In this document: piece after piece, positions 1 through 64,000 of the stretch | Position numbering within the stretch: position 1 is the stretch's first letter | Layout of the letters: each line of letters begins with the position of its first letter | From: Methanolobus profundi | GTDB lineage: Archaea > Halobacteriota > Methanosarcinia > Methanosarcinales > Methanosarcinaceae | Length of the DNA: 64,000 bases | NCBI RefSeq assembly: GCF_900114835.1 | Contig: NZ_FOUJ01000003.1 | Location: 248,001 to 312,000, forward strand | Direction of reading: 5' to 3' | Translations under genes and position numbers: made by a program | Notes under the pieces: generated by a model | Database searches by the model: none | Told to the model about the DNA's origin: nothing | What the model saw: only the letters and a program-made list of their open reading frames with translations

Positions 1-4
1 GGGT

Positions 5-18
5 TGACTACTTAGTCA
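5..18. promoter_or_regulatory. palindromic operator candidate, copy 1
   Basis: Perfect inverted repeat TGACT-N4-AGTCA. The same motif occurs at 1463-1476, on the other side of the ABC permease gene. The symmetry and size suit a dimeric TetR- or MarR-type repressor, but no such regulator gene is in the window, so the binding protein is inference. Confidence 0.5.
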
Positions 19-92
19 TTTTATATTAATAAAAATGATTCGTCCTATAAATAACTTGTGTGTATTTTTCCAGTTACCACATCATGTTCAGT

Positions 93-1337
93 TCACTCGT
101 ACCTCAGTGCATCCACTGGCTTCATTTTTGATGCATTGTACGCAGGTATGATACCTGACAGTACACCTATGAACATTGCGATCCCAATTCCCAGCAGCAT
201 CAGGTCAGGAGCAACTGCCAGCCCTGTGGATGAGCGTACCATAGGAAGCCCAAGATACGGGAAGAAAGATGTCAGTACCAGACTTAGCAATATGCCGAGC
301 ACTCCTCCAACAAAGCCTACCAGCGCTGAGTTGAACAGGAAGATCATGAGAATGTCACTATTTTTGGCCCCAATGGCCTTCATAGTACCGATCTCCTTTG
401 TCCTTTCCAATACTGATGTGAACATTGTATTTGCGATACCCACAGAACCCACAACAAGTGAAACACCTGCTATTGCTCCAAGGAATATTGTAAATGATGA
501 CATCATCTCGCTGAAGGATTCTGCCATGGATAGTGAATTCGAGACACTGAAATCACGGTCATCGTCATTCATGACATGCCTTGATATCTTGAGCTTCTCT
601 TCGATATCATCTACGACCGTTTCAACATTATCGACACTATCGGCTTTTACTATTATACTGTCAAATACATCCGGCTCAGCATCGTCAATGATATCTACTG
701 CCGAATCAATGGGCATGATAATAGCACTGTCACTTTCGCCTTCTGCAAGTATACCCACTACTCTGTATGATCTGCCCTCGATGGCAAGTAAACGGTTAAG
801 ACCGATCTCCTGGTCATACATTTCATTAGCTATCCTGTAACCAATGACCACAACATTATTGTCAGTGGCTTCAAGCAATCTTCCGGATTCCACTTCATAA
901 GTCACAGTGTACTGCCACACCTGCGGATCGACCCCGGTCACAGAAAGATCTGCTGTCTCACCCATAAAGTAGACCTCCAGACCACTACCAGATATCTGGC
1001 CATAGATGTAATCGATGTTCTCCACCAGTTTTATTGCCATTATATCCTTATCTGTAAGTTCTGCATCAGAGGATGAGGTACTACTACTACCAAAGCCACC
1101 GCCTCCTCCCCCTCTAAATCCTGACATTGCCTGTGTGTAGCCAGGAGTTACTGTGATAAGGGTGAGGTCCAGATCAGCTAGCCTCTCTTCCATGTCCGCT
1201 TCCATGCTATCACTAAGTGCCATGATAGTGACAACAGATCCTACACCAATAACGATCCCTATTATGGTTAGCCAGCTTCTGATCTTACTGTGGATCAGGA
1301 TATTTGTAGCAAGTTTAAAGTAGGTACTTTTCCTCAT
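93..1337 (-). CDS. MacB/FtsX-type ABC transporter permease
   Basis: A 414-residue inner-membrane permease of the MacB/LolC family (FtsX domain). One transmembrane helix lies near residues 20-42 (LTIIGIVIGVGSVVTIM). A large extracytoplasmic MacB_PCD domain follows at about residues 45-275, and three C-terminal helices at about residues 283-400. These proteins work with a separate ATPase and often a membrane-fusion partner to export peptides or lipids, or to drive mechanotransmission. An odd Gly/Ser-rich linker sits at about residues 73-90. The gene ends at 93 and any ATPase partner would lie beyond the left edge. Both flanks carry the TGACT-N4-AGTCA palindrome, so drug- or stress-responsive repression is plausible. 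The substrate cannot be told from sequence. Confidence 0.9.
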   Translation of the reverse strand: MRKSTYFKLATNILIHSKIRSWLTIIGIVIGVGSVVTIMALSDSMEADMEERLADLDLTLITVTPGYTQAMSGFRGGGGGGFGSSSTSSSDAELTDKDIMAIKLVENIDYIYGQISGSGLEVYFMGETADLSVTGVDPQVWQYTVTYEVESGRLLEATDNNVVVIGYRIANEMYDQEIGLNRLLAIEGRSYRVVGILAEGESDSAIIMPIDSAVDIIDDAEPDVFDSIIVKADSVDNVETVVDDIEEKLKISRHVMNDDDRDFSVSNSLSMAESFSEMMSSFTIFLGAIAGVSLVVGSVGIANTMFTSVLERTKEIGTMKAIGAKNSDILMIFLFNSALVGFVGGVLGILLSLVLTSFFPYLGLPMVRSSTGLAVAPDLMLLGIGIAMFIGVLSGIIPAYNASKMKPVDALRYE

Positions 1338-1462
1338 TTCTTTTGCTTCCCTACGGATGTTTAATAAAGAATATTGGATAAATGATTAATTTTATTATGA
1401 CAATTGGAACCTTTTCCTAAAAGGCATTTGCTATTCAAACGGGTATTACTATATCTGCATGT

Positions 1463-1476
1463 TGACTGATTAGTCA
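1463..1476. promoter_or_regulatory. palindromic operator candidate, copy 2
   Basis: TGACT-GATT-AGTCA, upstream of the permease gene (start 1337) and of the divergent small gene at 1591. It shares both 5-base half-sites with the copy at 5-18. The position, about 125 bases before the permease start, suits an operator in a long leader or one controlling the divergent pair. Confidence 0.55.
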
Positions 1477-1590
1477 CTTTTAAGCTGATTAAAATTATAA
1501 ATATAAATACTTATGCTAAAAACATTAAGATCCCCCTGATCATGCGAAATTACAAGGATAAAAAAATGGCAATAAATAGAAAACTATAAT

Positions 1591-1824
1591 ATGGATAAAA
1601 TGATGTTGAACTCTATGGAAGGACCACTTGGTAAAATATACAGCATGCCAACAGCCATTTTGCTGATAGTGGGCATGGGGTTGAGCGCTTTCCTGTTCTA
1701 CAGCCTTATGAAGGCAGCAGAGAATGGGAACGTGTTAATGGTAGTATTATTAGCAGTAGCAATATCGATCGTAGCATTCGTAATAAGCAGAGCTATAAAG
1801 TTCCAGAAAATGAAGGAATTCTGA
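1591..1824 (+). CDS. small two-helix membrane protein, unknown
   Basis: A 77-residue protein with two predicted transmembrane segments (about residues 19-40 and 47-67) and a basic C-terminal tail (SRAIKFQKMKEF). It starts at an ATG after an AT-rich leader, and no strong Shine-Dalgarno sequence is visible. It is divergent from the ABC permease, and a shared TGACT-N4-AGTCA palindrome lies between them, so the two may be co-regulated. I do not recognise the family; the function is unknown. Confidence 0.6.
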   Translation: MDKMMLNSMEGPLGKIYSMPTAILLIVGMGLSAFLFYSLMKAAENGNVLMVVLLAVAISIVAFVISRAIKFQKMKEF

Positions 1825-1867
1825 TAATACAGAATTCAATGGAGAGAATTGTTCCTTATGACCGATG

Positions 1868-2335
1868 TCACAGGAACATATCGGCCATTGAGTTTCTGCT
1901 CTTTCTTTTAAGATAGCGGTCGCATTGCTGGACCCTGTCATACCCGAGCATTATTCCAAGTATGAAATCCTCTTCATCCGTATAATCAGAAAGGCTTTTA
2001 TCACCGATATTCTTCAGGATACTAATACATTTCTCATCCCCGAAGAACACATTTATCTTCTTCTCAGAAGCCTTCTGGACAAGATAGTTAACTTTCTTTC
2101 TCTCAAGGACATCAATGATCTCATCTTCCAGAAAAGCACTTGCAGTATGAAGGATCAGATCTCTAATACCTTTCTGGTACTCATAGATGTGATGTCTCAA
2201 TATCTGCATGCTGCCATGGAGATATGTCTTTAACATTTCCTCGGTTACTTCATTCAATTGAACAGTAGCTTTGTTTTTCAGGTCGTTCATCGTTCTGTTC
2301 ACCTTTTTTATCAATTGTATCCGTTCAGCAGTCAA
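1868..2335 (-). CDS. DUF2023-like protein
   Basis: The conserved core runs from about residue 43 to the end. It contains HHIYEYQKGIRDLILHT, KINVFFGDEKC, and EEDFILGIMLGYDRVQQC followed by RYLKRK, which match my recollection of the DUF2023 family. The function of that family is unknown. The longest frame begins with TTG at 2335. ATG codons at 2236 (preceded by GAGGAA) and 2209 are alternative starts, and the family core begins near the latter, so the N-terminal 30-40 residues may not be translated. The gene stands alone, convergent with the small membrane gene. Confidence 0.7.
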   Translation of the reverse strand: MTAERIQLIKKVNRTMNDLKNKATVQLNEVTEEMLKTYLHGSMQILRHHIYEYQKGIRDLILHTASAFLEDEIIDVLERKKVNYLVQKASEKKINVFFGDEKCISILKNIGDKSLSDYTDEEDFILGIMLGYDRVQQCDRYLKRKSRNSMADMFL

Positions 2336-2902
2336 CGGTCCACTTTAGTTCAGCAGCTTCATGCCATACTCTGAAATGTCTGAAGCGTTGCTGTGTTCTT
2401 CTTGGTAGTTTCCATTCCATACTTAAAAACTCCATTTTTCAGTTCTCTTTAGCATTTATCATTTGATGATCGAAAGCTACCATGCAACACCTTCGGAGAA
2501 GAGTGTTTGGCTATAGGAAGCGACCTATGTAGCGACAATAGGAGCTATTTTGTTTATCAGGCATTTGTGTTGCATAGTAGCATACCCTATAAGGAGTAAT
2601 AGCTATTTAATATTGTTGGTGTACCTAACAAATATAGAACCACATACAACACAGGTCCAATAGCAAATATCATCTAAAACTTAAACATCAAAATACCTAC
2701 CAGTAAACGAAATATTAGATCAAATAGTTCAGAGTTGGAACTAAAAGCATACTATGGATAAAAGGAGAAGAAAAAGGACAGAGACAGAAATATCAACGGT
2801 CAAAATGAAGTATTTGTCTAAAATATTGAAGTACATGACCACAGCTGGCCAATATATAAATGTCAGCCAGCTAATACCCATATACGAATAAACTGGTCAG
2901 CA
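2336..2902. other. 567-base spacer, no gene seen
   Basis: AT-rich, with no credible reading frame. An inverted repeat AGCTGGC (2843-2849) / GCCAGCT (2866-2872) brackets a TATA-like AATATATAAA at its right end, just past the stop of the DUF2111 gene. It could be part of a 3' hairpin or of a promoter; I cannot decide. Confidence 0.4.
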
Positions 2903-3322
2903 TTACTTCATCTTTTTGACGGACTCTTCTACTTCATCGATAATACCCGGATACTCCTTGAACATTGAAAGAATATCGAGAGCTGCTACAAGATCTACAA
3001 CACCTATAGCACCGATAGCCTCACCCTTCGAGGTACGGATAGGTGCAACTACAACGGATTTGCCCCTGTACACACCATCTGAGGGAACGGTTCTTATTGT
3101 GTTGTTTGTCCTGATGACCTCTTCAAGGACCGGACCTGTATAATCTCTGTCAATGATGACACCCCTTTCCATCCTGATACCCTTGCAATTAAGACTCCTT
3201 ATAGTAATAGGGATCCCAAGGAGGGTGTGTATTGCTATTGCTATTGGCTCCAGGTCATCAGCTGTGGAGTCTGAGCAGATCTTCAGGCAGACTGCACCAT
3301 CTAATTCATCATCGCACATCAT
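2903..3322 (-). CDS. DUF2111 family protein
   Basis: A 139-residue cytoplasmic protein resembling DUF2111, a family found mainly in methanogens. Recognisable stretches are a basic/aliphatic middle (IAIHTLLGIPITIRSLNCKG) and the C-terminal AIGAIGVVDLVAALDILSMF, which is GAF-like in flavour. The start has two ATGs in a row at 3322, preceded by GGTGAG at good spacing. It lies 47 bases downstream of trxB on the same strand and could be a late operon member. The biochemical role is unknown. Confidence 0.8.
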   Translation of the reverse strand: MMCDDELDGAVCLKICSDSTADDLEPIAIAIHTLLGIPITIRSLNCKGIRMERGVIIDRDYTGPVLEEVIRTNNTIRTVPSDGVYRGKSVVVAPIRTSKGEAIGAIGVVDLVAALDILSMFKEYPGIIDEVEESVKKMK

Positions 3323-3369
3323 TTTTGACTCACCTTTTCGTTTAATGGAGGAACTTTACTTGGAGGAGA

Positions 3370-4284
3370 TCAATTAACAGACCTGGCTGCCAGAATGTAT
3401 TCATGTGCAGATATTGCTGCTACTGCTCCATCGGAGACAGCCGTCACAACCTGCCACATGGAAGTTCGCCTGCAATCTCCTGCAGCGAATATACCACTGA
3501 CCGAACTTTCCATCTTTTCATCGGTTACAATGAATCCCACATCTGTCTTCTCAACATCCACCATAGATGTATTCGGATCGATACCAACGTAAATGAATAT
3601 ACCATCTATATTCATCTCTGTGATCTCATCCGTCTTTGTATTTTTCAGGACGACCTGCTCAACAAGTTCGTCGCCCTTTATCTCCTGCACTACCGTATCC
3701 CATATGAAACTGATATTCTCTTTATCAAATGCCCTTTTCTGAAGCAGAGAACATGCCCTTAGTTCATCACGCCTGTGCACTACATAGACCTTACTGGCAA
3801 TGTCCGAAAGGATCAGAGCATCCGTTACTGCAGATTCGCCACCACCTACTACGATGACCTCCAGACCACCATAGAATGGACCGTCACATGTGGCACAGTA
3901 TGATACACCTTTTGTCAGCAGTTTGTCCTCACCAGGTACACCCAGACGTCTTGGATTTGCACCTGTAGCGACTATTATTGCAAGCGCTTCAAACTCACCG
4001 TCATCGGTGACCACAACTTTCCTGTCACCTTCATCCTTTACGGTCTTTACACCGGTGACCTGGATCTTAACTCCTGCATGCTCTGCATGGTCCTTGAAAT
4101 TCTGCATCAGTTCCATTCCTGATATAGAGGAGAAACCAGGATAGTTCTCCACCTTGTCAGCAGTTGAGATCTGACCAGGGATAACATTCTTTTCGAGCAC
4201 AAGGGTGTCAAGACCATAGCGGACCGCATAGATGGCCGCAGTAAGTCCTGCAGGACCTCCGCCTATTATGATAAGATCGTGCAT
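3370..4284 (-). CDS. trxB: thioredoxin reductase
   Basis: A 304-residue flavoprotein of normal bacterial/archaeal TrxB length. The N-terminal FAD site is GGGPAGLTAA and the redox pair is CATC in YCATCDGPF, about residues 133-136. The second Rossmann site is VVGGGESAV, and the C-terminal FAD motif is GIFAAGDC. It reduces thioredoxin-like proteins with NAD(P)H, or in some methanogens with a deazaflavin; the cofactor preference cannot be read here. It lies 5 bases after the CXXC thioredoxin-fold gene at 4290-4550, so enzyme and substrate are probably co-transcribed from the promoter near 4620. Confidence 0.95.
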   Translation of the reverse strand: MHDLIIIGGGPAGLTAAIYAVRYGLDTLVLEKNVIPGQISTADKVENYPGFSSISGMELMQNFKDHAEHAGVKIQVTGVKTVKDEGDRKVVVTDDGEFEALAIIVATGANPRRLGVPGEDKLLTKGVSYCATCDGPFYGGLEVIVVGGGESAVTDALILSDIASKVYVVHRRDELRACSLLQKRAFDKENISFIWDTVVQEIKGDELVEQVVLKNTKTDEITEMNIDGIFIYVGIDPNTSMVDVEKTDVGFIVTDEKMESSVSGIFAAGDCRRTSMWQVVTAVSDGAVAAISAHEYILAARSVN

Positions 4285-4289
4285 GTTGA

Positions 4290-4550
4290 TCAGTTAGCAT
4301 CACAGACATTGCTTGCCTGTTCTTTGTCCGGAACTCCAACAAAGGCAACCTTATCATCAATGATCGTTGTAGGTATTGAACGGATCTTGAACTTCTTTGC
4401 AAGTTCTTTCCCTTCAGGAGTGTCCAGTTCTACTTCCTCATACTCAAAATCACACTGTTCATTTAATTCCCGCCACATTTTCTTTGCAGTTGGACAGAAA
4501 TGACACCATTCAGAATGAACTAAAGTAACCTTTACCATAATTTTCCACAC
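4290..4550 (-). CDS. glutaredoxin/thioredoxin-like CXXC protein
   Basis: An 86-residue thioredoxin-fold protein. The active site is CHFC in HSEWCHFCPTAKKMW, the cis-proline segment is RSIPTTIIDD, and a final Cys lies near the C-terminus. It is of minimal length, like methanogen glutaredoxin/thioredoxin hybrids. AAAGGAG sits before the ATG. The reductase follows directly, so it is the likely electron donor. It probably reduces disulfides in the cytoplasm. Whether it behaves as glutaredoxin or thioredoxin cannot be settled by sequence, and methanogens generally lack glutathione. Confidence 0.88.
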   Translation of the reverse strand: MWKIMVKVTLVHSEWCHFCPTAKKMWRELNEQCDFEYEEVELDTPEGKELAKKFKIRSIPTTIIDDKVAFVGVPDKEQASNVCDAN

Positions 4551-4611
4551 TCCTTTTATTGGTCAATATTCTATTAGTTAGGAGAGTAAATAAAAGTAAC
4601 CTGTGAGTATG

Positions 4612-4632
4612 GGGGTACTTTATAAATAGTTC
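4612..4632 (-). promoter_or_regulatory. TATA-box promoter of the thioredoxin operon
   Basis: TTTATAAA at 4619-4626 lies about 70 bases upstream of the glutaredoxin-like start. This puts a transcription start near 4597 and leaves a leader of about 45 bases ending in the AAAGGAG ribosome-binding site. The octamer is self-complementary, so its direction rests on the gene position. The rest of the 4551-4933 spacer shows no gene. Confidence 0.5.
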
Positions 4633-4933
4633 ATCTAAATCCCCATGTATAACTTTCTTCATCAAGACCGAGATTGCAGTGATAAACACCATATTCATTG
4701 TGATGTTGATAGCTAGACTTTCATTTATGTTCTTATTTCTTGCATACCATAGAGGTTTGCTTAAATACTTAGATTTTTCTAAGTGATTTGAACCTATTCG
4801 AATAGTTTCTAGTAAGACGTGAAAAGGTATTGATCTATCCTACTATTCCAAAAGCTTCAGCTTTCAGAAAGAGCCACAAGATATAATATGCAAACAACAG
4901 TTATCATATTATTAAATAAGGAGTAAATTTATC

Positions 4934-5356
4934 ATGGATTCTCGCAAAGTACTCATTGCAGCGTTATTGGCCATTGTTCTTTTGTCCAGTGCATTTCTCA
5001 TTTACATATCGCCACTATATTCTGGACAGATTGCCCCATTATACTCCGTTCACAACTCTGATGCAAACGAGCACACAGTAACGGTTGAGGTCCTAAATTC
5101 ACATAACAAGTCGATAATTGAAGAAACGTATACCTTGAACTACACGGAATACGCACGGGAAGAAAGACCATTTTTGTCAACAATGCCACTATCAAGCAAC
5201 AAATTCACCTTCAACGTCACTTTGGACGGCGAAAATATGGGATCGTATCCCATAGAAGTCGAACTCCAAAATACAATGGGCGTAGTAGCTCTGTATGATG
5301 ACTATCCGACAGGGAATGTAACACCAGTATCTGTTTATTGGATAAGGGAAGATTAA
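4934..5356 (+). CDS. membrane-anchored extracellular protein, unknown
   Basis: A 140-residue protein with an N-terminal signal or anchor helix (about residues 7-27, VLIAALLAIVLLSSAFLIYI). A beta-rich exterior domain with several N-glycosylation-type sequons (NKS, NYT, NVT) follows. The start is fixed by AAGGAG 10 bases before the ATG. There is no lipobox. The composition resembles the DUF1616/CARDB-like beta-sandwich domains common on archaeal cell surfaces, but I do not recognise a family. Confidence 0.65.
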   Translation: MDSRKVLIAALLAIVLLSSAFLIYISPLYSGQIAPLYSVHNSDANEHTVTVEVLNSHNKSIIEETYTLNYTEYAREERPFLSTMPLSSNKFTFNVTLDGENMGSYPIEVELQNTMGVVALYDDYPTGNVTPVSVYWIRED

Positions 5357-5533
5357 AAGAAACAACAACACTTTTTCGGTAAAACTTCAATTAGCTCCCG
5401 GTTTTCCTCAATCACAATAGGGGATATATGCCCAAATTCGGCCCTCGTTGGCAGGCCAACCATAGGACAAATCAGAAAGCAATAACGGTCTACAAGCTTC
5501 TGATCGAGCCATTCAAGCTCTGAGCATCGAATA

Positions 5534-6418
5534 TCACTTCCTGTAACAGACAACTACACTTAGTGTCAAGAACACGAGTGTCATCACTGATGAGAATGAA
5601 GGTGATTTTTTGATTTCAGAATCTACGCCATTTTTTGTATCTGAAACATTAATTTCTTGTTCATTCGTCAGCGTAGAATCGTTTTCGATGTCTTCTTCAA
5701 TAATTTCTTCATAGTCTGCAAAATCACTATCATAAGTAGGAACTGTTTCATAACCATAATATCCTACATGCTTTACAGCATCTTCATTTGCTATCAGACT
5801 AATATTACTTTCTGCAGTTATAATCTCATATTCCAGAATATCAATCATTGGAGTTGAAAAATTATCAGTGTATTTTTGTATTATGTTAATTGAATCTTGT
5901 GATGTTACATCTTCATAAAAAACAACAGCTAATTTTACATTCCCATCTTCCATCTTTGCATAATATGGCACGTTCAATCCGTAACTTTTGTCATACTTGT
6001 TTTCTACAGGTATTTCACCCATCCATCGAAGACCTACATCACCCGGCAAGTCCGCAGCAGTATAATCAGCAGGCATTGAAAAAATAGACGTGTATTTTGC
6101 AGCAACAGCTACACGCCTCACCTCATACTCTTTTAATGCTCCCAGTTGTTCATCATTAGGAGTTTCATAGAACTGAAGCAGTACATGTTTCCTTTCAGTT
6201 TGATTTTCCAGAGTGGCACTTGTAGTCATAACACTAATCTGTTCAGTGCCATCAAGGTTTGCACCAAACTCCATTGCTTCAGGAGTGTAAACCTCGCCGC
6301 CGTAATTTGTAAAAGTGTATTTGTCAGAATCGTTCGTTTGGTCTGCACTTGCAATGAGAGTGCATAATGCTATCACCAAGAATAATTTAACTACTAACCC
6401 TATATTTTTTTTGACCAT
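5534..6418 (-). CDS. secreted protein with C-terminal membrane tail
   Basis: A 294-residue protein with a signal peptide (residues 1-25, cleaved near ASA-DQ). It ends in SPSF, a hydrophobic helix of about 18 residues and a short basic CYRK. This tripartite tail resembles archaeosortase-type sorting signals but lacks the usual PGF. A middle segment (HVLLQFYETPNDEQLGALKE, then VAAKYTSIFSMPADYTAADL) resembles the inhibitor I9/subtilisin pro-peptide pattern. An Asp/Glu-rich linker (about residues 230-260) precedes the tail. No protease gene adjoins. The function is unknown. Confidence 0.65.
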   Translation of the reverse strand: MVKKNIGLVVKLFLVIALCTLIASADQTNDSDKYTFTNYGGEVYTPEAMEFGANLDGTEQISVMTTSATLENQTERKHVLLQFYETPNDEQLGALKEYEVRRVAVAAKYTSIFSMPADYTAADLPGDVGLRWMGEIPVENKYDKSYGLNVPYYAKMEDGNVKLAVVFYEDVTSQDSINIIQKYTDNFSTPMIDILEYEIITAESNISLIANEDAVKHVGYYGYETVPTYDSDFADYEEIIEEDIENDSTLTNEQEINVSDTKNGVDSEIKKSPSFSSVMTLVFLTLSVVVCYRK

Positions 6419-6507
6419 TTATATCCCATTTTCAACTATTATACTATCCCCAGATCACCAAATTTAGATTTCTATATCGTATATAAAAAAATGTATATAG
6501 ATATTTT

Positions 6508-6527
6508 GTAAGTGTATTTAAACTTAC
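6508..6527. promoter_or_regulatory. inverted repeat around a TATA-like element
   Basis: GTAAGT-N8-ACTTAC with TATTTAA in the spacer, about 110 bases before the AIM24 gene. This is the arrangement expected if a repressor competed with TBP. No transcription start is known. Confidence 0.3.
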
Positions 6528-6634
6528 ATTATTACCTTAGTTAGGAGAGCATGTCAAATTAATGACTGTAATATCAGGTTTTTCGCTGTTAACGATCGGA
6601 CAGACCAATTGCTGTTTCAGAAACTATATCACAA

Positions 6635-7363
6635 ATGAACAATATTTATGATGAAGGAGGAATAGATATAGCAAGATATTCTTTAGATGAATTTGTAAGG
6701 ACCACAGGCCAAAAGGACCTTGGTCAGGGTAAGTTCGAACTTGAGCGCGACAGGATGCTGGAAGTGAACCTGAACGGAAGGGTTTGGATCAAAAGAGGAG
6801 GAATGGTCGCATACCTTGGAGATGTAAAATTCACAAGGGAAGGCATGCTTGAACACGGAATCGGTAAGCTCATGAAGAAAGCTGTCACCGGAGAAGGTGT
6901 ATCATTAACTAAAGCAGAAGGAAATGGAAAGGTCTACCTGGCAGATGGCGGGAAGAAGATATCCATACTCCACCTGAACAATGAATCCATCTACGTTAAC
7001 GGTAATGACCTTCTTGCCTTCGAGGAGAGCATCACCTGGGACATAAAGATGATGAAAAAGGTCGCCGGTATGATGGCAGGAGGACTTTTCAACGTCAAGC
7101 TGGAAGGTACCGGAATGATAGCTATTACAACACACTATGACCCACTTACACTCATGGTAACAAACGACAGACCGGTCTTCACCGACCCAAATGCAACAGT
7201 AGCATGGTCAGGAAACCTGCAACCAGACATTAAGACCGACATATCATTGAAGACCTTTGTCGGCAGGTCAAGCGGCGAAAGTGTGCAAATGGCATTCAGA
7301 GGAGAAGGTTTTGTGGTCATACAGCCATACGAAGAGATACCTTACGTCGTTCCACAGGCATGA
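6635..7363 (+). CDS. AIM24 family protein (TIGR00266-like)
   Basis: A 242-residue beta-rich protein of the AIM24/DUF124 family. Characteristic features are the N-terminal [20 protein letters not shown], the glycine-rich [20 protein letters not shown] in the middle, and the C-terminal [12 protein letters not shown]...[13 protein letters not shown]. The bacterial and archaeal relatives are cytoplasmic TRAP-like beta-barrels of unknown role. Poly-T just after the stop (7381-7387) probably ends transcription from both sides, since the next gene is convergent. Confidence 0.85.
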
Positions 7364-7403
7364 TACTTCGTGCCTCATTCTTTTTTTAAGAAATAAATAG
7401 AGA

Positions 7404-8117
7404 TCATCCTTTCGTAATGCACTCGTACTTAACATCAGCCTTCTGGATATCAGGGACATCGCCCCAGAATCCCATGAACTCACCCTGTATCACAATAGCA
7501 CCTTTGATACCTTCGACATCCTTTACAACATCAAAGGACTGCTCAACAGCTTCCCTGCCAATATCAGTACCATTGCCAAGAGCTGTAGCTGCTGCATCGG
7601 CCAGAGATACATTGTCAGAGAACACGATCGCTGCATCGGCCATCCCGAAACTTATGGAAGGGCCAACACTACCGGAAGAAGTACAGACACCTGTTATCGA
7701 ATCCCGTGGGTACATTACAAAACCTATGTCCCTCAATGGGGAATTACCTGCATAGATACCCATCAGTACCGGACGGTCGTTGATGATAGCTATATCGCCA
7801 CCGTTGTCAACAATAGCATAGGTTGCTCCTGCTTCTGCCATAGCTTCCACCGCAAGGGCCGAGATAGTACCTGCAACAGCACTCATAGGACCTATACCCA
7901 TAGCATTTCCAGCTTCGATCATTCTTCTGACAACCTCAGGAAAATCTCCTTCGACATCATAAGGCTCCAGAGTGCTCTGGAAGAACGGATCAGAAGCGAT
8001 ATATGACTCAAGCTCTTTACGGTTCTCTCTTATCGCTTCCTGAGCAATGACAATATAAGAGGACTCATCCGCCTGGATCGTCACGATGGTCTCTTTCAAC
8101 CTGAACTGTTCTTTCAT
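7404..8117 (-). CDS. COG2122/UPF0280 ApbE-like protein, homocysteine synthesis
   Basis: A 237-residue UPF0280 protein. Conserved parts are [54 protein letters not shown] and a C-terminal IVIQGEF. The fold is related to the ApbE flavin transferase. In Methanosarcina acetivorans the COG2122 protein MA1715 has been implicated, with MA1821 and MA1822, in making homocysteine from aspartate semialdehyde and sulfide (from memory of the Perona group work). Here it is the last gene of the operon with those two partners, 26 bases after the NIL-ferredoxin gene, which supports a joint pathway. Confidence 0.88.
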
Positions 8118-8143
8118 GGATCAGTAAAAATGAAAAATGAATG

Positions 8144-8536
8144 TCACTTGCTGTTCTCAAGTGACAGGGCATTATGAGGACACATATCGACACATGTTCC
8201 ACACTGGATACACTTTGCATCATCTACAAGCAAACTGAAATCATCATCCAGTGAGAACACCTTCGTAGGACATACGGAGATACAGGCACTGCATTCCACG
8301 CATTCATCCTCATCCCACCTGATAGGAGTATCCAGTTTTGTGACCTTTGCACCCTTGTTCATCAGTGATTTGCATATCATTTCGAACTTGTCCCTTTCCA
8401 CATCTGCAACTACCTCACCATGAGAACGGTCGAAGTGTGCCTGGGAAATGTTCAGCAAAACACCAGTTTCGAGGATAGACTCTGCCATTATAGGTTTTGT
8501 GAGGATATCACTTGAGATATTGATCTTTATCTTCAT
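8144..8536 (-). CDS. NIL domain-ferredoxin protein, homocysteine synthesis
   Basis: A 130-residue protein. It has an N-terminal NIL domain (about residues 1-72, the regulatory fold also found in MetN). Two 4Fe-4S clusters follow: CVECSACISVCP and CIQCGTCVDMCP. It is homologous in architecture to MA1822, which works with the COG1900 protein in homocysteine formation, presumably supplying electrons for persulfide reduction. It starts 2 bases after the stop of the COG1900 gene, so translation is probably coupled. Confidence 0.92.
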   Translation of the reverse strand: MKIKINISSDILTKPIMAESILETGVLLNISQAHFDRSHGEVVADVERDKFEMICKSLMNKGAKVTKLDTPIRWDEDECVECSACISVCPTKVFSLDDDFSLLVDDAKCIQCGTCVDMCPHNALSLENSK

Positions 8537-8538
8537 TT

Positions 8539-10041
8539 CTATGACCTCCTGGCATATAGTTTGCTGATGTCATCACTGGTTATTATTCCGATAACATGAC
8601 GGGACTTGTTGATAACAGGCATTGCAGATACAGAATCCTGATCCATCCTTCTTGCAACAACAGCTACCCTCTCATCAGCGCTGGCAGTTATGACCTTACG
8701 TGTCATAATATCCGCTACCAGATCGAACTTGTTCTTGGAAACCGCCATCGAAATATCCCACGCAGTGACAATTCCAACAATAGAACCATCCTCACCAGTA
8801 ACCGGCAGATGGTTGAAATCTGTTTCCATTATCGTTTTCGCTGCATCATAGACACTGGCATCCTTATCAATAGTAACCACACTGACGGCCATTATATCAG
8901 ACACAAGAGCGATACCCTCTGTCTGTTTCATCGGTTTCGCAGAAACATCCTTAGGAAGCCTTTCAGCAGGCATCGATACGAAGAAGTCACCCCTTGAGAT
9001 CCAGTCCTTGAGCTCGGAAGCAATTATCCTTGACTTCTTGAAACTTGACATTGATGACGTAGGAACGTCACGTCCGTCGATATCAACATATCCACTGCGG
9101 AGTTCCTCATATGTTACCTGACGTACTGCAGCCCGGTCCCTGCTGGGAATACCATAATCCAGGATATTCGTAGTGATATCTGCATCTGTAACAGCAGTGG
9201 CCTGTGCCATCTGTTCATTAAGGATCGGTATAGGAACTCCCATTCCAATGTAGAGTGAAGTTCCATATCCTGTGAAATTAGCAGCCCTTATGTAATCAGG
9301 GCTCATGTTCTTGAGGTCACCCTGCACCATCAGAGTACCGAAGCCACCTCCTGATGAATGTTGTGTACCTGCTCCGGTAATGTATCCCTGTGTGCCACCA
9401 AGGAATATTCTGGTACCGGTACCAATGGTCATGTAATCCGGATCATTGGAAAGAGGAGAGAGCACACCTGCACCTGAGTATGTAACATTCCCATAGGAAG
9501 GCAGGAGTGAACCCATATAAGTATGAATAGTACGCTTTGTACCATTAGTTGCAGCATTGTATTTCTGATAAGCATTACGAGGATTCATCATGATAGCCTG
9601 GTTCATGTCCTCAAGGGTCAGAGTGGTATCAAGTACTTTTCTTGGATAACAGTCAGTACCATGAGATATCGCATGAAGGTTAACGGACTTTCCTCTTATT
9701 AGATCCTCTATGACATGTGCTCCACCATAATCCATTCCAAGAGTCTCTGAGACCTGGGTAGCACCTATGAAAGCATCCACAGCAGCCACACCTGTATAGG
9801 CCTCTACATCGTTCAGGAATACTTTCTGCATCTTGATAGGAGGTTCTGAATGACCGAAATTCAACCAGACACCGGACGAGCACATGGCACCGAAAGTACC
9901 GGTAGTTACCACATCGACTTCCTTTGCAGCACCCTCTGCACCCAGCTCACCAACAATGTGAACCATTTCTTCAGCGGTGACTACGTTGACACTTCCGTCC
10001 CTTATTTTACTGTTGATCTCATGAATTGATTTTTTAACCAT
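8539..10041 (-). CDS. COG1900/DUF39 homocysteine synthesis protein with CBS pair
   Basis: A 500-residue protein. The COG1900 (DUF39) domain spans about residues 1-365 and two C-terminal CBS domains about residues 375-498. The conserved cysteines lie in GAMCSSGVW (Cys54) and HGTDCYPRK (Cys131), the same positions I recall as functionally important in MA1821, where they handle a persulfide sulfur. The proposed reaction converts L-aspartate semialdehyde plus sulfide to homocysteine. The CBS pair may bind an adenosyl compound such as SAM and give feedback; that is inference. GAGGT precedes the ATG, and a TATA-like GTAATATATAGG lies near 10080 upstream. It is the first gene of the three-gene operon. 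Confidence 0.93.
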   Translation of the reverse strand: MVKKSIHEINSKIRDGSVNVVTAEEMVHIVGELGAEGAAKEVDVVTTGTFGAMCSSGVWLNFGHSEPPIKMQKVFLNDVEAYTGVAAVDAFIGATQVSETLGMDYGGAHVIEDLIRGKSVNLHAISHGTDCYPRKVLDTTLTLEDMNQAIMMNPRNAYQKYNAATNGTKRTIHTYMGSLLPSYGNVTYSGAGVLSPLSNDPDYMTIGTGTRIFLGGTQGYITGAGTQHSSGGGFGTLMVQGDLKNMSPDYIRAANFTGYGTSLYIGMGVPIPILNEQMAQATAVTDADITTNILDYGIPSRDRAAVRQVTYEELRSGYVDIDGRDVPTSSMSSFKKSRIIASELKDWISRGDFFVSMPAERLPKDVSAKPMKQTEGIALVSDIMAVSVVTIDKDASVYDAAKTIMETDFNHLPVTGEDGSIVGIVTAWDISMAVSKNKFDLVADIMTRKVITASADERVAVVARRMDQDSVSAMPVINKSRHVIGIITSDDISKLYARRS

Positions 10042-10189
10042 TCGACTACCTCTAGATACAAAAAGTAATTTTTTGACACCTATATATTACTTGTGGTAAT
10101 TCCCAGAATGACATTATCATTTTGTGATAATATGCACAGAAATAAATGACTGGACCAAGTCCTATGAAAGGGGTTCTTAATTAAGGTTT

Positions 10190-12946
10190 TCATTGGAAGT
10201 TGTCGAACTCATCAGAGACACGCACATTGAACCAGAAAGTGCTACCCTTACCACCGGCGTTGTCCTCTACATGAAGTTCCTCACCATGGCACTTCAATGC
10301 CATTCGGGATATTGCAAGTCCAAGACCTTTCCCACTTATACCGGAGTCATCTGCCCTGCTGAATCTCTCAAATATACGTGACCTGTCCTTATCAGAGATA
10401 CCGGGACCATGGTCCGAGACACTGACCTTCCAGCGATCCCCATCAGGAAATATGTCCACCACTACCTCACTGCCATCTGGAGAGTATTTTATAGCATTGG
10501 ACATCAGGTTGAAGAATACCTCTTCGATTATTGGGTTCATATAGGCAGGACATGGCTCAGGAGAATTCAACACCACACCTATATTGCGTCTTACAGCCCT
10601 GTCAAAAAGCCTGTCCAGTGAACTGCGGAAAACGAATCTGAGATCGATCGTCTGAAGTTCCATTTCTCTGGAACTGTTCATTCTTGCAAAAACAGAAGCT
10701 GAATGTATCGTCCTTCTCAGTTTCTCAGCAGAATCGTGGATATTACCAAGGATGTGTTTCTTTTCACTATTCTCTTCAATACTGGAAAGATAGTCCACAA
10801 ATCCTTCGATCAGAGAAACAGAACCTATAAGATCATGGCTTGTGACATCCGCGAACATATCTTTGATACCATTTGAATACTCAAGCTGATCTGCATGTTC
10901 CCTGATAGCATTTTCCAATACCCTTCTCTCAGTTATATCACGACCTATGGAAAGGATCCGCTGCTTTCCGTTATAAGCGATCACCTGAGCTTTTATTTCC
11001 ATGGGAAGGGTATCGCCATTATTGTTCAGAAGATCAACTTCAACAGTAACAGGTCCCTTTTCAATGATCTCAGCCATGATCTTGGGCACATCTGCCCTGA
11101 ATTCAGGAGAAGTTACATCCACCATAGCTACACCTATCAGTTCATTGCTCTGATAACCCATTGTCTCGGCCATTGCCCTGTTGACCTGCAGGATAATACC
11201 ATCCATATCAGAAAGACATATCAGATCACTGGCATTGTCAAAGATCGCACTTAACTTGGTCTCGGATTCACTGAGGATCTGATGGGCCTTTTTCTTCTCG
11301 GTCATATCACGACCGATAAGCACCATATAGATCTTACCTTCATTCTCCACGAATGAGAAGCTTATTTCCACCGGGAAGGAGCTACCGTTCTTTCGTACGA
11401 ATTCGGAACCAACAAGAAAAGTCCCTTCATCAGCCGCTTTTCTTATTATCTCGAACATATCGAGAGTCTTCATGAAACATTCAGGATCAAAGACACTCTG
11501 TGACATCAATTCCGATTCAGAGTATCCAAGGTCCTGTATCACCCTGTCACTTACATAACTGAACTTCTTTGTGATCGTATCAAGGACCATGATATAATCA
11601 TTTGACTGGTTCATGAGCTTCTTATACAGTTCCAGTGAACCGATAGTTTCCCTTAGTCCTATGCTTTCGGCAAGGATGTTGGAGACTGACTGGAGGAAAT
11701 TTATATCATGATCGGAGAAATGGACCTTTTCATCCGTATGAGCACACAAAACCCCAAAAGGTTCATTATTTGTACCTATGACAACACTGGCCCCGCTCAC
11801 AACACCATGCTTATGAAGGAAGTGAGGAACTTTGAAACGGGTCTCTTTTTCAATATCCTCCAGTATTACAGGTTTTCCTGAAACAGCGGTAAAGCCGGCC
11901 TGGGAAGAGGAGTTACCATCTACAATGGCAGATCCCACACACCATTCACTCAGTCCATACCCATACCTCAGAAGAAAACGATCGTCTGATATTTTCTCCA
12001 TTATCATACCGAATTTCATGCCAAGGGTTTCTGCAACAAGTTTTACCGCATAGTTCATCAGTGCATCTATATCATTGCAGGAAAGAGCATGTCCCCCGAG
12101 TTTTGAAAGAGCCTTTTCCTGAAGGTTCATACTTGCCAGTTCTTTCTCGGAACTCTTCCGCTCATGTATATCAAGAACAGCGCCATGGAAATGAGTGATA
12201 TTACCTACATCATCACGAACGGCATATGACCTTTCAAGCACCCATCGAGGCTCTCCTTCTGATGTCAAGAGCATATATTCATGTGAAAAATAGTTGCCAT
12301 TAAATCCATCAACCATATCCATCAACGCTTCAAGGTGATCGGGATGCACTATATCAGCATAGTCAAGACCCCCGGACACGAGTTCTTCCGGAGCATAACC
12401 GAACTGCACTATATTATCAGATACATATTCCACAGACCATACATCATCACATTTCCAGAGAAAAGATACGAATGGAAGATGCGAGGCATTTGTTTTCTGA
12501 TCATCGAAGATGCAGTTGTTCGAACATATCGTACTGATGGTCTCATCTTTTAGAAGGAACAAAGCACCATTAGAGGTACTGCCCTCATTATGACAGGGAA
12601 TATACTCACAGGAAAGATACTTCAAAGAACCATCGTGGGCAACTATCTTAAAAGGGACGTTATTAATTTGGGTCGAGCATTGTCTTGTTCTCAGAAGATG
12701 TCGAAAAAAGGATGAAGCACTGTGACCACAGGTTGCTACCAGATCATTCAGTTCCTTACCGATGACCTCTGTCTCTTCGATCCCGGTGACATTCCGGACC
12801 ATCTCATTGAAATGAATTAACCTGTCATCTTTATCCAGACTGATCAGGCCAATGTCAAGCCTTGAGAGAACGTTATGATGAACTGATGCTGATGTTTCAG
12901 GGAAAATACAGTATTTACAATTCCCTTCGTCTTGATCAACAGCCAT
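10190..12946 (-). CDS. PAS/GAF sensor histidine kinase
   Basis: A 918-residue soluble kinase with no transmembrane helix. Domains in order: PAS (about 25-130), PAS (about 150-270), GAF (about 285-440), PAS (about 445-560), PAS (about 565-690), an H-box region with DVTSHDLIGS (His704), and HATPase_c with N-box NLMSNAIKYS and G-boxes DHGPGIS and GKGLGLAIS. The H-box lacks the usual proline (HDLIGSV rather than HDLRTPL), as in several archaeal kinases. Cysteines near the N-terminus (CKYC, then C72 and C89 around the first PAS) could bind a metal or sense redox state. There is no receiver in the protein and no response regulator gene beside it, so its target is unknown. Confidence 0.92.
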   Translation of the reverse strand: MAVDQDEGNCKYCIFPETSASVHHNVLSRLDIGLISLDKDDRLIHFNEMVRNVTGIEETEVIGKELNDLVATCGHSASSFFRHLLRTRQCSTQINNVPFKIVAHDGSLKYLSCEYIPCHNEGSTSNGALFLLKDETISTICSNNCIFDDQKTNASHLPFVSFLWKCDDVWSVEYVSDNIVQFGYAPEELVSGGLDYADIVHPDHLEALMDMVDGFNGNYFSHEYMLLTSEGEPRWVLERSYAVRDDVGNITHFHGAVLDIHERKSSEKELASMNLQEKALSKLGGHALSCNDIDALMNYAVKLVAETLGMKFGMIMEKISDDRFLLRYGYGLSEWCVGSAIVDGNSSSQAGFTAVSGKPVILEDIEKETRFKVPHFLHKHGVVSGASVVIGTNNEPFGVLCAHTDEKVHFSDHDINFLQSVSNILAESIGLRETIGSLELYKKLMNQSNDYIMVLDTITKKFSYVSDRVIQDLGYSESELMSQSVFDPECFMKTLDMFEIIRKAADEGTFLVGSEFVRKNGSSFPVEISFSFVENEGKIYMVLIGRDMTEKKKAHQILSESETKLSAIFDNASDLICLSDMDGIILQVNRAMAETMGYQSNELIGVAMVDVTSPEFRADVPKIMAEIIEKGPVTVEVDLLNNNGDTLPMEIKAQVIAYNGKQRILSIGRDITERRVLENAIREHADQLEYSNGIKDMFADVTSHDLIGSVSLIEGFVDYLSSIEENSEKKHILGNIHDSAEKLRRTIHSASVFARMNSSREMELQTIDLRFVFRSSLDRLFDRAVRRNIGVVLNSPEPCPAYMNPIIEEVFFNLMSNAIKYSPDGSEVVVDIFPDGDRWKVSVSDHGPGISDKDRSRIFERFSRADDSGISGKGLGLAISRMALKCHGEELHVEDNAGGKGSTFWFNVRVSDEFDNFQ

Positions 12947-13048
12947 CTTGTACCCCTGTAATTATTTCACAATTGCAATTGTAGATTATATGTCCAACAT
13001 ATATACATTTTGGCATAATAATTAAATGAAAAAAAGAAGTAAAAGGAA

Positions 13049-13591
13049 TTATTCTATGTGTACAGGACGAGCTACACCCAGTTCCTTTACATCCATAACC
13101 ACTTCAAGGACACCATTCAGATAGGTAGCCCTGGCAGTATCCGGATCTACACTGGAAGGTAGTTCTATATCCTCGGAATAAGAGTTCTCTTCGCTCTCCG
13201 CCTTCAGTTCAAGTACAGTTTCTGTGACGTTAAGACCGATGTCCTCCTTTTCAACATCCGGGAGTTCTACTGTGACATACACCTTATCGTCCATTTCAAA
13301 AATGTCTATCAATGTTTTCCTTGCGTCTCCCCTGAACTGTTGCTGGATCACGGACTCGAACTCATCATCGTCCTCATCATCCTGAAAGACGTTACCGAAC
13401 TCTCTAATTTCGGGTTCTTCTCCTGGATGGCCGGACACGGAGAAACCATAGAAGAATGGTTGCTTCTCAAAATCATCGAGACTAAAACCAAATCTTTCCA
13501 TCATATGCTCTATGATGTCTTCTATATCGCTGAAACCGCCTTCGTTAAAGATATCGTCAATGAAACCTCGTTTTTTTCTTTTATCGGCCAT
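13049..13591 (-). CDS. Hsp20 small heat shock protein
   Basis: A 180-residue alpha-crystallin-type chaperone. The crystallin domain covers about residues 90-180, with VYVTVELPDVEKEDIGLNV and the final strand ATYLNGVLEVVMD. An acidic linker (DDEDDDEFE) precedes it, and the C-terminal RPVHIE replaces the common IXI motif. An in-frame extension to 13705 exists. A TATA-like ATAAATAG near 13630 and GTGGTG before the ATG at 13591 favour this shorter start (MADKRKKRGF). It would hold unfolding proteins in the cytoplasm under stress. Confidence 0.9.
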   Translation of the reverse strand: MADKRKKRGFIDDIFNEGGFSDIEDIIEHMMERFGFSLDDFEKQPFFYGFSVSGHPGEEPEIREFGNVFQDDEDDDEFESVIQQQFRGDARKTLIDIFEMDDKVYVTVELPDVEKEDIGLNVTETVLELKAESEENSYSEDIELPSSVDPDTARATYLNGVLEVVMDVKELGVARPVHIE

Positions 13592-13746
13592 AGATGAACA
13601 CCACTTTGATAGGTAGATGGGATCCGAACTATTTATCTTTTGGGAACTATTTCTCTCTTTTAGAACAGGGTAGTATTTGGCGATAGCAGGTGAAGAGAAT
13701 ATCAATCAATACTTATATTAATTGAACAGTATTCTATTTGGTGGAT

Positions 13747-13959
13747 ATGGCAAGCAATGGATCAGATCAGAGAATGCAGTCATTTATCGTCGAACACCTT
13801 CTGGGACAGGATGTCACAGTATATTGCGGAGGGATCCTCACATTCAGGGGGAATGTGAAAGCCTGTAGCGACGGAGTTCTTACACTGGAGATAACTGATG
13901 GACGTTATTCACATATATCCGTCAAAGAAATAATCACCATCCAGCCCGATAATTCCTGA
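13747..13959 (+). CDS. small Sm/LSM-fold-like protein
   Basis: A 70-residue protein whose pattern suggests a compact Sm-like barrel: LLGQDVTVYCGGILTFRGNV, SDGVLTLEI, HISVKEIITIQPD. TTG (13738) and GTG (13741) codons just upstream are alternative starts; the GGTGG they overlap could instead be the ribosome-binding site for the ATG at 13747. It is divergent from hsp20, with only about 150 bases between them. Similar small proteins occur in Methanosarcinales. RNA binding is only suggested by the fold pattern. Confidence 0.6.
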   Translation: MASNGSDQRMQSFIVEHLLGQDVTVYCGGILTFRGNVKACSDGVLTLEITDGRYSHISVKEIITIQPDNS

Positions 13960-14012
13960 GCCCGCCAGCCACAACCCTGATCATTCGCTACTTTTAGGAC
14001 AGGGACCCGGCC

Positions 14013-14087
14013 ATGACGATCGAGCTTGCGGAGAAATATGACCCTAACACTCAAACCACCACAGGACCATTGAACGGAGTGGAATAA
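14013..14087 (+). CDS. possible 24-codon leader ORF
   Basis: An ATG frame of 24 codons (peptide ending TTTGPLNGVE) whose TAA directly abuts the ATG of the disulfide reductase-like gene. The abutment suggests translational coupling or a remnant of a lost gene. There is no good ribosome-binding site before it, and it contains the GGAGTG that serves the next gene, so it may be chance. Confidence 0.2.
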   Translation: MTIELAEKYDPNTQTTTGPLNGVE

Positions 14088-15434
14088 ATGAAAAAGGATT
14101 ATGATGCTTTTATAATAGGGACCGGCGTTGCAGGTTCAGCTCTTGCATATAAATTGAAGAAAGCAGGGATGAGAGTAGCGATTGCCGATAAAGAGAGATT
14201 CGGTGGAACCTGTGCTTTTCATGGATGTATCCCAAAAAAGATACTTAGTAGTGTTGCCGGGATCATAGATGCCGGACACCGGATGGAAGGAAAAGGAGCA
14301 GAGTGCAGTGGTCAGATCAACTGGCCAGACCTCATAAATTTCAAGGAAGAGATCATCCATTCACTGACCGACCCGAAAGAAAAGGCATTCATTAACTCAG
14401 GAATAGATACATACCACGGCACGGTCCGCTTCCATGACCAAAATACACTGGCAATAGGAGAACAGCTCATATCTGCAGAACATATTCTCATAACCGTTGG
14501 TGCAACATCAAGGACCATTGACATAACAGGAGTTGAGCATCTTACTACAAGCGATGAGTTCCTTGACCTTGAAGAGCTTCCGGATAAGATCATATTTGCA
14601 GGTGGAGGTTACATTTCATTTGAATTTGCACATATAGCTGCAAGAGCGGGAGCAGAGGTAACAATCATCCACAGGAGCGAGAACCTGCTTAAAACATTTG
14701 ACAGGGACCTTGTGAAAATGCTAGTGGATGCATCCCAAAAAGCCGGGATCAACATTGTCACGAACCAGGAATTACAGAGAATAGAAAAGAAGGATCAAGG
14801 CCTTGAAGTCACTACATTTGACATCAATGGACAGGAAGATCGGACCCATAAATGTGACATGATAGTACACGGACTTGGCAGAGTACCGGCCATACAGGAC
14901 CTTGAACCGGAAAAGGGAGACGTAGATATAGAACATGGCGCGATCGCTGTCAACGAGTACCTTCAAAGCATATCCAATCCGGCAGTCTATGCAGCAGGAG
15001 ATTGCATCATACCCGGACCGGCACTCACACCCACTGCCAGCCTGCAGGCGAACATAGTTGCATCCAATATACTGAAAGGGAATGAGCAGACAGCAGACTA
15101 CACAAAGATAGCATCTGCCGTATTCACAATACCAACACTGGCATCTGTAGGAATGATGGAAAAGGATGCCAGCGATGAACACCAGGTCATATTCACCGAT
15201 ATGAGCAAATATTACTCTGCCCGGAAAATGAATGTAAAGTATTCTGCATCCAAAGTTATCATCGAAAAAGATACCAGAAAGATCGTCGGAGCACACCTTA
15301 TCGGACCAGACGCAGAAAACATAATCAATCTCTATACTCTTGCCATTAACACAGGACTTACAGCAGAACAGGTTAGAGAAGCCCTGTATGCATATCCCTC
15401 AGGCAGCTATGATGTTAAATATATGCTCAAATGA
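14088..15434 (+). CDS. pyridine nucleotide-disulfide oxidoreductase (class I-like)
   Basis: A 448-residue FAD/NAD(P) enzyme of the glutathione reductase/dihydrolipoamide dehydrogenase/MerA family. The FAD site is IIGTGVAGSALAYKL, the redox disulfide GGTCAFHGCIPKK (about residues 42-47), the second nucleotide site FAGGGYISFEFAHIAARAG, and the FAD tail AVYAAGDC. The C-terminal dimerisation domain ends YAYPSGSYDVKYM. The family's usual His-Glu catalytic dyad (HPTxxE) is replaced there, so it is not a standard lipoamide dehydrogenase. No 2-oxoacid dehydrogenase genes are nearby. The substrate is unknown: perhaps a low-molecular-weight disulfide or a quinone-like acceptor. GGAGTG precedes the ATG. 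Confidence 0.85.
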   Translation: MKKDYDAFIIGTGVAGSALAYKLKKAGMRVAIADKERFGGTCAFHGCIPKKILSSVAGIIDAGHRMEGKGAECSGQINWPDLINFKEEIIHSLTDPKEKAFINSGIDTYHGTVRFHDQNTLAIGEQLISAEHILITVGATSRTIDITGVEHLTTSDEFLDLEELPDKIIFAGGGYISFEFAHIAARAGAEVTIIHRSENLLKTFDRDLVKMLVDASQKAGINIVTNQELQRIEKKDQGLEVTTFDINGQEDRTHKCDMIVHGLGRVPAIQDLEPEKGDVDIEHGAIAVNEYLQSISNPAVYAAGDCIIPGPALTPTASLQANIVASNILKGNEQTADYTKIASAVFTIPTLASVGMMEKDASDEHQVIFTDMSKYYSARKMNVKYSASKVIIEKDTRKIVGAHLIGPDAENIINLYTLAINTGLTAEQVREALYAYPSGSYDVKYMLK

Positions 15435-15455
15435 TAATATTCTCTCATTCTTAGC

Positions 15456-16754
15456 CTATTCTTCAGAGAGATCGAAGTATCTCAGACGTAGGGAGAGCAC
15501 AAATACAAGATATATGATCAGTGCTGAGACTATGAAAGCACCCCTGCCCAGAAGTTCATAGATGAATCCTCCACCTATGAGTCCAAGGATACTGGCAATG
15601 CTAACGAAACTGCCGGATACACCCTGAACAAGTCCCTGATCGTCCTTTCCTGCAAGTTTTGAAAGCATGGACTGTATGGATGGCCACATGAAACCATTAC
15701 CTACTGCGAACAATAAAGCAGCTACGTACGTCAGGAAAGTGCTTCCAAATGCCAGAAGTACGAAATTGCTTCCCAGTATCAGGCTCCCTGAGATTATCAG
15801 GAAAGGGTCTGAATATCTTTTTGAAACATATGAGAGCACAGGACCTTCGACCATCACAAGCAGAATGCTAAGGAACGAGAAGAAGAAACCAAGTTCTGCA
15901 ATGCTCCACTGAAGATCATTGGCCGCATGTACCGGGAATGCGGTATAAAAGGTATTGAAACCAAGGAATATGAGGAAATATATGAGGAACATGTATGGTA
16001 TATGTTTCAGCTCCATTACGTCCCTTAATTTCTGTTTCTGCACAGGAGCAGCATCTGTACATCCTCCAGGCATATCAGATGTCATAGAAAGTCCTTCAGG
16101 GATCTGGTCCTTTAGAGCACATCTGCGGGATTCCGGGACGTAGAATGCTATCAGGATAGTACCTACAAGAGATATCAGGATAGCTGCAAGTACAGGGAGA
16201 GCTTCCCCATATATGGTCACACTGAGGATACCTGCAAGCGCAGGCCCTACTATGAAACCGAGGTTAGTTGATACCGACATCTTACCGAAGTTCTTACTTC
16301 TGTCCTTATCTTCGGTTATATCGGCAATATACGCATTTGAAACAGACACATTACCGCCCGTCAGCCCGTCAAATCCTCTTGCAATGAACAGAAGGACCAG
16401 AGGAACAGTTATCACAAAACTCCCAAGTATGCCTGAATTCACATCTGCCAGCGCAGTGACCGGTACGAACAGAGCAATGAAGAAAATGATCCATGAAAGA
16501 AGGGTACCCGCCTGACTGAGAAAAAGTACCTTTTTCCTGCCATAGATATCAGACCAGCGTCCCAGTAATGGTGATCCGATAAGCTGGAAGACGGGATACA
16601 TTGAGGACATGATACCATATATCAGCGCATTGCCACCGAACCTTGCCACAAGAAAGATGAGGAAAGGAAGGACTAAACTAAGTCCCATGGTGCCGATAAA
16701 GTTCACCAGAAGTAGAGGATATATAGAAATGTCCTTTGTTCCCTTGTCAGCCAT
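15456..16754 (-). CDS. major facilitator superfamily transporter
   Basis: A 432-residue permease with 12 predicted helices and a longer cytoplasmic loop in the middle (about residues 205-245). The MFS motif A variant is GRWSDIYGRKKVLF between helices 2 and 3. The N-half motif FIARGFDGLTGGNVSVSNAYIADI resembles TetA/drug:H+ antiporters of the DHA1 group. It is convergent with the flavoenzyme gene, 21 bases apart, so there is no operon. It probably exports a small molecule; the substrate is unknown. Confidence 0.9.
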   Translation of the reverse strand: MADKGTKDISIYPLLLVNFIGTMGLSLVLPFLIFLVARFGGNALIYGIMSSMYPVFQLIGSPLLGRWSDIYGRKKVLFLSQAGTLLSWIIFFIALFVPVTALADVNSGILGSFVITVPLVLLFIARGFDGLTGGNVSVSNAYIADITEDKDRSKNFGKMSVSTNLGFIVGPALAGILSVTIYGEALPVLAAILISLVGTILIAFYVPESRRCALKDQIPEGLSMTSDMPGGCTDAAPVQKQKLRDVMELKHIPYMFLIYFLIFLGFNTFYTAFPVHAANDLQWSIAELGFFFSFLSILLVMVEGPVLSYVSKRYSDPFLIISGSLILGSNFVLLAFGSTFLTYVAALLFAVGNGFMWPSIQSMLSKLAGKDDQGLVQGVSGSFVSIASILGLIGGGFIYELLGRGAFIVSALIIYLVFVLSLRLRYFDLSEE

Positions 16755-16855
16755 ATTCCCAATATTTTTAGGGTGCAGCTATTATATGATAGTTTTGTGA
16801 CCTGAAGCAGAGATCATGAAAAGAATTAATTTTGATAAGAGCTTTATCTGTACCC

Positions 16856-17569
16856 ATGAAAGAACTATACCTTACTGACTGTTACCTGAAAGAGTTCGAT
16901 GCAACGGTTGAAAGTGTCAAGGATGACAAGTTCGTAGTACTTGACAGAACAGCATTCTATCCTAAGTCCGGCGGACAGCCACATGACACCGGCATGCTTG
17001 TGAAGGAAGATGGAACGCAGTTCCCTGTTGCCTTTACAGGCAAGTTCGATGGAAGCATCAGTCATGAGGTATCTGTTGAAGGCCTTAAAGCAGGAGACAA
17101 GGTCAAAGGGATCATAGACTGGGACAGAAGACATCTTTTCATGCAATATCACACTGCATGCCACATACTAAGCGCGATCATCCACGATGAGACGGGAGCT
17201 AAGATATCAGGCAACCAGCTTGGAGAGGATAAGACACGTGTTGATTTTAATCTTGAGGATTTTGACAGGGAACTTATCAAGTCCTATGAAGCAAAAGTGA
17301 ACGAGATAATCGACCGCAAGATCCCTGTGAGCATTGACATCATGCCAAGGGATGAAGCATTCCAGATACCATCCCTTGTGAAGCTCAAGGATGCTTTCCC
17401 TCCTGAGATCGAGGACATAAGGGTCATCAGTATCCCGGATGTCGATACACAGGCATGTGGCGGTACACATATCGCAAATACAGGAGATATTCCTCATATA
17501 GAGATCATCAAAGCAGAGAACAAGGGTAAGAACAACAGAAGAGTATATTTCAAGTTCAAAGAGAATTGA
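16856..17569 (+). CDS. alaX: alanyl-tRNA editing protein AlaX
   Basis: A 237-residue free-standing editing domain (AlaX-M type). It has the N-terminal part corresponding to the AlaRS glycine-rich region (FYPKSGGQPHDTG). Zinc ligands are in HTACHILSAII (HxxxH) and CGGTH. It hydrolyses Ser or Gly wrongly attached to tRNA-Ala. A longer frame opens with TTG at 16832, but the family starts at the ATG used here (MKELYLTDCYLKEF). The gene is monocistronic between two convergent or divergent neighbours. Confidence 0.93.
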   Translation: MKELYLTDCYLKEFDATVESVKDDKFVVLDRTAFYPKSGGQPHDTGMLVKEDGTQFPVAFTGKFDGSISHEVSVEGLKAGDKVKGIIDWDRRHLFMQYHTACHILSAIIHDETGAKISGNQLGEDKTRVDFNLEDFDRELIKSYEAKVNEIIDRKIPVSIDIMPRDEAFQIPSLVKLKDAFPPEIEDIRVISIPDVDTQACGGTHIANTGDIPHIEIIKAENKGKNNRRVYFKFKEN

Positions 17570-17586
17570 CCTCCGATCAGAAACTA

Positions 17587-19980
17587 TCAGCATTCAGGGT
17601 CATGGACCTCTTGGTCATAAAGAGGAATGGCAATATGTACATCCGTACCAACGCCTTCCTCACTTTCGAGCTCTATCATCCCTGAATGAAGGTCCACTAT
17701 ATTCTTTGCAAGATAAAGACCAAGACCGTTTCCACCATATATCCGGGTTGCTGAACCGTCAACCTGGTAGAATCTCTCGAATATCCGGTCCATACAGTTC
17801 TGAGGAATACCTATACCATTATCGCGTATTATAGCATGAAGGTACTCGTTCTCCTCGTATACTATCAATGATACTTCTGAACCTTTTGATGAGAATTTTA
17901 TTGCATTATCGAGAATATAGATAAAGAGATATTTCAGGAATTCACAGTTACCGTATACCAGATGCATGTCAGAGGAATAATCTTTCTTTATCAGGACACC
18001 TTTGTCTTCCGTTTTCATTGCAAGATTATTGACCGCATTGTCCAGGACATCCTTTAGGTGCACCGGGGAGAAAACATGGTGCTTCTCAAAATTAAGGGAA
18101 TTCATGTTCAGAAGGGATTCTATAAGCCGCTCCAGACGTTCTGAGTTCGAGACAATGATCTTCAGGCATTTCTTTTGTTTCTCATCAAGATCACCAAGAA
18201 GACCTTCATAGATAACCTCGCTATACCCTTTGATGGAAATAAGAGGTGTTTTCAGTTCATGTGTGATGTTCGACACGAACTCATCCTTCATCCTGTCAAG
18301 GGACTTCAGCTCCTCATAAGCATTCCTTGTTTCATCCAGAAGGCGTATATTCTCAACGGTTATCCCTATCTGACGACCTACATTACCCAGGATCTGCAGA
18401 TCGGCCTTGGAAATTACAGTCTCCTTGCCAGGGAACAATAATATGATGCCTACAAGGTCATCCCTTGATATGATTGGAATGTAAACAAGCTTTCCTATGC
18501 CTTCTTCTGAAATGAGTGGTTCAAGGCACCCATGTATATCATACATCCTGCCTGTGATCCATGTATTATGGATATCAGGTATTGTCTGCAATAGAGGGTC
18601 ATCTAAAGATATCTGAGCGATACCTTCTTTCAGGCCATCAGGAATACCATTTGAAGAACAGAGCCTGAAGTTCTTTTCCTTAGGAGCGAACAGATAGATA
18701 GAACCTGATACGCAATCCACATACGATCCTATTTCTTTAAGGATATCACCCAGGAAGTCCTCCATCTCCAGAGAGCTGGCTGCTATGAGAGCAGTGGACT
18801 GAAGGATCAGAAGATCACGGTTCTTTCTCTGAAGATCCTCCTCTGCAAGTGAGATCTCAGTGATGTCCTGAGTGGTTCCCTGGAATAGCAACTGATTACC
18901 ATCATTATCCCACAGCACCTCACCAAGTGAACGAAGTATGCGGATCGAGCCTGTCTTCTTGATGACACGGGTCTTTATATCGAATTTATAACCAGGAGTT
19001 GACAATGCCTTATCCACAAAAGCGTTAAAACGTACTCTGTCATCAGTGTGTATAAGATCCAGATAAGTGTTCCTTCCTATGGAGATCTCACCGGGTGTGA
19101 ATCCCATTATCCGATACATCTCATCAGACCAGAAGTGTTCTTTGGTACGCAGATCCACTTCCCAGCTTCCAATATGGGATATTTCCTGTGCCCTTGCCAG
19201 CCGCCCCCTGTGCTCAAATATCGAGTCTTCGGCCTTCTTCCTGTCAAGACTATCAACGAATATATCCCCGACCACCCTCATGAGCTTAATATAGTTAGGA
19301 GGCCACACTTTCTTCTGACTGAAGGAATCAAAGCCAATGAAACCTATTAGATTACCATTGGACTGAAGTGGTATAGAAAGTGCAGACATGATACCTGCCT
19401 GTTCCAGAGATTCCTTTTCTTTACTGGCCGATGCGGGCAACTTAGATACATCAGGTATATGCACGATCTCAGGAGAGGACATCTTTTCCATCCACCAGGG
19501 AAAATCCCTGTTAGGATAGTTAGTGATGTACTCATTGTCTACCTGCTCATCATGCCATTGATAAACAGCATCCTTATGGGCCCGGTCCCTGGAAAAAATG
19601 ACAAGATATCCACGGTCGGCATCTGCGAACTCTGCTATCTTCTTGAGAGAAAGACGTATCCCGTCATCTATGTTCTCTGACCTGTGACCTATAAAATAGG
19701 ATGATATTTCAGCAATGATATTTTCAAACCTTAACTGGGAAAGGAGCTCAACTTCTGCATACTGACATTTCTGTGCCATTCTGGATATGGTCATGCCAAA
19801 GAGTATGAACCCGATAAAGACAAAGAACTTAACATATACATCATGCAGGAATGCTTTCTGAGAAGAAGAAAGTGACAAAGCTGATAAATTGAAGACCAGC
19901 TCCACTATATATGTGTCTATAAACCAGAATGCAAGACAAAATGATAGGGAGATCAGTAGTATTCTTATGTCTTTTCTCAT
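17587..19980 (-). CDS. membrane-bound GAF/PAS sensor histidine kinase
   Basis: A 797-residue kinase counted from the ATG at 19980; the frame extends in-phase to 20040. It has two transmembrane helices (RILLISLSFCLAFWFIDTYI and FFVFIGFILFGMTI), then GAF (about residues 80-230) and PAS with PAC (about 250-370, IGSWEVDLRTKEHFWSDEMY). A second GAF follows (about 390-540), then HisKA with NITHELKTPLISIKGYSEV (His574 by this start). HATPase_c has NAIKFSSKGSEV, DNGIGIP and GNGLGLYLAKNI. A TATA-like TTAAATAG near 20050 would start transcription close to 20025, which favours the shorter protein. No regulator adjoins. Confidence 0.92.
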   Translation of the reverse strand: MRKDIRILLISLSFCLAFWFIDTYIVELVFNLSALSLSSSQKAFLHDVYVKFFVFIGFILFGMTISRMAQKCQYAEVELLSQLRFENIIAEISSYFIGHRSENIDDGIRLSLKKIAEFADADRGYLVIFSRDRAHKDAVYQWHDEQVDNEYITNYPNRDFPWWMEKMSSPEIVHIPDVSKLPASASKEKESLEQAGIMSALSIPLQSNGNLIGFIGFDSFSQKKVWPPNYIKLMRVVGDIFVDSLDRKKAEDSIFEHRGRLARAQEISHIGSWEVDLRTKEHFWSDEMYRIMGFTPGEISIGRNTYLDLIHTDDRVRFNAFVDKALSTPGYKFDIKTRVIKKTGSIRILRSLGEVLWDNDGNQLLFQGTTQDITEISLAEEDLQRKNRDLLILQSTALIAASSLEMEDFLGDILKEIGSYVDCVSGSIYLFAPKEKNFRLCSSNGIPDGLKEGIAQISLDDPLLQTIPDIHNTWITGRMYDIHGCLEPLISEEGIGKLVYIPIISRDDLVGIILLFPGKETVISKADLQILGNVGRQIGITVENIRLLDETRNAYEELKSLDRMKDEFVSNITHELKTPLISIKGYSEVIYEGLLGDLDEKQKKCLKIIVSNSERLERLIESLLNMNSLNFEKHHVFSPVHLKDVLDNAVNNLAMKTEDKGVLIKKDYSSDMHLVYGNCEFLKYLFIYILDNAIKFSSKGSEVSLIVYEENEYLHAIIRDNGIGIPQNCMDRIFERFYQVDGSATRIYGGNGLGLYLAKNIVDLHSGMIELESEEGVGTDVHIAIPLYDQEVHDPEC

Positions 19981-20343
19981 ATAGGACCCTGCTATGAAAA
20001 AAAAACTCCTTTGTAGCGCCCATAAATGCCCAAATTGCATTCTAACGCTATTTAAGGCTAATAAGAAGGATTTTATATATATGTTTCTATTTTATCTTGC
20101 CATACAAAGTCAAATAAGTATAAAATAACTATACAATGATAGTACACTTGTAGCAAGCACTTAAGTTTTTAAAGAGACAAGTATATGTAAAATGGTGCAT
20201 TTTCAAAGTAGGTTAAAATAGCTTGAATGGGACTATGGAAGCACAGGGCAATGTGCAGGAAAAATATAATTCCATTAGTCCTTAAATCTATAAGATCAAA
20301 TGCGCAATTATCCATATTGCACTTATCTGCGGAGATATATAAA

Positions 20344-21915
20344 ATGAAAGTACTAGTTAGTGATCCATTATCAGAACAGGGATTAACAATACTTCAACAG
20401 CATTTCACAGTTGACGTCCTTACAGGACTTTCCGAAGAGGAACTCGTTGAGAAGATACCAGAATACGATGCACTTGTGATAAGAAGCGGAACACAGGTCA
20501 CAAGAAAGGTCATTGAAGCTGCTGACAAGATGAAGATAGTTGGAAGAGCAGGCGTTGGTGTTGACAACGTTGATGTGGAAGCAGCCACTGAGAAAGGTAT
20601 CATTGTTGTCAATGCACCTGAAGGGAATATGCTCTCCGCAGCAGAGCACACCATTGCAATGATGATGTCACTTGCAAGGAACGTACCACAGGCAAACCAG
20701 TCCCTCAAATCCAAGAAATGGGAACGTGGAAAGTTCATGGGTATCGAAGTGAATGGAAAGACCCTTGGTGTTATCGGACTCGGACGTATCGGTGCTGAGG
20801 TCACAAAGAGAGCACAGGGACTTAACATGAACATCCTTGCTTATGACCCATTTGTCTCTGATGAGAGAGCAAAGGAGATGGGCGTGAAAATGATGACAGT
20901 CCATGAGATCGTCAAAGAAGCTGATTTCATCACAGTTCACACACCACTCACCAAAGATACAAGGAACATAATCGATGCTGAAGAGTTCGCAATGATGAAA
21001 AGCAACGCAAGGATCATCAATTGTGCACGTGGAGGCATAATCAATGAGGAAGCACTTGCAGAAGCACTCAACAGCAAGAAGATAGCCGGTGCTGCTATTG
21101 ATGTATTCGTCAGCGAACCACCTCTTGAAAGCCCACTACTTGATTGCGAGACACTTATTGCTACACCACACCTGGGTGCATCAACAAAGGAAGCACAGGT
21201 CAATGTGGCTGTATCCGTTGCTGAGGAAGTTGTTTCCGTACTTAATGGCGGAACTGCAAAGAACGCTATCAATATACCATCTGTTAAGCCAGAGGTAATG
21301 ACCATGCTGGCACCATACATCCAGCTTGCTGAAACAATGAGCAGCGCATGTGCACAGCTTCTTGGCAAGAACTACGAGAAGATCGAGATAGCATATAACG
21401 GAGATATCTCTGAAAAGGACACAAGACCGGTTACCGTTGCAGCACTTAAAGGAATGCTCCAGGTTGCACTTGGTTCTGCTGTAAATTATGTTAATGCAGG
21501 CACAATTGCAAAGTCCAGAAAGGTCGATGTGATCGAGAGCAAGTCAGAGACCACAGAAGAGTTCAGCTCTACCATCAAAGTGGAGATCACAATGGGCACT
21601 GAGAAGACATCCATCACCGGTACTGTTGTCGGCGGCAAAGGGAAGATCATCAATATCAATGGCGAGCATGTAGATGTTGTCCCTGCAGGATACCTCATTG
21701 TTGCAAACCACATCAACAAGCCTAATGTGATAGGACCTTGCTGTCTGGTACTTGGAAAGAACAACATCAATATTTCCGGCATGCAGGTAGGAAGGGCCGA
21801 GATCGGCGGAAACACCATCATGGCACTTAATGTTGATTCAGAGGTCCCTGAGGATATCCTTAAAGAGATGAGAGCGGTCGAAGGTATCATCGATGCCAAG
21901 CTCATCAAGCTTTAA
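20344..21915 (+). CDS. serA: D-3-phosphoglycerate dehydrogenase
   Basis: A 523-residue long-form SerA, first step of serine synthesis (3-phosphoglycerate + NAD+ to 3-phosphohydroxypyruvate). The substrate domain holds VGRAGVGVDNVD, the NAD site is GVIGLGRIGAEV, and the catalytic region is RIINCARGGIINEEAL followed by TPHLGASTKEAQ. An intervening ASB domain (about 310-440) and a C-terminal ACT domain (about 450-523, IGPCCLVLGKNNINISGMQV) allow feedback control. GGAG precedes the ATG at 20344. An open frame continues upstream to 20227 but lacks family similarity. Confidence 0.96.
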   Translation: MKVLVSDPLSEQGLTILQQHFTVDVLTGLSEEELVEKIPEYDALVIRSGTQVTRKVIEAADKMKIVGRAGVGVDNVDVEAATEKGIIVVNAPEGNMLSAAEHTIAMMMSLARNVPQANQSLKSKKWERGKFMGIEVNGKTLGVIGLGRIGAEVTKRAQGLNMNILAYDPFVSDERAKEMGVKMMTVHEIVKEADFITVHTPLTKDTRNIIDAEEFAMMKSNARIINCARGGIINEEALAEALNSKKIAGAAIDVFVSEPPLESPLLDCETLIATPHLGASTKEAQVNVAVSVAEEVVSVLNGGTAKNAINIPSVKPEVMTMLAPYIQLAETMSSACAQLLGKNYEKIEIAYNGDISEKDTRPVTVAALKGMLQVALGSAVNYVNAGTIAKSRKVDVIESKSETTEEFSSTIKVEITMGTEKTSITGTVVGGKGKIININGEHVDVVPAGYLIVANHINKPNVIGPCCLVLGKNNINISGMQVGRAEIGGNTIMALNVDSEVPEDILKEMRAVEGIIDAKLIKL

Positions 21916-21967
21916 ATAAGGTGACCAGACAAATATTTATAGAAATAAAGGATGGTAGCTGAAAATA

Positions 21968-22450
21968 ATGATGCGAAAGCGAATATATCATCGATTTCCT
22001 CACAGGACGGTGGAGTTTGAACAGAAATATCGCTACCATTCCGACCTGCCTTTTTTTGTAAAGGTAATGGCGAACATGGACGGGAAGTTCGGCATGTTCG
22101 TTACCGAGTCCGTTACGCAGAGAGGACATCGTATACAGGCCAAAAGAGAGATCAGTATAGAGATCGTTACCAACGGCGTCGATTTCTCATCGCTCAACTA
22201 TGATACTGTAGATTCCGTACTGGACACACTGGAAAAGGAAGGGATAATGGATTTCAGGATCCATCTGAGATATAGCTACCTTGACGGAAAATACAATCGT
22301 GTCCCATTCAGGGGCGATATATATCTTGTAAGGGCTATTGTCGAGAGCGAGCTCCTTGTACTCCAGATCAATCATATCGATGGTCCGAAAAGGACGGAGT
22401 GTGGCAGGGTTGCTGACACTATCATCGATGAGCTTCGCAGAGGTTCATAA
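21968..22450 (+). CDS. conserved-looking hypothetical protein
   Basis: A 160-residue soluble basic protein opening MMRKRIYHRFPHRTVEFEQ. The middle reads GVDFSSLNYDTVDSVLDTLE and the rest is beta-rich. It overlaps the DUF2240 gene by one base (TAATGG), indicating tight coupling, and follows serA by 52 bases. I do not recognise a family. The co-transcribed pair probably acts together, but the role is unknown. Confidence 0.7.
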   Translation: MMRKRIYHRFPHRTVEFEQKYRYHSDLPFFVKVMANMDGKFGMFVTESVTQRGHRIQAKREISIEIVTNGVDFSSLNYDTVDSVLDTLEKEGIMDFRIHLRYSYLDGKYNRVPFRGDIYLVRAIVESELLVLQINHIDGPKRTECGRVADTIIDELRRGS

Positions 22451-22926
22451 TGGATGAATTGATGCTTGTAGCTGCTACCCCTTTCAAACGTAACAACAAG
22501 AATTCACTATCCATCAAGGATTTTGAATTCGTGCTTTCCTTTGATCTAAAATGGATGGCACCTGATGTCGCATCCAAGATAAGGGACAGAGCGATAGGCT
22601 CTCAGCTCCTGAAATTCCAGGGAGCGGAACTCATACCTAATTTTGATATAAGTAACATTGAGATACCTCACGGTTTCAAGCCATCTGAATCCATATTCAA
22701 AGAGAGATCGGCCATCGAGGACATAATAGCCCTGATCGTCGCAAACTGTGGAAAGAGTGCAAGGGACACTACAGCACTTATAAATAAGAAGCAGGAACAA
22801 CTCGATGACCTTGTGGATATCGAGGTCGCAGGTCTTTTGACCGCACGGGAACTGGGATGTGATATCGACCTGATATACGACCGGATCCACAATAAGGTCT
22901 TCAGTAAACAGGAGATGTCCACATAA
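22450..22926 (+). CDS. DUF2240 family protein
   Basis: A 158-residue soluble protein resembling DUF2240, an archaeal family of unknown function. The pattern includes LSIKDFEFVLSFDLKWMAP, ARDTTALINKKQEQL and DIEVAGLLTARELGCDI. The C-terminal helical part suggests a coiled or wHTH-like surface. Its ATG overlaps the stop of the preceding gene. It ends 140 bases before the ribosomal protein operon. Confidence 0.75.
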   Translation: MDELMLVAATPFKRNNKNSLSIKDFEFVLSFDLKWMAPDVASKIRDRAIGSQLLKFQGAELIPNFDISNIEIPHGFKPSESIFKERSAIEDIIALIVANCGKSARDTTALINKKQEQLDDLVDIEVAGLLTARELGCDIDLIYDRIHNKVFSKQEMST

Positions 22927-22959
22927 TCTTTATGTACTATTAATGTTATTCAGACACCA

Positions 22960-22975
22960 GTCTGATTTATCAGAC
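22960..22975. promoter_or_regulatory. short palindrome before the ribosomal operon
   Basis: GTCTGAT-TT-ATCAGAC, perfect 7-base arms with a 2-base spacer. It lies between the DUF2240 stop and the eL18 leader. It could be an operator or part of a 3' end; there is no further evidence. Confidence 0.3.
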
Positions 22976-23018
22976 CATTCATGTTCTTACTTAATGACAC
23001 CATAATACGGATGTTCGA

Positions 23019-23034
23019 ACGCACTTCCGTGCGT
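23019..23034 (+). promoter_or_regulatory. leader hairpin of the eL18 operon
   Basis: ACGCAC-TTCC-GTGCGT forms a 6-bp stem with a 4-base loop, ending about 20 bases before the GGAGG that serves eL18. Ribosomal operon leaders often bind one of their own products; that role is inferred here. Confidence 0.4.
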
Positions 23035-23065
23035 GAGTGAGACATACTCTTGCGGAGGAACATTA

Positions 23066-23446
23066 ATGAGCAAGACTACAAACGCAAAGATCCAAAGAAA
23101 GACAAACCCTCGCACCCCTGTGCTCATCGCAGCACTTAAGGAAGAGGCACGTCAGAACGAAGCTGCTATCTGGAGAGATGTGGCTAAAAGGTTGGAAAAG
23201 CCTGGCAAGAACTACGCACAGGTCAACCTGAGTAAGATCAACAGATATGCAAAGGACGGAGAGACTGTCCTTATAGCAGGTAAAGTACTGGGTTCAGGAC
23301 TTCTCAACAAGGCAGTAACAGTTGCTGCATACAATTTCAGCGCAACTGCAATGGAGAAGATCGCTGAGGTCGGCGGCAAATGCCTGACTATCGAAGAGAT
23401 GATGAAAGAGAACCCAAAGGGCTCTGGTATCAAGATCTTGCAGTAG
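23066..23446 (+). CDS. rpl18e: ribosomal protein eL18
   Basis: A 126-residue large-subunit protein eL18 (L18e). Start MSKTTNAKIQRKTNPRTP, then KNYAQVNLSKINRYAKDGETVL, GKVLGSGLLNKAVTVAAYNF and the C-terminal GSGIKIL. GGAGG lies 8 bases before the ATG. It is the first gene of the eL18-uL13-uS9-rpoN cluster conserved in archaea. Confidence 0.97.
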   Translation: MSKTTNAKIQRKTNPRTPVLIAALKEEARQNEAAIWRDVAKRLEKPGKNYAQVNLSKINRYAKDGETVLIAGKVLGSGLLNKAVTVAAYNFSATAMEKIAEVGGKCLTIEEMMKENPKGSGIKILQ

Positions 23447-23455
23447 GTGAAGAAG

Positions 23456-23875
23456 ATGACAATTATCGATGCAGAAGGACTCATAATGGGAAGACTTGCA
23501 AGCACAGTGGCACAGAAGTTGCTTGCTGGCGAACAGATCGACATCATCAACGCTGAGAAAGCAGTCATTTCCGGTTCAAAGGCTACAACACTTAGAGAAT
23601 ATGATGAAACTCTGAAGAGAGGAAAGCCAGAGTTCGGACCATATTTCCCAAAGAGACCTGACAGAATCCTTAAAAGGACCGTAAGGGGAATGCTCCCATA
23701 CAAACGTGCAAGAGGAAGAGACGCAATGTCCCGCCTTAAGGTGTACGTTGGTGTCCCAATGGAATTCCAGGACAAGGAAAGTATTAAGATAGAAGAGGCA
23801 AACATGGATCGCCTGAGCTCTAACAAGTACCTCAGACTTGGTGACGTAAGCAAGAAGCTCGGTGCTAAGTTCTAA
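23456..23875 (+). CDS. rpl13: ribosomal protein uL13
   Basis: A 139-residue archaeal-type uL13: [49 protein letters not shown] and [16 protein letters not shown] at 23447, directly after the eL18 stop, is in frame, but GGTGA there better serves as the ribosome-binding site for the ATG at 23456. Confidence 0.97.
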
Positions 23876-23892
23876 GAAGGAGGAAGATCATA

Positions 23893-24297
23893 ATGTCCAC
23901 TAAATTTATAACCTCATCAGGTAAAAAGAAGACAGCTATTGCACGTGCAACAGTAAGGAAGGGAAATGGAAAGGTGCGCATCAACAAGAAGCCACTCGAG
24001 ATATATGGCCCGGAGTTTGCACAGCTCAAGATACTGGAAGCAGTTTCACTCGCAGGTGAGACAGCAGAAGGACTTGACATCGATGTGGTCGTCAGCGGCG
24101 GCGGGATCATCGGTCAGGCAAGTGCTGCCAGAACTGCAATTGCAAGAGGCATTGTAGACTGGACCAACGATACAAATCTCAGAGATACATACATGGCATA
24201 CGACCGTAACCTTCTTGTCAACGACTCCAGACAGAAAGAGACAAAGAAGTTTGGCGGACCAGGTGCACGTGCTAAGTATCAGAAGTCATACAGGTAG
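23893..24297 (+). CDS. rps9: ribosomal protein uS9
   Basis: A 134-residue small-subunit protein. N-terminus [20 protein letters not shown], middle [14 protein letters not shown], and the invariant C-terminal tail [14 protein letters not shown] that reaches the P-site tRNA. AAGGAGGA precedes the ATG, 17 bases after uL13. Confidence 0.97.
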
Positions 24298-24307
24298 GCA
24301 ATAGGAT

Positions 24308-24496
24308 ATGTTACCAGTTCGATGTTTCAGCTGTGGGAAAGTAGTATCAAGCTGCTGGGAAGAGTACAAACAGCGTGTAAGCGAAGGAGAAGACCCTGCA
24401 ACAGTCCTTGATGACCTTGGTGTCACAAGATATTGCTGCAGAAGGATGATCCTTTCACATGTCGAGCTAGTAGATACACTTGCCCCATACCAGTAA
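24308..24496 (+). CDS. rpoN: RNA polymerase subunit Rpo10 (RpoN)
   Basis: A 62-residue zinc-binding subunit, homologue of eukaryotic Rpb10. The ligands are CFSCGK near the N-terminus and the RYCCRRM pair. It is of normal family length and lies 10 bases after uS9. Its stop codon directly adjoins the tRNA-Pro-like sequence. Confidence 0.96.
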
Positions 24497-24604
24497 GGGT
24501 TGTAGGGTAGCCTGGACCATCCATCAGCGTTCGGGACATATAAGATGTATCTTCTATGCGAAACACGCCAGGGTCTGAGTTTAGACCTCAGCAGGCACAT
24601 ACCC
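24497..24604 (+). tRNA. tRNA-Pro(CGG)-like sequence with BHB intron, 3' half aberrant
   Basis: The 5' half reads like archaeal tRNA-Pro: D-arm GGGTAGCCTGGACCATCC, then AGCG and the anticodon loop TTCGGGA (CGG, purine G37). Around it is an exact bulge-helix-bulge: GCG/CGC (24527-29/24566-68), a 3-base bulge ACA, 4-bp TTCG/CGAA (24530-33/24559-62), a 3-base bulge GGA, then CATA-AAGA/TCTT-TATG closing a TGTA loop. Splicing would remove 24536-24564 (29 bases) at the canonical 37/38 site. After splicing only three anticodon-stem pairs form. The T-arm CTGAG-TTTAGAC-CTCAG lacks C56 and A58, and the acceptor partner (ACATACCC) has an extra base and is displaced by CAGGC. It is either a decaying pseudo-tRNA or an unusual intron-bearing RNA. 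Confidence 0.45.
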
Positions 24605-24807
24605 TTTACCCAACATTACAACTAAGGAAGGAAAGTATTAGAACCACGTTCGGAGGGATTCCGAATAAAATTTATTTATCATGGTTATCATTGACCGCAT
24701 TAATGGCTATTCATACTCATACAGGAACACTTTTTGGAAGCAATAGGAGTAGCTATCAACAAATGGACTATTGATATTTTCGATAATGAAATTGATCAGG
24801 TGATCTA

Positions 24808-24990
24808 TTGACTACAGAACACTATACCAGGTATGAAAAGGCGAGAATTGTTGGTGCAAGAGCGCTGCAGATCTCAATGGGAGCCCCAGTGCTTATCGAT
24901 GATCCAAGCATGAACTCATTATTTCTTGCCAAACGAGAATTTGAACTCGGAGTAATTCCGATAACAGTTAAACGAGATTTTGATAATTAG
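24808..24990 (+). CDS. rpoK: RNA polymerase subunit Rpo6 (RpoK)
   Basis: A 60-residue omega/Rpb6-type subunit: [24 protein letters not shown] and a C-terminal [14 protein letters not shown]. It starts with TTG at 24808, preceded by GGTGAT. An AT-rich gap of about 200 bases separates it from the tRNA-like sequence, with a hairpin TTCGGA/TCCGAA near 24650-24665 and a TATA-like AATAAAATTTATTTA just after. It may therefore have its own promoter. Confidence 0.95.
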
Positions 24991-24998
24991 GTGATATT

Positions 24999-25655
24999 AT
25001 GGATCCAACAGAGGAAACTACAGTTAACGAAACTAACATTGAAGAGACAACTGGAGATGCAGGTGAAGAGCCTAAAACAACATCCCTTGTCCCAATAGAC
25101 GAGTACCTTGCAGCAGGTGTTCACATAGGTACACAGCAGAAGACAGAGAACATGATGAAATTCGTCTACCGTGTAAGGACAGACGGTCTCTACGTACTCG
25201 ACATTCAGGCAACCGATGAGAGAATAAAGCTTGCAGCAAACTTCCTTTCACAGTATGACCCACAGAGGATCCTTGTGGTCTCTGCAAGACAGTACGGTCA
25301 ATTCCCTGCAAAGATGTTCGCAAAAGCAATTGGCGCAAAGTCAATGGTAGGAAGGTTCATCCCGGGAATCCTCACAAACCCTAAGATCGAGAACTTCTAC
25401 GAACCTGATGTAGTTATCGTAACCGACCCAACCGGAGATGCACAGGTCATCAAGGAAACGGTCAACATCGGTGTACCTGTTGTGGCACTCTGTGACACAA
25501 ACAACATGACATCAAACGTTGACCTTGTCATCCCAACAAACAACAAGGGTAGAAAGGCACTTTCCCTCGTCTACTGGTTGCTTGCAAGGGAGATCTCAAA
25601 GTCCAACGACTCAATGTTCACATACGAACTTGAGGACTTTGAAGCTGGAGTCTGA
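24999..25655 (+). CDS. rps2: ribosomal protein uS2
   Basis: A 218-residue archaeal uS2: [51 protein letters not shown] and [18 protein letters not shown]. It has an acidic N-terminal tail of about 30 residues. It follows rpoK by 8 bases, the standard archaeal rpoK-rps2 order (here without enolase between them). Confidence 0.96.
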
Positions 25656-25722
25656 ACTGGTAGCTTGTTGAAGCATACTACATATACCAAAAACCCGTAT
25701 TATTAATTGGGTGAATAGTAGT

Positions 25723-26520
25723 ATGAGACAGACAACCGTTGCCGGTCAGTTCTATCCACTAAATACAAAGAGTCTAAACAAGGAACTCAGCAAGTGCTTT
25801 AAGGATGCGGCTGCTTCAGAGAAGCCCATCCTTGGTGCTGTTGTACCTCATGCCGGATATATATATTCAGGCGAAGTGGCAGCACATGCATTTGCACAAT
25901 TACCAAAGGCAGATACATATGTCCTGTTCGGACCTAACCATACAGGTTATGGTTCACCTGTGGCATTGTCACAGGACACATGGAAAACTCCCCTGGGAGT
26001 TGTCGAAACCGATAAGGACATAGGAAAGCTCCTTGCTGGGACCATCATAGACTTCGATGAGCTTGCCCACCATTATGAACATTCCATTGAAGTGCAGGTA
26101 CCTTTTTTACAGTACATGTTCGGCAGTGACTTCAAGATACTACCAATATGCATGGGACTTCAGGATGAAGAAACTGCAATAGAAGTAGGAAAGGAAGTTG
26201 CAGAAGCAGCAAAGGCCACAGGAAAGAAAGTAGTGTTCATCGCATCCAGTGACTTTACACACTATCAACCTGATGATGTTGCCAGAGAGAATGACAACTA
26301 TCTTATCGAACCGATCCTTAAGATGGATATTCCTGAATTCTACAGACGAAAGGATGAGAGGAACATCTCAGCATGTGGATTCGGACCGATAGCAGCAATG
26401 CTCTCAGCCACAATGGAATTTGGTGCCAGTAGCGTATCACTGTTAAAGTATGCTACCAGTGGGGATGTGACCGGAGATATGTCAGGGGTCGTGGGATACG
26501 CGGCCATTGTCGTGGAGTAA
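25723..26520 (+). CDS. MEMO family protein (AmmeMemoRadiSam B)
   Basis: A 265-residue MEMO/AmmeMemoRadiSam-B protein. It resembles class III extradiol dioxygenases, with candidate metal ligands in VVPHAGYIYSG, FGPNHTGYG, EHSIEVQVPFLQYM and SSDFTHYQ. A GTG at 25711 is also in frame, but GGGTGA at 25708-25713 better serves as the ribosome-binding site for the ATG. In archaea the family sits, as here, between rps2 and mevalonate kinase. The enzymatic reaction is not known. Confidence 0.92.
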   Translation: MRQTTVAGQFYPLNTKSLNKELSKCFKDAAASEKPILGAVVPHAGYIYSGEVAAHAFAQLPKADTYVLFGPNHTGYGSPVALSQDTWKTPLGVVETDKDIGKLLAGTIIDFDELAHHYEHSIEVQVPFLQYMFGSDFKILPICMGLQDEETAIEVGKEVAEAAKATGKKVVFIASSDFTHYQPDDVARENDNYLIEPILKMDIPEFYRRKDERNISACGFGPIAAMLSATMEFGASSVSLLKYATSGDVTGDMSGVVGYAAIVVE

Positions 26521-26544
26521 GGCTCAATATCACGAGGGAATTAA

Positions 26545-27462
26545 GTGATCACATGTTCTGCACCAGGAAAGGTTTACCTCTTTGGTGAACACGCCGTAGT
26601 TTACGGAGAGAGTGCGATCTGTTGTGCCGTGGAGCTTCGTACAAAGGTCCATGTAGAGAAGAGTGAGAGCATTATAATAGAATCAACACTTGGCACCACA
26701 GGGATCGATCACGAAACACACCCTTATGTATCCTATGCCATCGAAAAGATGCAGCAGTTGGCAAATATAGAAGGTGTGCGGATCAGGATAGAATCCGAAC
26801 TGCCCGTAGGTTCTGGCCTCGGCTCATCTGCAGCCGTCACCGTTGCAACCATCAAGGCACTTGACATCCTTTATGAGTGTGGCCTGTCCCTGGAGGACAT
26901 AGCAGGAAAGGCACACGAGATAGAAAGAATGGTACAGGGCAATGCAAGCCCAACTGACACATATGTTAGTACCATGGGCGGTGTCGTGATGATACCGCAA
27001 AGAAAGAAACTTCCGCTCATTGAATGCCCTATTGTCATAGGGAACACTAACAGATTCTCCTCTACAAAGGAACTTGTAGGGAACGTTGCAAAGCTTCGAA
27101 GCGAATTTCCCGAGATCATCGAGCCAATATTATCAGATATCGGACAGATGTCATTACTTGCCGAAAAACTGGTCCATGAAAATGATTATGAGACCATTGG
27201 AAAGCTGATGAACGTCAACCAGGGGCTCCTTGATGCCATTGGTGTGGGAAGTGCTGAGCTCTCGACACTTGTCTATGCAGCCCGTAACAATGGTGCAATA
27301 AGTGCCAAGATCACAGGCGCAGGAGGAGGAGGGTGCATGGTAGCACTTGCAGGCAAGGATTCCACCTCAGCCATTGCAAATGCCATCGAAGATGCAGGCG
27401 GAGAAGCCATTATTACCAAGAATACGGAAGAAGGCGTACGACTGGAGTCATTGAATGGATAA
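26545..27462 (+). CDS. mvk: mevalonate kinase
   Basis: A 305-residue GHMP kinase phosphorylating mevalonate with ATP. Motif 1 is APGKVYLFGEHAVVYGE, the ATP-binding motif 2 ELPVGSGLGSSAAVTVA, and motif 3 KITGAGGGGCMVAL. The GTG start follows GAGGGA. Its end overlaps the next kinase by 8 bases. It begins the archaeal lipid precursor cluster. Confidence 0.96.
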   Translation: MITCSAPGKVYLFGEHAVVYGESAICCAVELRTKVHVEKSESIIIESTLGTTGIDHETHPYVSYAIEKMQQLANIEGVRIRIESELPVGSGLGSSAAVTVATIKALDILYECGLSLEDIAGKAHEIERMVQGNASPTDTYVSTMGGVVMIPQRKKLPLIECPIVIGNTNRFSSTKELVGNVAKLRSEFPEIIEPILSDIGQMSLLAEKLVHENDYETIGKLMNVNQGLLDAIGVGSAELSTLVYAARNNGAISAKITGAGGGGCMVALAGKDSTSAIANAIEDAGGEAIITKNTEEGVRLESLNG

Positions 27463-28240
27463 TAGTAATATCACCATCCTGAAAATAGGTGGCAGTGTCA
27501 TTACCGATAAAAGTGCTGATGACGGTGCTGCGAGAATGGATGAGATCGAACGTATCGCTGGCGAGATCGCTGGTTTTGAAGGAAAGCTTATCATCGTACA
27601 TGGAGCCGGATCATTCGGCCATCCACAGGTCAAACGTTTCGGACTTACAGGAAAGTTCGACCACGAAGGTTCAATAATAACCCACATGTCAGTAAGAAAG
27701 CTTAACACCATGGTCGTTGAAGCTCTGAATTCTGCAGGGGTCAATGCATTGCCAGTCCATCCCATGGCATGTGCAGTATCCGAGAACAGCCGCATAAAGA
27801 GCATGTTCCTTGATCAGATAGAGGAGATGCTTGCAAATGGATTTGTACCCGTATTGCATGGAGACATGGTAATGGATACTGAGATGGGAACATCGGTCCT
27901 TTCAGGCGATCAGATAGTACCATACCTGGCAATCGAGATGAAGGCTGCAAGAATTGGCATCGGAAGTGCCGAGGAAGGTGTCCTTGACAATAATGGCGAA
28001 GTGATACCAAATATCAGCAACGCCAATTTTGATAAGATAAAAGAATATCTCGGCGGTTCGGCCAACACCGATGTAACAGGCGGTATGCTGGGAAAAGTAC
28101 TTGAGCTTTTAAACCTTAGTGAAGGATCGAACAGTACTTCTTATATATTCAATGCAGGTAATGCAGGAAACGTATCCGGTTTCCTGAACGGGAATAATAT
28201 AGGCACCGCAATATCCGGTGCAGGGACAAGATCAATTTAA
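27455..28240 (+). CDS. ipk: isopentenyl phosphate kinase
   Basis: A 261-residue amino-acid-kinase-fold enzyme making isopentenyl diphosphate from isopentenyl phosphate, the archaeal variant of the mevalonate route. The N-terminus is ILKIGGSVITDKS, the catalytic His region HGAGSFGHPQVK, and a C-terminal motif is TDVTGGMLGKVLELL. It overlaps mvk by 8 bases, so it is translationally coupled. Confidence 0.96.
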   Translation: MDNSNITILKIGGSVITDKSADDGAARMDEIERIAGEIAGFEGKLIIVHGAGSFGHPQVKRFGLTGKFDHEGSIITHMSVRKLNTMVVEALNSAGVNALPVHPMACAVSENSRIKSMFLDQIEEMLANGFVPVLHGDMVMDTEMGTSVLSGDQIVPYLAIEMKAARIGIGSAEEGVLDNNGEVIPNISNANFDKIKEYLGGSANTDVTGGMLGKVLELLNLSEGSNSTSYIFNAGNAGNVSGFLNGNNIGTAISGAGTRSI

Positions 28241-28249
28241 GGTATTATT

Positions 28250-29353
28250 ATGAGCACTTCCAGGAGAAAGATAGAGCATCTAGAGCTATGCGCTGCAAGT
28301 CCGGTAGAATCAAGGAAAACAGGACCAGGTTTCAATGACGTAATGCTGGTACACAGAGCCTTGCCGGAGATGAACATGGATGACATAGACCTGTCCTCAC
28401 GTTTTCTGGAAAAGGATATGAATGCACCTTTTATGATCGCATCCATAACCGGCGGACACCCCGAGACAACTGCGGTCAACGCAGCACTTGCAGAAGCTGC
28501 AGAGGAACTCGGAATAGGAATAGGTGTCGGCAGTCAAAGAGCAGCAATTGAGGACCCCTCACAAGAGGAGTCTTTCAGTGTTGTCAGGGACAAGGCACCA
28601 AATGCTTTTGTCTATGGTAATATCGGAGCTGCACAGATACGAGAATATGGCGTTGAAGGCGTTGAGAAGATCATTGAGATGATCGATGCCGATGCTATTG
28701 CAGTTCACCTTAACTTCCTCCAGGAAGCCATACAACCTGAAGGTGACAGAGATGCCTCAGGAGCACTTGAAGTTATCAGTGATATATGCTCACTGGCAGT
28801 ACCGGTGATCATCAAAGAGACCGGAGCAGGCATCTCACACGAAGATGCTTTCATACTGAAAGAGGCCGGAGTATCCGCCATAGACGTAGGCGGGGTCGGA
28901 GGTACAAGCTGGTCCGGTGTAGAAGTATACCGCGCCAGAGAAAGAAAGGACAGGGAATCAGAACTACTTGGAGAGTTGTTCTGGGACTTTGGCATACCTA
29001 CCGCACCAAGTATAGTAGAATGTAGTGTATCACTGCCGGTCATAGCTACCGGCGGACTGAGAACCGGACTTGACATAGCAAAATCAATTGCATTGGGAGC
29101 ATCAGTTGCAAGTGCAGCACTTCCTTTTGTTGAACCTGCTATGAAAGGAAAGGACAATGTAGTAGATAGTATCCAGCACATGCTTAACGAGCTTAAGGTG
29201 GCAATGTTCCTATGCGGTTGCAAGAACATAACAGACCTGCATCTGGCACCTGCAGTTGTAAGTGGCTGGACAAGGGAGTATCTGGAACTGCGTGGTTTTA
29301 ATGTCAAAGATCTTGCCATGCGTTCAACGAACAATGATCTCCTTGCAGTATAA
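28250..29353 (+). CDS. fni: type 2 isopentenyl-diphosphate isomerase
   Basis: A 367-residue FMN-dependent IDI-2 interconverting IPP and DMAPP. Flavin and substrate motifs are FMIASITGG, GIGIGVGSQRAA, AVHLNFLQEAIQPEGDRD, IIKETGAGIS and ATGGLRTGLDIAK. It starts 9 bases after ipk and completes the route that feeds the prenyl synthase downstream. Confidence 0.96.
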   Translation: MSTSRRKIEHLELCAASPVESRKTGPGFNDVMLVHRALPEMNMDDIDLSSRFLEKDMNAPFMIASITGGHPETTAVNAALAEAAEELGIGIGVGSQRAAIEDPSQEESFSVVRDKAPNAFVYGNIGAAQIREYGVEGVEKIIEMIDADAIAVHLNFLQEAIQPEGDRDASGALEVISDICSLAVPVIIKETGAGISHEDAFILKEAGVSAIDVGGVGGTSWSGVEVYRARERKDRESELLGELFWDFGIPTAPSIVECSVSLPVIATGGLRTGLDIAKSIALGASVASAALPFVEPAMKGKDNVVDSIQHMLNELKVAMFLCGCKNITDLHLAPAVVSGWTREYLELRGFNVKDLAMRSTNNDLLAV

Positions 29354-29414
29354 CATTCATCACTCAAAGGGAATAGTTAAATAAAATATTTTTAATAATA
29401 AGCGAGTAATATAT

Positions 29415-30761
29415 ATGACCGAAATAGGAATCATTGCAGTTGGCGGCTATAACGAAATGGGCCGTAACATGACTGCTATAAGGATCAATGATGATATCAT
29501 CATCGTTGATATGGGCCTCCGTCTGGACAGAGTTCAGATACACGAGGACGTAGAGACCGATAAGATGCATTCACTTGAGCTTATCGAGATGGGAGCGATC
29601 CCTGACGATACCATCATGAAAGAGGTAAATGGTAACGTACGTGCTATCGTATGTACACACGGACACCTTGACCACATCGGTGCAATTCCAAAACTTGCAC
29701 ACAGGTATGCAGCTCCGATCATAGGAACACCTTATACAACAACCCTCATCAAACACCAGATCGAATCTGAGAGGAAATTCGGAGTTAAGAACAACATTGT
29801 ATCCATGAAGGCAGGGGAGACAATGGAGATCACAAAGGACATCTCCATCGAGTTCGTCAACACCCAGCACAGTATAATCGACACAATATTCCTTGTGATC
29901 CACACATCAAGCGGTTCACTGGTATATGCATGTGACTTCAAGCTTGACAGGACCCCTACACTTGGAGAGGCACCTGACTTTGCAAGGCTCAAGGAACTTG
30001 GAGAGGATGGCGTTATCGCACTCATCACAGAGAGTACAAATGCAGGACGTAATGGAAAAGCTCCATCTGAAATGATAGCACACTCAATGCTCAGGGACGT
30101 ACTTCTTGAGACCGAGGAATCAGACGTTGGTATGATCGTCACAACCTTTGCATCACATGTAGCTCGTGTGAACTCAATTGTCAAGTTCGCACAGGAAATG
30201 GGAAGGATCCCTGTTCTTATGGGAAGTTCCATGGAGAGATACATTGCAACAGCTCACCAGATGGGATTCATCGAGCTTCCTGAGAATGTCGAGATCTACG
30301 GGAACCGCAGAGAGATCGACAAAGCACTTGGAAGGATAATGGAAGCCGGCAAGGACAAGTACCTCCCTGTGGTCACAGGACACCAGGGAGAACCTGGCGC
30401 AGTTCTTGGCAGGATCGCAAGCGGCGAGACACCATTCAAGATCGACAAGGGTGACAGGATCATATTCTCTGCTAACATTATACCAAATCCTATGACACAG
30501 GCGAACCGCTATGCACTTGAGACAAAGTTGAAGATGCGCGGAGCAAGGATATATGACAATGTACACGTTTCAGGTCACGCATACCGTGAGGACCACTGGG
30601 AACTTCTCAGAATGCTGAAACCGGAACATGTCATACCTGCACACGGAACCATCCAGATGCACAGCGAGTACATCCAGATGGCAGAGGATGCAGGCTACAT
30701 ACTTGGAGATACACTTCACCTTCTCAGGAATGGCGAAGAGCTCTATATTGAAGAAGAGTAA
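29415..30761 (+). CDS. rnj: archaeal ribonuclease J
   Basis: A 448-residue metallo-beta-lactamase/beta-CASP nuclease. The zinc motif is THGHLDHIGAI and a following ligand region is YACDFKLDRT. Beta-CASP parts include ITESTNAGR, VTTFASHVARV, VTGHQGEPGAVL and, near the end, VSGHAYREDH and PAHGT. Archaeal RNase J is a 5'-3' exonuclease. Its own TATA-like region lies between 29354 and 29414. Its position inside the isoprenoid cluster is typical of Euryarchaeota. Confidence 0.93.
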   Translation: MTEIGIIAVGGYNEMGRNMTAIRINDDIIIVDMGLRLDRVQIHEDVETDKMHSLELIEMGAIPDDTIMKEVNGNVRAIVCTHGHLDHIGAIPKLAHRYAAPIIGTPYTTTLIKHQIESERKFGVKNNIVSMKAGETMEITKDISIEFVNTQHSIIDTIFLVIHTSSGSLVYACDFKLDRTPTLGEAPDFARLKELGEDGVIALITESTNAGRNGKAPSEMIAHSMLRDVLLETEESDVGMIVTTFASHVARVNSIVKFAQEMGRIPVLMGSSMERYIATAHQMGFIELPENVEIYGNRREIDKALGRIMEAGKDKYLPVVTGHQGEPGAVLGRIASGETPFKIDKGDRIIFSANIIPNPMTQANRYALETKLKMRGARIYDNVHVSGHAYREDHWELLRMLKPEHVIPAHGTIQMHSEYIQMAEDAGYILGDTLHLLRNGEELYIEEE

Positions 30762-30778
30762 TTTTAATAGGGATGATT

Positions 30779-31744
30779 ATGGATCTGATCGAAGAGATTA
30801 AAAAACGTTCAGTGCACGTCGACAAGGGAATAGAGGAATACCTCCCTATCGACAAACCATATGAACTTTACAAGGCAGCCAGATACCTTCCTGATGCAGG
30901 AGGGAAAAGGCTTCGTCCGGCAACCGTTATCCTCGCAGCAGAGGCAGTCGGCTCTGATCTGGAGACCGCACTCCCAGCTGCAGTAGCTGTAGAACTAGTC
31001 CACAATTTCACACTGGTCCATGACGATATCATGGACAGGGATGATATCCGTCGTGGAATGCCTGCAGTCCATGTCAAATGGGGAGAAGCAGGAGCTATAC
31101 TTGCAGGAGATACACTTTATTCAAAGGCTTTCGAGATTCTCACCCGTGCACCGGGCGAGCCTGAAAGGAACCTTAAATGTATCGACATACTCTCAAAGAC
31201 ATGCAGGGATATCTGCGAAGGACAGTGGATGGATGTGGAGTTCGAGGACCGCACAGACGTCACAAAGGAAGAATATCTCGAGATGATCGAGAAGAAGACC
31301 GGAGTGCTCTATGCAGCTTCCATGCAGATCGGCGCTATCCTTGGTGGCGCATCTGAAGAAGTATCTGATGCATTCTACGAATGTGGAAGACTCATCGGTA
31401 TCGCATTCCAGATCTATGATGATGTCATTGATATGACCACCCCTGAAGAAGTTCTTGGAAAGGTCAGAGGCAGTGACCTTATGGAAGGCAAGAAGACACT
31501 CATTGCCATCCATGCTCTGAACAAAGGCGTGGAACTCAAGATATTCGGTAAGGGAGAAGCAACAACAGAAGAGATCAATGAGGCAGTTAAGCAGCTTGAA
31601 GATGCAGGCTCCATTGATTATGTAAGGGACCTTGCACTCAGCTACATAGCAAAGGGCAAAGAACTTCTCAATGTCGTTGAAGATTCCGAATCAAAGACCA
31701 TACTTATGGCAATAGCAGATTATATGATCACAAGATCATACTGA
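30779..31744 (+). CDS. idsA: polyprenyl (geranylgeranyl) diphosphate synthase
   Basis: A 321-residue short-chain isoprenyl diphosphate synthase. The first aspartate-rich motif is HDDIMDRDDIRRG, the second FQIYDDVID. GGKRLRP, for the homoallylic substrate, lies near residue 40. It makes the C15/C20 chain for archaeol lipids. An ATG two codons earlier (30773) is possible, but GGGATGAT there fits a ribosome-binding site for this start. It is 17 bases after rnj. Confidence 0.94.
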   Translation: MDLIEEIKKRSVHVDKGIEEYLPIDKPYELYKAARYLPDAGGKRLRPATVILAAEAVGSDLETALPAAVAVELVHNFTLVHDDIMDRDDIRRGMPAVHVKWGEAGAILAGDTLYSKAFEILTRAPGEPERNLKCIDILSKTCRDICEGQWMDVEFEDRTDVTKEEYLEMIEKKTGVLYAASMQIGAILGGASEEVSDAFYECGRLIGIAFQIYDDVIDMTTPEEVLGKVRGSDLMEGKKTLIAIHALNKGVELKIFGKGEATTEEINEAVKQLEDAGSIDYVRDLALSYIAKGKELLNVVEDSESKTILMAIADYMITRSY

Positions 31745-31756
31745 TCTGTTACTACC

Positions 31757-31784
31757 TTTTTTATTCTTTTTATTTTACTCTTTT
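31757..31784 (+). terminator. poly-T terminator after idsA
   Basis: Successive runs of T (T6, T5, T4, T4 within 28 bases) begin 13 bases after the idsA stop, matching archaeal intrinsic termination. It closes the ribosomal/isoprenoid transcription block. Confidence 0.6.
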
Positions 31785-31942
31785 ACAGAGCCGTGGCTAT
31801 GCCCGTAAAATGAATTAAGAGAGGATTTCTAAAGGTACGCTGCATTATATGAAGAAAAATTCAAGGAGATAAACCTTTCATTATGAGTAAGCATGTGAGG
31901 GAACGATCAGAAATGTGGAGAGGATGTTAAAATGGAAAGATC

Positions 31943-32282
31943 GGCTCTGTAGAGATCCCACCATTAAAACTTTAGGGAAGTTTGTAAACTAATTGATCAT
32001 AAGTCATGAATTACCTGGTTGATCCCGAAGGGCCCGACGAATCCGGCGTTTTCCCACAATAAAAAACAAAATAATCAGTAAATACTTGTATTTTCTTCTC
32101 AGGAGTTCTGTAGAATTCTCTGTACAAATACAATCGTCGTTGTAATTATCTTCTGTGCAGCAGCATCGAAATGTGCCGCCTTCGGCGGATGGCTACTTTG
32201 TTTTTAGATTGCAGATCGCTTTTATAGATATGAAAAAGAGCAATGTTGCTGTCACTCAGATCAACATGATCTATACAGAACC
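31943..32282. mobile_element. IS-like remnant or MITE, copy A
   Basis: A non-coding block of about 340 bases bounded by inverted ends: left GGCTCTGTAGAGATC (31943) and, on the opposite strand at the right, GGTTCTGTATAGATC (32268-32282), 13 of 15 identical. From about 32045 to the right end it aligns with 38341-38519. It contains the hairpin CCGCC-TTC-GGCGG (32176-32188) with T-rich flank. No transposase frame and no clear target duplication are visible. A 21-codon frame at 32230-32295 parallels one in copy B at peptide level, but probably only because the DNA is homologous. It fills the idsA-ppdK convergent spacer. Confidence 0.55.
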
Positions 32283-32330
32283 AAAAAATCAGTAAAAACT
32301 AAAAAGAAAGAAAAGAAAAAGTATTGAAAA

Positions 32331-34991
32331 TCAGGAGTTGTCCTGCTTTTCAATTACAGCCTGTGCTGCTGCCAGCCTTGCAATAGGTACACGGAACGGG
32401 GAGCAACTTACATAGTTGAGTCCGATGTTGTATCCGAACTTAACAGAGCTTGGTTCTCCACCATGTTCTCCACATATACCGATCTTAAGATCAGGCCTTG
32501 TGGAACGTCCTTTCTCAATACCTATCCTTACAAGTTCACCAACGCCTTCCTGATCAAGGACTGCGAATGGATCATCCTCAAGTATTGAGTTCTCAACATA
32601 GAATGGAAGGAACTTACCTGCATCATCCCTGCTGAAACCAAAGGTTGTCTGTGTAAGGTCGTTAGTTCCGAATGAGAAGAACTCTGCTTCCTTTGCGATC
32701 TGGTCTGCTGTGAGAGCTGCCCTTGGAAGCTCGATCATAGTACCTACAAGATAATCGAATTTGCAATCCTTCTCGGCCATTACAGACTCTGCAACCTCTA
32801 CAAGGTCTTTCTTTGTAGAGCTTAGCTCGTTCACATGAGATATCAGTGGGATCATTATCTCAGGAACTATGTCCATTCCACTTGCCTTGAGCTCACATGC
32901 TGCTTCGATTATAGCGCGCACCTGCATCTCGTAGATCTCAGGATAGGTTATACCAAGACGGCAACCACGGTGTCCGAGCATCGGATTGGTCTCCACCATG
33001 GACTCAACACGTTCCATGACCTGCTTTACAGTTTCCATCTCTTCAGCACTGCCACCTTCTGCTTCAAGTGCCCTGAGCCTGTCTGCAAGTTCCTCATGCT
33101 TTGGAAGGAACTCGTGCAGTGGAGGATCAAGAAGACGGATGGTTACAGGAAGACCTTCCATGACCTTGAAGAGACCCATGAAGTCCTCTTTCTGCATTGG
33201 AAGAAGCTTTTGAAGTGCAGCTTTCCTTACTTCAGTGTCTTCTGCAAGGATCATTTCCCTTACTGCAGGGATACGGTCCTCTCCAAAGAACATGTGCTCT
33301 GTTCTGCAAAGTCCGATCCCTTCTGCACCAAATTCTCTTGCTACCTGAGCATCATGTGGTGTGTCTGCATTTGTCCTGACACCCATTTCCCTTACTTCAT
33401 CAGCCCACTCAAGAAGTGTATCAAGTTCACCGCTGACACCAGGAGTTATGAGCTCGACCTTTCCGATGATAAGATTACCTGTACTTCCATCGATGGTCAC
33501 AAAGTCCCCTTCACTCACAGTTACATCTGATACTGAAAAAGTACATGCATTTATATCAATGGTAACTGAGCCACAACCTGCCACACATGGTTTACCCATG
33601 CCTCTTGCGACTACGGCTGCGTGAGAGGTCATTCCACCTCTTACAGTAAGTATTCCCTGTGCCGCATCCATACCACCAATATCCTCGGGAGAGGTCTCGG
33701 TACGGACCAGGATGACCTTTTCATCCATCTTTGCCATTTCCTCTGCATGCTCTGCAGTGAAAACGACCTTACCAACGGCTGCACCCGGAGATGCGGGAAG
33801 ACCAGTGGCAACAATTTCATATTCAGCTTGAGAATCAATAGTTGGATGTAAAAGACGATCGATCTGTTCAGGAGAGACACGCGTTATAGCTGTTCGTTTA
33901 TCGATAAGACCTTCCTCGACCATTTCGACAGCGATCTTCAGTGCTGCCGCAGCGGTTCGTTTACCGGTCCTTGTCTGCAGCATATATAATTTACCATCCT
34001 CTATGGTGAACTCGATATCCTGCATGTCCCTGAAGTGATCCTCCAGTTTCTTGTAGATCTTCTCGAGGGTCGCATAGGATTCAGGCAATGTCTGCTGAAG
34101 CATAGAGATCGGCTGAGGTGTCCTTATACCTGCAACGACATCTTCTCCCTGTGCGTTCATAAGATACTCACCGAAGAAGCGCTTGTCACCTGTTGCCGGG
34201 TCCCTTGTAAAGGCCACACCGGTACCTGAGGTCTCGCCCATATTACCATATACCATGGACTGGACATTCACGGCCGTACCCCATTCACCAGGAATGTTGT
34301 TAAGACGCCTGTAAGTGATAGCACGCTGATTGTTCCATGAATTGAACACAGCATCGATGGCCATCTGGAGTTGCTGGCGTGGGTCCTGAGGGAAATCCTC
34401 ACCAGTACTGTTCCTGATTATACTCTTGAATTCCTCGACAATTTCCTTGAGAGCAGTTGCGTCCAGGTCAGTATCGAGAGTGACACCCAGAGCCTTCTTC
34501 TTTGCACTCAGTGCAGATTCGAACTTGTGATGCTCGATGTCAAGCACGACATCTCCGAACATAGTAAGGAATCTGCGATAGCTGTCGTAAGCGAACCTTT
34601 CATTATCTGACTTCTTTGAAAGACCGACAACGGTGTCATCATTAAGACCAAGGTTAAGGACAGTGTCCATCATACCTGGCATTGATACCCTTGCGCCGGA
34701 CCTGACGGAAATAAGAAGTGGGTTACTATTGTCTCCGAACTTTTTACCAGTTACCTTTTCGAGTTTTGATATCGCATTGTTTATCTGGTCAATAACCTCT
34801 GTAGGATAATCCCCTTTTTCAAGATACAATAAACAAACTTCTGTTGTTATAGTAAATCCTGGCGGAACAGGGATTCCCAGGTTGGCCATTTCTGCAAGGT
34901 TGGCGCCTTTACCACCAAGCAGATCTTTCATACTATTTTTACCTTCAGTTTCTTCGTTCCCGAAAAAATACACGAATTTATTATCTGCCAC
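32331..34991 (-). CDS. ppdK: pyruvate, phosphate dikinase
   Basis: An 886-residue PPDK interconverting pyruvate + ATP + Pi with PEP + AMP + PPi. The nucleotide domain starts YFFGNEETEGKNSMKDLLGG. The phosphohistidine is in GGMTSHAAVVARGMGKPCV, and the PEP site motifs are GIGLCRTEHMFF, MLGHRGCRLGI and the C-terminal GICGEHGGEPSSVKFG. GTG at 34991 is chosen because GGAGGA lies 7 bases upstream; the open frame runs on to 35063 without family similarity. It is divergent from gar1 and serves gluconeogenic PEP supply. Confidence 0.96.
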   Translation of the reverse strand: MADNKFVYFFGNEETEGKNSMKDLLGGKGANLAEMANLGIPVPPGFTITTEVCLLYLEKGDYPTEVIDQINNAISKLEKVTGKKFGDNSNPLLISVRSGARVSMPGMMDTVLNLGLNDDTVVGLSKKSDNERFAYDSYRRFLTMFGDVVLDIEHHKFESALSAKKKALGVTLDTDLDATALKEIVEEFKSIIRNSTGEDFPQDPRQQLQMAIDAVFNSWNNQRAITYRRLNNIPGEWGTAVNVQSMVYGNMGETSGTGVAFTRDPATGDKRFFGEYLMNAQGEDVVAGIRTPQPISMLQQTLPESYATLEKIYKKLEDHFRDMQDIEFTIEDGKLYMLQTRTGKRTAAAALKIAVEMVEEGLIDKRTAITRVSPEQIDRLLHPTIDSQAEYEIVATGLPASPGAAVGKVVFTAEHAEEMAKMDEKVILVRTETSPEDIGGMDAAQGILTVRGGMTSHAAVVARGMGKPCVAGCGSVTIDINACTFSVSDVTVSEGDFVTIDGSTGNLIIGKVELITPGVSGELDTLLEWADEVREMGVRTNADTPHDAQVAREFGAEGIGLCRTEHMFFGEDRIPAVREMILAEDTEVRKAALQKLLPMQKEDFMGLFKVMEGLPVTIRLLDPPLHEFLPKHEELADRLRALEAEGGSAEEMETVKQVMERVESMVETNPMLGHRGCRLGITYPEIYEMQVRAIIEAACELKASGMDIVPEIMIPLISHVNELSSTKKDLVEVAESVMAEKDCKFDYLVGTMIELPRAALTADQIAKEAEFFSFGTNDLTQTTFGFSRDDAGKFLPFYVENSILEDDPFAVLDQEGVGELVRIGIEKGRSTRPDLKIGICGEHGGEPSSVKFGYNIGLNYVSCSPFRVPIARLAAAQAVIEKQDNS

Positions 34992-35233
34992 CGAATTTCC
35001 TCCATGCATAAAAATATGATGGACAATTACTGTTAATTTAATTAATGTTAAGTCGTGCCTCAATTGTTCTTTTATCTCTTTAAGGTTGTGGTCTGTGAAC
35101 CGATGACATGGTCCGAAAAAGGATAGATATGTTTTTGTACTGAAAAAAACTAATATTAAAATGCTTACGATAACTATATATAGAATTAAGGCACCATATA
35201 GTACAAAAACCTAAATATAATGAACGAAGACAT

Positions 35234-35494
35234 ATGAAAAGATTAGGTCAGATCCTGCATATTTCGAAGCAAAATGAACTTGTTGTCAGAGGCGACAGGA
35301 AAGAGTTTTCCGGTTCTATGAAAGACTTACCACGAATTAACTCTTTTGCCCTGGACAGGTCCATTAAGCCGATTGGAAAGATATCCGGCATATTTGGTCC
35401 CGTTGACCAGCCCTATTTTACTCTTAAGCCTGATAAGAGAGTTATAGCTTCTGGATTGGAAAAACTTGTTAACGAGCGGGTTTACGTTCAATGA
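35234..35494 (+). CDS. gar1: H/ACA RNP protein Gar1
   Basis: An 86-residue Gar1/Naf1-type barrel: GQILHISKQNELVVRG and KPIGKISGIFGPVDQPYFTLKP. It binds Cbf5 in the pseudouridylation complex. The adjacency to tfb is conserved in archaea. A TATA-like AACTATATATAG near 35172 lies in the ppdK-gar1 divergent spacer. Confidence 0.92.
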   Translation: MKRLGQILHISKQNELVVRGDRKEFSGSMKDLPRINSFALDRSIKPIGKISGIFGPVDQPYFTLKPDKRVIASGLEKLVNERVYVQ

Positions 35495-35589
35495 TGAAGT
35501 TAATTGATTGACTTTCGCTGTGAGCTGTGGATGACTGAGGATGAACATACCAAATATATTTTATTGAGAGATTATAAAAGGTGATATGA

Positions 35590-36603
35590 ATGGTCGAAGT
35601 TGAAAGGGTACGATATTCAGATACTTCCGAGAGAGAAAAGATACGTGCAATGATCAAAGCACGTAAAGAGAAAGATAAGAGCGCTGAGGTCGAAAAAGCA
35701 AAGGTCCAGTGTCCTGAGTGTGGAAGCCGCAACCTTGTACAGGATTACGAGAGAGCTGAACTCGTATGTTCTGACTGTGGACTTGTGGTTGACGCAGAGT
35801 TCGTTGATGAAGGACCGGAATGGCGTGCTTTCGATCACGACCAGAGAATGAAGCGTTCCCGTGTGGGCGCACCAATGACCTACACGATACACGACAAAGG
35901 TCTGTCAACTATGATAGACTGGAGGAACCGTGACTCATACGGTAAATCCATTTCATCAAAGAACAGAGCGCAACTCTACAGGCTGAGAAAATGGCAACGT
36001 AGGATAAGAGTAAGTAACGCTACGGAAAGGAACCTTGCTTTCGCATTGTCCGAACTTGACCGTATGGCATCAGCTCTTGGTCTGCCAAGGACCGTGCGTG
36101 AGACTGCCGCAGTAGTATATAGGAAGGCAGTTGACAAGAACCTCATCCGTGGAAGAAGTATTGAAGGTGTTGCCGCAGCAGCATTGTATGCAGCATGCCG
36201 CCAGTGCAGTGTCCCAAGGACACTTGATGAGATAGGAGAAGTATCAAGGGTAAGCAGGAAAGAGATCGGAAGGACATATCGTTTCATCTCAAGAGAGCTT
36301 TCACTGAAACTTATGCCAACCTCACCAATAGACTATGTACCAAGATTCTGTTCAGGACTTAACCTTAAAGGTGAAGTTCAGTCCAGAGGTGTCGAGATCC
36401 TAAGGCAGGCTTCCGAGAAGGAACTTACCAGTGGACGTGGCCCTACAGGTGTAGCTGCAGCAGCTATCTACATCGCATCAATCCTTTGTGGCGAGCGCCG
36501 TACACAGCGTGAGGTCGCCGATGTTGCAGGTGTAACTGAAGTTACCATCCGTAACAGGTACAAAGAGCTTGCAGAAGAGCTTGACATTGAGATAATTCTC
36601 TAA
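35590..36603 (+). CDS. tfb: transcription initiation factor B
   Basis: A 337-residue TFB. A charged N-terminal extension of about 38 residues precedes the zinc ribbon (Cys41, Cys44, Cys60, Cys63: CPECG...CSDCG). The B-finger is [19 protein letters not shown]. Two cyclin repeats follow ([20 protein letters not shown] and [20 protein letters not shown]), ending in the HTH that reads the BRE ([20 protein letters not shown]). It is the only general transcription factor gene in the window. Confidence 0.97.
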
Positions 36604-36717
36604 GCACACACATATAAATATTAATGAACAGAGGAAGTTCGTACCACAGCTTCCTTTGTTGTATATACTTTTTTACAAATCTTTTTCAATATTCAGCATG
36701 CTCTAGTAGTGTAGACT

Positions 36718-37329
36718 ATGTTCGAACTGCTGGAAATGCTGACAATCGGTTTTATCCTGGGATTGACAGGGGCACTTGTACCAGGACCTATGCTTTTTGT
36801 GACCATAGACACATCCCTGAAAAGAGGATGGAAAGCAGGACCCGAGATATTTGTCGGTCATGCCATAATAGAATTCATGGTATGCGTATTGATAATCTAT
36901 GGTATTACAGCAGTCAGTGACAGCACGGTTATGGCGATATCAATACTGGGCGGAGCCACCCTTGTGATATTTGGCCTCATGACCATGAAAAGCGCAAAAG
37001 GTGCAGCAGACTCAATGCATGAACACAACAAAAGCACCTCTAAACCTGTACTTTCAGGAATCCTTACTTCAGCATCAAATCCTTATTTCTGGATATGGTG
37101 GCTGGCAGCCGGGAGTGCACTTGTGTTGCGTGGACTGGAGATCGGTCTGATCGCAGCAGTGATGTTCATGGCAGGACACTGGCTTGCAGACCTGGGATAT
37201 TTTACTGTTGTGTCTGCATCGTTCAGTAAAGGAAAGAAGCTCATGTCCCCAAAGGTTTATGAAAGGGTACTGCTCTTTTGTGGTCTGTTCCTTGTCCTGT
37301 TCGGGTCATGGTTTATCGTAGGTATGTAG
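36718..37329 (+). CDS. LysE/RhtB family exporter
   Basis: A 203-residue membrane protein with about six helices. The LysE signature GFILGLTGALVPGPMLFVTI is at the N-terminus, followed by GHAIIEFMVCVLIIYGI and ILTSASNPYFWIWWL. The family exports amino acids or other small solutes. The stop is 2 bases before trm5, implying a two-gene unit. The substrate is unknown. Confidence 0.88.
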   Translation: MFELLEMLTIGFILGLTGALVPGPMLFVTIDTSLKRGWKAGPEIFVGHAIIEFMVCVLIIYGITAVSDSTVMAISILGGATLVIFGLMTMKSAKGAADSMHEHNKSTSKPVLSGILTSASNPYFWIWWLAAGSALVLRGLEIGLIAAVMFMAGHWLADLGYFTVVSASFSKGKKLMSPKVYERVLLFCGLFLVLFGSWFIVGM

Positions 37330-37331
37330 AC

Positions 37332-38333
37332 ATGAATAGAAATTGCATCAAAGTCCTGAAGAAAAAAGGTGAGCCAATACGCAGATCACTACTGGAAATG
37401 GACCTGCTGGACAATTCCGCACGCATTATATCAGAAGGTGATCACCTCCTGCTTCCACTTACACGAAAGCCTGAAGAGGTAGAACTAAAGGAACTTCCCG
37501 GTGACTTTGAGCTTGGCGAACATGAGTTCGAGGAACAGAAAGGACAACTGAAACTTGATGATCTCCTGGAAGTCGTACCACATTTTGAGATCGTCGGAGA
37601 TATAGCACTTATCGAAGATGATGTAGCCGAACCTGAGAAAGTGGCCGATGCCATCATGACGGTAAAAAAGAACGTAAAAACGGTCCTTGCAGCCATGAGT
37701 CCTGTAGAAGGAGAATTCAGGACACGCAGATTCAGGACTGTTGCAGGAGAGGACAGGACATCGACGATCCACAGAGAATATGGATCCCGATTCTATATTG
37801 ATCTTGAAAGAGCCTATTTCACGCCTCGTCTTGCAACAGAAAGAGCAAGGATCCTGACGCAGATAGAAGAAGGCCAGACCGTTGTGGATATGTTCGCAGG
37901 TGTTGGTCCATACAGCATAATGATAGCAAGGAAAAGTCCTGAGATCCAGGTCATTGCAATTGATAAGAACCCGGATGCTGTTGAATTCCTCCACCGTAAT
38001 GTCGAGCTAAATTCCACAAGCAATGTGGAAGCCATAGAAGGCGATGCCAATATTGAGGCTGAGAGATTTGCCTCGGTGGCTGATCATGTGATAATGAACT
38101 TACCACATAATGCGAACGAGTTCCTTGATGCAGCCGTGAAGCTCTGCGCTCCGAATGCGATCATCCACTATTATGATATTACACCGGAAGACGACCTTTT
38201 CGAAAGTTCCCTGAAGCTCATCGATGAAGCTGCAGAAAGAGCAGGGAGAACTACTGAGCTTGTAGAGACAAGAGTAGTTCGTTCATATGCTCCGCACCAG
38301 TTCAATGTCTGCATTGAAATGAGAGTTCTTTGA
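37332..38333 (+). CDS. trm5: tRNA (guanine37-N1)-methyltransferase Trm5
   Basis: A 333-residue aTrm5 making m1G37 with SAM, which prevents +1 frameshifting on tRNAs such as tRNA-Pro. The D2 region is FYIDLERAYFTPRLATERAR, the SAM motif VVDMFAGVGPYSIMIA, and the NLPH catalytic motif is in VIMNLPHNANEFLDA. A longer frame from 37278 would overlap the lysE-like gene. The ATG at 37332 with AGGT upstream matches the family start (MNRNCIKVLKKKGEP). Confidence 0.95.
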   Translation: MNRNCIKVLKKKGEPIRRSLLEMDLLDNSARIISEGDHLLLPLTRKPEEVELKELPGDFELGEHEFEEQKGQLKLDDLLEVVPHFEIVGDIALIEDDVAEPEKVADAIMTVKKNVKTVLAAMSPVEGEFRTRRFRTVAGEDRTSTIHREYGSRFYIDLERAYFTPRLATERARILTQIEEGQTVVDMFAGVGPYSIMIARKSPEIQVIAIDKNPDAVEFLHRNVELNSTSNVEAIEGDANIEAERFASVADHVIMNLPHNANEFLDAAVKLCAPNAIIHYYDITPEDDLFESSLKLIDEAAERAGRTTELVETRVVRSYAPHQFNVCIEMRVL

Positions 38334-38340
38334 ACTGGAA

Positions 38341-38519
38341 ATTCCATACTGATAAAAAATAATCTGTGGAAATACTCCGGTAAATTTTCTTTTTAGAACT
38401 CCTGTATTAGTTACATAAATGCAATAATCTAAGGAATGATCTTCTGTACACATCATAGAAACAAAGATGAAAGTGAACAAAGTTTGTGTCACTCGCATCA
38501 ATGGGATCTCTACGGTGCC
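38341..38519. repeat. IS-like repeat, copy B (left end missing)
   Basis: Aligns over about 180 bases with 32045-32282, with a gap of about 55 bases where copy A carries its GC-rich hairpin. Shared blocks include ATCTTCTGT and GTGTCACTC/CTGTCACTC. Its right end, TGGGATCTCTACGGTGCC (38502-38519), is the reverse complement of copy A's left end at 16 of 18 positions. The left arm is absent, the similarity beginning just after the trm5 stop. The remaining 38520-38972 is AT-rich with no convincing gene. A 63-codon frame from 38467 with one hydrophobic helix exists but starts inside the repeat. Confidence 0.5.
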
Positions 38520-38972
38520 CAAAATATTAAGATCATTAAAAATATTTGTGCTGTTCTTTGTTCTTTCATGTATAATATATATGGACACTATTCATGATCA
38601 ACAGACAGGAGGCTCAAACCCCACAGTTCATGCTATTCCCGAGAACAAAAACAATTAACACTGCTATAATTAGCAACAAATTAAAAATAACTTTATGAAT
38701 TTAGCTTTTTTATTTGAATAATCTACTGTCATATTGTTTCAGATATAATATATTCTTATGAAGAGCTTGTTAGTCACTTCTAAAAAATCAATAGGTTAAG
38801 ACGTATATTAGCAAATAGATATATAGCACCACAGATGATAGAATAATTGTAATTATATATAATGTGGAATTGATCCAATGCTATTACTAAAGAGCAACAG
38901 TTGATTAGTTGATATTACATAAAAATATTGACTTGATCTTGAGCTAATGAACCGCCATAGGAAAGAGCAATA

Positions 38973-41900
38973 ATGAATGAAAACGGATGCGAACCGGCAG
39001 ATGATAAAATAAGCAGCGATCCTGCCGGATACAGGACATTATTTGAAAACAATCATGCAGCTATGCTATTGATAGACCCGCTCAGCCAGGATATCGTGGA
39101 TGCAAATAATGCCGCCTGTAACTTTTATGGATGGAGCCGTGAAGAGATCACCTGCAGAAGAATATCTGACATAAGCACTCTGCCTGAGCAGGATATAATA
39201 GCTAATATCGAAAAAGCAAATAATGTTTGTCAGAGCCACTTTTTCTCCGAACATCAGCTTGCAGATGGTTCGAAGCGCAATGTTGAGGTCCATAGCATTC
39301 CCTTAATTGTTGAAGAAAAAGAACTTTTCTGTTGCACCATCACTGAGCGAAAAAATGCAGAAAGCAAATTACGCGAGAACGAGGAAATACTGAGACTGTT
39401 CATTGAGCATGCGCCGGTATCATTAGCGATGTTAGATAGGGATATGCGACATGTTGCCACCAGCCGTCACTGGATGAATGCCTTTTCCCTTGGTGACATG
39501 GACATAACAGGAATGAGCCATTATGAACTAATACCTCTGACTGACAACGAATATTATAAAGCAATTCATCAACGTGCCCTGAAAGGAGAGATCATTCGCA
39601 AAGAAGAAGATTGCATAAAGTTACCGGATGGGACACTACACTGGAGCCGCTGGGAAGTAAGACCATGGAAAACTGCCGATGGCACCATTGGCGGAATAAT
39701 TATTTTCACGGAAGATATCACGGAAAGAAAGAATGCTGAAGAAAAACTGAAATATTCGATGTCACTTCTCAACGCATCCCTGGAATCAACTGCAGAAGGT
39801 ATCCTAATTGTGGACAGGGAACAAAAGATCACCAAATGGAACAGTAAATTTGCCGAAATGTGGCAAATTACGGAAGAAATACTTTCTTCGCACGAGGATT
39901 CCAATGCAGTAAACAGCATTCTATCTCAGCTATCTAATCCTGATGAGTTTGTAGCTAGAGTAAAGCAAATATATGCAAGGCAAGAGGAAGCCAGTTTTGA
40001 TAATATCGAGTTTGCAGACGGACGTATCTTTGAACGTTACTCTCTGCCTCAAAAAGTCGGCGAGGATATAGTTGGTCGCGTATGGTCTTTCCGTGACATC
40101 ACCGAACATAAAAATGCTGAGAACAAGCTCCGGGAAAGCGAAGCACTTCTCCGTGAAGTCGGAAAGATAGCAAAGATCGGAGGATGGGAACTAGAGGTGG
40201 AATCAAGCAAGGCTTCATGGACACCCGAAGTTGCAAGGCTCCATGAAACAGATGTAGTAGATGACCTTGAAAGCGGACTAGATCGTTTCCCTCCGGGCTC
40301 AAGGGAAATCCTTGAAAAAGCAGTTAATGATGCTATTGAAAAAAGAGAACCATATGACCTGGAACTTGAATTTGTCTCTGAAAAAGGCACCCATAAATGG
40401 ATCAGAACGATAGGGCATCCGCTAATAAAGAATGATAAAGTTGTAAAGTTATACGGCACGTTGCAGGACATAACAGAGCAGAAAAAGTCAGAAGAAACTC
40501 TGCGTGAGAAGACAGAAGAACTTGAGGCTTATTTCACATCCAGTCTGGACCTTCTATGCATTGCCAACACCAAAGGGGAGTTCATCCGCCTCAATCCTGT
40601 GTGGGAAAAGGTACTTGGATATTCTATTGATGAGCTTGAAGGACATGCTTTCCTGGACTTCGTACATCCTGAAGACCTGGGAGCTACTACAGCTATTATC
40701 ACTGAACTGGCAAATCAAAGGCAAATCGTTAATTTTCAGAATCGCTATCGTGCCAACGATGGTTCTTACCGCTGGATAGAATGGAATTCCATGCCAAGAG
40801 GAGAGATGATATATGCGGCAGCCAGGGATATCACCGAACGTAAGCTGACAGAGGAAAAACTTCAGGAATATGCAGATCAACTGAAAACAAAAAATATTGA
40901 GCTCGATAAAGCCCTGATAAGAGCGGAAGGAGCCACAAAAGCAAAAAGCGAGTTCCTTGCCAATATGTCCCATGAGATACGCACGCCGATGAACGGTGTG
41001 ATAGGAATGACGAACCTGCTTCTTACCACATGGCTGAGTGAAGAGCAGAAACAATATGCAGATACTATTAAGAAAAGCGGAGAATCTTTGCTTGGACTCA
41101 TCAATGACATACTTGATATTTCTAAGATAGAGGCAGGTAAGCTGGATATGGAGGAACTGGATATCGATCTGAAAGATATCCTGAAGGAACTGGAATTCCT
41201 GTTGTCTGTAAAAGCCCACGATAAAGGACTGAAACTTACTTGCACGACGGAAACGGATGTACCTGCATATATCAAAACGGATCCCTTCCGGCTGAAACAA
41301 ATACTGCTAAATCTTGGATCAAATGCTGTAAAGTTCACCGATAAAGGTGAAGTGGTAATCCATGTAAGCCTTGTATCTGAAATAGATCCAAATGTTACAT
41401 TGCGTTTCTCGGTAAAGGATACTGGCATTGGGATCCCTGATGACAAGATAGATTTGCTCTTTAACAAGTTCACTCAGGCTGACGCTTCAACAACACGGAA
41501 TTACGGAGGCACAGGACTTGGGCTTGCAATATCCAGGCAACTTGTGGATATGATGGGGGGAGAGATAGGTGTTGATAGTCAGGAAGGAAAAGGATCGGAA
41601 TTCTGGTTCACTATCAGCGTTGAAAAGCACTTTAAAAACACAGGCTCAAACGCAACAGAACAAAAAATATACGATGTCACTGATCAGGAAGGCATTAAAA
41701 GATACAATACCGATCTTAGAATTCTAGTGGTTGAGGATAATATTGTTAATCAAAATGTGGCAAAAAGCATCTTGAGAAAATTGGGTATTAGTGCAGACAT
41801 TGCAAATAACGGTGTTGAAGCATTAAAGACTCTTGAAGAGAACACATATGCTCTTGTTTTGATGGATGTACAAATGCCCGAAATGGACGGATTTGAAACT

Positions 41901-42485
41901 ACCCGACAGATCCGTAACCTGCAGTCAGCAGTTCTTGATCATCATGTTCCTATCATTGCTATGACGGCGTATGCAATGAAAGGAGACAAAGAACGTTGCT
42001 ATGAAGCAGGAATGGACGACTATATATCAAAACCAATTGAATTCCAGCCACTTATCAGAGTGCTAAATAAATGGTCAACGGTGCTAGAAGAAGTACCCAT
42101 AAATGATGTGCCTTCAGAAAACAAGGATAGACAGCAGGAGCTACCAATATTCGATAGCCAGTCCTTTATGGAAAGAATGATGGATGATATGGATATTGCC
42201 AGGAAGATAATTGATATTTTCCTGAAAAGCACACCAAACCTGATAGATGATCTAAAGGATGCTATTGATAAAGGAGATATAAGTAGCATAAACAGTAATG
42301 CACATTCACTGAAGAGTTCTTGCGCAAACCTCAGTGGAATTATTTTGAGTAACTTAGCCGGAGAGATCGAGGTAGCAACCATGTCGGAAAAAATCGGGAC
42401 TATCCGGAAGATCATACCAGAAATAGAAAAGGAGTTTGAATTACTGGCAATTGAATTAAAGAAATTCAAAATAGAGCAACGATAG
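38973..42485 (+). CDS. hybrid PAS histidine kinase with receiver and Hpt
   Basis: A 1170-residue soluble hybrid kinase. Five PAS regions: about 15-130 (LFENNHAAMLLID), 140-255 (FIEHAPVSLAMLD), 265-380, 390-505 (IGGWELEVES) and 515-630 ([12 protein letters not shown]). A coiled linker precedes HisKA with [12 protein letters not shown] (His667), then HATPase_c ([27 protein letters not shown]). A receiver domain has LMDVQMPEMDG (Asp965), and the C-terminal Hpt has AHSLKSSCANL (His1111). His-Asp-His relays of this kind pass phosphate to a separate regulator, which is not encoded nearby. It shares whole PAS modules with the giant kinase at 48.5-56.1 kb, so the two are paralogues. Confidence 0.95.
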   Translation: MNENGCEPADDKISSDPAGYRTLFENNHAAMLLIDPLSQDIVDANNAACNFYGWSREEITCRRISDISTLPEQDIIANIEKANNVCQSHFFSEHQLADGSKRNVEVHSIPLIVEEKELFCCTITERKNAESKLRENEEILRLFIEHAPVSLAMLDRDMRHVATSRHWMNAFSLGDMDITGMSHYELIPLTDNEYYKAIHQRALKGEIIRKEEDCIKLPDGTLHWSRWEVRPWKTADGTIGGIIIFTEDITERKNAEEKLKYSMSLLNASLESTAEGILIVDREQKITKWNSKFAEMWQITEEILSSHEDSNAVNSILSQLSNPDEFVARVKQIYARQEEASFDNIEFADGRIFERYSLPQKVGEDIVGRVWSFRDITEHKNAENKLRESEALLREVGKIAKIGGWELEVESSKASWTPEVARLHETDVVDDLESGLDRFPPGSREILEKAVNDAIEKREPYDLELEFVSEKGTHKWIRTIGHPLIKNDKVVKLYGTLQDITEQKKSEETLREKTEELEAYFTSSLDLLCIANTKGEFIRLNPVWEKVLGYSIDELEGHAFLDFVHPEDLGATTAIITELANQRQIVNFQNRYRANDGSYRWIEWNSMPRGEMIYAAARDITERKLTEEKLQEYADQLKTKNIELDKALIRAEGATKAKSEFLANMSHEIRTPMNGVIGMTNLLLTTWLSEEQKQYADTIKKSGESLLGLINDILDISKIEAGKLDMEELDIDLKDILKELEFLLSVKAHDKGLKLTCTTETDVPAYIKTDPFRLKQILLNLGSNAVKFTDKGEVVIHVSLVSEIDPNVTLRFSVKDTGIGIPDDKIDLLFNKFTQADASTTRNYGGTGLGLAISRQLVDMMGGEIGVDSQEGKGSEFWFTISVEKHFKNTGSNATEQKIYDVTDQEGIKRYNTDLRILVVEDNIVNQNVAKSILRKLGISADIANNGVEALKTLEENTYALVLMDVQMPEMDGFETTRQIRNLQSAVLDHHVPIIAMTAYAMKGDKERCYEAGMDDYISKPIEFQPLIRVLNKWSTVLEEVPINDVPSENKDRQQELPIFDSQSFMERMMDDMDIARKIIDIFLKSTPNLIDDLKDAIDKGDISSINSNAHSLKSSCANLSGIILSNLAGEIEVATMSEKIGTIRKIIPEIEKEFELLAIELKKFKIEQR

Positions 42486-42574
42486 TTGATCAGGTCGCTT
42501 CTTTTTGATAGAGCTTATTGCAAATAAGCGAAATCATTAAATCATTATATAGAGTTATAGTGTCGTTCACATTT

Positions 42575-42646
42575 GCCTCTGTGGCTTAGCGGTATAGCGG
42601 CTGATTCGTAATCAGCAGGCCGAGGGTTCGAATCTCTCCAGGGGCT
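42575..42646 (+). tRNA. tRNA-Thr (CGT)
   Basis: A 72-base cloverleaf. The acceptor stem is GCCTCTG/CAGGGGC with one G-T pair. The anticodon stem GCTGA/TCAGC encloses TTCGTAA (anticodon CGT, reads ACG). The T-arm GAGGG-TTCGAAT-CTCTC is canonical, and the discriminator base is T. CCA is not encoded. The AT-rich accessory island starts about 340 bases downstream, so the 3' end is a candidate integration site. No second copy of the tRNA 3' end was found in the window. Confidence 0.95.
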
Positions 42647-42652
42647 TGAAAT

Positions 42653-42673
42653 CACGGGGTTAAAAGCCCTGTG
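42653..42673 (+). terminator. hairpin after tRNA-Thr
   Basis: CACGGGG/GCCCTGTG-type stem of 7 pairs (one G-T) with loop TTAAAAG, 6 bases beyond the tRNA, followed by AT-rich sequence. It is a plausible 3'-end structure. The rest of the spacer to 42990 shows no gene. Confidence 0.4.
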
Positions 42674-42990
42674 TACTTTATATTCTAAAAGAAAAGCTAA
42701 TTATTATAATCAAATTAATTTATTTTTTAGTATTGGGTTGTAATCACCCGATGGTTAAAAATCAAGACTAAGAGGGCTTATAGTATAGATAAATTATATG
42801 AATGCTCTGGCAAACACTATCAATTTTATTTCAGCGCAATACATTGCAAAGATATTACCATCAATTTTATGAAGAAGTGCACAGGTACAATTCCTACCCA
42901 AGGCTCTTTAATCTAACACAAAATCATCTTCACCAATTAATTATTATTAAATCGATATTATTTTATAGAATGTGACCGATCGTGTGCTAT

Positions 42991-43440
42991 ATGTCTAAAT
43001 CATCTGCAAAAACAAAAAAATCTAGGGAGAATTCAATTGTCGCCCTTATTCTTATGCTACTTTTATTAGTCCTTTCAATAAGCATCCCTGCGCTTTTCGG
43101 TGCTCCTTTCCTTATTGGTTTGGAATTAGGTTCAACTGCATTATTTATGTTTGTTATTTTGCATCTCCTCGTACTAGGATTTAAAATATTAGTACAGAAA
43201 AACATAATTGATTTTTCCTGCCAATATAATGAAGGAATAGTTAACGGAATTGAGCTCTATTTTGTTTCTATGATTTTTGTAGGAATTATAGTCTCTTATT
43301 TAATTCCAGAGACGTATTATTTTTCCAATCAAAATTTAAATAATATATATATATTTCTGAAACAGAACTCAGTTATATTCGTAATTATAGGAGTTTTACT
43401 AGGTTTCATTAGTCGTGTTGAGAATATACTAATAAAGTAG
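42991..43440 (+). CDS. four-helix membrane protein, unknown
   Basis: A 149-residue protein with four predicted helices (about residues 18-40, 42-65, 83-105 and 125-145) and a Lys/Ser-rich N-terminus (MSKSSAKTKKSREN). A GTG three codons upstream is an alternative start. The coding sequence is clearly more AT-rich than the core genes of the window. I do not recognise a family. First gene of the accessory island. Confidence 0.55.
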   Translation: MSKSSAKTKKSRENSIVALILMLLLLVLSISIPALFGAPFLIGLELGSTALFMFVILHLLVLGFKILVQKNIIDFSCQYNEGIVNGIELYFVSMIFVGIIVSYLIPETYYFSNQNLNNIYIFLKQNSVIFVIIGVLLGFISRVENILIK

Positions 43441-43630
43441 CATGGAACATAATGAATACCGGAATTGATTTGCTTTTAGGTATAATTCAAACTGGTATCA
43501 TATTTGAATTTAGAAAATATGGTATTGAATACACTCCAAATGATTAAACAAGAAAATCATAATCAGAACTGGGAGTTGAAAAATATCCTTAGATAAATTG
43601 AGGAATACTTCAAAAAAGGAGAAATGGAAA

Positions 43631-43879
43631 TTAGCAGGAACTTCCATCTTTCAGATATTCAAGTATAGAAGGCAGCTTAACACTCAGCACTTCCAAATCA
43701 GAGCCAAAGAGAGTGAAATTCTCCCATTTGTTCATTTTCTTGTTGAACTTGGAGAACTGGAGCCATTTCACAGTTGAACCATCATCTTTCTTCTTTTCTG
43801 AGATTGTAACTGCTGTGTTTGCCAGGTGTATCTTTTCACCTATCTGTCTAATTCCATATTCATTATATTCATCTGACAT
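43631..43879 (-). CDS. small soluble protein, possibly nucleic-acid binding
   Basis: An 82-residue protein: a short N-terminus, then a beta-rich core (AVTISEKKKDDGSTVKWLQF, NKKMNKWENFTLF) and a C-terminal helix (VKLPSILEYLK). The strand-loop-strand plus helix order recalls PC4/PUR-type single-strand DNA binding proteins, but the similarity is only a pattern. The ATG is preceded by GAGGTTTTAAAGA in its own leader, which supports translation. It is the one gene of the island's left part on the minus strand. Confidence 0.5.
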   Translation of the reverse strand: MSDEYNEYGIRQIGEKIHLANTAVTISEKKKDDGSTVKWLQFSKFNKKMNKWENFTLFGSDLEVLSVKLPSILEYLKDGSSC

Positions 43880-44017
43880 TCTTTAAAACCTCAATTAGAA
43901 ATTGAAATATAAATACAAGAACCTTGATAATTTCACTAAAAAGAGGGCGCATTAGTAAAATGAAAACAGTACTGTTTTTGCGCAGAGATAAATCTAGTAC
44001 CAAATTCAACCTGTTTT

Positions 44018-44333
44018 TAGTGAGGAAATGATGTTCCTCACTAGCTCCCCGCAGTGTTCGTCACATCATTTTTAGAGGGGGAGTTTGATATTTGACGGAC
44101 AGAATTACTTTGTAAATCTGCCCTTTTAAAAAGGTTGGTGCGTCAATGCGCCCTTTGGTTGCATTCACGCAGGGTATTTGGTTACTTGCAAAATACACTA
44201 CAGTTTGCAGGACTTGCAGTCCTGCGCAGACTTCCACTCTCGGGGAGCAGAGTTTGCCGGCTCCCCTTCGTTCCAGTCTTGCTTTTGTTACAGGATTTTA
44301 GGTGATGGGCTATTTAGGAATATGCTGCGCATA
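44018..44333. ncRNA. structured non-coding segment 1 of the island
   Basis: A gene-free, comparatively GC-rich stretch with at least six stems. TAGTGAGGAA/TTCCTCACTA is a perfect 10 bp (44018-44043). A three-way junction is closed by TTGACG/CGTCAA (44092-97/44141-46) and holds CAGA-TTAC/GTAA-TCTG and CCTTT/AAAGG. GCAGGACT/AGTCCTGC is 8 bp (44207-44225). GGGGAGC/GCTCCCC is 7 bp (44242-44266). TATGC/GCATA lies at 44321-44333. CGGGGAGC (44241-48) can also pair perfectly with GCTCCCCG at 44044-44051, giving two exclusive folds. The strand is not determined. It could be an RNA or a plasmid-type single-strand origin. Confidence 0.45.
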
Positions 44334-44419
44334 CTGTAGGATTCATCGAACTCTTCCTTACTGAATTTAATTATTTGATAAACCTCTCTTAGAAAGGATA
44401 ATAAAATCAATAAATTATT

Positions 44420-45097
44420 ATGAGAGTATGTCTTTTTGATACTATGTTTTCTGATGAGATTCAAAAATTAAAGGATGTTTTATTGAATCATAACGACCAC
44501 TATGAACAATTTCAAAAAAGCCTTCGTGAATCTCAACCAATTGCATTTTTCATTACTGCATCCTTGGTGATAGCTACTTTTTTAGGAAAAGAATCAACTG
44601 GACAACAATATACACTGATTGCAAGCATTGCATTTTTTTTCGCATACTTGGGGTTGCATGCATACAACATTACAAAAGATTATCCATTCTTCTATTGGTC
44701 AGTTTCTTTGGTAGTAGTAGGTATTATCTTACTGTATGCTTCATTTACAAATGTCTATTCAATTATTATTTCAAGTGACGATTATTTTAAGAAAACGCTT
44801 GCAGCTAGTATTTTTACTTCAGCACTGTATGTAATGACATGGTCTAATCTCAAAAACTGTGAGGATAAAAAATCAAAAAAATATAAAGCTAGCGAACACT
44901 TTTTATGGACATCAGTTTTGCTAATTCTAATTGCATTTCCATTATCATATATATGTAAGATGAATGATTATTTCTTATTATTTCATACTTTTCTGATTTT
45001 AATTTCCCTTTTGCTAGGATTTGCAGGTTTCTATATCGCGATTTTTCTTGATAAAAATCTAATAATGGCTAAAAACCATGATCGAAGCCGACTTTAA
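44420..45097 (+). CDS. multi-pass membrane protein, unknown
   Basis: A 225-residue protein with a short soluble N-terminus (EIQKLKDVLLNHNDHYEQFQ, possibly coiled) and about six helices in pairs from residue 40 to the end. The AT-rich codon use is unlike its core neighbours. It follows the structured segment directly, so that segment may be its leader. Not recognised; no catalytic motif is seen. Confidence 0.55.
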   Translation: MRVCLFDTMFSDEIQKLKDVLLNHNDHYEQFQKSLRESQPIAFFITASLVIATFLGKESTGQQYTLIASIAFFFAYLGLHAYNITKDYPFFYWSVSLVVVGIILLYASFTNVYSIIISSDDYFKKTLAASIFTSALYVMTWSNLKNCEDKKSKKYKASEHFLWTSVLLILIAFPLSYICKMNDYFLLFHTFLILISLLLGFAGFYIAIFLDKNLIMAKNHDRSRL

Positions 45098-45144
45098 GAA
45101 TTATTATTCCGTTTTTTGAGTAAGATTTATTACTAAGATTTTGT

Positions 45145-45204
45145 AGCGTTATTTACACCTCATGGGAACGCTATACAAGGCCAGAGGGGCAACCCCCTCT
45201 GGCC
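45145..45204. ncRNA. structured non-coding segment 2 of the island
   Basis: AGCGTT (45145-50) pairs with AACGCT (45167-72), followed at once by a perfect 11-bp stem GGCCAGAGGGG/CCCCTCTGGCC (45179-89/45194-204) with loop CAAC. GC-rich sequence continues to about 45240. It lies between two convergent genes, so a bidirectional terminator is possible. The long perfect stem without a flanking T-tract is unusual for archaea. Confidence 0.45.
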
Positions 45205-45311
45205 TCGCTACCACTCAGGTGCCGCCTCACAGACTCGTTAGCTAAGATAAGGGATTGCTTCTATAGGTGAGAATAATCCATCTTCGTTAACTATAAAAGA
45301 ATAACAAACAA

Positions 45312-45890
45312 TTAATTATCAACAAGAGCTTCAAGCTCTTTCTTATAATAATCTATATCTTTAATTAATAGGCTTCTTAAATTCTTGACCTCATTTAAGG
45401 ATACAAGAAACGAGTCTTCATCACATAACTGATCTAAAAAACTAGATATTTCCTTACTGCTTTCATTTCTTGCAAGATATAAATATGTTTCAAGTTCATA
45501 GATATTATGCTTTTTGTCGTTAGTAGAAAATGAATCATCTATGAGAATATGTTCTCCACTTACATCATTTTCACTAAATGATGTAACACGAAGCAAAGGA
45601 TAGTAAAGTTTTTGCAGTCTTTTTTCGATAAATGACCTTTTTTCTGATTTTGTAGTTTGGTTAAGGATGCCGTATGTAAAGAATACATAAATTGCAGTTA
45701 CTACAACAAGAATCAAAGTAAAAGAAGAATTTAACAAACCTAATGTATACTGATTAATTGTGACTGTTTTTGCAATATATATTGCTAAAATATAAGCGAG
45801 AACTAAAAAACCTAATAATAATAAGAATCCCACCATACCTAGGGAATAAATGTAAAAAGAATTTTTTAATAATCTGCGAATATCAATCAT
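45312..45890 (-). CDS. membrane protein with cytoplasmic helical domain, unknown
   Basis: A 192-residue protein with two helices (about residues 14-40 and 50-73), then a soluble, charged helical domain of about 115 residues ending KDIDYYKKELEALVDN. This two-helix-plus-effector layout resembles some membrane proteins of defence or stress systems, but no known domain is recognised. It is AT-rich like the rest of the island. Confidence 0.5.
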   Translation of the reverse strand: MIDIRRLLKNSFYIYSLGMVGFLLLLGFLVLAYILAIYIAKTVTINQYTLGLLNSSFTLILVVVTAIYVFFTYGILNQTTKSEKRSFIEKRLQKLYYPLLRVTSFSENDVSGEHILIDDSFSTNDKKHNIYELETYLYLARNESSKEISSFLDQLCDEDSFLVSLNEVKNLRSLLIKDIDYYKKELEALVDN

Positions 45891-46022
45891 ATATCATGAT
45901 TTTTTCAAATTGTATAATTAGTTTTCTCTGTCAATTAATGTATTTGACAACATCTACCTTCATTTCATTTGAAAATAAATAGTAAAGATATTTTTGAAAA
46001 ATTGCCTGTTAAATCATATTGA

Positions 46023-46100
46023 GTGTCACCCGTGGCACACACGCCTTAATCGTGTACCTAAGGGAACAGGTGAAAAAAGCCATGGGAGCCGCGAAGCGGC
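46023..46100. ncRNA. structured non-coding segment 3 of the island
   Basis: Three consecutive stems in a GC-rich patch: GTGTCA/TGGCAC (46023-28/46033-38, loop CCCG, one wobble), ACACG/CGTGT (46039-43/46051-55), and GCCGC-GAA-GCGGC (46088-46100). It sits in an otherwise AT-rich spacer about 120 bases before the large membrane gene, where it could form a leader. Confidence 0.35.
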
Positions 46101-46219
46101 GTAAACGCTGGGTAGGTTTAATTTTTTAATAGAAATACTGTTTTGTAAAAAAGATAGCTAGGGATTATTGGGAGAAAAAAAACACTGTTTTTACAGTACC
46201 ACAAATAAGCAATACTCCA

Positions 46220-47605
46220 GTGGAAATAATAGGTGATTTTAAGTATTATATAAATATATTACACTGTAATATGTACCGCAATTTTGTGAAGTATCTTGTC
46301 AAAAATCCCTTAATCGCGAACATATTTTTTTTAGCGAATCTACTGTTAATAGTTTGTTTAATATGGTTTATGTTTACTGAAAATCGATATTTATCTATAA
46401 TTTACATTTTAGTTGGTATGACTTTTATCTTGCTTCTTTGGAAATATCGAGACAAAAAATATTATCGTATGTTTCTCAGTGATAGAATCTCATTTTATAT
46501 CCTATTTATTGGCATCATCTTTCTATTTAGTATGTTTATTTTTGCCACTTTTGGGCATAATACTACTAATGAAGATAGTGCAAGATATGTGATAAGTGCT
46601 TTACTTCAAGGAGAAGCAGCCACTTTAGCCATTGTTTTATCATTGACACTGATTGCAATACAACAAATATCTTCTTCCTACTCTATTCGATTAATGGAAG
46701 TTTTTAAGAAATCTCCTGACTTTTGGATACTCTCTGTATTTTACATCGTTAGTATTTTTTATCAAACTTGGGTTCTTAAACAAATACAACCTTCTAGTGA
46801 ACTAAGTTTAGTTTCAATTATTTTTCCTAATATGGAATCACGGATTGTATTTTCAATTTCTTTAGGGATAGTTTCTTTCAGCTTATTGTTGCCTTATACA
46901 TGGAATACTATTGAATTGTTGAAACCATCAACTCCAATTAAAATACTGCTTGACAAAATAAGTTCAAATGATTTTCCTTCATCTACTGGAATTAATCCTT
47001 TCACAAGAAATTTAAAATCACTTGCACCATTTTTACCTATTTATGATATAATAATTGCTTCAATTAAAAATAATGACTATGCTACAGCTTCATTTGGAAT
47101 AAGCCAGCTTCAACTAAAAGTTGAAGAAATGTATTTTGATTTATTTGAAAAAAATCATATATTATATTCAGATAACTTCCATTTTCTACTTTCATACTAT
47201 GAACAAATAGAGAAGATTGGAATAATTGCAATAAATAATAATGAAAACGATGTCATTTTTGATTCAATTGAATCACTAACAACCACATATATTAGTTTTG
47301 TAGAAAAAGGATTTGCTATCTCTCATTTTAATCCAATGAAACAGATTATGAAAATTGGAGTTGCATGCTCAAACAAAAATTTAGAATATGAGGTAATCCA
47401 TTCAGTAGAATCTTTAGAAAAAATATTATCAACTTTAGCTGGTTCAAAAAGCAACAATTCGATGAAAGAAATTACTATTACTGTTGCTGCAATACAAATA
47501 ATTTATGAATCTTGCTTAGCCAATGGACAGTTTGCTCCATGTAGAAAAGTAGGTGACATTCTTAATAGCCACCTAAACTACAACTATGATTACATGTATA
47601 TTTGA
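46220..47605 (+). CDS. large membrane protein, DUF2254-like
   Basis: A 461-residue protein with six or seven helices in the N-terminal 230 residues and a C-terminal cytosolic, all-helical domain of about 220 residues resembling tetratricopeptide-type repeats. The segment ALLQGEAATLAIVLSLTLIAIQQISSSYS and the following helix pair recall DUF2254 membrane proteins, but this is a weak match. The GTG start is uncertain; an ATG at 46271 (MYRNFVKYLVKNP) is as good. Strongly AT-rich. Function unknown. Confidence 0.55.
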   Translation: MEIIGDFKYYINILHCNMYRNFVKYLVKNPLIANIFFLANLLLIVCLIWFMFTENRYLSIIYILVGMTFILLLWKYRDKKYYRMFLSDRISFYILFIGIIFLFSMFIFATFGHNTTNEDSARYVISALLQGEAATLAIVLSLTLIAIQQISSSYSIRLMEVFKKSPDFWILSVFYIVSIFYQTWVLKQIQPSSELSLVSIIFPNMESRIVFSISLGIVSFSLLLPYTWNTIELLKPSTPIKILLDKISSNDFPSSTGINPFTRNLKSLAPFLPIYDIIIASIKNNDYATASFGISQLQLKVEEMYFDLFEKNHILYSDNFHFLLSYYEQIEKIGIIAINNNENDVIFDSIESLTTTYISFVEKGFAISHFNPMKQIMKIGVACSNKNLEYEVIHSVESLEKILSTLAGSKSNNSMKEITITVAAIQIIYESCLANGQFAPCRKVGDILNSHLNYNYDYMYI

Positions 47606-47642
47606 AAAAAATTCTACATCCTAATTATTCACAATCTCCAAA

Positions 47643-48062
47643 TTAACTAATAACTCTGCTATACCTCATTGTGTTGTGATTAGATCTAACTACAATACCG
47701 CGAGAAATACCAAGTTCTTTGAACTCTTTTGATAATTGCTTTGCCTGCCTGTATGTATCGACAACAACAGGTTCAAGAGTAGATTTATGACGAGGCTTAA
47801 CAGGTTTTAGATTCTTTTTACGCTCTTTGTATGGTCGGATTACTCCAGAATCTACAAAGACCTGACCGAATATCTTTTTAAAGCCTATGTTGAAGGCTGA
47901 ATAGAAATAAATTAGAGGCTCTTTTGTATTTTCCCATAAGCGTTTAGTTTTGAAGAACACCTTTGTGCAGTGTTCTCTGGCTGTGTCGAGGATGCCTTCA
48001 GATTTCCAGTAATTGATATAACGCCAGAGGGAACGTTCAGGTGTCTCTGTTTGTTCCTGCAA
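47643..48062 (-). CDS. small basic protein, unknown
   Basis: A 139-residue strongly basic protein (SLWRYINYWKSEGILDTARE; RPYKERKKNLKPVKPRHKS; RGIVVRSNHNTMRYSRVIS). The charge suggests nucleic-acid binding, and it could be a fragment of a replication or mobilisation protein, but no motif proves it. It marks the right limit of the accessory island. Convergent with the large membrane gene. Confidence 0.45.
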   Translation of the reverse strand: MQEQTETPERSLWRYINYWKSEGILDTAREHCTKVFFKTKRLWENTKEPLIYFYSAFNIGFKKIFGQVFVDSGVIRPYKERKKNLKPVKPRHKSTLEPVVVDTYRQAKQLSKEFKELGISRGIVVRSNHNTMRYSRVIS

Positions 48063-48482
48063 GCAACTGCCATAACATCATGATACTATAGCATATTTTG
48101 CACAGACAACATCGTGAATTAAAGGCAATAGCAGCCATGAATTCACATACAATACATGAATAAAATTATATTTTGTATAAAATAGATGAAGAGAGTAGTA
48201 AGAAAAATAGACATCATGCGCCATCAAACAATAAGTAGATATATTATAAAAAAAGAACATTAAATTAGTTATCGTATTTCAGTGGGATGAATACGATTCA
48301 GTCTACATACAGACACCAAATGTTCAATAATTGAACAAATTGCAGATAATTGCAAACACACATACGTGTGACTGAAGCAGGGATAAAAGAAGCTTGCAAT
48401 TCACACCGATCCAGTGTCCTGGAAAGGTCACAACCTTGATATCCGCACATTATCGAACAAGCATACGGAAAGCAGGAAAAAC
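48063..48482. other. 420-base spacer, no gene seen
   Basis: AT-rich sequence before the giant kinase. No frame with convincing composition and no repeat of the tRNA-Thr 3' end were found. A frame continuous with the kinase opens at 48414 but lacks family similarity before 48483. Confidence 0.4.
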
Positions 48483-49340
48483 ATGGATAAAGATGGGGAA
48501 GGACGGACAGGCAGTAACCTGAAAAAAGCAGAAAATGAATTGCTAATGGAAGAGAGCAGATTAAAAAGCCTTGTAGAGATCCTTCAAACCAGACATAGTT
48601 CAATTCCTGAAGCACTTGATTTTGCACTTGAAAAAGCAATAGACTTCACTGGAAGTAAAGTAGGTTACATATTCCACTACAACGAAAAAACAAAGCAATT
48701 CACAATCAACTCATGGTCCAAAAAAGCAACAGAATATTGTAATATCTCTGTTGCAGAATCAGTTTACGACCTTGAGAATACAGGCGTCTGGGGAGAGCCT
48801 GTAAGGCAACGCAAAGCCATAATAGTAAATGATTTTAAAACCCGGGACCCCTTACTTAAAGGATATCCAGAGGGACACGTAGAACTTGAGCGTTTTTTAA
48901 GCATACCGATCATCAGGAAAGAAAAGATCGTTGCTGTAGTAGGGGTTGGCAATAAAGGATCAGATTATAACGAAAGCGATGCATTGCAGCTGACCCTTCT
49001 GATGGATTCTGTATGGAACGCTATTGGACTGATCGGCTCAGAAGAAGCTCTAAGAGAGAGTGAAAAGAAATACCGTGGTCTTTTTGAGAACAGTATGAGC
49101 GGCGTAGTGATAACTGAAATGCTCACGGATGAAAATGGATACCCTACGGACTATGTGTTTCTGGAAGTAAATGATGAATTTGAAGCTCTTACAGGGTTCA
49201 AAGAAGAAGATGTAATAGGAAAGCGTGTAACTGAAGTTTATCCCGGCATTGAAAAAAGAGAGAACACTATTCTTGACCTGCACCGGAATGTAGCACTTTC
49301 CGGGACCCCGTCAGTGTTGAAATATATTCAGAGGATCTAG
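48483..49340 (+). pseudogene. giant sensor kinase, N-terminal part (before frameshift)
   Basis: 285 residues: a short coiled start (LKKAENELLMEESRLKSLVE), a GAF_2-type domain (about residues 30-175, FTGSKVGYIFHYNEKTKQF; VNDFKTRDPLLKGYPEGH; FLSIPIIRKEKIVAVVGV) and the first three quarters of a PAS domain. The frame stops at 49338-49340 in the middle of PAS. From about 49305 the -1 frame continues the fold perfectly (VSVEIYSEDLGRYYNINVYR, then [19 protein letters not shown]) straight into the downstream kinase. One lost base near 49301-49312 (TCCGGGACCCC) explains it. The break is either real or a base-call error. Confidence 0.85.
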
Positions 49341-49423
49341 GGAGATACTACAATATCAATGTATACAGGATCGATACGAATATCGTTGCCGCCGTATTCC
49401 GGGATATAACAGAGCGTATCGAA

Positions 49424-52400
49424 ATGGAAAAAAAGCTCAGGGAAAGCGAGATACGGTTTAGGGAACTGGTGGAGAATGCTGAAGATGTATTATACCTTAT
49501 TGAATACATACCGGAAAAGAAAATTGTATACATCAGCCCTTCTATTGTTGATATTTCAGGCTACTCTGCTGAAGAATTCTATAAAGATCCAGAGCTAACA
49601 TCTAAGATCATACATCCTGATGACCGAAAACTAGCCCGGAAGATCATGGGAAGAAAAGATGAACGAACTACTATCTCCTATCGCATAATAAAGAAAAATG
49701 GAGAGATAACCTGGATAGAGCAGAGGAATCTACATTTTTACAATGAAAGAGGTGAGCTGGCAACGATTGAGGGAGTTGCCAGAAATATCACCGATTTCAA
49801 GGTCATGGAGCAAGACCTCAAGGAAAGCCAGGAAAAATATCAGATGCTCTCAGACCTGACATTCGAAGGGATCACTATCCATGATAATGGGATCATCCTT
49901 GAGGTCAATGAAGCTGTATGCCGTATGACAGGATACACAAAAGAGGATCTTCTGGGAAAGGATATTCTTGAGGTACTGGCACACCCTGATGATATTGATC
50001 ACATTCGTGAACAGATGAAAAAAGAAACTGCAAAACCCTATGAGATCCGGGTCATCAGGAAGGATGGAACAGTATTTCCTGCAGAGATCGAATCTCACAC
50101 CTTTACATATAAAGGTGGGAAGGTACGGGTAGCTGCAGCAAGAGATATAACGCAGCGTAAAAAAGCTGAAGAAAAATTACGTGAGAATGAAGCCCACCTG
50201 GAAGAGGTTGGAAGGATTGCTAAAATTGGTGGGTGGGAACTAGATCTGGCATCAGGTGAGGCCATACTAACTGAGGAGATCCATAATATCACTGATGATC
50301 ATGGAAAGGTCGATCTTCAGAAAGGCTTAGACCGCTATACATCCGGATCTAGAAAAATACTCGAACAAGCAATTGATAACACGGTCAGGAAACATGAACC
50401 TTTTGACCATGAACTGGAACTTATATCAGCAAAAGGCATCAAAAAGTGGGTCAGAGCAATTGGAAACCCGATAATTCAAGATAATAAGGTCACAAAGATA
50501 ACAGGTACACTTCAGGACATAACACAGCACAAAAAAGCTGAAGAAAAGCTTCAGAAGAATGAAGCTCTCCTGACTGAGGTCAGCAGGCTCGGCCAGATCG
50601 GTGGATGGGAACTTGATGTTGGCACCAATAAGGTCACATGGACAGATGAAGTTGCAAGGATCCAGGGAAAAGAAGATATCTCAGACCCGTCAGAAAGCCT
50701 GAAGCTTTTCCTCCCGGAATCAAAAGAGATGTTGCAAAATGCTCTCAAAGATGCTGTGGAAAAAGCTGAACCTTATGAACTTGAGCTGGAAATGATCACA
50801 GCAAAGGGAGAACATAAATGGGTCAAGGGAATTGGAAAACCTTTAATTGAAGATCATAAGGTTGTAAAATTAACAGGCACATTGCAGGATATCACTGAAC
50901 TTAAGAATGCTGAAGAAAAACTGCGGGAAAGTGAAAGTCGTGTCAGACGTAAGTTGAATGCCATTGTCGATCCAGAAGGAGATATCGGAGAACTGGAACT
51001 TGGCGACATTATTGACAAAGATGCACTGGAACCCCTTATGCATAATTTTTACCGGTTGACCAGCATCCCTGTTGGCATACTTGACCTTAAAGGTAATGTT
51101 CTGATCGCTACTGGCTGGCAGGACATATGTATGAACTTCCATCGGAAGAATACTGATAGCTGTAAACACTGCGTTGAAAGTGATCTGGAATTGAGCCGCG
51201 ATGTAGCACATGGCACATACAAGGCTTACAAATGCAAGAACAATATGTGGGACATGGTGACACCCATAGTAGTAGGTGGCATACATATGGGTAACCTCTA
51301 TCTAGGTCAGTTCTTCCTGGAAGACGAGGAGATACCATACGATACTTTCAGGACCCAGGCAAAAGAATATGGGTTCAATGAAAAGGAATATCTGGAAGCA
51401 CTTGAGAAAGCGCCACGCTGGAGTCAGGAAACTGTCAAAGAGACTATGGAATTCTATATGCGCCTGACCGATATTATGACATCACAGAGCTATAGTAATA
51501 TCAAACTTGCAAGGACGCTTAAGGAAAGGGATGAACTGTTAACCTCCCTACATGAAAGTGAGGCAAAGCTGAAGATGTTCATAGAGCATGCACCGGCTTC
51601 TCTGGCGATGTTCGACAGGGATATGAGATACATATCTGCAAGCCTCCGTTGGATTGATGATTTTTCCCTGGATGTTCAGGACATTATTGGCCGATCACAT
51701 TACGAAATATTCCCGGAGGTAGGTGATGAATGGAGATCGGTACATAAGCGGGCTATGAAAGGGGAGGTTGTTCGTAGTGAAGAAGACCGTTTCGAACGCA
51801 TGGACGGAACCATACAGTGGTTGCGCTGGGAAGTACGACCATGGAAAATGGCCAATGGCACCATTGGTGGTATCTTAATTTTCTCAGAAGATATCACAGA
51901 GCGTAAACTATCACAAGACAAACTTCGTGAGAGCGAGTTACTTCTTACCAAAGTGGGAGAGATCGCAAAGATAGGCGGATGGGAACTTGATACAATATCC
52001 GGCGAGATCACATGGACATCAGAAGTTGCAAGGATCCATGAACTGGACTCAGAAGAACCTGAAGAATTGGAGATAGGACTTGAACATTATCTTCCGGGCT
52101 CAAGGAAAATTGCTGAAAAGGTACTCAATGAGGCTATAGAAAAGGCCGAACCCTATGATGTTGAACTGGAATTCATAACATCCAGAGGCAATCATAAATG
52201 GGTAAGAACAAGTGGTATCCCGAAGGTCATTGACGGAAAGGTCGTGAAAATAACAGGCATACTGCAGGACATCACAGAGCGCAAGGCAATGGAACAGGAA
52301 CTTGCAGAGAGCAGGGGAAAATACCAGATGCTTGCCGATGCCACAGTTGAAGGCATAATATTCCACGAGAACGGCGTGATCCTCGATGCAAATGAAGCAG

Positions 52401-55400
52401 TGACCCGCGCTACAGGATACACGAAAGAGGAGATACTTGGAAAGAACATACTAAAAATGGTCATCCACCCTGATGACCAGAAAATTGTTCTCCGGCAGAT
52501 GCAAAATGAGCGTGCAAAACCCTATGAGGTCCGATGTATCAGAAAAGATGGATCTGTATTTCCTATAGAGATCGAGTCATATAACATAACATATAGAGGA
52601 AGGAAGATCCGTGTTGCAGCGATAAGGGATATCACAGAGCGTAAAGAAGCTGAAAAGGAACTAAAGGAAAGTGAAGAAAGATTCAAGGTCCTGCATAATG
52701 CTTCCTTTGGTGGTATCCTCATTCATGACAACACACAGATCATTGATTGTAATTACGGCCTGTCCGAGATAACCGGCTATTCATATGAAGAAATTATCGG
52801 AATGGAAGGTTCTTCGCTAATTGCAGAGGCTTATCGGGACATTGTAACTGAAAATATCCAAAATGGTTACGAAGAGCCATATGAAGTGATGGGACTCCGC
52901 AAAGACGGTAGCGAGTATTACCTACAGCTACATGCAAAGAGCATTCCCTATAAAGGAAAAAAGGTAAGGGTCGCGGAGTTCAGGGATATCACGGAGCAAA
53001 AGAGATCGGAAGAAAAACTGTTCGAGAACGAGGAAAAGCTGAGATTGTTCATTGAACACGCACCGGCAGCTTTGACAATGCTGGACCATGATATGCGACA
53101 TATAGCTGTGAGTCAGCGATGGCTTGACGACTTCTCCCTTGACATGAGCATCATAGGAATGAACCATTATGAGGCAATGCCATATGTAAAAGAAGAATGG
53201 AAAGATCTGCACCGCCGGGCCCTTGAAGGAGAAGTGTTCAGCAGTGATGAAGACTACCTGATGAAAGATGATGGCAGTGTACAATGGCTTCGCTGGGAAC
53301 TCCGCCCATGGAAAACGGTCGATGGTGGTATTGGTGGCCTTATAATCTTTGCAGAGGATATCACGAAACAGAAAGAAGCCCAGGAAAAACTACAGAAAAG
53401 TGAAGCCCTCCTCAATAAAATGGGAAATCTCGCGAAGATAGGAGGATGGGAACTTGACCTGGTATCCGGGAAACCTACATGGACAACTGAAGTTGCAAAG
53501 ATACATGAATTGGATGAGACCGAAACAGCAAATGTTGAGATGGGACTATCATATTATCCTTCGGGATCAAGGGAGATAATTGAAAAAGCTATAAATGATG
53601 CCATTGAAAAAGCCAAGCCGTATGAACTTGAGCTGGAATTCATTACGGCCAAAGGGAATCACAGGTGGGTCAGTACAAGCGGTTATCCAATAATCGTAGA
53701 TGGAAAGGTTGTAAAAATAACAGGCACACTACAGGACATTACAGAGAAAAAGAATGTAGAGAAAGCCCTTCTTGAAAAGACAGAGGAGCTTGAGCGGTAT
53801 TTCACATCAAGTCTGGACCTTCTGTGTATCACCAGTGCCGATGGCAAATTCATTCGTCTTAATCCTGAATGGGAGAATGTGCTCGGATATCCGATAAGCG
53901 AACTGGAAGGCCAGTATTTTATGGATCATGTTCATCCGGACGATAAAGGAGCTACATTCGAGAAACTCACGGACATGTCCAAAAAAAGGACCATCAGAAA
54001 CTATGTAAATAGATATCGTACAAAAGATGGATCATACAGATGGATCGAATGGCGTTCTGTACCTATAGGGGATCTTATCTACGCTGTGGCCAGGGATATT
54101 ACTGTACGAAAAGCAGCAGAAGAAAAACTGCGCGATTATGCTTATGAACTGGAAATAAAGAATAAGGAGCTTGATATAGCCCTTAACAGAGCAGAAGAGG
54201 CCACAAGAGCAAAAAGCGACTTCCTGGCAAATATGTCCCATGAGATACGCACTCCAATGAACGGTGTGATCGGAATGACCGAACTCCTCCTGACAACAGG
54301 ATTGACGGATGAGCAGGAACGCTATGCAGGCACTATCAGAAACAGTAGTTATTCATTGCTGGAAATTATCAACGACATACTTGATATTTCCAAGATAGAG
54401 GCAGGAAAGCTGGAACTTGATGAGATCGACATTGACCTGAATGATGTTCTGGACGATCTGTCATCCTTACTGTCTGTTAAGGCGTACGATAAGGATCTGG
54501 AACTTATATGTGCAGCTGACCCGGATGTTCCTGTAAATATCAGGGCCGATCCGATACGCCTGAAGCAGATCCTTATCAACCTTTCAGGGAACGCTATAAA
54601 GTTCACCAGGGAAGGAGAGGTCACAATAAACGTCAGGATGGAGTCAGAGACCGACAAAAAAGTGACATTGCTTTTTTCGGTCAAAGATACAGGCATTGGA
54701 ATACCCGAAAGTAAAAAGGATATTCTTTTCCAGAAATTCAATCAGGTAGACACTTCAACAACACGCCATTACGGAGGTACAGGACTTGGGCTGGCAATTT
54801 CCAAACAGCTTGTAGACCTGATGAATGGTGAGATCGGTTTTACCAGTGAAGAGGGAAAAGGATCGGAGTTCTGGTTCAGAGCTAGCTTTGAAAAACATTC
54901 CAGAGGGAAAAGCATAGACAAACACCATGCTAACCTGGAAGGCATACGTGTACTTGTAGTGGATGATAATGCAACGAACCGCGAGGTCATTGTTAGAATG
55001 CTCAGGTCATGGAAAATGATAGTTGAAGAAAAAGCAGATGGTTCATCTGCTATTCAGAGACTTTTCAAGGCACATGAAGATGGCAATCCTTTCCAGATAG
55101 CTCTGCTGGATATGCAAATGCCGGGAATGGATGGAATGTTGCTGGGACGTATCATAAGATCGGACCAGGATCTTAGAGGTATAGAACTGGTACTGTTGAG
55201 CTCTGCAGAGCATATGCCTGACAACTGGAAACAGAACAAAGCTAACTTTAAGGCATGCCTTGCTAAGCCGATCAAGAATTCAGAACTATTGGCAGAACTA
55301 ACCGCCATCGTATCCGGTGATGATAAAAATAACATAAAGGAAAGCATTGGGACTGCTTCAGTGTCCAGTGATCTGCATGGGAACAAAGCAAGAGTACTGC

Positions 55401-56137
55401 TTGTAGAGGACAACATTGTCAACCAGCATGTTGCACAGGGCATGCTACAGAAAATAGGGATAGTGGCAGATGTTGTGAACAACGGCCTGGAAGCAATAGA
55501 TGCCCTTGAAACAATAGACTATGATATTGTACTGATGGACATACAGATGCCCGAGATGGATGGCCTGGAAGCATGCCGCCACATACGCAACAGGCAATCA
55601 TCGGTGCATGATCATGCCATACCAATAATTGCGATGACGGCACATGCAATGAAAGGAGACATGGAAAAATGTCTGGAAGCGGGCATGAGCGACTACATAT
55701 CAAAACCAATATCCATTAACACACTTTCTGAAAAGCTGGTCAAATGGCTGAAACCTTCCGAAATGAAAGAACATCACCCAGACAATGAGCCGGACGAAAA
55801 TGATAAACACCTCATATTTGACAAGCAGTACTTTATGGGTAATATTATGCATGACACCAATATGGCCAGAAAGGTCATTGAGATCTTTAATAAAAATACA
55901 CCTGATCAAATAGAGGAACTTAAAAAAGCTATTATCAGAAAGGACAAAGAAGAGATCATCAAACATTCACACTCCCTTAAAGGATCATCTGCAAGCGTTG
56001 GAGGAATGGCACTAAGCAACATCGCCGCGGAAATAGAGAACGGGGCCATGACAGATGATATGGATAGCATCCAGGATATGGTGGAGAAACTGAATACTCA
56101 TTATGAATTATTAACAGAAGAACTTGCCAGGATATGA
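49424..56137 (+). CDS. giant hybrid PAS/PocR histidine kinase (after frameshift)
   Basis: 2237 residues in the second frame, about 2,550 if joined to 48483-49340. Order: four PAS domains (about 10-505), a PocR-type ligand domain (about 505-690, [20 protein letters not shown]), seven more PAS domains (about 705-1560), HisKA with [12 protein letters not shown] (His1606), and HATPase_c ([28 protein letters not shown]). Receiver 1 has [11 protein letters not shown] (Asp1896), receiver 2 [11 protein letters not shown] (Asp2039), and Hpt [11 protein letters not shown] (His2183). PAS modules opening IGGWELD and FIEHAPA recur, pointing to internal duplication. No transmembrane helix. PocR domains bind small ligands, perhaps hydrocarbon derivatives. 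An intact reading frame this long suggests a functional C-terminal part. Confidence 0.93.
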
Positions 56138-56519
56138 TCGACAGAAAGGCGATAATTAACGATCCTTAAGTTCGTCTTAAGCTATCGGGTTCTATTATAC
56201 CTACTGTTCATTCCCTTGATACGAAAGTAAATGGCAGTTGTCACCTACACAAAAAGCAGAGCATATGCCACTATCATCGGACATAATGAATGATTTTATA
56301 TAATAATACTAATAATAATATTTGCAAGCATATTTTATTAGAAGCAGATCAACCTCTGATAAAGCAGATCGTTCATGACACCCTACTTGAAAGAGGAAAA
56401 TCAGTATCTGTTGGAAATATGGATATTGGGATAGGAAATAATAGAAGTGGTCAATACACCCTGAAAAGGGTTACCAGAGCATTCTTAGCCTGTTGACCAT
56501 CTAACATGGCGGGAGTAAA
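56138..56519. other. 382-base spacer between kinases
   Basis: Holds a 68-codon frame at 56290-56496 without a good ribosome-binding site or recognisable product, so it is not called. GGCGGGAG lies just before the next kinase start. No repeats were seen. Confidence 0.35.
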
Positions 56520-59500
56520 ATGAATAGCAATGTTATCATGGAAACAGATGATCCCCTGCAGAACAGCAGGGAAGGGTACAGATCATTGTTCGATAATAAT
56601 CATACTGTTATGTTACTTTTTGATCCCGTCAAAGCAAACATACTTGATGCTAACAGTGCAGCCTGCAACTTTTATGGCTGGCCTCTGGACGAGATGACAA
56701 AGAAGAGAATATTTGAAATCAATACAATGTCCGAAGCTGAACTGATGAGTGAGATACAATATGCCGATCAGGAACTAAAGAATCACTTCTTTTTCAAACA
56801 CCGACTTTCAACGGGAGAAGAACGCGATGTTGAGGTATATACGATCCCTGTGGTCGTAAAAGACCGGAAATTACTCTGTTCTATTGTTAATGATATAACA
56901 GACCGCAAAAGAATGGAAGAAGATCTGATCAGAAGCCAGATAAAATACCGTCTGCTTGCTGATACTACTTTTGAAGGGATAATAATACATAACAACGGCA
57001 TTGCCCTTGAGATCAATAAAGCAGTTAGCAGAGTGACCGGATATGATCCGGAAGAGATACTTGGCAAGAATATCCTCACACTGGCCATCTATCCGGAGGA
57101 CCTGCCCAGTGTACTGCAACATATGAAAAGTGGCGATCTCAAACCCTATGAAGTAAGGGCGATCAAGAAAGATGGGACTATCTTCCCTATAGAAATAGAA
57201 GCCCACGATGTCATTCATGAAGGAACTGAGGTTCGTGTAGCGGCAGTACGTGATATCACCGAGCGTAAACTTGCAGAAGAAAAGCTTGAGAAGGAAAGAT
57301 CATTGCTCAAAGGTCTTCTTGACTCCATACCTGATATGATCTTCTTCAAAGACATGCAAGGGATCTATCTTGGATGTAACCCCGGATTTTCGGAGTTTGC
57401 AGGGAAGAGCAGAGAAGACATAATCGGACATACTGCTTATGAGATATTCACCAGAGAGAATGCAGACCTTTTCTCAAAGAATGATGAAAAGATGATCAAA
57501 GAAGGTAGGATCAGACATGATGAGATCTGGTATACCAATACTGACGGGACAAAGACCTTCCTGAACATACTTAAAGCACCACTTAAGAATTCCACAGGTG
57601 AGACCATCGGCCTGGTAGGTGTTGGAAGAGACATTACAGCCAACTGGCATACAGAACAGACCATAAAGGAGCTAAATGATCTGAACCAGTCCACTCTTGA
57701 CTCACTGGACGCAAGTGTCTGCGTCCTGGATGAAGAGGGTACTATCATCAAAGTAAACCGTTCATGGATGATCTTTGCCAGAGATAACACGAATATATTC
57801 GAGAAATTCAGAGAAGATACTAACTACATCGAAGCACTGAAAAATGAAGGAACTGACATCACTGATATTCCAGCTAGATTTGCCACTGGCATTGAGGATG
57901 TGATGAAGGGTAAACAGGATATCTTTGAAATGGAATTCAGATGCCCTTATTCAAAGAAAGAACAATGGTTTGTAAGCAAGGTACATCCATTCGAAGGTAC
58001 GGAGTCCTTACCAAGAAGGGTCGTGATCTCCAGAATAGATATAACAGAGCTCAAGATAGCAGAAAGAAAAATGCAGGAATACACGGATGAGCTGAAACTG
58101 AAGAATCAGGAACTGGATGTAGCTCTTGTTCAGGCAGAAGAGGCCACACGGGCAAAGAGTGAGTTCCTTGCGAACATGTCACATGAGATCAGAACACCGA
58201 TGAATGGTGTGATCGGCATGACTAACCTGCTGATGGATACTGAACTCGACGAAGAACAAATACATTACGTTGATACCGTTCAGAAAAGCGGTGAAGCGTT
58301 ACTTGAGCTTATCAATGACATACTGGACATCTCAAAGATCGAGGCAGGGAAACTGGAACTTGATATACAGGACATAGATATTCATGAGCTTCTAGAGGAG
58401 CTGGCATCGTTATTGTCTGTAAAAGCGCATAATAAAGGACTGGAACTCATATGTACAGCAGAACCGGACGTTCCTGCTAACATTGTTGCTGATCCTGCTA
58501 AATTGAAGCAGATACTTACAAACCTCGGAGGAAATGCGATAAAATTCACACATGAAGGAGAGGTTGCTATACGGGCAAGCATCATCTCCGAAACAGATAA
58601 AGATACAACCCTTCATTTCTCAATAAAGGACACAGGAATTGGAATACCTGACAAAAAGAAAGATCTGCTTTTCAATAAGTTCAGTCAGGTGGATACTTCA
58701 ACGACAAGGAACTATGGAGGAACAGGACTTGGGCTTGCTATTTCAAAAGAACTTGTTGAGATGATGGGAGGGGAGATAGGATTTGAGAGTAAAAAAGGCG
58801 AAGGTTCTGATTTCTGGTTCGATGTTACATTTGAAAAGCATGAAGAAGAAAGAGGCAGGGACAAGCTATGCCCTACCATAGAAGGAAAACATGCTCTTGT
58901 AGTAGATGATAATGCTACGAACAGGGAAGTCCTTGTCAAATTATTAAGATCATGGAATATGACCGTCGATGAGGCAGAGGATGGCCCACTTGCACTTCAG
59001 GCATTATACCTGGCACATGAAAGAGGCGAACCATTCCAGATAGCACTTCTTGATATGCAGATGCCAGGCATGGATGGAGATTCACTTGCAAGGGTCATAA
59101 GGACCGATAAAGCACTGAAGAACACCACACTTTTCATGTTGAGCTCTCTTGGAAAAGAACCTGAGCCAGGATCAGCAGCCAACTTTGAGGCCTATGTCAC
59201 AAAACCGGTCAGACCATCAGAGCTTTGCAGTAAACTGTACAGAATATTCAGTAAAGATGCTGATAGGCCCGGAGTGCGGTCATTTGCCAGTATAACAGAA
59301 AGAAATACACTTAAAAATAGCAATGCAAGACTCCTTCTGGTAGAGGATAATGTAGTGAATCAACATGTCGCACAGGGAATGTTGCAGAAGCTTGGACTTA
59401 ATGCAGATATTGCAAATAACGGCGTTGAAGCCCTTAAAGCACTTGAGGACACAAAATACGATATTGTACTTATGGATGTGCAAATGCCGGAGATGGATGG

Positions 59501-60068
59501 GTTAGAGGCCAGCCGGCATATCAGAGATGAAAGTTCAGCGGTACTTGACCACAGCATACCCATCATTGCCATGACAGCACATGCTATGAAAGGTGACAGG
59601 GAGAAATGTATGGAGGCGGGTATGAATGAATACATATCAAAGCCCATCAAACTCCAGAAGCTTATAGAGGTACTGGGCCAGTGGATACAACCGACACATG
59701 AGCAGGAAGAACAGGACGCTACAAAGGAAAATAACGGACCCACGATATTTGACAGTGATCTGCTAATGGAAAATGTGATGGGGGATCTGATGCTTGCCAG
59801 ACGTATCATATCCATATTTATGAAGAATGCACCCCGTCAACTGGAAGCACTGAAGAGCGCTATGCAAAAAGAAGAGGCAGAGGCAATTGCCAACTCAGCA
59901 CACACTGTGAAAGGTGCATGTGCAAGTGTTGGCGGAATGGCGATGACAGATCTTGTTGCCAGAATAGAAGCTGCATCTAAAGCTGAAGAACTTGAAGATA
60001 TACATGGGATGATGCCAGAACTTGACAGGCACTATGATATGCTTGTGGAAGATCTGAAAAAATTATAA
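56520..60068 (+). CDS. hybrid PAS histidine kinase with two receivers and Hpt
   Basis: A 1182-residue soluble kinase. Four PAS regions: about 20-130 (LFDNNHTVMLLFD), 140-250 (TTFEGIIIHNNG), 262-380 (IPDMIFFKDMQG) and 390-515 (ASVCVLDEEGTI). Then His[14 protein letters not shown] (His555), HATPase_c, receiver 1 [11 protein letters not shown] (Asp845), receiver 2 LMDVQMPEMDG (Asp986) and Hpt AHTVKGACASV (His1128). Its catalytic and receiver half closely matches the giant kinase upstream, and its first PAS matches that of the kinase at 38.97 kb, so it is a mosaic of the same modules. The output regulator is not nearby. Confidence 0.95.
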   Translation: MNSNVIMETDDPLQNSREGYRSLFDNNHTVMLLFDPVKANILDANSAACNFYGWPLDEMTKKRIFEINTMSEAELMSEIQYADQELKNHFFFKHRLSTGEERDVEVYTIPVVVKDRKLLCSIVNDITDRKRMEEDLIRSQIKYRLLADTTFEGIIIHNNGIALEINKAVSRVTGYDPEEILGKNILTLAIYPEDLPSVLQHMKSGDLKPYEVRAIKKDGTIFPIEIEAHDVIHEGTEVRVAAVRDITERKLAEEKLEKERSLLKGLLDSIPDMIFFKDMQGIYLGCNPGFSEFAGKSREDIIGHTAYEIFTRENADLFSKNDEKMIKEGRIRHDEIWYTNTDGTKTFLNILKAPLKNSTGETIGLVGVGRDITANWHTEQTIKELNDLNQSTLDSLDASVCVLDEEGTIIKVNRSWMIFARDNTNIFEKFREDTNYIEALKNEGTDITDIPARFATGIEDVMKGKQDIFEMEFRCPYSKKEQWFVSKVHPFEGTESLPRRVVISRIDITELKIAERKMQEYTDELKLKNQELDVALVQAEEATRAKSEFLANMSHEIRTPMNGVIGMTNLLMDTELDEEQIHYVDTVQKSGEALLELINDILDISKIEAGKLELDIQDIDIHELLEELASLLSVKAHNKGLELICTAEPDVPANIVADPAKLKQILTNLGGNAIKFTHEGEVAIRASIISETDKDTTLHFSIKDTGIGIPDKKKDLLFNKFSQVDTSTTRNYGGTGLGLAISKELVEMMGGEIGFESKKGEGSDFWFDVTFEKHEEERGRDKLCPTIEGKHALVVDDNATNREVLVKLLRSWNMTVDEAEDGPLALQALYLAHERGEPFQIALLDMQMPGMDGDSLARVIRTDKALKNTTLFMLSSLGKEPEPGSAANFEAYVTKPVRPSELCSKLYRIFSKDADRPGVRSFASITERNTLKNSNARLLLVEDNVVNQHVAQGMLQKLGLNADIANNGVEALKALEDTKYDIVLMDVQMPEMDGLEASRHIRDESSAVLDHSIPIIAMTAHAMKGDREKCMEAGMNEYISKPIKLQKLIEVLGQWIQPTHEQEEQDATKENNGPTIFDSDLLMENVMGDLMLARRIISIFMKNAPRQLEALKSAMQKEEAEAIANSAHTVKGACASVGGMAMTDLVARIEAASKAEELEDIHGMMPELDRHYDMLVEDLKKL

Positions 60069-60115
60069 AGAATCATTTTTATCAGACATACGCCTTAAAA
60101 AAATGTGGACAGGTA

Positions 60116-61051
60116 TCAGTCCACCATTTCCTCATTCTCCTGTGCCCATGCAGGTTGGTCGATAGCAAGGAATTCAAGATCAACATCCCCTGTATTCTCC
60201 GTGTGCTGTCTGGAGTTAGCAGGCACAAGGACCAGTTTGCCTTCACTGAGTTCGAATGGTACGTCTTCTATGTAGAGTATCCCTTCTCCTGCAAGGACAT
60301 AATGAGCCTCAGGATTCTTCATCAAATGACTTTCGAGAGAGGCACCAGGTTTGAGAATCACATGGGCAATACTGTAATCAATACCCAGGTCCCTGTCGAC
60401 CATTTCAGGATGAAGGACATTTCCAAGGGATATTGTATCGAACCGTGTGAAATATTCTATATTCTCAAGGGAATTGGTATAGACATGATCATCCACATAG
60501 AATCCCGAACCTACAAGGTATGTCTGATCATCTATTGATGCTTTCATAATGTAGGTATATTTCAGGAAAGGTGCATCCTCTCCAGGTCTTGTCCATTGAT
60601 AATCCACCCATCCTCCACCTGCTTCACTCAAAGCGGTCTCTATAAAGATACTGCCTATGGCTTTGTCATTAACATCCACAAGACCGGACATATCTTTACC
60701 TTCACCGCTTACATCAGGAGGATAGACCACACGCAACCCATCGGTCTGCCAAACAAATATATAAGAATCGTCATTGAACCATTCGCTTCCATTCTTCCTG
60801 AACTCATCAAATGCAAATTCCCCTTCAGTATCGATCAGTTCAACAGCATCGCTCACAAGGGACATTGTTGCCTCCTTTTGAGAGGATAGGCCAGGCACAT
60901 CTTCCAGAACCGAGGTATTCTGTTCATCACTCTGTCCAACAACATCTATCCCATTGACATCCTGATCATCCGACTGGACACAACCGGCAATATTCAATAA
61001 AAGGAATGTGAGTAAAAATATGCATACTATTTTTTTAGAACTCTTCATCAT
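60116..61051 (-). CDS. Cache-cupin lipoprotein
   Basis: 311 residues with a lipoprotein signal (IVCIFLLTFLLLNIAGC, lipobox LNIAGC, about residue 24). A single-Cache-type sensor domain follows (about 60-190: DAVELIDTEGEFAFDEFR, FVWQTDGLRVVYPPDVSGEG, YTYIMKASIDDQTYLVGSGF). A C-terminal cupin completes it (about 230-300: HVILKPGASLESHLM, EAHYVLAGEGILYIE, LVLVPANSRQHTENTG) with His/Glu candidate metal ligands. The longer frame to 61099 has no support; the signal peptide places the start at 61051 or 61048. The pairing of an extracellular sensor fold and a metal-binding cupin on one lipid anchor is unusual. It lies convergent to the hybrid kinase and may present a ligand to a sensor, which is inference. 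Confidence 0.85.
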   Translation of the reverse strand: MMKSSKKIVCIFLLTFLLLNIAGCVQSDDQDVNGIDVVGQSDEQNTSVLEDVPGLSSQKEATMSLVSDAVELIDTEGEFAFDEFRKNGSEWFNDDSYIFVWQTDGLRVVYPPDVSGEGKDMSGLVDVNDKAIGSIFIETALSEAGGGWVDYQWTRPGEDAPFLKYTYIMKASIDDQTYLVGSGFYVDDHVYTNSLENIEYFTRFDTISLGNVLHPEMVDRDLGIDYSIAHVILKPGASLESHLMKNPEAHYVLAGEGILYIEDVPFELSEGKLVLVPANSRQHTENTGDVDLEFLAIDQPAWAQENEEMVD

Positions 61052-61289
61052 TAACACCTGAGAATAACATGAACTGAAATACATGATGTTCCAGCCCACT
61101 TCATACCAATAATATAATAATTTTGCAATATTAATCAGTTATACTATATCAATATTATTAGCAACTAATACAGCATATCCAACCAGGCTAAGTGATCCAG
61201 AACGGAGCTACTGGAATCTCTATAGACTCTTTAGTTCTACTGAAAATATGCAACATAGATATAAGAATAACATTAAATTATCATTACAC

Positions 61290-61511
61290 ATGGAAATGCA
61301 CAAAGGACGTGAAAAGGAGTACGTGCACTGCAACAGTGAGCATTACACACGTATCAGGGCATATTCTGACAGATGGATACAGATCAGGAAATGTGACCGC
61401 CGCACAGGCGAAGATGTTTTCATGTATTTCTCGATCGATGAGATGGCGTTCATAGAAAGAACCATGTCCACATTCCTTAAAGAAGTACCAGACAGCAAAA
61501 ATAGATATTGA
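61290..61511 (+). CDS. small hypothetical protein
   Basis: 73 residues from the ATG at 61290 (MEMHKGREKEYVHCNSEHYT), soluble, basic and aromatic-rich, with a helical C-terminal part (SIDEMAFIERTMSTFLKEV). An ATG at 61248 in the same frame is possible. No known family. It is convergent with rubrerythrin. Composition and an ordered amphipathic pattern favour a real gene. Confidence 0.45.
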   Translation: MEMHKGREKEYVHCNSEHYTRIRAYSDRWIQIRKCDRRTGEDVFMYFSIDEMAFIERTMSTFLKEVPDSKNRY

Positions 61512-61561
61512 GAGCCACAAAGATGGCATCTCAAAACAGTATTTATTTAATTTAGAGATCC

Positions 61562-62053
61562 TCAGTCGACCCTTTCAAACTTGGATGCAGGTGCACCACA
61601 GACAGGGCACTTGTCCTCAGGCTTACCTTCGTGGGTATGACCACAGACAGGGCATACGTAATAATCTACCTCTTCATTGCTTCCAAGCTCATCCAGTGCC
61701 TTTTCAAAAAGACTGGCATGCACTTTTTCTACTTCATTTGCAACTTCGAAGCTCCAGAGTGCTTTGTTGTCACCTTCTGCTTTTGCCTCTTCGATGAATT
61801 TAGGATACATCTGTTCGAATTCGTAGGTTTCACCATTGACGGCTTCTTTCAGATTCTCCAGAGTCGTTCCTACACCGCCCATACGCTGAAGATGGTTGTG
61901 TGCATGAATTGTTTCAGCAGCTGCAGCAGCCCTGAATAATTTAGCTACCTGTGGATAGCCTTCTGCATCTGCCTTCTTTGCAAATGCCAGATATGTCCTG
62001 TTCGCCATTGACTCGCCGGTAAATGCTGCTTTAAGGTTATCTTTTGAACTCAT
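61562..62053 (-). CDS. rbr: rubrerythrin
   Basis: A 163-residue rubrerythrin. The four-helix di-iron domain supplies Glu/His ligands in FTGESMANRTYLAFAKKA, AAAETIHAHNHL, EANE-type VANEVEKVHASLFEKAL and a further Glu in the middle. The C-terminal rubredoxin-like knuckles are CPVCGHTH and CPVCGAP. It reduces hydrogen peroxide in anaerobes. AAAGGAG precedes the ATG. A TATA-like GATATATTC near 62105 is the probable promoter; nothing else is seen in the spacer to 62356. Confidence 0.95.
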   Translation of the reverse strand: MSSKDNLKAAFTGESMANRTYLAFAKKADAEGYPQVAKLFRAAAAAETIHAHNHLQRMGGVGTTLENLKEAVNGETYEFEQMYPKFIEEAKAEGDNKALWSFEVANEVEKVHASLFEKALDELGSNEEVDYYVCPVCGHTHEGKPEDKCPVCGAPASKFERVD

Positions 62054-62356
62054 AGATATATCTCCTTTATCTGATTTTCAATTCTACATACGAGTTCCTG
62101 AATATATCACGTTAACGCCTGATAGTAAAAGAAAGAGGATGGTAAAGCATAAAGGATAGATCAATAACAGAACGTAGCTCCACTGTGCCCTGATGCACAG
62201 TTAATTAATTAGAATTATGTAAAATTTGAAATAATTTTAAATTATTTTTTGAATCAGTGATAAATAATATGAGAGTATTAACAGAACATAAGAAATAGAC
62301 CTACAACAACTTGTACTAAGAACAAATAACCATATCAAATACAAGAGGGCATTAAA

Positions 62357-62656
62357 TTGAACCAAAAAGCATTAAGATGGATAACAGGATGGATACTACT
62401 TGCAGCAATTGTCCTCATTTTGATCCCATTGACACTCCATATAGCTCTGGGCTATCTGGGCATAATGGCAATCGCATTCATTTTCTGGATAGCGATGATT
62501 ATAGATTGTCTGCAAAGACCAGATGAGGGATTTCCTCTTGAAGGACAATATGAAAAACTGATATGGTCGATGGTCCTGATCTTCCTGAATATCATAGGTG
62601 CATTGTTGTATTTTAGCCTTGTATTCCTGAATACACCACACAAGGATCAGGTATGA
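62357..62656 (+). CDS. PLDc_N-like small membrane protein
   Basis: A 99-residue protein with a TTG start and three helices (about residues 9-27, 30-49 and 69-91). The segment IDCLQRPDEGF...KLIWSMVLIFLNIIGALLYF matches the pattern of the PLDc_N (phospholipase D N-terminal) membrane domain found alone in many archaea. Its role is unknown. GAGGGC lies 8 bases upstream. It is convergent with the cytochrome gene. Confidence 0.65.
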   Translation: MNQKALRWITGWILLAAIVLILIPLTLHIALGYLGIMAIAFIFWIAMIIDCLQRPDEGFPLEGQYEKLIWSMVLIFLNIIGALLYFSLVFLNTPHKDQV

Positions 62657-62710
62657 GACAGTAAGGTCCATACCCATCCTAAAAATAAGATCATGCGGGT
62701 CTTTTGACCC

Positions 62711-63337
62711 TTACAGTTCTTTCAGATATTCCACAATATCATCAAGATCCCCATCTGACATCTGCCACCTTGGCATTGCAAGATCAAGTTCTTCACCAGA
62801 AGGTTCAACTCCCTCGCTTATTGCGACCTTGATGCTCTCATCTGTGAACACCTCATGTTCTTCGCCATCTTCCATCTCATGTTCTTCAGATGTCAAAGAA
62901 TCATAAGTGATGTCAGGCGGTACTACATAGGACATCATGATCGGTACACCACCCTTTCCGTCCACACCATGGCAGTTGACACAACTTCCACCATGAACAT
63001 AGAGCCAGTTCGGTCCATAAGTAAAGCCGATCCTCTCTCCGCTTTCATTGTAACCGGTATAATAGATGGTCTCACCGTTGGAATCAAACTCTGTTTTCAG
63101 GTCAACTCCATAAGGATAGACATAGTCCCCTCCCATCATACCATCATCAGTATAGTAGCCTGAACCCATCATGCCACCCTGACCATAATACCCCTGGCCC
63201 ATCATACCTCCAGCCTCATAGCCTGGCATATATGTATAATCTGCTCGCTGCGCATTCATCATGCTAATGACCACAATGAGAAGGATTATTATCACTGATC
63301 CGACCAATGCAAAGAAATAACGTTCACCTTTCTCCAT
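62711..63337 (-). CDS. membrane-anchored mono-haem c-type cytochrome
   Basis: 208 residues. An N-terminal anchor helix (about 8-28) is followed by a Gly/Met/Tyr-rich repeat region with three GGMMG/DGMMGG-like units (about residues 43-70), and then a class I cytochrome domain. The haem motif is CVNCHGVDGKGG and the probable axial methionine is in LAMPRWQMSDGDLDDIVEYL at the C-terminus. It would face the outside of the cell and carry electrons. Methanosarcinales possess cytochromes c, but a mono-haem class I type with a Met-rich arm, which might bind copper or heavy metals, is uncommon. No partner oxidoreductase is adjacent. Confidence 0.88.
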   Translation of the reverse strand: MEKGERYFFALVGSVIIILLIVVISMMNAQRADYTYMPGYEAGGMMGQGYYGQGGMMGSGYYTDDGMMGGDYVYPYGVDLKTEFDSNGETIYYTGYNESGERIGFTYGPNWLYVHGGSCVNCHGVDGKGGVPIMMSYVVPPDITYDSLTSEEHEMEDGEEHEVFTDESIKVAISEGVEPSGEELDLAMPRWQMSDGDLDDIVEYLKEL

Positions 63338-63411
63338 TTACAGACCCCATATGAAATTGGGTGGAAGAAGTATATGATCCTTTGGTAAAGGAAACAATAG
63401 AAAAGGTCATT

Positions 63412-63536
63412 TGTGGGGGCGTATTGTTGCTAAGCCCAAGTTTCTCACATCCTATGTGTTCAAGCAGGATGGGCAGGTCGGCATTCGAAGCGGTTGCCTT
63501 GAAAGACCGACCTGCCTCGGTGAGACCACCCCCACG
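63412..63536. ncRNA. compact structured RNA candidate
   Basis: About 125 bases folding into nested stems: P1 GTGGGGG/CCCCCAC (63413-19/63529-35), P2 TCTCAC/GTGAGA (63443-48/63520-25), P3 ATCCT/AGGAT (63449-53/63466-70), and P4 GGCAGGTCGG/CCGACCTGCC (63472-81/63507-16), all perfect. The block is GC-rich in an AT-rich spacer and no protein fits it. On the minus strand it would be the 5' leader of the cytochrome gene (start 63337). On the plus strand it would be an independent RNA ahead of the small membrane gene at 63726. It matches no riboswitch I know. Confidence 0.6.
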
Positions 63537-63725
63537 TCTGATGCTCTTATCTAAAGAGATACTAAAATATAAGATCTTTGATTAATTCCTTGTCATTAAT
63601 TTTTAGAAATGATATCAAATGGCACTATGAATACAATTTTAGAAACATATCATCGATCATACATATTTAATATATAAATAGATTTTATATGCATCCGATA
63701 CATATATACAAGTGGAGTAGGAAAA

Positions 63726-63833
63726 ATGAATAACAAAGCCATAATCAGCACCAAAAAAGTAGGGCTCATGATATTCCTCTACATTTTAATGGTCGTTGCA
63801 GTTGTAGCTATTGCCGGTCTTGTCAGTTTATGA
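63726..63833 (+). CDS. 35-residue single-helix membrane peptide
   Basis: A basic N-terminus (MNNKAIISTKK), then one helix (GLMIFLYILMVVAVVAIAGL) and the short end VSL. GTGGAG lies 8 bases before the ATG and a TATA-like TTAATATATAAATAG at about 63668-63682, giving complete archaeal expression signals. Peptides of this size often act as subunits or regulators of membrane complexes; no partner is evident. Confidence 0.6.
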   Translation: MNNKAIISTKKVGLMIFLYILMVVAVVAIAGLVSL

Positions 63834-63977
63834 TAAGTCACCGACATATCAAATGTCATTTCTTTAGCCGTCGACCCCCTAAATTTTCTAATAGCTTTAG
63901 CTTTGTCTTTTTGCCAGTTACTTAATAATAAAGTCCTGTTCAGGTATCTTTATATAGATTTAGTGATAGATGTTTTT

Positions 63978-64000
63978 ATGGAAAACGGGGGAGTACCAAT
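63978..64000 (+). CDS. possible start of a gene cut by the window edge
   Basis: An ATG at 63978 opens a frame (MENGGVP...) running off the window. CTTTATATAGA at about 63949-63959 is a good TATA box about 25 bases upstream, which would make the transcript leaderless. Too short to identify. Confidence 0.35.

Follow-up and report, generated by a model that had tools for sequence, protein, structure and literature searches.

Why should a short non-coding segment of an archaeal chromosome hold so many stems, and what might they do for the DNA that carries them? The question is raised by positions 44018-44333 of a 64,000-nt stretch of the Methanolobus profundi genome (contig NZ_FOUJ01000003.1, positions 248,001 to 312,000; hereafter, the window). 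An earlier note, made from the sequence alone, had described a multi-stem segment with two mutually exclusive folds, of the kind expected of a switch or a replication origin. The stems were confirmed where that note had placed them and are more numerous than chance would provide: the segment holds seven perfect local stems of 6 bp or longer, whereas shuffled sequences average 1.8 and none of 300 reached that number, and the z-scores of its minimum free energy of RNA folding are -3.3 (plus strand) and -6.3 (minus strand). The segment is present as a single copy within its own genome. Strict and permissive Rfam searches alike yielded no credible family match for it, and plasmid and phage collections, searched by DNA, gave nothing beyond a chance match of 28 nt at the query's far end.

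Conserved stems and alternative pairings

Matches within the genus Methanolobus, to which the window genome belongs, include Methanolobus vulcani PL 12/M (G025) and Methanolobus MAGs. In DNA searches, positions 43900-44343 were 88-92% identical in G025, G001, and G007, with partial matches in G002 and G012. The conserved block to which the segment belongs, referred to here as the intergenic region (IG), is longer than first delimited (Table 1). Seven homologues of its core, aligned with MAFFT on the minus strand and without fitting to the model described next, form two hairpins (A and B) with 95% of cells paired, and show 8 double-sided cells relative to 3.1 after shuffling (0 of 500). The two hairpins lie side by side in this consensus, and the three-way junction proposed earlier was not confirmed. 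A covariance model of the core, R1, recovered 14 instances at E<1e-5, some from loci outside model building; double-sided changes occur in 14 of its 24 pairs, with 38 cells relative to 11.7 shuffled (0 of 500), although fitting this second alignment to the model biases it in the model's favor, and sequence kinship inflates double-sided counts. Outside the core, the stem of hairpin C reads GTGTGGC/GCCACAC in G002 and GTGGGGC/GCCCCAC in G008, with the loop constant. Judging from the sequences compared, the IG stems are kept by compensatory change.

The 10-bp hairpin at 44018..44043 is common to the satellite-like elements described below, was seen in none of the proviruses, and is weakened in G002 and G012. 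G.U wobble pairs number 23 on the minus strand and 11 on the plus strand, an excess that is weak evidence for a structure on the sense strand of the 82-aa/coat operon, which is also the strand on which the model was built. In G007, an insertion of about 190 nt (L025, 8300-8490) separates the 82-aa gene from the structured region, and in G002, a 662-aa NERD-UvrD gene is placed inside the structured region of the satellite-type element. The gene-split region in G002 had brought to mind an integron attC site or a group II intron; both were dropped, as homologous regions head virus operons.

The two competing pairings fared differently. Both can be drawn in the window, where CGGGGAGC may join either GCTCCCCG at long range or GCTCCCC nearby, yet only the local one is maintained across relatives. 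Specifically, the local hairpin changes in a coordinated manner in G025, from GGGGAGC/GCTCCCC to AGGGAGC/GCTCCCT, while the long-range 3' arm in that genome becomes CAGGGAGC and its 5' arm stays unaltered; conversely, G001 has GCGCCCCG as its 5' arm and G007 has GCCTCCG, and in neither does CGGGGAGC change to match. Compensatory change, sought in both stems, was thus found in the local one only. Since the long-range arms change without compensation, the mutually exclusive folds are not a conserved property, the long-range pairing was rejected as a conserved feature, and a two-state switch is unsupported. The arm at 44044-44051 may instead pair locally with 44077-44083 (GGGGGAG).

These results bear directly on a riboswitch or other switch RNA governing the membrane protein gene at 44420. 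The region does lie upstream of that gene, as had been pointed out, and two folds are drawable. The gene is variable cargo, however, replaced by a different one in every relative; together with the loss of the long-range pairing, the want of an Rfam family match, and the better folding of the minus strand, this makes such a switch extremely improbable.

Table 1. Features of the element and of its structured regions in the window
Feature	Position	Strand	Remarks
tRNA-Thr(CGT)	42575..42646	plus	integration target; ARAGORN/Rfam
att core CTCTCCAGGGGCTT	42634-42647		14-mer; tRNA-Thr 3' end
82-aa gene	43631..43879	minus	conserved beside the IG in every relative, on the side opposite 44420
Intergenic region (IG)	43890..44343	none	conserved, non-coding; DNA comparison with relatives
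Hairpin TAGTGAGGAA/TTCCTCACTA	44018-44027/44034-44043		10 bp; stem arms located in sequence
GCTCCCCG	44044-44051		5' arm of proposed long-range pairing; sequence comparison, not maintained
IG core	44092..44193	minus	common to satellites and proviruses; covariance model R1
Hairpin A	44097-44123		in IG core
Hairpin B	44139-44171		in IG core; TGCGTCAATGC...GCATTCACGCA type
Hairpin C, GCAGGAC-TTGCA-GTCCTGC	44207-44213/44219-44225		7-bp stem, loop TTGCA
Hairpin D	44228..44279		encloses conserved local pairing 44242-44248/44260-44266; outer stem AGACT/AGTCT
Octamer CGGGGAGC	44241-44248		mate of both proposed pairings
GCTCCCC	44260-44266		3' arm of local hairpin
Cargo, 225-aa membrane protein	44420..45097	plus	unknown function; not at the corresponding place in relatives
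Cargo, 192-aa membrane protein	45312..45890	minus
Second structured element, elem2	46011..46125	plus	hairpins CCTTA-ATCGTGTACC-TAAGG and GCCGC-GAA-GCGGC
Cargo, 461-aa membrane protein	46220..47605	plus	DUF2254-like (below cut-off)
139-aa C-terminal DUF7845 fragment	47643..48062	minus	winged-helix part; 89% protein identity

Relatives at tRNA genes and in inovirus-like proviruses

The IG block occurs at three tRNA sites: tRNA-Thr(CGT) in the window, G002, and G021; tRNA-Thr(GGT) in G025 and G001; and near tRNA-Leu(TAG) in G007 and G012. In M. vulcani (G025), it is part of an 8.5-kb element lying between exact 23-nt repeats of the tRNA-Thr 3' end, and in a second species (G001), of a 6.4-kb element between exact 22-nt repeats of the same kind. 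The intact order is the 82-aa gene, the IG, cargo, elem2, cargo, DUF7845, an AbrB-like gene, a small protein, and a tyrosine integrase. The integrase of the G025 and G001 elements is missing from the window copy, as is the N-terminal part of DUF7845 (479-485 aa when full-length); the right att is gone, and a search of the window found no second att copy. The window copy, which retains the left part of the element, is thus truncated and probably no longer mobile. Of 112 family genomes, 27 contain the highly conserved second structured element, elem2, which in most cases lies close to DUF7845 or its fragments and is a candidate Rep-type origin. DUF7845 could not be assigned as a Rep protein from its structure; the model was too poor (pLDDT 53.5), with only a C-terminal winged helix suggested.

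The cargo of the window gave no match to defense genes. In relatives, slots by the IG hold defense-type genes, including a NERD-UvrD helicase and an ABC-3C-type pair (PDC-M68AB) in G002, an HNH nuclease in a provirus, and a NERD protein in G025. Between two of the window's cargo genes (45140-45240) lies a GC-rich, near-perfect palindrome, GGCCAGAGGGG..CCCCTCTGGCC, that could be a terminator or another mobile repeat.

A functionless remnant of a single ancient provirus, decaying under vertical inheritance, would agree with the truncation of the window copy and with the 81.6% identity that this copy shares with its G002 counterpart at the corresponding tRNA site, which equals the 82% of neighboring core genes. 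Such a history is nevertheless improbable, given the intact elements with att repeats and integrases at other tRNA genes, the compensatory changes, and the 91.5% IG identity shared with the M. vulcani copy, which lies at a different tRNA site, relative to 81-85% for core genes. This higher identity of the IG could reflect constraint instead of recent transfer.

More distant homologues of the 82-aa protein (46-53%) head the coat/pI operons of inovirus-like proviruses in G002, G025 (at a second locus), G018, and the Methanohalophilus strain G114, and a related structured region accompanies the homologue at the operon head in both Methanolobus and Methanohalophilus proviruses. These operons encode a small transmembrane coat-like protein, several membrane or structural proteins, and a P-loop ATPase, and an integrase adjoins three of the four. 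R1 matches the proviruses L048, L049, and L051 at the equivalent position (E 1e-19 to 1e-23); the region was not found by R1 in the Methanohalophilus provirus L052. The AlphaFold2 model of the 82-aa protein (pLDDT 87.7) has a beta4-alpha fold with a weak match to Pur-alpha (E 0.08) and Whirly, and this, together with gene position, points to a putative ssDNA-binding protein; profile searches gave no match in IMG/VR or among PDB sequences.

The provirus ATPases carry a P-loop GKT and a DEAWYTFDSR-type motif. Those of L048, L049, and L052 match known pI/Zot proteins only weakly; the match to the M13 pI PHROG is likewise weak (E 0.045), and the ATPases align to the Zot protein of G008 (hhalign E 1.2e-4, probability 55%), itself a PF05707 member (E 1.3e-9). 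The G008 provirus, L051, has the 82-aa gene and IG as here with a different structural module and this Pfam-level Zot protein, a mixture of genes that suggests module exchange; its IG core is duplicated. The provirus L049 bears the IG core and lacks both DUF7845 and elem2. In DUF7845's place, it has another putative replication protein of 409 aa (Rep409; L049, 11214-12443) with a PHVHYLLFPGH motif, a possible HUH-type protein for which no family match was found.

In G002, a satellite-type element (L022) and a complete provirus (L048) stand in tandem behind one tRNA-Thr(CGT). The outer att copies of this array are about 29 kb apart, with the 14-nt core at the tRNA (L022, 6187) and at the far end (L048, 16312), and the two integrase genes flank a diverged att copy, AATCCCTCCAGAGGCTC.

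Candidate functions of the region

The comparison showed that complete proviruses have the core as well, and that the region's companions in the tRNA-bounded elements, which are devoid of coat and pI genes, are the 82-aa gene, elem2, DUF7845, and the integrase. The segment is likely, in our view, to be the cis-acting intergenic region belonging to an inovirus-derived or inovirus-parasitic element, serving as a packaging signal and/or complementary-strand origin, with packaging as the presumed part. The origin half of the earlier suggestion of a switch or a replication origin therefore came close, while the switch half was not supported. Because L049 has the core in the absence of DUF7845 and elem2, the core does not serve as the DUF7845 origin, a role for which elem2 is the stronger candidate; the segment is the stronger candidate for a packaging signal and/or complementary-strand origin. 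This division of labor is one that we infer. The excised element would replicate as a circle via DUF7845 and elem2, and the hairpins would act on a single-stranded circle corresponding to the window minus strand, on which the 82-aa/coat operon reads in sense. As a packaging signal and/or complementary-strand origin, they could then allow a co-resident inovirus to export the element. In M13, both replication and packaging are governed by hairpins of the intergenic region, DNA bearing these hairpins is packaged by a helper, and an origin split around cargo still works (PMC10334589).

The same strand would also suit a minus-strand 5' leader RNA for the 82-aa/coat operon, either autoregulatory or a structured UTR, with which the better fold, the wobble pairs, and the region's conserved placement ahead of the 82-aa gene all agree. 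However, an AT-rich stretch with a TATA-like sequence (43890-43915) intervenes between the structured region and the 82-aa start codon, such that the transcript probably starts after the region, and the G007 insertion and the gene within the G002 region are likewise contrary to a leader, making this reading very improbable.

Coat and pI genes are absent from the window element and from the intact relatives L023 and L024. These elements share a cis region with a virus while lacking structural genes, which is the mark of a satellite, and the pI/Zot ATPase and coat genes that mark a complete provirus were found in none of the three. The window's own genome encodes no recognizable pI and thus no helper. 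This last point, and the retention of DUF7845, elem2, and the integrase by all intact pI-less elements, would also suit a capsid-less, tRNA-integrated rolling-circle plasmid that shares inovirus modules and is never packaged, the region being a replication element such as its complementary-strand origin. We regard such a plasmid as unlikely, as the core also occurs in L049, with its other putative replication protein, and in the Zot-bearing L051, one element stands in tandem with a provirus, and the virion-operon 82-aa gene has been retained.

With an inovirus-derived or -parasitic element as the preferred reading, it is tempting to suggest, tentatively and at somewhat less than even odds, that Methanolobus harbors a helper-dependent satellite family of archaeal filamentous viruses: tRNA-integrated elements, equipped only with a DNA module and a packaging region, that would be carried in virus particles and spread antiviral defense genes lodged between packaging region and replication origin.

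Known systems and significance

Like the intergenic region of M13/f1/fd, the region described here is non-coding, has several stable hairpins, and lies beside an ssDNA-binding/coat gene block. The phage region holds control signals for replication and assembly and tolerates a split by cargo (PMC10334589), a likeness drawn by analogy with no claim of sequence similarity; by contrast, the host here is archaeal and the candidate Rep origin, elem2, is 1.7 kb away, behind cargo. Roux et al. (2019) described inoviruses in Methanosarcinaceae and detected an excised circle by PCR in Methanolobus profundi MobM (PMC6813254). Those inovirus-like proviruses share the host genus and the integrated state with the present element and have a pI-like ATPase, a small transmembrane coat-like protein, and an integrase, whereas the window element and its intact relatives are without pI and coat genes. 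A word search of the main text of that report (PMC6813254) found no mention of satellites, intergenic regions, or packaging signals. P4-like and PICI satellites resemble the elements in their variable cargo slots with defense-type genes, although their helpers are tailed phages and the relatives here are inovirus-like (PMC9122126).

In its overall design, the coat-less element looks like an archaeal version of the filamentous-phage parasites. RS1 of CTXphi is a filamentous-phage satellite. Like the elements considered here, it is short, combines DNA-metabolism genes with a cis region, lacks coat genes, and stands in tandem with a complete filamentous provirus (here, in G002). Unlike RS1, the present elements are archaeal, with their own tyrosine integrase, tRNA sites, and defense-type cargo, and packaging by a helper is presumed.

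Archaeal inoviruses were first reported in 2019, and none of the open-license PMC texts searched describes satellites of them, making the novelty provisional. A structured region common to proviruses and coat-less tRNA elements is a candidate packaging or replication signal of archaeal filamentous viruses, and model R1 and elem2 provide searchable markers for a family of small mobile elements. M. vulcani PL 12/M carries both an element and a provirus, and thus offers an experimental pair in one strain.
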